In this document: positions 1 to 32,700 of the stretch, in pieces
Layout: the number at the start of each line of letters is the position of its first letter
Numbering within the stretch: the stretch's first letter is position 1
NCBI RefSeq assembly: GCF_000417505.1
Contig: NZ_APHY01000046.1
Span: 38-32,737, forward strand
Direction: 5' to 3'
Source of the DNA: Megasphaera sp. NM10
Lineage (GTDB): Bacteria > Bacillota > Negativicutes > Veillonellales > Megasphaeraceae
DNA length: 32,700 nt
Notes under the pieces: model-generated
The model's database searches: none
Told to the model about the DNA's origin: nothing
What the model saw: the letters and a program-made list of their open reading frames with translations, nothing else
Made by a program: the position numbers and the translations under genes

Positions 1-397
1 CGGTCTCCATTGCCGCCAAGCTCCGTGAAATGAAGCTTTTATCCGCAGCCAAGAAAGTCGAGGACAGCGTGGGCGAAACCTTGACCTATATGGATTTTCC
101 AACAGAACACTGGAGCCGGATCCGCACGAATAACCTAACAGAACGGGTGAATCGCGAGATACGCCTCTGTACACGGGCCATTGGTGCCTTTCCTGACGGC
201 AACAGTGCTTTGATGCTCGTCTGTGCCAGACTTCGTCATGTTGCCGCCTCGGAATGGGGCTCAAAACGCTATATGGATATGGAGCATCTATTCAAGATGG
301 AAATTGAGCAGCCAAATGACGAGGAAAATCCATATATCTGATTACGATATTTACTGGCGGATGAAATGAATTTGCGAAAGAATCTTGACACTACCCA
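1..397 (+). mobile_element. IS256-family (mutator type) insertion sequence, right part only
   Basis: The window opens inside an insertion sequence. The transposase C-terminus is followed by about 50 noncoding bases that end near position 396 in TTGACACTACCC. This looks like the terminal inverted repeat of a mutator-type IS: read inward it is GGGTAGTGTCAAGATTC. The left end lies outside the window, so neither the inverted repeat pair nor the target duplication can be checked. Restriction-gene sequence begins directly to the right, which suggests the element truncated that gene. Confidence 0.7.
3..341 (+). CDS. IS256-family transposase, C-terminal part (5' end outside window)
   Basis: The open frame runs from the window edge to TGA at 339-341, giving about 112 residues. 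The segment NNLTERVNREIR followed by TRAIGAFPDGNSALML and ARLRHVA is typical of the C-terminal end of mutator/IS256 DDE transposases. The Glu in the NLTER..NREIR motif is expected to be the third acidic residue of the catalytic triad. The first ATG, at 30, is internal and not a real start. The family would cut and paste the IS as a dimer bound to the terminal repeats. Whether the full gene is intact cannot be seen from here. Confidence 0.85.
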   Translation, partial: VSIAAKLREMKLLSAAKKVEDSVGETLTYMDFPTEHWSRIRTNNLTERVNREIRLCTRAIGAFPDGNSALMLVCARLRHVAASEWGSKRYMDMEHLFKMEIEQPNDEENPYI

Positions 398-411
398 CCT
401 ATGATTCTTAA

Positions 412-831
412 ATATTTACAGCTGAAAAAAATAAAGACTTTTCTAAGGCGTATCTTGCCAAGAAAAATGTGCAGGACTATGTATTTACCGATGGAACAGC
501 AGAAAAATCTATAGAATGAAAATTTGCAGAAGACATGGATTTGGACGACAAAGTGGTTGTATATGCTAAATTGCCGCGCGGTTTCCAGATTCCGACTCCT
601 GTTGGGAACTATGCACCGGACTGGGCAATAGCGTTCCAAAAGGGAACAGTGAAGCATATTTACTTTGTAGCTGAAACAAAAGGCTCTATGGAAAGCATGG
701 ATTTGCGTCCTATTGAACAGGCCAAGATTAAATGCGCTAAGACTTTGTTCAATGAAATTTCAACGGATGATGTAGTCTATGGCCAGGTAGATTCCTATCA
801 GAACCTGCTAATCATGATGAATGCTATTTGA
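412..831 (+). pseudogene. Type III restriction enzyme Res subunit, C-terminal nuclease remnant
   Basis: Translation in one frame gives a Res C-terminus: YVFTDG, then [35 protein letters not shown] and YFVAETKGS. The D in APDWA and the E and K in AETKG fit the PD-(D/E)XK endonuclease core that type III Res subunits carry after their helicase part. The frame is broken by TGA at 517-519 (SIE*KFAED) and by TAA at 409-411. The helicase domain and the mod methylase gene are absent. The piece is about 140 residues of a protein that is normally near 900-1000. It lies between an IS256-type end and a TnpB fragment, so it is a dead leftover of a restriction locus. Confidence 0.8.
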
Positions 832-846
832 GATAAATACGAGATT

Positions 847-885
847 AAAAAAAGCGCTGGACAATTATGCTGTTCAGCGTTTTTT
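847..885 (+). terminator. Rho-independent terminator after the res remnant
   Basis: An A-run leads into the stem CGCTGGACA / TGTTCAGCG (9 bp with one G-T pair) and a 7-nt loop, followed by TTTTTT. It lies 16 bases after the res stop codon. Confidence 0.75.
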
Positions 886-1340
886 GCTGTGCAAAAAAAT
901 TCAAAAAGGGCTTTTGCATCCGTCATCAGATAGGGATCATTGTCTGCGGCTATAATCGCGATTTCAAACGAGGACTAAAGCTGGGCAAAGTGACGAATCA
1001 GCATTTCACTCAAATCAGCTTGAGCTATCTGCGCAGTACCTTGAAATACCTGTGTGAACGCTACGGGATAACCTATCTGGAACAGGAAGAATCGTATACT
1101 TCTCAGGCCGGCTGCCTGGACTTGGACGATATTCCCGTATACCAGCCGGATGTCCCCTATACAGGAACGTTCAGCGGGACACGAATCCAGCGCGGCCTGT
1201 ACCGTTTCGCCAACGGCAGGACGGCCAATGCCGACATCAAGGGCGCTGCCAACATACTCCGTAAAAATAAGCAGAACTTCGATTTCGAGGGACTGTGTAA
1301 GGGGCTTTTGGACAGCCCTTTGAGAATAAGGCTATCCTGA
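867..1340 (+). pseudogene. tnpB: TnpB (IS200/IS605 OrfB) C-terminal fragment
   Basis: Clear TnpB similarity begins near 927 with IIVCGYNRDFKRG, then LGKVTNQHFTQI, the RuvC-II stretch EQEESYTSQ (catalytic Glu) and the RuvC-III stretch ANADIKGAANIL (catalytic Asp). About 140 residues remain of a protein that is usually 370-400. The N-terminal wedge and first RuvC Asp are missing, so it cannot act as an RNA-guided nuclease. The nominal first ATG lies inside the loop of the preceding terminator and is not credible. The usual CxxC zinc-ribbon cysteines between RuvC-II and III are absent, as in the GTRI-RGLY variants of this family. No tnpA is present. Confidence 0.85.
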
Positions 1341-1407
1341 TTTCAGGAGGAAACTTAAACAGCAACCTTCTCAAGAATCTCCCGCTTCTATAAGCGGGAG
1401 AGGTTCA
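1341..1407 (+). repeat. IS200/IS605-type right end with hairpin
   Basis: After the tnpB stop comes about 65 noncoding bases with a perfect 9-bp hairpin: CTCCCGCTT at 1379-1387, loop CTAT, and AAGCGGGAG at 1392-1400. It ends in AGGTTCA. This is the usual shape of an IS605-type right end, which is also the 3' part of the omega-RNA in TnpB systems. Aldo/keto reductase coding sequence starts immediately after (from about 1407), placing the IS boundary inside that gene. Confidence 0.75.
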
Positions 1408-2100
1408 GCTACCGTCTCATCGATACGGCCCACATGTACGATAACGAGGCCATCGTCGGCCAGGCTGTGGCCGAAAGCGGCCTTCGCCGGGAGGATGTCT
1501 TCATTACGACGAAACTGTGCCAGACCCGGGCCGGTTATGAGCTGGCCTGGCAGGGCATCGAAGAATCGCTGGCCCGGTTGCAGACCGACTATATCGACTT
1601 GCTGCTCATCCATGAGCCTTACGACGAGGCTTTGGATATGTATCGGGCCTTGACCGAAGCTTACCGCCAGGGCGTGATCCGGGCCATTGGCATTTCTAAT
1701 TTCAATGCTCGGGAATATCTTGATTTTATCGGAAGCTGTGATGTTATCCCCATGGTCAACCAAGTCGAGTGCCACATCTATTACAGACGAAAAGAGCTCC
1801 AGCAGGCACTTGTGACACAGGGGACACAAATACAGGCATGGATCCCTTTTACAGAAGGGAAAAAGCCCATATTCCAGGAGCCCATTTTACAGGCTGTCGG
1901 CGAGAAATACGGCAAGACGGCCGCACAGATTGCCTTGCAGTACCTGGTGCCAGGGCATCGGCGTCATTCCGAAATCGTCCCATCGGGAGCGGATGGTGGA
2001 GAATCTCGATATTTTCGACGTCACCCTGACACCGGACGACATGGCCCGGATTCAGCAGTTAGAGACGGGGAAAACCCTGTTTGGCTGGTATGAAGACTAA
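1407..2100 (+). pseudogene. Aldo/keto reductase, 5'-truncated and frameshifted
   Basis: The reading frame begins at the IS end with YRLIDTAHMYDNEAIVG, the AKR signature holding the catalytic Asp and Tyr. FITTKL supplies the Lys and LLLIHEP the His. The first 40 or so residues of the family, including the start codon, are missing because the IS right end replaces them. Near 1948 (CTGGTGCCAGGG) the frame shifts. The other frame then continues with GIGVIPKSSH, DIFDVTLTPDDM and LFGWYED to TAA at 2098-2100, the normal AKR C-terminus. A 2-base loss or a 1-base gain at that point would explain it. The family uses NADPH to reduce aldehydes and ketones in the cytoplasm. The gene is dead in this copy. 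Confidence 0.88.
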
Positions 2101-2107
2101 GTTTTTC

Positions 2108-2980
2108 TTATTTTTGTTTGGCATACCACTGGAACAAGGCCTGGGTCCCGCAGTTTTCCATGCCTTGGTCGGCCAGCTGGTCGTAGAGTTTTTTGGCTAA
2201 GCGCAGTCCGGGCAGGTCCAGTCCCATTTCGTCTGCCGATTCGATGGCGATGCGCATGTCTTTGAGGAAGTGTTTGATGTAAAAACCTGGTTTCGTATCG
2301 CCTTGCAGCATGCGCGGTGCCAGATTCGCCAGGGACCAGGAGCCGGCGGCTCCGGCGGAAAGGGTGGCGATGACTTTTTCCGGGTCGAGGCCGCTTTTTT
2401 TCGCGTAGGCCATGGCTTCGCAGACACCCATCATGTTCGAGGCGATGGCGATTTGGTTGCTCATCTTGGCATACTGGCCGCTGCCGGCCGGGCCGAAATA
2501 GGTCAGGGTCTGGCCCATAGCCGAGAAAATAGGCTTCATGGCTTCAAAGGCCGCTTCTTCGCCGCCGGCCATGATGGCCAGTGTCCCTTGACGGGCGCCG
2601 ATGTCGCCGCCGGAAACGGGTGCATCCAAGGCTTCGATGCCCTGTTTTTTGGCCTGGGCGTAGATGCGCTTGGCCAGGGAAGGACTGGACGTGGTCATGT
2701 CGATGACGAAACCGCCCTGTTTGCCGCGAAAGATGCCCTGGTCACCGAAATAGACGGCTTCCACGTCTTGGGGATAACCGACCATGGTCATGACGACGTC
2801 CGATTGGGCGGCTAATTCTGCCTGCGAATCGAACCAGCGGCAGCCTTCCTGGATGAGCTTTTCGGCCTTGGCTTTCGTCCGCGTGTTGATGTTGACGGGA
2901 TAGCCGGCTTTCTGTAAATTCCGGATCATGCCGCTGCCCATGACACCGGTCCCGATGAATCCGATACGTTGTATATTCAT
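2108..2980 (-). CDS. Beta-hydroxyacid dehydrogenase (3-hydroxyisobutyrate dehydrogenase / tartronate semialdehyde reductase family)
   Basis: This 290-residue protein is of normal length for the family. The Rossmann motif GFIGTGVMGSGM spans residues 7-18. The substrate-binding signature DAPVSGGDIGARQGT spans 119-133. The catalytic Lys172 and Asn175 lie in GQYAKMSNQ. The enzyme interconverts a beta-hydroxyacid and its semialdehyde with NAD(P) in the cytoplasm. The exact substrate (3-hydroxyisobutyrate, glycerate or another) cannot be fixed from sequence. The start is supported by GAGGAGG seven to eight bases upstream. The gene converges on the broken aldo/keto reductase with 7 bp between the stops. 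A TATAAT-like -10 box lies on this strand around 3009-3014 but has no good -35. Confidence 0.88.
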   Translation of the reverse strand: MNIQRIGFIGTGVMGSGMIRNLQKAGYPVNINTRTKAKAEKLIQEGCRWFDSQAELAAQSDVVMTMVGYPQDVEAVYFGDQGIFRGKQGGFVIDMTTSSPSLAKRIYAQAKKQGIEALDAPVSGGDIGARQGTLAIMAGGEEAAFEAMKPIFSAMGQTLTYFGPAGSGQYAKMSNQIAIASNMMGVCEAMAYAKKSGLDPEKVIATLSAGAAGSWSLANLAPRMLQGDTKPGFYIKHFLKDMRIAIESADEMGLDLPGLRLAKKLYDQLADQGMENCGTQALFQWYAKQK

Positions 2981-3036
2981 GATGATGCCTCCTCTGTGTT
3001 TTCTTTTATTATATCATGAAACGGGAAGAAACGATA

Positions 3037-3065
3037 TTGACAAAGAACGAATTGCCTGTTATAAT
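3037..3065 (+). promoter_or_regulatory. Sigma-A/70 promoter for the riboswitch-terC transcript
   Basis: TTGACA at 3037-3042, a 17-base spacer, and TATAAT at 3060-3065: a perfect consensus promoter. Transcription would start near 3072, about 10 bases before the riboswitch aptamer. Confidence 0.85.
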
Positions 3066-3082
3066 TAGCCTACAATCGAATC

Positions 3083-3178
3083 GCGAAGGGGAGTAACCTC
3101 TCGTCAGTTGTCATCAACATCGTGCCGTCATTGACCGGCTGGTGGCAGCGTTGCTATCGCAATGGGTGAGACTTTCGC
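3083..3178 (+). promoter_or_regulatory. yybP-ykoY (manganese) riboswitch aptamer
   Basis: The conserved pieces of the yybP-ykoY motif occur in order: GCGAAGGGGAGTAA at 3083-3096, TCGTCA, ACCGGC, and GGGTGAGACTTTCGC at 3164-3178. P1 pairs GCGAA with TTCGC. The class senses Mn2+ and usually switches genes on. The 3' strand of P1 overlaps the 5' arm of the following terminator, so the two structures exclude each other, as expected of an ON switch. Confidence 0.88.
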
Positions 3179-3224
3179 ATGATACCAGTTTTGCTGATAC
3201 CATGCGGAAGTCTCTTTTGTTTTT
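3168..3224 (+). terminator. Riboswitch-controlled terminator
   Basis: A long hairpin has GAGACTTTCGCATG at 3168-3181 pairing with CATGCGGAAGTCTC at 3201-3214 (14 bp, one G-T pair), extended inward by ATACCAG / CTGATAC. It is followed by TTTTGTTTTT. Its 5' arm shares bases 3168-3178 with riboswitch P1. With metal bound, P1 should form and transcription should read through into terC. Confidence 0.85.
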
Positions 3225-3242
3225 CAGAGAAAGAGGTATATT

Positions 3243-3920
3243 ATGGAAATCTTATCGATGCAATTTTTCATGGCTTTAGGCTCTATCATTTTACTGGATA
3301 TCCTCCTCGGCGGCGATAATGCCGTCGTCATCGCCATGGCGGCCAATAAACTGCCGGCCAATCTGCGCCGCAAAGCCATCCTCATCGGGACCGGCGGCGC
3401 TGTCGTCATCCGTCTGGTCATGACCCTCATCGCCGTCTGGCTGTTGACGATTCCCTTTTTACAGGCCTTAGGCGGCCTCATCCTGCTGCCCATTGCTGTG
3501 AAATTGCTCATTCCGGAAGAACACGATGAGAACGTGACGGCTTCGGACAGCCTCATGGGAGCCATCAAGACCATCATCATCGCCGACGCAGCCATGGGCG
3601 TCGACAACGTCCTGGCCATCGCCGGGGCTTCGCACGGCAGCTTCCTCCTCGTCGCCTGCGGCTTCCTCATCAGCATCCCCATCATCGTCGGCGGCAGTAC
3701 GGTCATCGGCAAGCTCATGGACCGCTTCCCGGTCATCCTCTATGCCGGCGCCGGGTTGCTGGGCTGGACAGCTGGTTCCATGATCGGCCACGATAAAATC
3801 TTGGGGACCCTGATGCAGCAAATCGCCGGTGCCTGGGCACCCATGACCCTTCAGGCCGTACTAGCTGCCGGTGTCATCGCCATCGGCCTGTGGATGAGCC
3901 GGAAACGAGCTGTACAGTAA
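3243..3920 (+). CDS. TerC/YjbE-family integral membrane protein (probable Mn2+ exporter)
   Basis: This 225-residue protein has about seven hydrophobic helices. It carries two TerC signature stretches with acidic residues in the membrane: ILLGGDNAVVIAMA near the N-terminus and MGVDNVLAIAGA in the middle. That matches the YjbE-type TerC proteins of Firmicutes. TerC proteins act in the cytoplasmic membrane in manganese efflux or metal loading of exported enzymes. The yybP-ykoY riboswitch and its terminator directly upstream support manganese as the signal. The start at 3243 is preceded by AAGAGG. The gene is monocistronic, with its own promoter, switch and 3' terminator. Confidence 0.9.
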   Translation: MEILSMQFFMALGSIILLDILLGGDNAVVIAMAANKLPANLRRKAILIGTGGAVVIRLVMTLIAVWLLTIPFLQALGGLILLPIAVKLLIPEEHDENVTASDSLMGAIKTIIIADAAMGVDNVLAIAGASHGSFLLVACGFLISIPIIVGGSTVIGKLMDRFPVILYAGAGLLGWTAGSMIGHDKILGTLMQQIAGAWAPMTLQAVLAAGVIAIGLWMSRKRAVQ

Positions 3921-3921
3921 T

Positions 3922-3957
3922 AAAAAGGCACTGTCGCATGAAGACAGTGCTTTTTTA
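3922..3957 (+). terminator. Rho-independent terminator of terC
   Basis: AAAAAG leads into the 8-bp stem GCACTGTC (3928-3935) / GACAGTGC (3943-3950), loop GCATGAA, then TTTTTT. It sits directly after the stop codon. Confidence 0.85.
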
Positions 3958-4045
3958 GCAGTCAGCGGTTAGCAGTTAGCGAATGGTTTTAAATTTAAAA
4001 GGTTTCTCTGTAAACTACAAACTCTGTGCTTCAAACTATAAAGTA
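3955..4045 (+). repeat. Dispersed intergenic repeat with 7-base periodicity (copy A)
   Basis: Directly after the terminator come four heptamers, TTAGCAG TCAGCGG TTAGCAG TTAGCGA. An AT-rich centre beginning GAATGG follows, then a second heptamer-periodic arm in the opposite sense (AAACTAC AAACTCT GTGCTTC AAACTAT). The same architecture, also next to a terminator, occurs in reverse orientation near 24296-24440 and partly at 12527-12557 and 7654-7678. It fills most of the terC-thiaminase gap. Confidence 0.6.
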
Positions 4046-4048
4046 AAA

Positions 4049-4078
4049 GTGACTACGCATGATGACATATGCTACAAT
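4049..4078 (+). promoter_or_regulatory. Possible promoter of the thiaminase gene
   Basis: GTGACT at 4049-4054 and TACAAT at 4073-4078 are 18 bases apart. The leader that follows holds a small hairpin (GCAGG/CCTGC around 4091-4107). No CTGAGA-type TPP riboswitch core is present. Confidence 0.4.
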
Positions 4079-4136
4079 GTAAATTGGCTGGCAGGGCTTT
4101 GCCTGCTGGCTAATTTATGTTGAAGGGGATAAGCAT

Positions 4137-5321
4137 ATGAGACAACGATTATTTCGTATCATTTTAAGCCTGGCCTTTTCCATGATGACTGTGGTGACAG
4201 GGATGGCCAGTGAACCGGGACAGGGAACGGAGATAGACAAAAAGGTGCTGACCGTAGGATTGTTCCGCTATGTTCCTGATATTAAGGCCTTTGAAACGGC
4301 TTTAACTGCGCAATGGAAGAATATCGAACCCGATGTGACATTGCGTTTCGTCGATTGGGATTGCTATTTTGAAGAACCGAAAAGTGATGTTTTTGTCTTC
4401 GATGGCCTTTATGCGCCGCAATATATAGAAAAAGGGCTGCTTTATCCCTTAGGAGAAACCATTCCAGCCCGCTCTGCCTATCCAGACTGGACGTTAGAAC
4501 AGGGGTACTCTCGGGGAACGTATTACGGCATCCCGCAGATGGTCTGCATGGATACGCTGTTTTACCACAAAGAGGATCATGCCGTATCCCGTGTCCAGAC
4601 GATGCAACAGCTTTATGAAGCCATCGGTCCACGGAAGACCCAGGCATTGCTTCCCGGACGAGACGAAGGTGTCATCGCTGATTTCAGCTTAAATAATGAA
4701 ATGAAGTACTATAATATTCTTCAGGACCATACAGGAAAGGTCGTTCCCGTGCAGGCCATGGGAGACGTTCAAGCAGATGCCATGCAGTATTTGAAGGAAT
4801 TGTACGCGATGACGGGCACTGCGACGGGCCGTTATGACGATGGCAATGAATTTACGCGGGCTGAATGGTTTGCCCAGGGCCATGGCCGGGCGTTGTATGC
4901 CTATCCGGAAGCGATGAGTGCCATTGTCCGCTTCGGGTAGGGTAATTATACAGAAGTGAAGGCCATTTCCAGCTGTGAACATCCCGATGTAGCGACGGCC
5001 TATGTTGATTACGTCAGCATCTCTTCCCAGATTCCAGTGAATAAGGTGGAACCGGCTAAAAAATTAGTTGCCTTATTGACTTCTAAGCCTTTCATGATGG
5101 CCGCCCTGAAACCGGCTTCGAAAGAAGGCGTACCGCAGTATCTCTTAGCGGCTCGTCGGGACGTCATGCAGGAATTGGCTGCGTCGGACCCGAATTATCA
5201 GAAGTTGTACCGGCATTTATATCGTGCTAAATCGTGGCATGTCATGACGGGAACAAAAGATTTTGCTGCATGGGAAGCTAAAGTCGGGCCCGTTATCGAA
5301 AAAGGGTTGAAAAATCAGTAA
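4137..5321 (+). pseudogene. Thiaminase I (thiamine pyridinylase), interrupted by an in-frame TAG
   Basis: The N-terminus is a signal peptide (RLFRIILSLAFSMMTVVTGMAS), followed by a periplasmic-binding-protein-like fold. From memory of Bacillus thiaminolyticus thiaminase I, close matches include LTVGLFRYVPD, DVFVFDGLYAPQYIEKGLL, YGIPQMVCMDTLFYHK (with the nucleophilic Cys) and RAEWFAQGHGRALYAYPEAM. TAG at 4938-4940 stops the first part at residue 267. The same frame continues with GNYTEVKAISS, SISSQIPV and PQYLLAARRDV to TAA at 5321, giving about 394 residues in all, the family's length. The enzyme replaces the thiazole of thiamine by base exchange with a nucleophile and is exported. In this copy the C-terminal lobe would be lost unless the TAG is read through or is a sequence error. 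Confidence 0.82.
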
Positions 5322-5385
5322 AGTTTGGTAATCAAGGTGTGGCTCATACCGATGCAGAAATCCTCCATATCATGGAGAATCCGTC

Positions 5386-5997
5386 TCAGATTTGAAAGAA
5401 CTGCACGAAGGTATAGCCTAAATGGAGGCCGTACAGCATGAGGACGGTGCCGCAGAGGACGTTGATGGTGCGCAGGATGCGGGGTGTCATGGCGTGGCGG
5501 AAGGCGGCGACGCAGCCCGTGAGCGAGAGGAACCACAGGCCCGATGCCAGGAGGACACCGGTCAGGAAGGGCGTGGCTTCGGCGGCAGGCAGGGTGATGC
5601 GGAAGGCGCCGAGGAGCATCGTGCCGTCTAAAATGGCCTGAGGATTCATCCAGGTGACGATACAGGCTTTGGAAACGGTCTGGCCCAGAGAGGCCGGCTG
5701 ACCTTTAAGGGTCAGCGCATCCGGTACCTGGCGAATCATGCCATAGGCCATGTAGAGGATGAGCAGCGTACCTGCGCCCAGAATGACCGCTTTGAGCCAG
5801 GGAAGATGATCCAGCAGGCTGCCGATGCCGTAAAAACAGCTCAGCGACAGACTGATGTCGAAGAACAAGACGATGAGCGCTGTCACGACGGCGCGGCGCA
5901 GGGAATGGGATAACGCTGAATGGATGACGAAGAGATTCTGCATGCCAATGGGAGCGACGTAAGCCAGTCCCATGGTCAGGCCTTGGAAAAAGAACAT
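5386..5997 (-). CDS. LysE/ArgO-family amino acid exporter
   Basis: This is a 203-residue membrane protein with about six helices. The N-terminal segment FFQGLTMGLAYVAPIGMQNLFV is the LysE/RhtB signature (GxxPGPxxxx-like region), and WMNPQAILDG is the conserved mid-protein loop. The family exports basic or other amino acids by proton or solute exchange at the inner membrane. The start at 5997 is chosen because AAGGAGG lies seven bases upstream; a start nine codons earlier would place that site inside the gene. It is divergent from a MocR-type regulator, a common pairing in which the regulator senses an amino acid or vitamin B6 vitamer and controls the exporter. Confidence 0.85.
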   Translation of the reverse strand: MFFFQGLTMGLAYVAPIGMQNLFVIHSALSHSLRRAVVTALIVLFFDISLSLSCFYGIGSLLDHLPWLKAVILGAGTLLILYMAYGMIRQVPDALTLKGQPASLGQTVSKACIVTWMNPQAILDGTMLLGAFRITLPAAEATPFLTGVLLASGLWFLSLTGCVAAFRHAMTPRILRTINVLCGTVLMLYGLHLGYTFVQFFQI

Positions 5998-6016
5998 AAA
6001 AAAGCCTCCTTCTTTT

Positions 6017-6117
6017 CCAACCAAAGAAAGTTGGTTCGTATGGTATAATCACAGTATAACAGAGCTATGCCGGATTCCAACCAGCCAAAGCGATGTGAAT
6101 TATACTAACCAAAAAGG
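6017..6117. promoter_or_regulatory. Divergent promoter region with candidate MocR operators
   Basis: The 130-bp gap between lysE and mocR holds three related direct motifs: CCAACCAAAG (6017-6026), CCAACCAGCC (6077-6086) and CTAACCAAAA (6105-6114). A GTTGGTT at 6030-6036 is inverted to the first. For the leftward gene, TTGGAA (6075-6080, reverse strand) and TATACT (6053-6058, reverse strand) are 16 apart. For the rightward gene, TTGGTT (6031-6036) and TATAAC (6055-6060) are 18 apart. The -10 boxes overlap, so one protein could control both directions. MocR proteins commonly bind direct repeats; the assignment here is inference. Confidence 0.45.
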
Positions 6118-6127
6118 AGACGATGTG

Positions 6128-7600
6128 ATGAAGCGGCATATTCCCGTGCAAATCGAATGGCATCCCGACCCGGCGCAGGCCGTGCCCGTATACCGGCAAA
6201 TCCTCGAATGGATGTATGGAAAAATGGAAAGCGGTGAATGGCCGGCCGGGACGCGCCTGCCGTCTCAGCGCGAGATGGCCCGGCATTTCCAGGTGAACCG
6301 GAGTACTCTGAACCAGGCTCTGAAGCCGCTATTGGAAGCGGGCGTACTCCAGGGCCGGGGCAGCCAGGGGACGGTCATAGCCAGTACGGCCTGGTCCCTG
6401 CGCCTGCCGGTTCAGCCGGATTGGAACCGTTACATGACGGCTGGCTATTTCCGGGCCAATCAGGAAGTCGTCCAGGCCATCAATACCCTGGAGTTCGATG
6501 ACCGCCTGGTCCGTCTCGGTACGGGCGAACTGGACCCCAGGCTGTTCCCGCAGGATGCCTTCCGCCAGACTTTGCGGGATGTGGCCGATGCCATTACCTC
6601 CCTGGGCTATGTCGAGCCGTTGGGGATGCCCGCCCTGCGTCAGGCTCTGGCTGGGTATGCCAGAAAGCGGAATTCAATCGTGGCGCCGTCGTCCATCCTG
6701 ATTACGTCTGGCGCCCTACAGGGGCTCCAGCTCATATCGGCAGGGCTTCTCCGCGGCGGGGCGACGGTTTACGTCGAAGACCCGACGTATGTCAAATCGC
6801 TCCAGGTCTTCCAGTCTGCCCATCTTCGCCTCTGCGGCCTGCCCATGGACGACCAGGGCCTGTCGCTGGAAGCCCTGGAAAAGCACTTGCGCCAGTCTTC
6901 AGATAGGGGCAACAGCGTCCTCTATACCATCCCGACGAACCACAATCCGACAGGCCGGACCCTAAGCCGCCGACGCCGCATCCAGCTCCTGGAATTATGC
7001 AGCCGCTATGACCTGCCCATCATTGAAGACGGGGCATATGAAGAACTGACCTTTGACGGAACGCCGCCGCCATCTCTGAAAAGCCTGGACCCTGGCGGCC
7101 GGGTCCTCTATTTGGGGAGTGTTTCCAAATCTTTGGCGCCCGGGCTGCGCATCGGCTGGATGATAGCGCCGGAACCGGTCGTACAGCGTTTGGGCGACGT
7201 CAAGATGCAGATCGACTATGGCGCCAGCTCCCTGTCCCAGCAAGTCTTGGCCCGGTTCTTGACCAGCGGCCGTTATGAACAGTATCTGGATGGGCTGCGC
7301 TGTGAATTGCAGCGGCGCTGCCAGGCAGCCTGTCAGTCCTTGTCCGAAGTCTTTGCGGACATGGCAGACTGGCAGGTGCCGCAGGGCGGTTTTTATATTT
7401 GGCTTACCTTCCGCAGCAGACTTCCCATGGAACTGCTCTTCCGCAAAGCCGTATCGGCTGGCGTCCTCATCAATCCCGGCGATATCTATTCCAGCCGCCA
7501 CACCCAGTCTCTGCGCCTGTCCTATGCCCATACGACGCCGGAAGAATTCCGCCAGGCTGTCAGTCAGCTGGCTGTGGTTGTCCGTTCGCTGGAAGGATGA
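6128..7600 (+). CDS. MocR/PdxR-type transcriptional regulator (GntR HTH + aminotransferase-I domain)
   Basis: This 490-residue protein is two-domain. Residues 15-80 form a GntR winged helix (PVYRQILEWMYGKMESGEW, LPSQREMARHFQVNRSTLNQAL). Residues 120-490 form a fold-type I aminotransferase domain with NHNPTGRTLS and the PLP-binding Lys334 in SVSKSLAPGLRIGW. MocR proteins use the PLP domain as a sensor rather than an enzyme. The start at 6128 follows AAAAAGGAG by about eight bases; the frame is open further upstream but lacks a ribosome site. The gene is divergent from a LysE exporter, its likely target. Its length and key residues look intact. Confidence 0.88.
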   Translation: MKRHIPVQIEWHPDPAQAVPVYRQILEWMYGKMESGEWPAGTRLPSQREMARHFQVNRSTLNQALKPLLEAGVLQGRGSQGTVIASTAWSLRLPVQPDWNRYMTAGYFRANQEVVQAINTLEFDDRLVRLGTGELDPRLFPQDAFRQTLRDVADAITSLGYVEPLGMPALRQALAGYARKRNSIVAPSSILITSGALQGLQLISAGLLRGGATVYVEDPTYVKSLQVFQSAHLRLCGLPMDDQGLSLEALEKHLRQSSDRGNSVLYTIPTNHNPTGRTLSRRRRIQLLELCSRYDLPIIEDGAYEELTFDGTPPPSLKSLDPGGRVLYLGSVSKSLAPGLRIGWMIAPEPVVQRLGDVKMQIDYGASSLSQQVLARFLTSGRYEQYLDGLRCELQRRCQAACQSLSEVFADMADWQVPQGGFYIWLTFRSRLPMELLFRKAVSAGVLINPGDIYSSRHTQSLRLSYAHTTPEEFRQAVSQLAVVVRSLEG

Positions 7601-7623
7601 AAGATACCGTGAAGCCTTCAGCC

Positions 7624-7653
7624 TTGCAGTCTTCAGCAAAAAATTCGTATACT
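7624..7653 (+). promoter_or_regulatory. Possible promoter of the OYE-yfcE operon
   Basis: TTGCAG at 7624-7629, an 18-base spacer, and TATACT at 7648-7653. It lies 50 bases before the gene start and just before a heptamer repeat. Confidence 0.45.
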
Positions 7654-7678
7654 GGATTAGTGGCTAGTGGCTAACTAA
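7654..7678 (+). repeat. Short heptamer-periodic intergenic repeat (copy B)
   Basis: Units resembling ATTAGTG GCTAGTG GCTAACT repeat every seven bases. The ends also form a loose inverted repeat (ATTAGT / ACTAAT). It resembles the heptamer arms at 3955, 12527 and 24296 but lacks an adjoining terminator. Confidence 0.5.
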
Positions 7679-7703
7679 TCGATAAAAAAGGGGGATTATA
7701 TAT

Positions 7704-8813
7704 ATGAAATTATTGGAACATGCCGTCATCGCCGGGATGCCCGTGCGCAATCGCATCCTCCGCAGTGCGACGTGGGAAGCCTTGGCCGATGCCAAGGGTT
7801 ATATGTCGGAAAAACAGTACCGCATCTACGACCAGCTGGCCAAGAACGAAGTGGGCCTGATCTGTACGGGCTATGCCCGCGTCGATGGGGAAGACCGGCC
7901 CAACGCCGGCATGATGGGCATTTATGACGATGCCTTTATCCCGCAGTATCAGGAGTTAACCCGGCGCGTCCATGCCTATGGGGCGAAGATCATGATGCAG
8001 ATCGCCTATGGCGGGACCAAGACGACCTTTGAGCGGGAAGGGCGGACTATCTTTTCGCCGTCAGCCGTGCCGGAACGAAAGACCGGGACTGTCGGTGTCG
8101 CCATGAGTCCGGCCGATATCCAGCACCTCATCGGCGAATATGCCCAGGCGGCCAAGCGCGTCCGCGACAGCGGATTCGATGCTGTCGAAATCCACGGCGG
8201 CCATTCGTACCTGCTCAATCAGTTCCTCAGTCCCTATTACAACCGGCGCTGCGATGCCTATGGCGGTTCGCCGGCCAATCGCTACCGTATCGTCGGCGAT
8301 ATCATCGCGGCTATCCGTCAGGCAGCGGGCCCGCATTTCCCCATCTGGATCAAGATTACCTGTTCCGATTTCTTTGAAGGCGGCCTGACCTTTGAAGATT
8401 CGCTGGATATCTGCCGGCGCCTGCAGCAGTCTGGTATCGACGCCATCGAAGTGAGCGGCAATATCCACGGCAAGGCCCAGCAGGAAATCGGCCTGGAATG
8501 GGATGGCCACGTCATCCGCGACGGCGGATATTTCCTCGATTATGCCAAAGACATAGCCGACGCCGTACGCGTCCCTGTCTATGTAACGGGCGGCTTCAAG
8601 GACCCGCGGCAGATGGAAACGGCCTTGAAGACATCGAAACTGGCCGGTATCGGCCTGAGCCGGCCCTTATTATCGGAACCGGGTTTGGTCCGCCGCTGGA
8701 ACCAGGGCGATTTGCGGCCGGCCCGCTGTGTCCACTGCTCGAAATGCCGGACGCCGGAAGGCAACTACTGTACGGTCTTTGCCGCCATCGATGCCAAGAA
8801 AGGGGCGAAATAA
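7704..8813 (+). CDS. Old Yellow Enzyme family NADH:flavin oxidoreductase
   Basis: This 369-residue protein is a single TIM-barrel OYE. The N-terminus has MPVRNRILRSATWE, the FMN-site strand reads IMMQIAYGG, and the active-site signature AVEIHGGHSYLLNQFLSP is followed by NRRCDAYGGSPANRYR. The family reduces activated C=C bonds with FMN and NAD(P)H in the cytoplasm; the physiological substrate is unknown. The tail CVHCSKCRTPEGNYC has four cysteines, suggesting a metal or Fe-S site, although the FAD/NAD domain of the larger 2,4-dienoyl-CoA reductase type is absent. The start follows GGGGG by about nine bases. The TAA stop abuts the next gene's ATG, so the two form an operon. Confidence 0.85.
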   Translation: MKLLEHAVIAGMPVRNRILRSATWEALADAKGYMSEKQYRIYDQLAKNEVGLICTGYARVDGEDRPNAGMMGIYDDAFIPQYQELTRRVHAYGAKIMMQIAYGGTKTTFEREGRTIFSPSAVPERKTGTVGVAMSPADIQHLIGEYAQAAKRVRDSGFDAVEIHGGHSYLLNQFLSPYYNRRCDAYGGSPANRYRIVGDIIAAIRQAAGPHFPIWIKITCSDFFEGGLTFEDSLDICRRLQQSGIDAIEVSGNIHGKAQQEIGLEWDGHVIRDGGYFLDYAKDIADAVRVPVYVTGGFKDPRQMETALKTSKLAGIGLSRPLLSEPGLVRRWNQGDLRPARCVHCSKCRTPEGNYCTVFAAIDAKKGAK

Positions 8814-9359
8814 ATGAAATTCTTCATTGCTTCAGATATCCACGGCTCGGCTTATTACTGCCGCCGTATGCTCGACGCCTGGAAGCGGGAAGGGGCTGAC
8901 CGCCTGGTCCTGCTCGGCGATATCCTCTATCACGGACCGCGCAACGACCTGCCCAAGGACTATGCGCCGAAGGAAGTCTTTGCCATGCTCAACGCAGTCA
9001 AAGAGGCCATCCTCTGTGTCCGCGGGAACTGTGATGCCGACGTGGACCAGATGGTCCTGGAATTTCCCATCATGGCCACCTATGCCATCCTGACCCAGGG
9101 CAGCCGCCTCGTCTATGCGACTCATGGCGACCGCTACAATCTGGCATCCCTGCCGCCCATGCAGCCTGGCGACATCCTGCTCCACGGCCATACGCACGTC
9201 CCGGTCTGGCAGCCCTTCGGCCAGGATAACTATTACTTGAATCCCGGCTCGACGTCGCTTCCTAAGGAAAACAGCCCGCACAGCTATCTCCTCTGGGACG
9301 GGGACACCTTCACCTGGAAGGACATGGACGGCCAGGTCTTTCACCAGCTCGTCTTATAG
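8814..9359 (+). CDS. yfcE: YfcE-type metallophosphodiesterase
   Basis: This 181-residue calcineurin-like phosphoesterase has all its metal motifs. D8 and H10 lie in SDIHG, GDILYHG supplies the bridging Asp, GNCDADV the Asn, ATHGD a His, and LLHGHTHVP the last two His. YfcE proteins hydrolyse phosphodiesters, in vitro with Mn2+; the natural substrate is uncertain. The ATG directly follows the TAA of the OYE gene, with AAGAAAGGGG as ribosome site inside that gene's 3' end, so translation is probably coupled. Its last 50 bases overlap the 3' end of the convergent pabC. Confidence 0.88.
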   Translation: MKFFIASDIHGSAYYCRRMLDAWKREGADRLVLLGDILYHGPRNDLPKDYAPKEVFAMLNAVKEAILCVRGNCDADVDQMVLEFPIMATYAILTQGSRLVYATHGDRYNLASLPPMQPGDILLHGHTHVPVWQPFGQDNYYLNPGSTSLPKENSPHSYLLWDGDTFTWKDMDGQVFHQLVL

Positions 9360-10101
9360 AGAGTGGGAAGGGCAGGCTTTTGTCTGCTTCATAACGGCGG
9401 AATAAGGCAGCCGTCTGCGTCTCTGAGGATACGGGAAAAGCGACGGTGCCAAAGCGGCGGACCGGCATGAGTCCCATGAGGGAGTTCGTCAGGAAACACT
9501 CGTCGAAAGTCCGGATATCTTCCGGATACAAGGGCTTTTCGATGACATCATAACATTGACAGAGATAAGACCGGATGATGCCTGGCAATAATCCGGCTTC
9601 GACGGGCGGCGTATAGAGCCGCCCGTTTTTGATGAAAAAGAGATTGCTGACAGCGCCTTCTGTCAATTGGCCCTGCATATTGCAGAAAATCGGTTCGTCA
9701 ATACCTTCGGCCCGGGCCTGCCGTTTGGCTAAGATCGAGTCGCCATAATTAAAGGTCTTATGCCGTACCAGTGGGGACGTTTCATTGCGGCGAATGGACG
9801 ACAGGGCGATGACATAACCTGGACGGTCGGCCATAGATGCATAAGGATTGGCACGGGATGTAAAATTTATATTTTTATCGGAAGCGAGTATTTTTAACAC
9901 CCAATCCTCCCCATCCATACCATACACATACTCCCATAAATAATTTTCCCAATCAAAAGGAAGGTCAATCCCTAAATATTCCAACGTATGTCGTAAACGC
10001 CTTTCATGAGCCTCCAGCCAGACTGGCCGACCCTGATAGACGGGAATGGTTTCAAAAGCTCCCAATCCGAATTGGGAGCCATCATCTAAGATAAGATTCA
10101 T
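9310..10101 (-). CDS. pabC: Aminodeoxychorismate lyase (class IV aminotransferase fold)
   Basis: A PLP fold-type IV enzyme of about 263 residues. Visible motifs are FGLGAFETI, the probable PLP-binding Lys in RHKTFNYGDSILAKRQA, and CNMQGQLTEGAVSNLFFIKNG, the GxxxE.xxSN pattern of branched-chain aminotransferase and ADC lyase relatives. ADC lyase splits aminodeoxychorismate into p-aminobenzoate and pyruvate for folate synthesis. D-amino acid or branched-chain aminotransferases share the fold, but the position directly after pabB fits pabC. The start at 10101 is chosen for its spacing to AAAGGAG; an ATG at 10113 lies too close to it. The gene overlaps pabB by 20 bases. Confidence 0.85.
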   Translation of the reverse strand: MNLILDDGSQFGLGAFETIPVYQGRPVWLEAHERRLRHTLEYLGIDLPFDWENYLWEYVYGMDGEDWVLKILASDKNINFTSRANPYASMADRPGYVIALSSIRRNETSPLVRHKTFNYGDSILAKRQARAEGIDEPIFCNMQGQLTEGAVSNLFFIKNGRLYTPPVEAGLLPGIIRSYLCQCYDVIEKPLYPEDIRTFDECFLTNSLMGLMPVRRFGTVAFPVSSETQTAALFRRYEADKSLPFPLSIRRAGERPGRPCPSR

Positions 10102-11245
10102 AATCAAAAACATCTCCTTTCAATGCGCTGAGCAAGGCTTTGGCTTTTTGCCAGATTTCTTCGTATTCGAAATGTACGTCCGATTCGGCCGTAATACCGC
10201 CGCCGACGCCTATGGTATATCGGTCATCGTAGTGGACGGCCGTCCGTATGACAATGTTTAAGTCACAGTTCCCATCTAAAGACAGGTAGCCAATCGTTCC
10301 GGTATAAAGCTGGCGCCAGCTGAATTCTAATTCGTCGATGATTTCCATAGCCCGCCGCTTCGGTGCACCCGTAATGGAGCCGCCTGGAAAGAGGGCCATC
10401 AAGGCATCAATGGCTGTCTGCCCAGGCCGCAGGGTCCCTGTTACATCGGCGACTAAATGGAAAACCGTGGCATATGGCTCGATGGCAAACAGCGTCGGAA
10501 CCGAAACGCTGCCAGGCTGGCTGATTTTGTGCAGGTCATTGCGCTCCAAATCGACGATCATCAGTAATTCACTCTGGTCTTTTTGCGATTGAGCCAGTTC
10601 CTGTCGCAGCTTTTCATCTTCAGCAGGCGTCTTGCCGCGGCGCCGTGTGCCCTTGATGGGACGCGTTTCAATCTGGTCATGGCGCAGGCACAGCAGCCGT
10701 TCCATGGAAGCACTGATGATTTGATAAGAGCCATATTGTAAATAAGCCCCGAAAGGGGACGGATTGTCCCGGCGCAGACGGGAAAAGAAGGTGTACGGCG
10801 GGCAGTGGCTCTGGACGGTTAAGGTGCTGGTGAAATTCGTCACATAGACATCGCCGGCAAAGAGATAATCTCGGAGTTTTTGTAAAGCCTTTCCATAGGT
10901 TTCCGGCGTGCTGTCGGCTTGGACGGTTAAGGCATATTGGCTATTTTCGTCAGTATGCGGGAGCGGTTTTTCCTGAAGGCGAGTCCGGATTTTCTCTTCC
11001 ATCTGTGCTATCAGGGCCTCGGCCGGCATCGTCTGGCCATTGGCAGCAAACCATACGGCGTGGCTTTGCCGGTGTTCGATGATGAAGAAATCGTAAAAGA
11101 CCCACTTCATATCAGACAGGGGAAAGGCAGGGGCGTGGCGGGATTTCATCCCATGGAGTGCCAGGCCGTAGTCATAGCTGACATAGCCGATGGCCCCGGC
11201 TGTCAAGGGCAGGGCGGTCTGATTGGCCTGGTAATGCTTTTTCAA
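10082..11245 (-). pseudogene. pabB: Aminodeoxychorismate synthase component I, 5'-truncated
   Basis: Some 387 residues hold the complete chorismate-binding domain: RPIKGTRRRGKT (the Lys typical of PabB), ELLMIVDLERNDL, FPGGSITGAPKRRAMEIIDELE, YTGTIGYLSLDG and IGVGGGITAESD. The enzyme aminates chorismate with ammonia from PabA. The N-terminus begins about 15 residues before AGAIGYVSYDYG, where PabB proteins usually have about 70, and no ATG or ribosome site opens the frame. Only a TTG at 11243-11245 overlaps the stop of the pabA stump. The frame merges upstream into the pabA piece near 11265, so a deletion probably removed the 3' part of pabA and the 5' part of pabB. Low-level expression by reinitiation is possible. 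Confidence 0.75.
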
Positions 11246-11424
11246 ATAGGCTTTGAGAGACGTTTCGGCCCAGGCGAAATAATCAGTCCCTGCGGTTTCA
11301 AAGCGGCAATCTCATTCCGCCCAATCTGGTCGCAGCGGCAGACCTGTACGTCGCGTCCCGTTTCCGCCACTAAATCGGCCAAATTATACGTAAAAGAATC
11401 GTAATTATCGATGAGCAAATACAT
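11242..11424 (-). pseudogene. pabA: Aminodeoxychorismate synthase component II (glutamine amidotransferase), N-terminal stump
   Basis: A strong start (ATG at 11424, AAAGGAGG just upstream) opens the PabA/TrpG N-terminus: [19 protein letters not shown], then QGLIISPGP. Only about 55 residues match. After ISPGP the frame runs into KRLSKPI and a stop, where a full PabA would continue for some 130 residues with the catalytic Cys, His and Glu. None of the glutaminase residues are present. The break falls in the same stretch as the truncated start of pabB, which points to one deletion joining the two genes out of frame. Confidence 0.82.
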
Positions 11425-11442
11425 AAGCCCTCCTTTATCATA

Positions 11443-11491
11443 CAAAAAAGGATAACGACGGCAGCCCGAAAACTGCACAGTCGTTATCCTT
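11443..11491 (-). terminator. Terminator-like hairpin (possible attenuator) just upstream of pabA
   Basis: On the reverse strand AAGGATAACGAC pairs perfectly with GTCGTTATCCTT (12 bp; plus-strand 11480-11491 and 11448-11459), and a run of Ts follows. It ends about 20 bases before the pabA start codon, inside its leader, and has no T-run on the plus strand. It therefore points toward pabA and may attenuate the folate operon. A TATACT -10 box on the reverse strand lies at 11519-11524. Confidence 0.6.
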
Positions 11492-11579
11492 ATCGGTCCG
11501 TAAACTGTGGACTGAATCAGTATAGCACATTTTTTTAAATTACGGTATACTAAGAAAAAAGAAATGAGGGGGATTCGCT

Positions 11580-12518
11580 ATGCGAAATTTAGAAAAGAAA
11601 CTACGCGCCGCTATCGTGCAGGCTGCGCCTGTATTCTTCGATAAACAGGCGACGCTGCAGAAAGTCGTCCATCAAATCGAGGAGGCCGGCCGGAATGGGG
11701 CACAGCTCATCGTCTTTCCCGAATCGCTGGTTCCATGCTATCCCTATGGCCTGACCTTCGGCTTTACCGTCGGCAGCCGTTCCGAAGCCGAACGGGCCGA
11801 CTGGAAGCGCTATTATGACCAGGCCGTCGTCGTCCGTCAGGATTTGCAGGACGTAGCCGCTGCGGCCAAAGCCGCCGGGGCTTATGTCAGCCTGGGTATT
11901 ACCGAACGGGATGAAACGACGTATTCCCTGTATTGCAGCAATGTCATCTTGGCACCGGACGGCACGCTGGCGGCTCATCATCGGAAAATCAAACCGACTG
12001 GGGCAGAACGCTATATCTGGGCTGATTCTCATGACCCGTCGACGTATTTCCCCATGGTCCAGACGTCGTGGGGGCCCATGGGCTCGCTCATCTGCTGGGA
12101 AAATTATATGCCCCTGGCCCGGACGGCGCTCTACCAGAAAGGCGTCAGCCTCTATTTGGCACCGAATACCAATGACAACCCGGAATGGCAGGATACGGTC
12201 AAGCACATCGCCATCGAAGGGCGCTGCTACGTCTTCAACGTCGACCAGTATTTCACTAAGGACATGTACCCGGCCGACCTGGTCGAAAGCGGGGCCGTCG
12301 CCAAACTGAACGACACGGCCTGCCGCGGCGGCAGCTGCATCATCGATCCGTGCGGTCACTACGTCACCGAGCCCGTCTGGGACCGGGAAGCCATCATCTA
12401 CGCCGACCTGGACATGGACCAAGTCGTCCTGCGCACATGGAATTCGACGCCGCCGGCCACTACACCCGCCCAGACATCCTGGAACTCATCGTACATGAGT
12501 AGGGATGGCGTCGCGTGA
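11580..12518 (+). CDS. Nitrilase-family carbon-nitrogen hydrolase, C-terminus frameshifted
   Basis: The catalytic triad is visible: Glu48 in IVFPESLVPCYPYG, Lys136 in HHRKIKPTGAERYIW and Cys172 in LICWENYMPLAR. These are close to aliphatic and aryl nitrilases, which hydrolyse nitriles to acids and ammonia. Amidase activity cannot be excluded. After DMDQVVLR (about residue 286) the frame gives an unusual Thr/Pro/Ser-rich tail. Another frame continues with MEFDAAGHYTRPDILELIVHE to TAG at 12500-12502, the usual nitrilase ending. One base is probably missing near 12434 (CGCACATGG), whether a mutation or a sequence error. The start has GAGGGGG nearby. The active site is intact, but the oligomerising tail is altered. 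Confidence 0.8.
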   Translation: MRNLEKKLRAAIVQAAPVFFDKQATLQKVVHQIEEAGRNGAQLIVFPESLVPCYPYGLTFGFTVGSRSEAERADWKRYYDQAVVVRQDLQDVAAAAKAAGAYVSLGITERDETTYSLYCSNVILAPDGTLAAHHRKIKPTGAERYIWADSHDPSTYFPMVQTSWGPMGSLICWENYMPLARTALYQKGVSLYLAPNTNDNPEWQDTVKHIAIEGRCYVFNVDQYFTKDMYPADLVESGAVAKLNDTACRGGSCIIDPCGHYVTEPVWDREAIIYADLDMDQVVLRTWNSTPPATTPAQTSWNSSYMSRDGVA

Positions 12519-12526
12519 AGGTTTCT

Positions 12527-12557
12527 GCCATCCGCTAACCACTAGCTACTAACCACT
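12527..12557 (-). repeat. Heptamer-periodic repeat beside terminator (copy C)
   Basis: Read on the reverse strand: AAGTGGT TAGTAGC TAGTGGT TAGCGGA, then TGG. The TTAGCGGATGG end parallels TTAGCGAATGG of copy A at 3976, and in both copies the heptamers begin right after a terminator T-run. Confidence 0.55.
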
Positions 12558-12558
12558 T

Positions 12559-12594
12559 AAAAAAGCTTGCCGCACATGCGACAAGCTTTTTTTT
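12559..12594. terminator. Bidirectional terminator between nitrilase and acrB
   Basis: AAAAAAGCTTG and CAAGCTTTTTTTT flank an inner CGC/GCG pairing. Both strands have a T-run. It serves the convergent nitrilase (+) and acrB (-) genes, and its right edge touches the acrB stop codon. Confidence 0.85.
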
Positions 12595-15500
12595 CACCGC
12601 CTCAACATGCGGTGTTTGAATTTGATTCGTTTCAGGCCTGTGGCTTTCCAGAAGCTGCGGGCCATTTTTTCGGAAATGATGTAGAACGCCAGGATGAGGA
12701 GCAGGCCGCAGAGGGTGGCAAAGGTCATGCCGCCGACGACGGCGACGCCCATGCCGCAGCGGGCTCCGGCGCCGGCACCGCTGGCAAAGGCCAGAGGCAG
12801 GCAGCCGATGATGGCCGTAAAGGCCGTCATGAGGATTGGCCGCAGGCGAAGCTTGGAGGCGATGACGACAGCTTCCATCGGGTCGATACCCTTGTCGACA
12901 CGCTCTTTGGCGAATTCGACGATGAGGATGGCGTTCTTGGCCGCCAGGCCGATGATCATGATGACGCCAATCTGCATGTAGACGCTGTTCAAGAAGCCGC
13001 TGGCATTGGCGTTGAACAAGGTCGCCAGCTGGCGGATGATGTATTCCGAGCCGACAGCCCCGAAAATCCCCGTCGGTACGGTGAACAGGACGGCGAACGG
13101 CATGGACCAGCTTTCATAGAGGGCAGCCAGGCAGAGGAAGGCGAAGACCAGGGCCATGAGCAGGATTTTCGTCGTCGAACTGGACGACGTGCTTTCTTCG
13201 CGGCTCTGGCCGGACCATTCGATGGTCATCCCCGTCGGCATGACGCTCTTGGCCGCTTCTTCGGCCGCTGCCATGGCTTCACCGGAACTGTAGCCGCTGG
13301 CGGCGCTGCCCTGGATGGTGACGCTGCGGACGCCGTTGAAACGGGTGATTGACGACGGGCCGGTGGTCATGGAGCTGGTCAGCAGCGTATCGAGGGGAAC
13401 CATTTTCCCAGACGACGACTTGACGGAAATGAATTTCAGACTGTCTGCCTGAGAGCGATACGACGTGTCGGCCTGGACGATGACCTTGTACGACCGGCCG
13501 AACTGGGTGAAGTCATTGACCGACGAACCGCCGAAATTGGTCTGGAGCGCCGTGAAGACGTCGGACAATTCGATGCCCAGATTCTTGATTTTTTCACGGT
13601 CTACCGTATAGGCCACGCTCGGTGTATTGGTGGCATAGCTCGTGCGGACACCGGATAATTCCGGCCGCTGCGAGCAGGCGGCGACGACCTGGTTGGCCGC
13701 ATTGCCCAGTTCCGTATCGGACAGGCCCGTATTATCCATGAGCTGCATGGTCCAGCCGCCTTCCTGGCCCATGCCGGGGAGGGATGCCAGATTGAAAGCC
13801 GCTACGCGGGCTTCGGGATGGTTGGGGACGACAGTCTTATTGAACTTGGCGATAATCGATTCTCCCTTCGGGCATGGTGATACTGGCCATAAACACGCCC
13901 TGGTCTTCGTCGGGGACGAACGTCGACGGCAGAACTTTGTAGCAGATGCCCATAAGGCCCGTGACCAGGATGAGGAAGACAGCGGCATATTTCAGATGAC
14001 GGATCATCCAGCCGACTTTCCCCGTGTAGCGGTCCTTGAAATGATCGAAAACCCGGTTGAACCCGCGGAAGAAGGCACCCAGCGGCCCGGCCTGGATGGC
14101 CTTATCATCGGGCTTCAGGAGAACACCGCATAAGGCCGGCGTCAAGGTCAGGGCGACGAAAGCCGAGATGACGACGGAAATGGTGATGGTCACAGCGAAC
14201 TGCTTGTAGAGGACGCCCGTGACGCCGCCGATGAAGGCGACAGGGATGAAAATCGAGGCCAAGACAGCAGTCGTGGCGATAATCGGCCCTTGGACTTCTT
14301 TCATGGCCGCTTCCGTCGCGTCCTTGGCCGACAGTTTATCCTTGGACATATGCTCTTCGACGTTTTCGATGACGACGATGGCGTCGTCGACGACCAGGCC
14401 GATGGCCAGGACCATGGCGAAAAGGGTCAGGGTGTTGATGGTGAAATCGAGGACCTTAAAGGACGCAAAGGTCCCGACGATAGAAACCGGCACGGCCAGG
14501 ACCGGGATGAGCGTCGTCCGCCATTTCTGCAGGAAGACGAAGACGACGAGGATGACCAGGAGCAGCGATTCGACAAAGGTATCTTTGACTTCGTTGATGG
14601 ATGCGTTGATGAAATTCGTGTTATCCATGACAATGGTATAATCCAGGTCCGGCGGGAAGGTTTCCTTGGCCTGTTCCAGGACCTTCTTGACTTCCGTAAT
14701 CGTGTCCAGGGCGTTGGCGTCGCTGGAAAGCTGGATGCCGAAGCCAATTCCTGTCTTGCCGTTGATTTTGGAGTTGCTGCTTTCGTTCTGCGTCCCCGTC
14801 TGGATATTGGCCACATCTTTGAGGTAGACGAACTGGCCATTCGAGGTAGACTTCAAGATGATATTGCCGAATTGTTCCGGCGTCGACAGCTGGCCTTCGA
14901 CTTTGGCGCTGTACTGTTTTTCCTGTGTCGCCGGTGCCGGCAGGCTGCCAATGGTCCCGGCCGGAGCCGACATATTCTGTTCCTTGATGGCCGCAATGAC
15001 GTCCGATACGGTCAGGCCGCGTTCGGCCAGTTTTTCCGGATTGAGCCAGACGCGCATGGCATAGCTGGAACCGAAGGTATTGACACTGCCGACGCCGTCG
15101 ATGCGCTGGATTTTGTCAAGCAGGTAAATATCGGCATAATTCTTGAGGAACGCCTGGTTATACGTCCCGTTCGGCGAATAGATGTTAGCCATGAGGACCA
15201 TGTCGCCAGAGGCTCTGCGGACGGTCAGGCCCTGGGTCTGTACGTCGCTGGGCAGGCTGTTCTTGGCCAGATTGGCGTCGTTCTGGACGTTGATGGCATC
15301 TGTATTGCCGTCACTGTCCAGGCTGAAGACGACGGACAGGCTGTACGAACCGTCGTTGCTCGACGTCGAGGACATATAGGACATATCATCGACGCCTTTG
15401 AGCTGGTCTTCGATGACCTGGGCGACGGTCTGATTGACGATGGTCGCATTGGCACCGGTGTAGGTCGTACTCAGATTGACCGTCGGCGGCGAAATCTGCG

Positions 15501-15606
15501 GATACTGGGCAATAGGCAGGGACAGGAGGGACAGGCCCCCCAGGATGACGATGATGATGGAAATGACGATGGCGAAAATAGGCCATCGGATGAAGAAACT
15601 AGACAT
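12594..15606 (-). pseudogene. RND multidrug efflux pump (AcrB/HAE1 type), internal deletion with frame change
   Basis: The N-terminal part (589 residues from ATG at 15606) carries TM1, the porter domain and TM4 with AIGLVVDDAIVVIENV, the two proton-relay Asp. The C-terminal part, in another frame, carries SYRSQAD, LCLAALYESWSMPF and IGLAAKNAILIVEFAKE with the relay Lys. The join is near 13860: ASITMPEG of the first frame is followed almost at once by ESIIAKFNKTVV of the second. AcrB proteins have some 60 more residues at this point in the second porter domain, so about 200 bases appear lost. The intact family exports drugs and lipids across both membranes using proton force. A good AAGGAGG precedes the start, 11 bases after the fusion-protein gene. 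No outer-membrane channel gene is present. Confidence 0.85.
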
Positions 15607-15617
15607 GACGCGCCTCC

Positions 15618-16818
15618 TTATTTAGCCGTAAGCGATACGGAAGAAGTCGAAGCCGACGAATCGGATGCCGTCAGGGACAGGCCCAATTCATCAGCCGTGG
15701 TCATGGTGACGTCCAGGTCCTGACCTTCCTTCAGATTACTCAGGCCTTCGACGACGATATCGTCCTTATCGAGGCCGCTCTTGACGATATAGTAGCTGCC
15801 GACCTGGTCGCCTAAGGTGACGACGCGGGCGACGGACTTATTATCGCTCCCGACGACGATGACGAAGGACTGGTCCAGGACCTGCTGGACCGCACGCTGA
15901 GGCACGAGGATGGCATCCTTCAAGGGGGGGGCCTTCCATGGTAACACGGGCGAACATCCCCGGCAGGAGGACGCCATCGGCATTATTGAAGAGAGCCTTG
16001 ACCGTAATCGTACCGGTACTGTCCGACACTTCCCGGTCGAACTGGTACGATGTCGACGTTTCATCGTATTTCTTACCGTTGCTCAAAGTCAGGGATGCCG
16101 TCGGCGGCGTAGGGTCTTCCGGCTCATTGTCATTGGCCATGCGGAAGTTCAAGAATTCATTTTCACTGATCGAGAACTAGACGTAAATAGGATTGATCGA
16201 ACCTACCGATACCAGGGCCGTGTTGCCTGACGTGACATAAGTCCCGCTGGGGACGTCGTCCACAGAGAGCTTGCCGGAAATAGGCGCCCTGATGATGGTG
16301 TCGTCTAAGTTTTCCTGGGCCTTCTGCAAGAGGGCATTGGCATCGTCGTAACTCGACTGATTGCTGTCCACCGTGGCCTGCTGGTTGGTCAGGGTCTGTT
16401 CGGCTACGGCGCCGGAAGCTGCCAGCTGCTGATAACGGTTCAAGTCGACGAGGGAGTTGTTGAGCGTCGTCCGGGCCTTGTCGACATTCGATTTGGCTGA
16501 GAGGACTTCCGATTCATATTGGCGGTCATCGATTTTATACAAGGGCTGGCCCTTTTCAACAGGATCGCCAGCCGTGAAGTATTTCTCTACGATTTCTCCG
16601 GAAACGCGGGGCTTGATGGTGACGGCGTTGGTCGATTTGATCTGACCCGAATAGTCGTGGCTCACAGCCGTATCCTGCTGGAGGACTTTCATGGCCTTGA
16701 CCGACACAGCGGCACTCTTAGTCGGTGTCGTGCTGCCGCAGCCTGCCGTCAGCAGGGACAGGGCCAGCAGTCCGGCCATCACCGTAGTGAGAAGTGTTCC
16801 TTTTCCATAACGTAGCAT
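15618..16818 (-). pseudogene. RND membrane-fusion lipoprotein (AcrA/MexA type), nonsense codon plus frameshift
   Basis: A lipoprotein signal with lipobox LLTAGC is followed by the fusion-protein core: IKPRVSGEIVEKYFTAGDPV, a coiled-coil hairpin (YESEVLSAKSNVDKARTTL...), and APISGKLSVDDVPSGTYV. The frame is stopped by TAG at 16177-16179 (INPIYV*FSISENEFL), where relatives have an ordinary residue, probably Gln. It shifts again at a run of eight G (plus strand, 15924-15931): one base fewer joins VTMEGPP to LKDAILVPQRAV. The intact protein bridges an RND pump and an outer-membrane channel in the periplasm. The start at 16818 has better spacing to AAAGGAA than the ATG six bases earlier. It forms an operon with acrB. 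Confidence 0.85.
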
Positions 16819-16874
16819 ATGCATGATTCCTTTCTCTACAACATGTTTTAAACTATATTATAAGTGTATCATGG

Positions 16875-16922
16875 AAAAAAAAGGCAACATGCCTAAATGT
16901 TAAAAATTAGGTGTCGCCTTCT
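16875..16922 (-). terminator. Rho-independent terminator of the upstream HD-domain gene
   Basis: On the reverse strand AAGGCGACACCTAA pairs, with small bulges, with TTAGGCATGTTGCCTT and is followed by eight Ts. It lies after the HD gene at 16980 and ahead of the efflux operon, so it separates the two leftward units. Confidence 0.75.
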
Positions 16923-16979
16923 TTTCGATAAGCTGCGAAATATGTACTTTTTATGGTAATTATATGTAGTTAGAAGCTG

Positions 16980-17645
16980 TCATGCAATTTTATTGCCATT
17001 GGCTACAAGTTTGAAGCGCAGGCCCAGGACTTCGGCTGCCCGCTTGCACATGAGCATACGCTGGGAAAAGATTTCAAAATAATCAATCATGGAGCAAATC
17101 GATTCATCGAGCTCGATGTTCAAGGTAATGACTTTCTTGTGCGTGTCGACGTGGAGCTTCGACGACAGGGCAGCATAATTGACGCGGTCGTGTTTGTCGA
17201 AGGTTTCCGGTACGGTGTTGCGGACGCGGTCCCGGCGGACATCGCTCTTGTCGGCCAGGATAAGGGCGGCAGACAGGGGGTCAAAGGCGATGCCGCTCCG
17301 TTCATCGTGCTGGCCAATGGCCGAGATGATGGCAGCAATATCTTCTGGTGGTGCGCCCCAGTCGCGCAGGAAATGGAACGCCATGAGGGCCCCCGTATGG
17401 GCATGGTCTACGCGGTTGATGCTGTTCCCCAAATCGTGCATATAACCGGCAATGCGCACAAGTTCCACCATGTGGGCGTCATAGCCGAGCTTCTTCAGGA
17501 TTTTGCCGGCCGTGACGGCCACTTTAGCCGTATGCTTTTGCGAATGGTCCGTATACCCCAGAGCATCGAGGACCCGGTTTCCCTGTTCTAAATAAACATT
17601 CAGCTCTTTGGCATGGGCAATATTTTCATAAGTCAGTTTCTTCAT
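16980..17645 (-). CDS. HD-domain phosphohydrolase
   Basis: A 221-residue cytoplasmic protein with the HD metal signature: a His in HSQKHTAKV, HD in GYMHDLGNSI, HTGALMAFHFL, QHDERSG and the final Asp in LILADKSDVRRDRV. The RVR..P.TFDKHDRVNYA stretch is typical of a conserved HD subfamily in Firmicutes whose substrate is unknown (nucleotide or phosphoester is likely). The start at 17645 follows AAAAGGAATG. The frame remains open 35 codons upstream but without a ribosome site. The gene is monocistronic. Confidence 0.8.
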   Translation of the reverse strand: MKKLTYENIAHAKELNVYLEQGNRVLDALGYTDHSQKHTAKVAVTAGKILKKLGYDAHMVELVRIAGYMHDLGNSINRVDHAHTGALMAFHFLRDWGAPPEDIAAIISAIGQHDERSGIAFDPLSAALILADKSDVRRDRVRNTVPETFDKHDRVNYAALSSKLHVDTHKKVITLNIELDESICSMIDYFEIFSQRMLMCKRAAEVLGLRFKLVANGNKIA

Positions 17646-17794
17646 GATATCATTCCTTTTCTGTGCTAGTCTTTTCAGTATAACAAAGGAATGTATAAAC
17701 AGCGTAAATATTCCATAAAAATTGTGCTTTGCTTCTACCGAATCCAACAATTTGCTAATTCTCTATTTTTATTGTACCATATCGGCCCAATAAA

Positions 17795-17857
17795 GCAAAT
17801 AGAAACTATGTTCGCTAAAGGGATAATCGTTTCGTCGAACATAGTTTCTTTATTTGC
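17795..17857. repeat. Long inverted repeat upstream of the integrase
   Basis: GCAAATAGAAACTATGTTCG (17795-17814) is matched by the reverse complement at 17836-17857, which has two extra bases. The 21-base loop is CTAAAGGG... There is no T-run on the plus strand and only a weak TTTATT on the reverse strand, so it is a poor terminator. It might be an operator, a recombinase site or a small mobile remnant. Confidence 0.6.
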
Positions 17858-17977
17858 AAAAAAATCCGCCTAATTTTCATAAATGGCCTTATGAGACGTT
17901 TTTTATCATCTTGTGAGTAATCACATGGGAAACTTGTTTTATTTTCCTTAAATCGGCAAATTCAACAGGAACGTTTG

Positions 17978-18006
17978 TTGCATCTTGTCTTTTCTCATAG
18001 TACAAT
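17978..18006 (+). promoter_or_regulatory. Promoter of the integrase gene
   Basis: TTGCAT at 17978-17983, a 17-base spacer, and TACAAT at 18001-18006, 24 bases before the start codon. Confidence 0.6.
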
Positions 18007-18029
18007 AGTAAACAAAGGAGGTGCCGCAT

Positions 18030-19145
18030 ATGTATTTACGAAAACGAGGCAAGAAATGGTATTATACGATTGAAGTCCCGACGGAAGATGGTCAGGGAAG
18101 GCAGCGTGTGGAACGCGTCGGCGGTACTTCGTATGCCCAGGCGGCGAAAGCCTATCGCCAGGCCATGAAAGCCCTGGATGAAGACGGGGAGCTGCCGGAA
18201 AAGCCGGAAGTCAAGGTCATGGCTTTTTTGCGGGACTGGCTGGAAAAGGATGTGCGCATCAATTTAGGCCCTAATACGTATGATTCTTATTCCGGCATCA
18301 TTAAATGGCATATTGGTGCCCGTTTTGGCAATTATGCCCTGGAAGCGCTGACGACGGCAGAAATCCAGGACTGGATCAACAGCCTGAAAGAGGATGGTTA
18401 TTCCCGGTCAACGGTTAAATCTATTTTCACGGTCTTCAACGACGCCATGCGCTGGGCCGTCTCCAACCGCCAGTATATCGAAATCAATCCCATGGCCAAC
18501 GTCAAGATGCCGAAATTCGATATTCCCCGGAAAAAGCCGGTCATCTTTTCACATCAGCAGATACAGATTATTTTCCATGCCTTCCCGGTAGGGCATAAAT
18601 ATTATGCGCCGTGCATGATTGCCTATTGTACTGGCCTGCGTGTCGGCGAATGCCTGGCCCTGCAATGGTCCCATATCGACATGGAAAACCGCACGCTTTC
18701 CGTGGTCAGTACCTTGTATGACAAAAAGGGTGTGCCCGTCTGCAAGGCCACGCCGAAGACGAAGTCGTCGGTCCGGACCATTCCTTTTAATGAAACCTTA
18801 TACAAGGCCCTGCTCCGCCATAAGGCCCAGCAGGCCAAGAACCATCGTCTTTACGGCGACGACTACGTCGAAAGCGATTTCGTCTGTACCCGTGAAGACG
18901 GCCGTCCCATGAACAGCAATGACATGCGGTACTTCAATATGTGGTGCAAAAAGGAATTCGGCGGCGGCAGTTTCCATTCCTTCCGCCACACCCATGCGAC
19001 GATGATGCTGGAAAACAATATCGAGCTCGACTACGTTTCCAAGCGGCTGGGCCATTCTACCATTGCCACGACGGCGAACATTTACGATACGATTACGGAT
19101 AAACGCAATCGGGAAGCCATGAAGAAGCTCGATTCGATTTTGTGA
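18030..19145 (+). CDS. Tyrosine recombinase / phage-type integrase
   Basis: This 371-residue protein has three parts: an N-terminal arm-binding-like domain (MYLRKRGKKWYYTIEVP), a core-binding SAM-like domain (about 62-160), and the catalytic domain. Catalytic residues are R204 in TGLRVGE, a Lys near 243-245, H316 and R319 in HSFRHTH, H342 in LGHSTI and the nucleophile Y352 in ANIYDTI. It would cut and rejoin DNA at a core site with a 6-8 base overlap. The start at 18030 is eight bases after AAAGGAGG; a GTG at 18021 is too close. No excisionase or element genes follow. A 9-7-9 inverted repeat lies 58 bp after the stop. Confidence 0.9.
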   Translation: MYLRKRGKKWYYTIEVPTEDGQGRQRVERVGGTSYAQAAKAYRQAMKALDEDGELPEKPEVKVMAFLRDWLEKDVRINLGPNTYDSYSGIIKWHIGARFGNYALEALTTAEIQDWINSLKEDGYSRSTVKSIFTVFNDAMRWAVSNRQYIEINPMANVKMPKFDIPRKKPVIFSHQQIQIIFHAFPVGHKYYAPCMIAYCTGLRVGECLALQWSHIDMENRTLSVVSTLYDKKGVPVCKATPKTKSSVRTIPFNETLYKALLRHKAQQAKNHRLYGDDYVESDFVCTREDGRPMNSNDMRYFNMWCKKEFGGGSFHSFRHTHATMMLENNIELDYVSKRLGHSTIATTANIYDTITDKRNREAMKKLDSIL

Positions 19146-19202
19146 AATCATGGCGGCAAACGCGGCGGCAAGATGCCGTAAATATAGCATAAAACCTTAA
19201 CT

Positions 19203-19227
19203 TTCCGATAATCAATACTTATCGGAA
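19203..19227. repeat. Recombinase-type core site (inverted repeat 9-7-9), copy 1
   Basis: TTCCGATAA (19203-19211), spacer TCAATAC, TTATCGGAA (19219-19227): a perfect 9-bp inverted repeat around 7 bases. It lies between the integrase stop and the next gene's start. The arm and spacer sizes suit a tyrosine-recombinase core. The same arms recur at 26337-26359 with another spacer. An operator for the gene at 19276 is the alternative. Confidence 0.5.
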
Positions 19228-19275
19228 TAATATAACAATAATCAAAAATATAGAGAAGGAAGAACCCCTTATATC

Positions 19276-19827
19276 ATGTCTCCTCAAATCACTACCTATA
19301 GCGGAAAGTTTTTCGATATCACCCATCCCAACCCGGCAAGCATCTGCATCGAAGATATTGCCCACGCCTTGTCCCTCATCTGTCGGGGCAACGGCCATGT
19401 GATGACTTTTTATTCCGTCGGCCAGCATTGTCTGCAATGCGCCAACGAAGTGATGGCCCGCCAGCTGCCGTCCCGGCTGGTCCTGGCCGCCTTACTGCAC
19501 GATGCGACGGAGTGTTATATGTCCGACGTGCCCCGGCCGATGAAGCAGCTCATGCCGATATACCGGCAGACGGAAGCCAAATTGCTGGCTATCATTTATG
19601 AGAAATTCTTAGGCCAGCCCTTGACGGAAGGGGAAACACGCCTCCTCAAAGGGATTGACGATGATTTCCTCTGGTATGACCTGACCTGTCTCTTGCACGA
19701 CCAGCCTCAGGGCGAGCCGCCACAGGTCCATTGTATCCCCGATTACCGGCCGCGTCCCTTTGCCGACGTCGAAGCCGAATACTTGCAGTGCTATCGTTCT
19801 TGTCAGGAGGGAGTCTTATGGAAATAG
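19276..19827 (+). CDS. HD-domain hydrolase (YfbR-like)
   Basis: This 183-residue protein begins with a motif common to this subfamily, TYSGKFFDITHPNPASICIEDIAHALS. It then carries the metal His in SVGQHCLQCA, HD in LAALLHDATECYMSDVPRPMK, and a late Asp in GIDDDFLWYD. Relatives are single-domain phosphohydrolases or 5'-nucleotidases found in chromosomes and phages; the substrate here is not known. The start has AGAGAAGGAAGAA upstream. Its last 10 bases overlap the following SDR gene (ATGGAAATAG), so the two are translationally coupled. Confidence 0.8.
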   Translation: MSPQITTYSGKFFDITHPNPASICIEDIAHALSLICRGNGHVMTFYSVGQHCLQCANEVMARQLPSRLVLAALLHDATECYMSDVPRPMKQLMPIYRQTEAKLLAIIYEKFLGQPLTEGETRLLKGIDDDFLWYDLTCLLHDQPQGEPPQVHCIPDYRPRPFADVEAEYLQCYRSCQEGVLWK

Positions 19828-20579
19828 CCATCGTCACCGGCGCTTCGTCCGGGCTGGGCCGGGAATATGCGAAATTGCTGGACCAAGAAGGATTGGATGA
19901 AATCTGGCTCGTCGCCCGGCGCCGGCCCCAGTTGGAAACCCTGGCTGGAAAACTGACGACGAAAAGCCGTATCTACGCCCTGGACCTGACGGACAGGGCT
20001 TCTTTGCTGACGCTGCAGCAAGCCTTAGCGGCCTGCCAGGTCACGGTCCGTTATTTGATCCACGCCGCCGGCTTTGGCAAGATGGGGCCTGTGGCGGCCG
20101 TTCCGGCAGGCGTCCTGGAAAACATGATCGACCTCAACGACCGGGCCGCTGTCAGCCTGGTCCAGGCTGTACTGCCTTATTGTCATGCCGGCAGTCATCT
20201 GGTCCAGATTTGTTCCTGCGCAGCCTTCCTGCCCATTCCGGAACTGGCTGTCTACGCGGCGACGAAAGCCTTTCTCCTACGCTACAGCCGGGCACTGGCC
20301 GTGGAACTGGCACCGCAGGGTATCCTCGTATCTGCCGTTTGTCCGTATTGGGTGAAAGATACAGGATTCATCGCGACGGCCCGCCAGACCGATGAAGGCC
20401 GGCTGTTCCGCCATTTTCCCCTGGCCGGGACGAAGGAAGCCATTGCCCGCCGCTCCTTCCAGGCCGTGAAAAAAGGCCGAGTCGTCATCACGCCGGATGT
20501 CGTCTCGACCTTGCTCCGTTTTCTGTCGGGGTGGATTCCCCAATCGATTCTCTTGTACGGCAGCCGCTGGTTCCGCTGA
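19818..20579 (+). CDS. Short-chain dehydrogenase/reductase
   Basis: A 253-residue classical SDR with TGASSGLG at 7-14 for NAD(P) binding, Asn107, Ser133 in ICSCAAF, and Tyr146 and Lys150 in YAATK. The family oxidises or reduces alcohol and carbonyl groups in the cytoplasm. Its specificity cannot be told. The start is the ATG inside the 3' end of the HD gene, seven bases after CAGGAGGG. The gene ends 2 bp from the stop of the convergent PLP enzyme, so no separate terminator fits between them. Confidence 0.87.
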   Translation: MEIAIVTGASSGLGREYAKLLDQEGLDEIWLVARRRPQLETLAGKLTTKSRIYALDLTDRASLLTLQQALAACQVTVRYLIHAAGFGKMGPVAAVPAGVLENMIDLNDRAAVSLVQAVLPYCHAGSHLVQICSCAAFLPIPELAVYAATKAFLLRYSRALAVELAPQGILVSAVCPYWVKDTGFIATARQTDEGRLFRHFPLAGTKEAIARRSFQAVKKGRVVITPDVVSTLLRFLSGWIPQSILLYGSRWFR

Positions 20580-20581
20580 CT

Positions 20582-21778
20582 TTATAAGCCGATGGCTTTC
20601 AGTGCCTGGTCCAGGTCACCGATGATGTCGTCCGGGTCTTCCAGGCCGATGCTGAAACGGATGAAGCCCTTGCGGAATTTTTCCGGGTAGAGATTGATGC
20701 GTTCATCGTAGCTGGGCTGCGGGAAAATCAGGCTTTCGTCATGGCCGAGGGATACGGCGAAGGTGACGACTTTCAAAGCTGCGCAGAAGCGTTCGACGGC
20801 CTTGTCGTCGGCTGCGATGCCAAAGGAAATGACGCCGCCAAAGCCGTGCTTCATCTGTTTCTTAGCCAATTCATGACCGGGATGGCTGGCCAGGCCGGGA
20901 TAGGAAACGAAGGTGACGTTTTGCCGCTGTTCCAGCCATTCGGCGATTTTCTGCGTCGATGCGTTGATGCGTTCCATCCGCAAGGGGAAGGTCACGGCAC
21001 CGCGGAAAATCTGCCAGGCATTGAAGGGGCTGATGACAGAGCCGACGTTGACCTGGGCTTCATAGCGGATCCGGTCCATCGCTGCCAAATCATTGAAAAT
21101 GATGGCCCCGCCCTGGGCATCGCCATGGCCGTTGATATATTTCGTCAGCGATTCGACGACGAAATCGGCTCCCAGGTCCAGTGGTCGCTGGTTGAGAGGC
21201 GACGCAAAGGTATTGTCGACGGACAAGACAGCCTCGTTTTCATGAGCGATTTTAGCGATGGCTTCGATATCTGAAATGCCATCAGTCGGGTTGTCCGGCG
21301 TTTCAATATGGACTAGGCGCGTCCCCGGCGTAATCGCTTTCTTGACGGCTTCCAGGTCAGTCATATCGACCATGACTGTTTCGACGCCGAATTTCTGGTT
21401 GAATAATTCGTGGAACAGGCGATAGACTGCCATATAACTGACTTTCGGATAGACGACGCGGTCGCCCGTCTTGAGCAGGGTCCAGAACAGGGCGTGAAGG
21501 GCGGCGACGCCGCTTCCCAGGACGATGGCGTCATCGGCACCATGAAGGGCCGCTACTTTTTCTTCCAGCCAATGTTGATTCGGGTTGCCGTTACGGGCAT
21601 ACATCAGCAAATCCGTCGATGAATAGTTGACCTTCGACAGATCATCGGGCAGCTTGTAGCTGTTGGCCATGTGCAATGGCCGGCGGACAGCGCCCGTTTC
21701 TGCGTCATAGCCGGCACCAGTGTGTACAGCCTGTGTCGAAATGTCATACCCCTTGAACTTATTTTCTTTCTTAGCCAT
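20582..21778 (-). CDS. Cys/Met-metabolism PLP enzyme (cystathionine gamma-synthase / gamma-lyase family)
   Basis: This 398-residue fold-type I PLP enzyme shows YARNGNPNQHWLEEKVAALHGADDAIVLGSGVAA, the cofactor Asp188 in SVDNTFASPLNQRPL, and the PLP-binding Lys213 in ESLTKYINGHGDAQGG. The C-terminal SLGHDESLIFPQPSYD is usual for the family. Members make or cleave cystathionine, O-acyl-homoserine or methionine; methionine gamma-lyase or O-acetylhomoserine sulfhydrylase are possible, and sequence alone does not decide. The start at 21778 follows AAAGGGAA; in-frame codons upstream are AT-rich leader. Several TATAAT-like boxes lie on this strand at 21809-21835. Confidence 0.85.
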   Translation of the reverse strand: MAKKENKFKGYDISTQAVHTGAGYDAETGAVRRPLHMANSYKLPDDLSKVNYSSTDLLMYARNGNPNQHWLEEKVAALHGADDAIVLGSGVAALHALFWTLLKTGDRVVYPKVSYMAVYRLFHELFNQKFGVETVMVDMTDLEAVKKAITPGTRLVHIETPDNPTDGISDIEAIAKIAHENEAVLSVDNTFASPLNQRPLDLGADFVVESLTKYINGHGDAQGGAIIFNDLAAMDRIRYEAQVNVGSVISPFNAWQIFRGAVTFPLRMERINASTQKIAEWLEQRQNVTFVSYPGLASHPGHELAKKQMKHGFGGVISFGIAADDKAVERFCAALKVVTFAVSLGHDESLIFPQPSYDERINLYPEKFRKGFIRFSIGLEDPDDIIGDLDQALKAIGL

Positions 21779-21881
21779 AAAAAATTCCCTTTTATGGTGT
21801 AAATAAATATTATACAAGTATATTATAAAGTATATCATCAAAAAAGTAAAAGCCTTTTGTTTTCCAATTCATATTGACTTT

Positions 21882-21909
21882 TTGACTTTTGCTAAAATAA
21901 GCGTATAAT
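21882..21909 (+). promoter_or_regulatory. Promoter of the radical SAM - arsC-like operon
   Basis: TTGACT at 21882-21887, a 16-base spacer, and TATAAT at 21904-21909, 65 bases before the ATG. A second TTGACT lies eight bases upstream. Confidence 0.7.
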
Positions 21910-21974
21910 AGAACTATACAAAGAAATAGAAACAGCGCCGTTTCAATTGTTTAATTTTGTAGGAGATGATTGGT

Positions 21975-23397
21975 ATGAGCAAGTTAACCCATCGTATCGA
22001 AAAGAAGGCTGTCGAAATCCTGGTCGACCGCATCATGGCCGAACGGAATCCGGCAGACCGTCAAAAAAAATTGAAAACGCTTATCTTATGTCATGCAGCA
22101 TCTGTTTGGCGACCTCTTTGAAAAGGAATCCTTTGACGATGCACGCAGACTCATCGATGAAGGGGGCAAATGGTTCCGCTTCCTCAATACGGCTCTGGAT
22201 ACCTTGAACCCGCATGTCGTCAAGACGGCCGTCATGGACCTGGGCTTTGAAGCTGGATTTTACGGCCTGCGTACGCGCGACGCCGCCAAGGCGAAATATC
22301 ACTGCAATATTCCCTGGGCCATCCTCTTCGACCCGACCAGCGCCTGCAACCTGCATTGCATCGGCTGCTGGGCTGCTGAATACGGTCATACGCTGAACTT
22401 GTCGTTCGACGTCATGGATAAAATCGTCCGCGAAGGCAAGGCTCTGGGCTGTCATTTCTACCTACTCACGGGCGGCGAACCGCTCATGCGCAAGAAAGAT
22501 ATCCTGCGTCTGTGCCGGAAACACCCGGACTGTGAATTCCACGCTTTTACCAACGGTACGCTCATTGATGATGCTTTTTGCGACGAAGTCACGGACGTAG
22601 GCAATCTCAGCTTCTCCCTCAGTATCGAAGGATTCCGTGAAGTCAATGACAGCCGCCGCGGCGAAGGCGATTTCGACAAGGTCATGCACGCCATGGACCT
22701 CCTGCGCAAGCACGGCATCGTTTTTGGGACGTCCATCTGTTATACCCGGAAAAACATCGACACCGTCACGTCTGACGAATTCCTGGACCTGCTCATCAAG
22801 AAGGGCGTCTGGTTTACGTGGTACTTCCATTATATGCCCGTCGGCAACGACGCCTCGCTGGACCTGCTACCGACAGAAGAACAGCGGGCCTATATGGTAC
22901 GCCGGGTCCGCGAAATCCGCAGCGTAAAGGGTGGCAAGCCGATTTTCGCCATCGATTTCCAGAACGATGGCCAGTTCATCGACGGCTGTGTCGCTGGCGG
23001 CCGCAATTACTGCCATATCAACCCCAATGGCGACGTCGAACCGTGCGTCTTCATCCATTATTCCAGCGCCAATATCAACAATCAGAGCCTGCTCTCATGC
23101 TTGCAGCAGCCGCTCTTCAAAGAATATGCCAAAGGCCAGCCCTTCAACCACAACCATCTGCGCCCGTGTCCGATGCTGGAAAATCCGCAGTATTTAGCCG
23201 CCATGGTCAAACGCAGCGGTGCCAAATCGACAGACCTGCAGTCGCCGGAATCGGCAGAACACTTATGTAATAAATGCAAGGCTTATGCCGTACAGTGGAA
23301 ACCGACAGCCGACAAGTTGTGGGCTGAAATCGAAGCTAATAAAGAAAAAGAAGCCGCGGAAAAGAAGGTCCACAGCCCTCAGTCCGCTACTCATTAG
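21975..23397 (+). pseudogene. Radical SAM/SPASM protein, one-base frameshift near the N-terminus
   Basis: The ATG at 21975 has AGGAGATG upstream and encodes SKLTHRIEKKAVEILVDRIMAE, but that frame stops at 22131. The remainder runs in another frame from about 22075: VMQHLFGDLFEKESFDDA and onward. One extra base between 22074 and 22090 (run of four A, or TT) explains the shift, and without it the protein would be 474 residues. The core has CxxxCxxC in SACNLHCIGCW, GGEP in YLLTGGEPLM, and a SPASM-like Cys-rich tail (YCHINPNGDVEPC, RPCPML, CNKCKAY). Such enzymes cleave SAM at a 4Fe-4S cluster and often modify peptides or assist metalloenzymes; the target is unknown. The stop overlaps the ribosome site of the next gene. 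Confidence 0.8.
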
Positions 23398-23407
23398 GAG
23401 GAATCCC

Positions 23408-23749
23408 ATGAATATCCAGATTTTCGGCACGAAAAAGTGCTTTGATACCAAGAAAGCCATCCGCTATTTCAAAGAACGGAACATCAAGGCCCAGTTCATC
23501 GACTTGAAAGAAAAAGGCCTGAGTAAAGGCGAATACACCAAGGTCAAGCAGGCCGTCGGCGGCCTCAATGCCATGCTCAATCCGAAATGCAAGGATCAGG
23601 ATACGCTGGCCCGCATCCAATATGCCGTCGATGACGAAAGAGATGCCAATGTGCTGGCGAACCAGCAAGTCTTAAAGACGCCCATCGTCCGCAATGGCGC
23701 CAAGGCGACCGTCGGCTACGTGCCAGAAGTCTGGAAAACGTGGGAATAG
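23408..23749 (+). CDS. ArsC/Spx-family thioredoxin-fold protein
   Basis: A 113-residue protein starting MNIQIFGTKKC, with Cys11 at the catalytic site of the ArsC fold, then AIRYFKERNIKAQFIDLKEKGLSKGEY and LKTPIVRNGAKATVGY, the cis-Pro loop. The protein resembles the YffB/Spx-like group more than proven arsenate reductases. Spx's CxxC is absent, and no other ars genes are nearby. It is probably cytoplasmic and redox-active. The ATG lies seven bases after TAGGAGG, which contains the radical SAM stop, so translation is coupled. Confidence 0.82.
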   Translation: MNIQIFGTKKCFDTKKAIRYFKERNIKAQFIDLKEKGLSKGEYTKVKQAVGGLNAMLNPKCKDQDTLARIQYAVDDERDANVLANQQVLKTPIVRNGAKATVGYVPEVWKTWE

Positions 23750-23757
23750 TTTTTAGT

Positions 23758-23786
23758 TTGACAGAAATTAAACGTTTGGGTATACT
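23758..23786 (+). promoter_or_regulatory. Consensus promoter of the small secreted-protein gene
   Basis: TTGACA at 23758-23763, a 17-base spacer, and TATACT at 23781-23786. The spacer contains one arm of the repeated AAACGTTT palindrome, so the promoter is probably repressed by a DNA-binding protein. Confidence 0.8.
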
Positions 23787-23810
23787 CATAGTTACTTAAA
23801 CGTTTAATTT
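23765..23810. promoter_or_regulatory. Paired AAACGTTT operator-like palindromes
   Basis: AAATTAAACGTTT (23765-23777) and its exact reverse complement AAACGTTTAATTT (23798-23810) flank the -10 box and the start site. Each holds its own palindrome; TTAAACGTTTAA at 23796-23807 is perfect, and the centres are 28 bp apart. A central CG with these flanks is LacI-family-like. The same sequence can form a 13-bp hairpin followed by eight Ts, so it may also end the arsC transcript. Confidence 0.6.
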
Positions 23811-23836
23811 TTTTTATGGTGAACGAGGTGTAGAAA

Positions 23837-24284
23837 ATGAAATATACTGTAAAAAGAACCGCTGTATTAGCCTGTGCGGCCTTGATGATCGGCAGCGTTT
23901 CCCTGGCTGCCAGCACGCCGAAGGTCCAGGCCATGGGGCTGCCCAATCCCATCGTAACTTATGATACTTATGAAAGTGTCGTCAAAGATGCCGGCTTTAC
24001 GCCCTTATATTTGACCCGCGATGCCGGATTCAGCTGCTACTATCTTTCTTTGATCGGCAAAAACAAAGACATTTCTGGCATCTATAGCGTAACCTGGAAA
24101 GACCAGGTCATCGACGGCGTCACCGTCAGCATAGCAAAAAATCAGTGACACGTCCTATGCGGCTCATTGGAAAGTCGGGGACTATCAGTTCTCCGCCCAG
24201 GCAACGGGGATGAGCGCACCGGAATTCAAAGCCCTCCTGGAAAACAGCCTCGTCGACGACTCGGCTCATTATTTTGTAAAATAA
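23837..24284 (+). pseudogene. Small secreted protein of unknown function, frameshifted
   Basis: The N-terminus is a signal peptide (VKRTAVLACAALMIGSVSLAAS). The mature part has SVVKDAGFTPLYLTRDAG and DISGIYSVTWKDQVIDGVTVSIA, then stops at residue 103. In another frame the gene continues with SDTSYAAHWKVGDYQFSAQATG, MSAPEFKALLENSLVDDSAHYFVK and TAA at 24282-24284. One extra A in the run of six at 24136-24141 would account for the shift. Restored length is about 148 residues. The W..G.Y.FSA.A...S..EF..L pattern resembles DUF4367-type domains, but I cannot assign a function. It has a strong, apparently regulated promoter. Confidence 0.65.
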
Positions 24285-24295
24285 AAAACATAGTT

Positions 24296-24440
24296 TATAG
24301 TTCGAAGTTCGTAGTTTGCAGACGATGGCTTTACATTTAATCATTCACTAAAAACTACAAAACTTAATACTCAAAAAGCGGCTGTCTTTATAGGACAGTC
24401 GCTTTTTTGCGAACCACGAACCACGAATTACTAATCACTA
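24296..24440. repeat. Dispersed heptamer-periodic repeat around a terminator (copy D)
   Basis: Left arm ATAGTTT ATAGTTC GAAGTTC GTAGTTT GCAG, a central CGATGGC...AATCATTC, then an opposed arm CTAAAAA CTACAAA ACTTAAT ACTCAAA. A terminator and a second array CGAACCA CGAACCA CGAATTA CTAATCA CTACTTA follow. Read on the reverse strand, the order terminator - heptamers - GAATGATT - TCTGCAAACTAC matches copy A after terC. Confidence 0.6.
24373..24408. terminator. Bidirectional terminator between the secreted-protein gene and the MFS gene
   Basis: AAAAAGCGGCTGTC, loop TTTATAG, GACAGTCGCTTTTTT. T-runs lie on both strands, between the convergent secreted-protein and MFS genes. Confidence 0.82.
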
Positions 24441-25796
24441 CTTACTCCGTGCAGCTGAAGGGACGATGCCGATGGCACAGAGAATCGTAAAGACGATGAA
24501 GGCCTGCTGGATGTGCTGGGCCAGCCAATCCGAGGCAGCCGAGGCCCCGCTTTGCGACAGAATCAGGGTGATGATAGCCACACTGAGGACCTGACCGATG
24601 AGGCGGACCGTACTGACGACAGACGAGGCAGCGCCGTAATATTTTGGCGTCACAGCCCCCATGATAGCATTGTTATTCGGTGCCGTGAACAGGGCAAAGC
24701 CGATGCCGATGATGACTAGGGCCAGGGCGATGAGCCAGAAAAAAGGGTAAGAGACATCCACCGCTAAGAGACAGAGGCCAAAGGTAATCAAAATCATGCC
24801 GGAAGAAGCCAGGACGGCTGGATTGATACGGTCCGACAGGGCCCCGGTGACAGGGGACAAGAGGGTCATCAGTACGGGCTGAATCAGTAAAACCAGCCCC
24901 GTATCGCGGGCATTGAGGCCGGTAATGCGCTGCAAGTAAATGGACAAGAGGAAACTGATGCCGAAGGTCGCGCAGTAATTGAGCATGGCCGCCAGACTGG
25001 AACAAGAGAAGACGCGGTTGCCTGCAAAAATACGGACTGGCAGGACTGGGCTTTTCCGGTGCCATTCACCGTATAAGAAAGCTAGGAACAAGAGGAGACC
25101 GGCAGCTAAGAGGTATTTGGCGTATGCCAGAGTCATTACTTCCGATAAGCCAACCATAATGGCAATCATGGCCAGGGCATACAACAGACTGCCAGGCAAA
25201 TCGAGACTGCCTTTCGCGTTGACGATCCATTCTTCCTTCGTCATGCTGCGGGCTGCAATCAGCCAGGCCAGGGCACAGATGAAGGCGATGAAATAAAAAA
25301 TCGTCTTCCAGCCTAAGTAATAAGAAAAGAAGCCGCCCAGGACAGGCCCAAAGGACAGGCCGCAATATACGGCGGCAATCGTAAAGCCCATGGCCCGGCC
25401 GCGGCGCTGTGGCGGCGTGACCAGGGATACGATGGCCATGCTGGTCGCGAAAATACTGGCACTGCCCAGCCCCTGCAGGATGCGCAGCAAGAACAGACCG
25501 TACAAGGAGTTCACAAAATAAACGGCCAGCGAAGAGACACAGAACAAGGAGACGCCGAATAAAAAGATATGACGCTTGCCAATCCGGTCGGCAATCTTGC
25601 TGATTGGCATGATGGTCACGGTCGAAGAAATCAAGAACAACTCAATGACCCAACTGAGCTGAGCATCAGTCGCACCATAAGCCGTACCGATGCTAGGCAG
25701 GGCTGTCGTCAGGGCGCTGCTGGTAAAAGGATTGATGAAAGATACCATCATGACGACGGCTAAAATCGTATTTTCATAAGATAAAAATCGCTGCAT
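24438..25796 (-). CDS. MFS drug/solute exporter (DHA2-like, 14-helix type)
   Basis: This 452-residue membrane protein has about 14 hydrophobic helices. The N-terminus FINPFTSSALTTALPSIG and SWVIELFLISSTV match the DHA2 start. ADRIGKRHIFLFG is the loop 2-3 signature. RILQGLGSASIFATSMAIV is motif B with its Arg, and GPVLGGFFSYYLGWKTIFY is motif C, diagnostic of antiporters. It probably exports drugs or organic ions with protons. The ATG follows GGAGGG by about nine bases. The gene is single, with its own promoter, converging on the small secreted-protein gene. Confidence 0.87.
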   Translation of the reverse strand: MQRFLSYENTILAVVMMVSFINPFTSSALTTALPSIGTAYGATDAQLSWVIELFLISSTVTIMPISKIADRIGKRHIFLFGVSLFCVSSLAVYFVNSLYGLFLLRILQGLGSASIFATSMAIVSLVTPPQRRGRAMGFTIAAVYCGLSFGPVLGGFFSYYLGWKTIFYFIAFICALAWLIAARSMTKEEWIVNAKGSLDLPGSLLYALAMIAIMVGLSEVMTLAYAKYLLAAGLLLFLAFLYGEWHRKSPVLPVRIFAGNRVFSCSSLAAMLNYCATFGISFLLSIYLQRITGLNARDTGLVLLIQPVLMTLLSPVTGALSDRINPAVLASSGMILITFGLCLLAVDVSYPFFWLIALALVIIGIGFALFTAPNNNAIMGAVTPKYYGAASSVVSTVRLIGQVLSVAIITLILSQSGASAASDWLAQHIQQAFIVFTILCAIGIVPSAARSK

Positions 25797-25838
25797 CGCG
25801 AATAACCCTCCGTAAAAATAAATTGATAGATAAATGTA

Positions 25839-25867
25839 ATTATACTGCCAGAGAAAATCATTCGCAA
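25839..25867 (-). promoter_or_regulatory. Promoter of the MFS gene
   Basis: On the reverse strand TTGCGA (25862-25867), a 17-base spacer, and TATAAT (25839-25844), about 45 bases before the start. Confidence 0.7.
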
Positions 25868-26336
25868 GAAATAATTTTTTGAACTATTTTTACGAGAAAA
25901 GGCTGATTTTGCAAATAGTTGATTAGCTCAACTATTAAAACACTACTGTATAGAAAAAAAGGCCCATATCCATAGATAATATAACACATCAGCCTGATAC
26001 TAAATCATGCGATAATACGACAATATCGCGGACTATATAGCGATTCGCACAATCCAGGCGTCGACTCCGCTTAGTGTACCCAAAAATACCACGGATCCTA
26101 TATCCGATTCCAACCAGCCTGCATAAGCCTAACAATATATATATCTCTGCAAACAGATACAGATATATATTATAAAACACAGAAAAACTTTTCATCAAAA
26201 AAATAATAGCATATCAGCAGGGAGAATCACAAATAGCCAAGATAAAATAAATGAATTCAATCAATGACTGCGAAGAACTCGATACAGCGATTTTGCAGTC
26301 ATTTTGAACATGGGGTAGAAATAGCCCCTCGATTAC

Positions 26337-26359
26337 TTCCGATAACGTTAAATTATCGG
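26337..26359. repeat. Recombinase-type core site, copy 2 (candidate element end)
   Basis: TTCCGATAA (26337-26345), spacer CGTTAAA, TTATCGG (26353-26359). Arms and 7-base spacing equal those of the repeat beside the integrase (19203-19227), but the spacer sequence differs and the last two bases are CA instead of AA. Arm-like direct repeats follow 135 bp to the right, toward the relaxase. Confidence 0.5.
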
Positions 26360-26493
26360 CAGTAATAAAATGGGAGATTCTGGGAGCATCTGTAAAGCTT
26401 TATGAACGGCTTTATTAAGCCAATTATGAGGTATCATGTCGCATTGTCAATATTCTTCAAATCTTGTCAAATTCCCTTAATTTTCATTTCAAA

Positions 26494-26586
26494 GTGGGAA
26501 GTTTTGTGGGAAGTTTTTGTGGGATGTTTTACTAGCTGAATCGCCTAAATTTTTATTTCAATGTGGGAAGTTTTGTGGGAAATTTT
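26494..26586 (+). repeat. Five GTGGGAAGTTTT direct repeats in two blocks
   Basis: Units start at 26494, 26506, 26519, 26563 and 26575: three in tandem, 32 bases of other sequence, then two more. Both blocks are preceded by ATTTCAAA/ATTTCAAT. Possible roles are arm-type integrase sites or iterons. Confidence 0.65.
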
Positions 26587-26602
26587 GATAATAGCATATA
26601 GG

Positions 26603-26640
26603 AAAAATACCACCGTAAATTAACTACGGTGGTATTTTAA
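26603..26640. terminator. Terminator of the relaxase gene
   Basis: AAATACCACCGTA / TACGGTGGTATTT form a perfect 13-bp stem with a 7-base loop. On the reverse strand it is followed by TTTTTCC, ending the leftward relaxase transcript 15 bases after its stop. Confidence 0.82.
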
Positions 26641-26654
26641 TTATTATACTAAAT

Positions 26655-28712
26655 CTACAGACTCCAGCCACGGTACATTTCTTCTTCGACTCGTTCCAGT
26701 TCATCTTTCTTTTTGTGATGATCTTCATCATCCCACCATGCCTGGTATCGGCCGTGAGTATCTTCGACTGCTTTTTCCAGGAAGTGGTTGATTTTTCCCA
26801 AGACTTCCGTCTGGCGCTGCTGATGGACGGCCTCTGTATGGGGCGGATAGTGATTGCCTTCTCCTCGCTTGAGAATTGTCTTCTTGGCACTGCCATAGAG
26901 CCGAACGGTGTCTTTAGTCCGGGAAACATCGAGGATTTCTTTTCCATCAGGTCCCATAGTCAGCGTATACACAGAAGCCTGGCCTTTTTCGACGGTATCT
27001 CCCAAAAGGAGTGCCGTCTTTTTTTGTGGTTCCAATTTCCCTGTCGGTATATCACTCAGGACTACATAGGCCCGGCCATTGTGAGACAGTATCTGGAAGT
27101 CTTTCAATGGTTTGCCACCTTCCAGTTTGCTGTGACGCATGACGAGTCTTGGCAGCTGCCGTGAATACAGGATTCGATCCGAGTCCGGAACGTTTTCCTT
27201 GAGTTCGGCTGCTTTGGCCAGATACATCTTTTCTTTGTTTTTAGCTTTGATGACTTTACCGTAGATCTTCTTGGCGTCTTCCTGGATAGCTTTATTCTGT
27301 TGGGTCAGTTCGTCTACGATGCGCTGGATGTCATCTTCTTTATTACGCAGTTCTTCATTATAATCCTTCAACTGTTTTTCCATGGCCTGTTTTTGGCGCA
27401 GCTTATCTGAATAAGACAGATAGAATTCCTTTTTCTGCTTATATGGGACGTCTTTCAGCTCGATATACTTCTTTTCCATTGGCTTGAGTTCTTCCAGGAT
27501 ACGTTGATGACGCTTCTTCAGATTATGATAATCCTTACCGATGATACGTTCGATAGCTATATTTCTAAACAAACGTTCTGGGATGACTTTGGCCTTGACT
27601 TCTTTATATTTTGCCAGCTGTTCAGCCTGCCTTTTTGCCTGTTCCTTAGCCCGTGCTTTTAGGCCAGCATAGACGTCGTTCGCCGTGACAACAATCGGTT
27701 CATTTGCCAGTTCTTCTGCCTTTTCATCGTCAGCCTCAGCAGACAGCTTGGTTTCCATTTCCAAGATTTCTTCCTGACGGATGCGCTGTTCTTCCAATTC
27801 GATTTCCTTGATGACCCGGCGCAGCACTTTATCAATGGCAAAGCAGGTGATTTTCTGTTCCATGACACTCCCTTCCGTGTCTGTCGTTTCCGTCGTTTCA
27901 GCTTCACTGCTGCTGTCATCAGGAGACTCTGTCTGTTCGTCGATTTCCCGTACCCGTTCCTGAATCCGTTCCATGACTTTCGGGTTCTTGTAGGCTTCGC
28001 CTAAATGAGGCGCAGGAATCCTGTCGAGCTTTTCGGCTTCTTCAAAACGGCCCTGATTCAGCAGGTCCTGACGCTGGGCAGCCAGGGATTTCTCGCTGAT
28101 TTCCCGTTTGATGCCCAGTTCTTTGAATTTACGGTTGACGATGTCGGCCCACATCTTGCGCATGGCAGCATTTCCCTGATGGCTCTGATAATAGCGATCG
28201 GCCAGATACCCAGAACACGGTTCCCCATGCTGGTTGACGGCATACTGCTTGAAATACATGTCCGGTCCGAGGGGCCGGTCTTTTTCTATGCTCTTTTCAC
28301 AGAACATGAGATGGCAGTGGATGTTCCGGTGGTCATGGTCATAGGCAGCTTCTTTATCGTGGATGGCATAGGTGAAGGCGTGATTTTTTCCGATTCCGGA
28401 CTCCTTCAGGAACTCTTCGACTAGGGCGATATTGTCATCCAGGCTCAGTTCTTCCTGCAAGCCCATGCGGATTTCACGGTAGGCCCGGCCTTTGACACGG
28501 CGGTTCTCTTCGGCAGCATCCCAGAATTCGCCGGCATCCTGTGCCCAGTCCGGCAGGTTCCCGGAGGAGGTGAAGACCAGGTCTTCCTTCTTGCCCTTCA
28601 TGTGGGCATAGAGCCCCTGACGGCAGATATAGTCGTAGTGCGCGCGTGTATTTATCTTTGTTCCGTCTGCCCTTTTTGCATGGGGATGATTGCCGAAATA
28701 ATAGAGTGCCAT
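26655..28712 (-). CDS. MobA/MobL-family (MOBQ) relaxase
   Basis: This 685-residue protein has its relaxase domain in the first 250 residues. The candidate nucleophile is Tyr26 or Tyr28 in RAHYDYICRQG. The metal-binding histidines lie in DHDHRNIHCHLMFCEK (H126, H128, H132, H134). GYLADRYYQSHQGNAAMRKMWADIVNR is usual in this family. Residues 240-520 are long, charged and probably coiled coil. The enzyme should nick oriT, stay bound to the 5' end and pilot the strand to the coupling protein. The start at 28712 follows GAGG by seven bases. The gene is transcribed leftward, away from the oriT and the T4SS genes. Confidence 0.9.
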   Translation of the reverse strand: MALYYFGNHPHAKRADGTKINTRAHYDYICRQGLYAHMKGKKEDLVFTSSGNLPDWAQDAGEFWDAAEENRRVKGRAYREIRMGLQEELSLDDNIALVEEFLKESGIGKNHAFTYAIHDKEAAYDHDHRNIHCHLMFCEKSIEKDRPLGPDMYFKQYAVNQHGEPCSGYLADRYYQSHQGNAAMRKMWADIVNRKFKELGIKREISEKSLAAQRQDLLNQGRFEEAEKLDRIPAPHLGEAYKNPKVMERIQERVREIDEQTESPDDSSSEAETTETTDTEGSVMEQKITCFAIDKVLRRVIKEIELEEQRIRQEEILEMETKLSAEADDEKAEELANEPIVVTANDVYAGLKARAKEQAKRQAEQLAKYKEVKAKVIPERLFRNIAIERIIGKDYHNLKKRHQRILEELKPMEKKYIELKDVPYKQKKEFYLSYSDKLRQKQAMEKQLKDYNEELRNKEDDIQRIVDELTQQNKAIQEDAKKIYGKVIKAKNKEKMYLAKAAELKENVPDSDRILYSRQLPRLVMRHSKLEGGKPLKDFQILSHNGRAYVVLSDIPTGKLEPQKKTALLLGDTVEKGQASVYTLTMGPDGKEILDVSRTKDTVRLYGSAKKTILKRGEGNHYPPHTEAVHQQRQTEVLGKINHFLEKAVEDTHGRYQAWWDDEDHHKKKDELERVEEEMYRGWSL

Positions 28713-28768
28713 AGCCTACCTCGAAGAATTTATAGAAATTTTATAATTTGCACTTTTATGTAGTGACA

Positions 28769-28875
28769 GGCCACTTGTGGCCTACGCCGCAGGCGTCCTC
28801 CGGAGGAGGCCCTTTCCGCTGCTTGCGGAAAGCGCATGGCACGTCTCGTAAGAGACATGCGTAAATGCGCATCCA
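28769..28875 (+). other. oriT: Origin of transfer (oriT) with IncQ-like nic core
   Basis: Between the divergent relaxase and virB8 genes lies a cluster of perfect hairpins: GGCCAC/GTGGCC (28769-28782), ACGCC/GGCGT (28784-28796), CCTCCGGAGG (28797-28806), CTTTCCGC/GCGGAAAG (28812-28832), and GTCTC/GAGAC (28843-28856) extended by CGCAT/ATGCG. Directly after the last stem comes TAAATGCGC (28862-28870). MOBQ plasmids of the R1162/RSF1010 type have the same order, a stem followed by TAAATGCG|C, so nicking is predicted after 28869 on the plus strand. Confidence 0.72.
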
Positions 28876-29080
28876 TTGTTTTTGATCTTTTACCGATAAC
28901 CTTATTATACCATCGGTTACCGCTAAATAAAATATATTACCGTGATATTCTGAAAAATTACCCGTCATATTTTCCAATAAAACGAGCATTTATAATACAT
29001 TACGCCGACAAATCACCTATTTACATTTTATTTTTAATGTGATATTTTTATGACAAACATAATATAAGGAGGTGTGTTTA
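28876..29080. other. AT-rich leader region upstream of the T4SS genes
   Basis: About 200 AT-rich bases. A possible promoter is TTGATC (28878-28883) with TATACC 18 bases on. CCGAT/ATCGG arms (28893 and 28911) could be an operator. AAGGAGG lies just before virB8. I see no gene. Confidence 0.4.
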
Positions 29081-29851
29081 ATGTCATTATTACCACATCA
29101 TACGACGCCACCTGCCGGGAAAGGGACAGACCCGCTGGAGAAAGGCCCGATGAAGCCCTTTGGCAACGTCCTCATGAATATGGACCAGGACCGCCGGAAT
29201 GCATACTGGCTCATGAAGGCCTGTGTCGTCATCATCGGTATCGCTGTCGTATCCGTTGTGGCTATCGCTACGACATATAATTACAAAACCTATGTAGTCC
29301 GTGTCGATAATGCAACCGGACAGGTCGATACCGGTGGGCAGTTGAAATCGACGAATTACGTTCCTCAACAGGCCGAAATCAAGCATTTCCTGGGCCAGTT
29401 CATCCTGGATACCCGCACGGTCCCCCTCGACCCGGTCCTTTTCAAGAACAACATCGACCGGTCACAGCACTTCATGACCCGCGAAGCCAGCACCAAGATG
29501 GCTTCCATGCTGAAGTCCGATAATCCGCGGACGAAACTCGGCAAGATGACGATCCAGCCGGTCATCAAGTCCATTCAGCTGCAGCCGGGCTCGAAATCGA
29601 CGTATCAGGTCCGTTGGTCGGAAGAATCATTTTCCTTGAGTGGCGGCATGAGCAATAAGAAAGTTAACTACGTCGCCCTCTTCTCCGTCGGCATCGACCC
29701 TCCCAGCAAGGAAGACGAACTGCTCATCAACCCACTGGGCCTCAAGATTCAGGACCTCACCATTTCGATTGAATCGACATCTTCGGCTTCCCCATCCGAT
29801 TCTTCGGATAACGAACCGGCTCCGACTGAAAGAGGAGGTAAGATCGAATGA
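29081..29851 (+). CDS. Type IV secretion inner-membrane protein VirB8/TrbF
   Basis: This 256-residue protein has a short cytoplasmic N-terminus (NVLMNMDQDRRNAYWLMKA) and one transmembrane helix (about residues 45-68, ACVVIIGIAVVSVVAIATTY). A periplasmic NTF2-like domain follows with TYVVRVDNATGQV, RTVPLDPVLF and YQVRWSEE. That is the TrbF/VirB8 plan. It helps assemble the conjugation channel at the inner membrane. The ATG is eight bases after AAGGAGG. The last bases overlap the next gene (ATGA). The acidic Ser-rich C-terminal tail is probably disordered. Confidence 0.85.
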   Translation: MSLLPHHTTPPAGKGTDPLEKGPMKPFGNVLMNMDQDRRNAYWLMKACVVIIGIAVVSVVAIATTYNYKTYVVRVDNATGQVDTGGQLKSTNYVPQQAEIKHFLGQFILDTRTVPLDPVLFKNNIDRSQHFMTREASTKMASMLKSDNPRTKLGKMTIQPVIKSIQLQPGSKSTYQVRWSEESFSLSGGMSNKKVNYVALFSVGIDPPSKEDELLINPLGLKIQDLTISIESTSSASPSDSSDNEPAPTERGGKIE

Positions 29852-30663
29852 TGAAATATACCCTGCTCGCAGCCGGGCTCATCTGCTGCCTATGTACATC
29901 GGCGTATGCCATGGATAAATCGACATACTTCACCGGTGATGGCGACTGCACGGCTGCCAAAGTAGTCTACGACTATAAACCGGACAGCCTCTTCCAGGTC
30001 AATGCACAGATGGGCTTCGTTTCAGACATTCAGCTGAAGCCTGGCGAAAAGATCACCTACATCGGTGCCGGCGACACGAAACGCTGGCTCATCGACCAGT
30101 CGACAGTCGGCAATGCCGAACATATCTACATCAAGCCGCTGGCACCGGGAATCCAGACCAACATGATTATCAACACCGACGCTCACAGCTACCGGTTGTA
30201 CCTCGTATCGGTATCCGAAAACTATACGCCTATCGTACAGTTCAGCTTCCCTAACGAATCGTTCCGCAAGGCTCTGGCCGCCCCTCTTCCCTGGAAGAAC
30301 AAGGAAGAGAAAAAATACTTCGACATTTACACCGTAAAGAAGGGCAATACCTACGTACCCAAGGACATTAACCGCAAGTACGAAATCCATAAGCATGGCA
30401 ACCTCGATGTATCAGTCCTGCCGTCGGAAATCTTCGATGACGGCATCCATACCTACATCAATATGCCGAAGTCTAATAAATATGACCAGCCGACATTGTA
30501 TAACGTCCAGGACGGGAAGCTGACCCTCGTCAACTACCGTATCCGTGACGGCTATATCATCGCAGACCGGGTCTTTACCAAAGCCCGTCTCTGCTATACC
30601 TCTAAATCTTATGTAGACATCACTCCATCCGATTCAATCTATAAAGGAGGCGGATCGAAATGA
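29848..30663 (+). CDS. Type IV secretion protein VirB9/TrbG
   Basis: This 271-residue protein has a Sec signal peptide (LLAAGLICCLCTSAYA, cut before MDKS). The VirB9 N-terminal domain shows IQLKPGEKITYIGAGDTKRW, YIKPLAPGIQTNMIINTD and YRLYLVS. The C-terminal beta domain has DGIHTYINMP and IRDGYIIADRVFTKARL. VirB9 joins VirB10 (and often a VirB7 lipoprotein, not seen here) in the core complex between the membranes, which implies a diderm host. The start overlaps the virB8 stop, with AGGAGG inside virB8. It overlaps virB10 by four bases. Confidence 0.87.
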   Translation: MMKYTLLAAGLICCLCTSAYAMDKSTYFTGDGDCTAAKVVYDYKPDSLFQVNAQMGFVSDIQLKPGEKITYIGAGDTKRWLIDQSTVGNAEHIYIKPLAPGIQTNMIINTDAHSYRLYLVSVSENYTPIVQFSFPNESFRKALAAPLPWKNKEEKKYFDIYTVKKGNTYVPKDINRKYEIHKHGNLDVSVLPSEIFDDGIHTYINMPKSNKYDQPTLYNVQDGKLTLVNYRIRDGYIIADRVFTKARLCYTSKSYVDITPSDSIYKGGGSK

Positions 30664-32135
30664 TTGACTTGCGTTATAACCTTTCCATGCTGGCGTATAA
30701 GCTGAAAGACAAGCTGAACCGGAAGAAAGGCCACAATGAGGAAGACCTCGACGAGCCGGATTTCCGTACCGACTTCACCAGTGATGAGGATACGGACCAG
30801 CCTCTCTCCGACATAGACGAAGAGACACCGGAAGATGGTGATCTCATCATCCCTGACGATGAAGAAGACGAAGGTTCCCAGGCAAAGATGCTCCGCCGGA
30901 AACACATCCTGCTCGCCGCCGGATCCATTCTCTTCATCGGCGCCGGAGCCATGGCCTACTCGTCATTGAATCCGACGACGGCCAGCGGCAAAGAGTCGAA
31001 AAAAGCTTTATCCCAGAATGTCGCCCAGGCACAGGATACGGACCTTCCGACCAAGTACAGCGACATCTCTAAATATCAGAAGAATGCCAAGACCGGTAAA
31101 GACGGAAAGACGCCGACAACAGCTTCCGAAAATGGGCAGCCTGTTCCTCCCTCTTCCGGCTATGGAAACGGCACTTCTTCCTCTTCATCGTCCCGGTCAT
31201 CCGGTACGTCATCGAACCGCTCTTATAATGCCCAACCGGCTGTTTCCCGTTCATCGGCACCGCGTGCATCAGCCTCCGCTCCTTCTGCTGCCGCGGCGCC
31301 GCGGGCAACAGCTACGGTAACGCCTTCTCCGACACCGGCGAAACCGCAGATGTCGGAAGAAGAAAAGGCAGCCCTCAAAGCACAGCAGGCAGCTGAAAAA
31401 GCAGAAAACGATGCCATGAACAGCAGCATCGCTTTCAAGATTGCCACCGCCGTCACACAGGCTGTCAGCGGAACCGGTACGGCGCAGGCTGCGGAACCGA
31501 AACCGGATACTTCGTCGGCCTTCCAGCCGACGCCTTATGCACAGGATATGCCATCCGGTATGTATACCCTTCAGGCCGGCACGGTCATCCCGGCAACATT
31601 GCAGACGGGTATCACCAGTGACTCGCCGAACGGCGACTGCATCGCCATCGTCCGCCAGGACGTCTATGACAGCCTGACCGGCACGCATCTCCTTATCCCG
31701 CAGGGGTCAAAGATCATCGGCAAATATGGCCAGAGCGGTGCCCGCGGCAATCATCGCATCGGCGTCGCTTTCACCCGTATCATCCTGCCCGATGGGTCCA
31801 ATGTGAACCTGCCGAACCAGAACGCTATCGACGGGACCGGGATGCCGGGCCTGGCTGAAAAATATACCAATCATACAGGCTCGCTCTTCAAGACGGCCTT
31901 CATGACAGCCCTCCTCGGCAGCGCTGCTCAGTCAGCCACGGGCAATACGTCCGGCGACGATACCCGCAGTCCTGGTCAGGAAGCCGTCAGCGGTGCTGTG
32001 GCACAGGTCATGCAGACGGCCAGCCAGATTCTGAACCGCGAAGGCAATACCAGCCCGACCATCACCATTTCACCGGGCCATGCCTTCAACATCTTCATTA
32101 ACCAGGACCTGTCCCTGGGTGAGTACGATGAATAG
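30660..32135 (+). CDS. Type IV secretion core protein VirB10/TrbI
   Basis: This 491-residue protein has an acidic cytoplasmic N-terminus and one transmembrane helix (about 82-100, ILLAAGSILFIGAGAMAYSS). A long Ser/Pro/Ala-rich periplasmic linker (130-240) follows. The TrbI C-terminal barrel shows LQAGTVIPATLQTGI, TGTHLLIPQGSKIIGKYG, FTRIILPDGS and FNIFINQDLSL. VirB10 spans both membranes and senses the ATPases to gate the outer pore. It starts in ATGA overlap with virB9 after AAAGGAGG and overlaps the next gene by eight bases, so the four genes form one tightly coupled operon. Confidence 0.88.
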   Translation: MIDLRYNLSMLAYKLKDKLNRKKGHNEEDLDEPDFRTDFTSDEDTDQPLSDIDEETPEDGDLIIPDDEEDEGSQAKMLRRKHILLAAGSILFIGAGAMAYSSLNPTTASGKESKKALSQNVAQAQDTDLPTKYSDISKYQKNAKTGKDGKTPTTASENGQPVPPSSGYGNGTSSSSSSRSSGTSSNRSYNAQPAVSRSSAPRASASAPSAAAAPRATATVTPSPTPAKPQMSEEEKAALKAQQAAEKAENDAMNSSIAFKIATAVTQAVSGTGTAQAAEPKPDTSSAFQPTPYAQDMPSGMYTLQAGTVIPATLQTGITSDSPNGDCIAIVRQDVYDSLTGTHLLIPQGSKIIGKYGQSGARGNHRIGVAFTRIILPDGSNVNLPNQNAIDGTGMPGLAEKYTNHTGSLFKTAFMTALLGSAAQSATGNTSGDDTRSPGQEAVSGAVAQVMQTASQILNREGNTSPTITISPGHAFNIFINQDLSLGEYDE

Positions 32136-32700
32136 ATTCGCTCTCTTCCTCGCCTCCCTGGTCCCGGCTGTTGGCGGCCTGTGGATGGCGACGGAAAAGT
32201 TCGCCGCCCTGGTCGCGTATGACCCGGCTTTTCTCGGCTCGTCCCTCATCATCGGCGGCACCCATATCTACCCGCCATGGGCTTTCGTGACCTGGTATTT
32301 CAGGTATCAGCGTTACGTGCCGGAGCTCTTTTCGACAGTTACCCCATACAGCTTCGGCGGTTTCGTCCTCTGCCTGCTCATGCTCTTCCTTTTCCGTCCG
32401 GAAAAGAAGCTCACATCCCATGGCAGTGCCCACTGGGCCAGCTATAAAGACCTGGTCAAGATGCACCTGATTTCCGGTTCCGGCGTCGTCGTCGGACTCT
32501 ACGATAACCCGTCCATCAAGAAATGTACGGCTTTCCTCCACTGGCTCGAATCCAAGAAGGACGAAGCTGCCAGCTATGGAGAAATGAATTTCGATAAGAG
32601 GCTCGATGAAGACCGGGACCGGAAAGAGATACAGCTTTCTCAGATGAAGCGAAAAATCCATCAGGTAAAGAAAGGAAGTCCTGCCTATAAGAAATTCTGA
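32128..32700 (+). CDS. VirD4/TraG-like coupling protein N-terminus with an unusual short tail
   Basis: Residues 1-127 look like the membrane-anchoring start of a VirD4/TraG coupling protein: helices near 5-25 and 75-92, then LTSHGSAHWASYKDLVKMHLISGSGVVVGLYDN. In full-length proteins this leads within some 20 residues to the Walker A loop. Here the frame instead continues with a highly charged segment (FLHWLESKKDEAASYGEM..., about residues 135-190) and stops at 32698-32700. No Walker A or B is present, and other frames to the window end are closed. It may be a deletion joining N- and C-terminal parts, or a distinct short protein. The start overlaps virB10 by eight bases. Confidence 0.6.
   Translation: MNRFALFLASLVPAVGGLWMATEKFAALVAYDPAFLGSSLIIGGTHIYPPWAFVTWYFRYQRYVPELFSTVTPYSFGGFVLCLLMLFLFRPEKKLTSHGSAHWASYKDLVKMHLISGSGVVVGLYDNPSIKKCTAFLHWLESKKDEAASYGEMNFDKRLDEDRDRKEIQLSQMKRKIHQVKKGSPAYKKF

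Follow-up and report, generated by a model that had tools for sequence, protein, structure and literature searches.

Two candidate recombinase core sites with shared arms and different 7-bp overlaps in Megasphaera sp. NM10, one of which looks like the dif-type site of the genus

Two inverted repeats with the same arms and different spacers lie 7 kb apart in Megasphaera sp. NM10, raising the question of what kind of sites they are and how they relate to the integrase gene and the conjugative element located beside them. We analyzed these repeats within a 32,700-nt stretch of contig C46 (hereafter, the window). Site 1 (19203-19227), TTCCGATAA-TCAATAC-TTATCGGAA, was a perfect 9-7-9 palindrome with 57 bases between it and the integrase stop codon, and site 2 (26337-26361), TTCCGATAA-CGTTAAA-TTATCGGCA, had arm pairs matching at 8 of 9 positions and a symmetry that extended outward to TTAC...GTAA. 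Both were located where a first-pass annotation had put them, and its statement that there was no third copy was correct for exact copies, of which none was found in the 32,700-nt window. Allowing three or fewer mismatches exposed one extra match, at 25140, and this search gave 5 strand-wise hits versus 0.47 expected, a number reached in 0 of 100 shuffles. In the entire genome (2.61 Mb), the 16-base pattern had exactly two sites, its reversed control had none, and about 0.001 exact sites were expected by arithmetic. Both repeats are real and far above chance. An exact site was present in 12 of 15 genus genomes, once in each apart from the two in NM10, and in three of the 12 (G002, G006, and G009) the exact match was the integrase-linked type, with the dif-type site having one mismatch. 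A reading of the repeats as transcription terminators was rejected by eye, the hairpin having no T run after it.

Site 2, which in its extended form (TTACTTCCGATAA-CGTTAAA-TTATCGGCAGTAA) occupies 26333..26365, looks like the dif-type site of Megasphaera and its relatives. Inverted ~11-bp arms flanking a centre of 6-8 bp, as in dif, were recovered in 13 of 15 genus genomes, specifically as ACTTCCGATAA-7 bp-TTATCGGAAGT with three or fewer mismatches. An 18-base core with at most two mismatches was found in 55 of 61 order genomes, and was present exactly once in 46, in keeping with one dif per chromosome; nine genomes had two or three cores, six had none, and the reversed control was found in five of the 61. 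At two or fewer mismatches the reversed control also matched in some 39 of the 380 genomes of the class, so that such matches outside the order include chance ones. The distance from dnaA, as a fraction of the main contig, was 0.503 in G013, 0.504 in G004, and 0.484 in G007, so that three of the four near-complete genomes had the site opposite dnaA, while in G002 it lay at 0.42 of the circle and not at 0.5, which counts against the explanation that we favor below. The dif spacers tracked lineage, the 7-bp spacer here being CGTTAAA. From its sequence and position, site 2 would be expected to resolve chromosome dimers.

Like the sites of dif/Xer systems, including the single-recombinase XerS/difSL and XerH/difH, the Megasphaera site has inverted arms around a short centre, is usually present once per chromosome far from the origin, and in several genomes lies near a Xer-like gene. 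The dif centre is 6 bp in E. coli; a review (PMC5357621) gives 6-8 bp for most dif sites and 11 bp for difSL. Unlike these systems, the Megasphaera arms are symmetric over 11-13 bp around a 7-bp centre, and none of the 15 genus genomes had a protein reaching the cut-off for XerC or XerD, the former being a weak cut-off that only 2 of 14 control genomes reached. A Xer-like gene was present in 14 of the 15, within ~1 kb of the site in G003, G007, G008, and G012, at 3.9 kb in G013, and at about 9, 85, and 105 kb in G002, G005, and G006, respectively. Four Xer-like proteins scored 42-56 bits, far below the XerS cut-off of 267. A recombinase of ~308 aa was rejected as the host Xer, because only 4 of 15 genomes from the genus, and 24 of 380 from the class, contained it.

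Site 2 also looks like the left junction (attL) of the conjugative element in NM10, bearing out its earlier placement at the edge of such an element. The right dif half of relatives, TTATCGTAAGT, was absent at window position 26337 and present on contig C13 after integrase genes, and CGTTAAA was identical at three junctions of the genome (window 26346, C13:17069, and C13:67188). The comparison with an element-free genome that had been proposed was informative, in that G002 carried an uninterrupted dif-type site, the left flank of which corresponded to the left flank in the window and the right flank to that of C13:67188. Judged by these sequences, dif is split between contigs C46 and C13. The element contains, by Pfam, a MobA/MobL relaxase (26655..28712, minus strand) and, on the plus strand, VirB8-type (29072..29851), CagX/VirB9-type (29848..30663), and TrbI/VirB10-type (30660..32135) transfer proteins, the combination of relaxase and type IV secretion genes that characterizes an integrative and conjugative element (ICE). 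At its left end were four GTGGGAA repeats (26494..26581, plus strand; starts at 26494, 26506, 26563, and 26575), which are putative arm-type sites, and the repeat was found again beside the integrase at C13:15861-16979. The putative ICE ends, on the separate contigs C46 and C13, had junctions and repeats that matched each other. Integrases of one family adjoined both C13 junctions, and the other chromosomal dif half was located on C13, where it followed the integrase of a prophage, the second element.

The integrase beside site 1 belongs to the same family, and its relatives often adjoin half a dif. A dif arm was present downstream of 17 of 42 homologs, versus 1 of 42 control integrases. The arm motif was picked after viewing 12 order homologs, and the remaining 30 class homologs served as a fresh test, in which 11 had the arm. 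Controls comprised 31 homolog-search hits (chosen in list order, with E from 1e-40 to 1e-3 and a match reaching near the C-terminus) and 11 further integrases. A full or half dif site was beside 11 of the 12 order homologs; the exception (G006:C6:412547), and the roughly half of the 42 class homologs that had no dif site by either measure, count against our favored explanation. The integrase tree had 37 rows, from the 42 homologs and two viral integrases, with G170, G379, G344, and G230 left out, G023, G170b, and G165 dropped as partial, and the two viral rows labeled by hand.

Site 1 follows a tyrosine integrase gene (18021..19145, plus strand; 374 aa; Pfam Phage_integrase and Phage_int_SAM_3, and homologs), and between the stop codon and the core are two GGCGGCAA direct repeats (19152..19171, plus strand; starts at 19152 and 19164) that represent putative arm-type binding sites. 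The gene at 19276 has site 1 upstream of it. The search of related genomes proposed by the first-pass annotation recovered a core with overlap TYAATAC after the same integrase in G002, G006, and G009, and in each of these four species, NM10 included, the core was 4-8 kb from dif. The integrase had dN/dS of 0.04-0.10 between the four host species and, by this measure, is under purifying selection; its synonymous divergence was 0.67, and that of a neighbor gene 0.52. In one viral contig, identity to G002 was 99.2% and ended with the final base of the site-1 core, after which came a second, convergent integrase. The alignment places the join of a prophage exactly at the core, on a single metagenomic contig that ends at the integrase start, a point that counts against the favored explanation. 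Treating the contig as an attP, with repeats on both sides of the core, was dropped because the second integrase is convergent. Among the matches listed for Negativicutes loci, an integrase of the site-1 family was near 0 of 41 other full cores (stretches of 450-8000 bases searched, E up to 1e-8), and so, among these matches, the integrase-linked full core was restricted to the viral contig and the four species of Megasphaera. Possibly, the site-1 overlap was derived from Selenomonadaceae dif (GTATTAA versus GTATAAA, 6/7).

We consider it quite probable that site 2 is a host dif-type site into which elements were inserted by their own integrases, and that site 1 represents an additional core, in which the overlap is different. 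The conjugative element would have inserted into the dif-type site by its own integrase, as would a siphophage-like prophage, probably located behind it, at the same dif. The element integrases would recognize the dif arms and cross over within the 7-bp overlap CGTTAAA, and each element would supply an arm, so that a nearly complete dif is restored at the outer end of that element. Site 1, with the same arms and overlap TYAATAC, would be tied to the integrase that the chromosome has retained, a member of the same family, and phages of that integrase family could dock there. We infer which integrase made which junction, as well as the order of the conjugative element and prophage; catalysis by the integrases at the cores, and the setting of partner specificity by the overlap, are likewise presumed, as is any reason for keeping the lone integrase. 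The proposals of core sites with 7-bp overlaps and of separate insertions by related recombinases agree with how the two sites appear to behave, while two others, coupling like that of Tn916 and the ends of one composite region, were not supported.

Tn916-like elements resemble those analyzed here in that a tyrosine integrase of the phage type lies at the end of the element, but here the target is fixed and the overlap at the dif junctions of NM10 identical, with dif spacers following lineage, in contrast to differing coupling sequences. Integrative mobile elements exploiting Xer (IMEX) include the CTX and VGJ phages and the gonococcal island. Such elements also rebuild a dif-like site at a junction. 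Elements dependent on host Xer at dif are described in the above review (PMC5357621), and the near-universal Xer-like gene of the genus would allow insertion at site 2 by the host recombinase, with the nearby integrase genes being incidental. We regard this as rather unlikely, given that the elements carry their own integrases by the junctions, of one family at both on C13, that full or half dif sites accompany nearly all order homologs, and that repeats typical of integrase arm sites are present at both ends of the conjugative element. That the palindromes are transcription factor binding sites, for which their symmetry and the position of site 1 upstream of a gene could speak, is extremely improbable: with up to two mismatches there were one to three copies per genus genome, not the promoter-wide distribution of an operator, no regulon of conserved promoter sites was seen, and the sites lie opposite dnaA and coincide exactly with element junctions.

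A stronger alternative, although still on the unlikely side, is that site 1 is a mere scar of an old prophage in which the integrase gene survived by accident. The site is in the attR position of the integrase family and the DNA nearby is variable; against this, the low dN/dS over four species and a synonymous divergence similar to that of the neighbor gene point to long retention, and the palindrome of the site-1 core is perfect, in contrast to the half sites of the relatives located near dif. Very improbable is the idea that sites 1 and 2 are the ends of a ~7 kb composite region moved by the integrase at 18021, despite their shared arms, spacing, and the integrase adjoining one of them. The overlaps are unequal, and the intervening host DNA (19228..26332; HD-type, SDR, gamma-lyase-like, radical SAM, and MFS genes, names except MFS read from ORFs) is largely collinear with G002 and partly shared with G004, in which SDR and MFS genes are also near dif and a close homolog of the window integrase was not found. 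Moreover, the integrase is outside the interval in NM10 (G000) and G002 but inside it in G006 and G009. The integrase block, that is, upstream stretch, gene, and core (17740..19227, plus strand; left limit approximate), is inverted relative to its neighbors in the latter two, and comparison of the loci indicates that it was flipped in place between the two species pairs. A search of the left block end in G000, G002, G006, and G009 for a second core found none, the best matches having 8, 7, 6, and 6 mismatches and being equaled by 197, 119, 20, and 17 of 200 shuffles, respectively. This negative result counts against the favored reading, which does not account for the flip. It is doubtful that the lone integrase and dif-twin core form a domesticated, invertible docking module that spares the real dif, the integrase flipping or managing the block; in such a module, dif-type phages and small islands, in G009 adjoining an AbiD defence gene, would insert at the second core beside dif.

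Returning to elements that use their own integrases at a host dif-type site, further close known systems are ICEs and those temperate phages that have site-specific tyrosine integrases, in which the integrase is likewise by attR and the interior carries genes for a relaxase and type IV secretion, or phage genes; their address is, for example, a tRNA gene, unlike the dif-type site here. Several of our literature searches found no directly relevant paper. The genus, in which XerC and XerD are not recognizable, would have a dif-type site with symmetric arms and a lineage-specific 7-bp overlap, and a family of element-borne integrases, common to a conjugative element and prophages, would have this site as its address. 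Since the site-1 overlap differs from that of dif, each core should serve as a landing site of its own, recognized via the same arms. The presence of the same arms with two overlaps in one genome would then represent natural parallel landing sites, for which specificity should lie in seven bases.

The two inverted repeats described in the first-pass annotation, at 19203-19227 (site 1, overlap TCAATAC) and 26337-26361 (site 2, overlap CGTTAAA, the overlap being the 7-bp spacer between the arms), were present as reported and are more than chance. A pattern search with TTCCGATAA-N7-TTATCGG recovered these two sites only in the 2.61-Mb NM10 genome, where the reversed control pattern had no matches. 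The accompanying interpretation held in part, in that the repeats are recombinase cores and mark separate insertions, but the overlaps proved to be fixed and lineage-specific, unlike the variable coupling sequences of Tn916-like elements that had been suggested.

Site 2 is a dif-type site. Its exact core was present in 12 of the 15 genus genomes, with one copy apiece except in NM10 itself, while the 22-base form at up to three mismatches was found in 13 and the 18-base core at up to two mismatches in all 15 (G010 and G011 by counts only). Genus genomes without the window integrase (a 374-aa tyrosine integrase at 18021..19145, plus strand, directly before site 1) had a longer palindrome at the site, usually TTACTTCCGATAA-CGTTAAA-TTATCGGAAGTAA, the flanks of which varied from species to species. 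Relative to dnaA, the site was located at fractions of 0.503, 0.504, and 0.484 along the main contig of genomes G013, G004, and G007, respectively, and lay 0.42 of the circle away in G002. Across the order, the core at up to two mismatches was present in 55 of 61 genomes, exactly once in 46, and the reversed control matched in 5 of 61; across the class it was in 148 of 380 genomes, with control matches in about 39, and was nearly absent from some families. Among the matches listed, spacers tracked lineage, with CGTTAAA in Megasphaera and Anaeroglobus, CGATATA or CGATAAA in Veillonella, GTATAAA in Selenomonas, Mitsuokella, and most Anaerovibrio sites, and CATTAAA in Allisonella. Other dif-like matches, each with three mismatches, were located at G000:C37:6042 (NM10) and G009:C52:8625. 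A literature search found nothing on dif in Megasphaera. Published predictions cover dif in 97 organisms, by implication Firmicutes (PMC3025954); a text search of the main text of that paper found no mention of Veillonella or Megasphaera, and the site may already be among its supplementary predictions.

We infer dimer resolution at the dif-type site. Proteins from none of the 15 genus genomes passed the XerD cut-off, and none passed that for XerC, a threshold reached in only 2 of 14 control genomes. A ~330-aa Xer-like gene was present in 14 of 15 (73-82% identity to the G007 copy), within about 1 kb of the dif-type site in G003, G007, G008, and G012, at 3.9 kb in G013, and at about 9, 85, and 105 kb in G002, G005, and G006, respectively. 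The gene and its nearby site resemble the XerS and XerH single-recombinase systems as outlined in PMC5357621; against the XerS model, however, four of the Xer-like proteins scored only 42-56 bits (cut-off 267). A tyrosine recombinase of ~309 aa (L293:636-1565) was also observed, with 64-92% identity across 24 of the 380 class genomes.

In NM10, the dif-type site appears to be split, with its halves on separate contigs, C46 (that of the window) and C13. Beyond the overlap, G002, G006, and G009 have CGTTAAA-TTATCGTAAGT, whereas the window has CGTTAAA-TTATCGGCAGT; the half absent from the window, CGTTAAATTATCGTAAGT, was found at C13:17069 and C13:67188, both directly after integrase genes (45% and 51% identity to the window integrase). 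Left of window 26337, identity to the left flank in G002 was 84% across 986 columns and 68% across the next 155, which reach the core; right of C13:67188, identity to the right flank of the uninterrupted G002 dif was 85% across 258 columns and 87% across a further 1233. Together, these flank matches and the missing half on C13 argue for the split, and window 26337 is the left junction of the occupied site. To its right were a relaxase and then VirB8/9/10-type genes (Pfam). The GTGGGAA repeats of window 26494-26581 reappeared next to the integrase of C13:15861-16979, at C13:16989-17028, with single copies at three further window positions and at seven on C13; since the repeats are common to both ends, this integrase likely belongs to the conjugative element. 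The region C13:17069-67188, containing tail, portal, terminase, helicase, and DNA polymerase genes, is a prophage with its own integrase at the end. All three NM10 junctions (window 26337, C13:17069, and C13:67188) had the overlap CGTTAAA. Elements that exploit dif via host Xer, termed IMEX, are already described (PMC5357621); our literature search found nothing on integrases that are carried by elements and target dif. Transposase-like and TnpB-type-like fragments were noted by eye at the window's left end (30-341 and 867-1340).

Homologs of the window integrase (E <=1e-40) numbered 42, in 38 of the 380 class genomes. Within 300 bases past the stop, TTATCGGAAGTAA at up to two mismatches followed 17 of 42 homologs versus 1 of 42 control integrases (Fisher 2e-5), and exact TTATCGGAA followed 15 of 42 versus none of 42 (Fisher 1e-5); among the 30 homologs uninspected before motif choice, these measures recovered 11 and 6, respectively. 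In a 37-row tree, 3 changes sufficed to explain the arm label, compared with 12.3 on average after shuffling, and 0 of 500 shuffles were as low, this test and the Fisher tests being inflated by kinship among rows. By either measure, the arm accompanied 11 of 12 order homologs (exception G006:C6:412547), while about half of the 42 class homologs were without it, and thus the link is valid for part of the family.

Several same-arm cores per genome are not unique to the window, since genomes of genus g57, probably Anaerovibrio judging from its spacers and from contig matches, each had two or three exact cores that differed in spacer (G162, G163, G166, G167, G169; L048, L056, L326, L327), for example GTATAAA, ATTTTAG, and TAATAAT in G162. 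No family integrase adjoined the g57 cores tested. The same arms were observed in many Pelagibacterales contigs (spacer CCATTAA among the matches listed; part of L050-L163) and in IMG/VR viral contigs (CGTTTAA in at least 23, CATTTAA in at least 15, and CGATTAA in at least 14; part of L335-L454), perhaps representing the dif of another lineage and att sites of phages.

Close copies of the window integrase (83-93%) were found in G002, G006, and G009, each followed at equal distance by the full palindrome, with overlap TCAATAC or TTAATAC. No family integrase lay beside 41 other full Negativicutes cores among the matches listed (stretches of 450-8000 bases). An integrase dN/dS of 0.04-0.10 indicated purifying selection, and synonymous divergence between NM10 and G002 was 0.67, comparable with the 0.52 of the HD-domain gene beside it. 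In G006 and G009, the block at ~17740-19227 was flipped with respect to the DNA on either side, and different DNA abutted the core (1.0 and 1.37 kb, respectively); within the latter stretch, an AbiD/Abi_2 type gene (L183:8797-9753) directly abuts the core. G002 had an insert of about 6.8 kb at the left end of the block, opposite the core (L181:9860-16208), in which ORFs of 1772 and 345 aa had no Pfam or PADLOC match. The viral contig IMGVR_UViG_3300021254_003625 (IMG/VR) shared 99.2% identity with G002 across integrase and core, and diverged at the final base of the core into a convergent second integrase (57% identity to the C13 prophage integrase), followed by a repressor-like gene, ParA, ParB, and a replication initiator. 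The last three, found on this site-1 prophage (L459), are also carried by phage-plasmids. This departure at the core, in one contig, indicates that a phage with an integrase of this family attaches at site 1. Exchange by tyrosine recombinases generally depends on the overlap, and that of site 1 does not match that of dif; an overlap-dependent integrase is therefore not expected to recombine sites 1 and 2 with each other. The integrase-linked core was 3.9-7.6 kb from the dif-type site in all four genomes (NM10, G002, G006, and G009), and a lone integrase and its dif twin have been retained near dif in four species.
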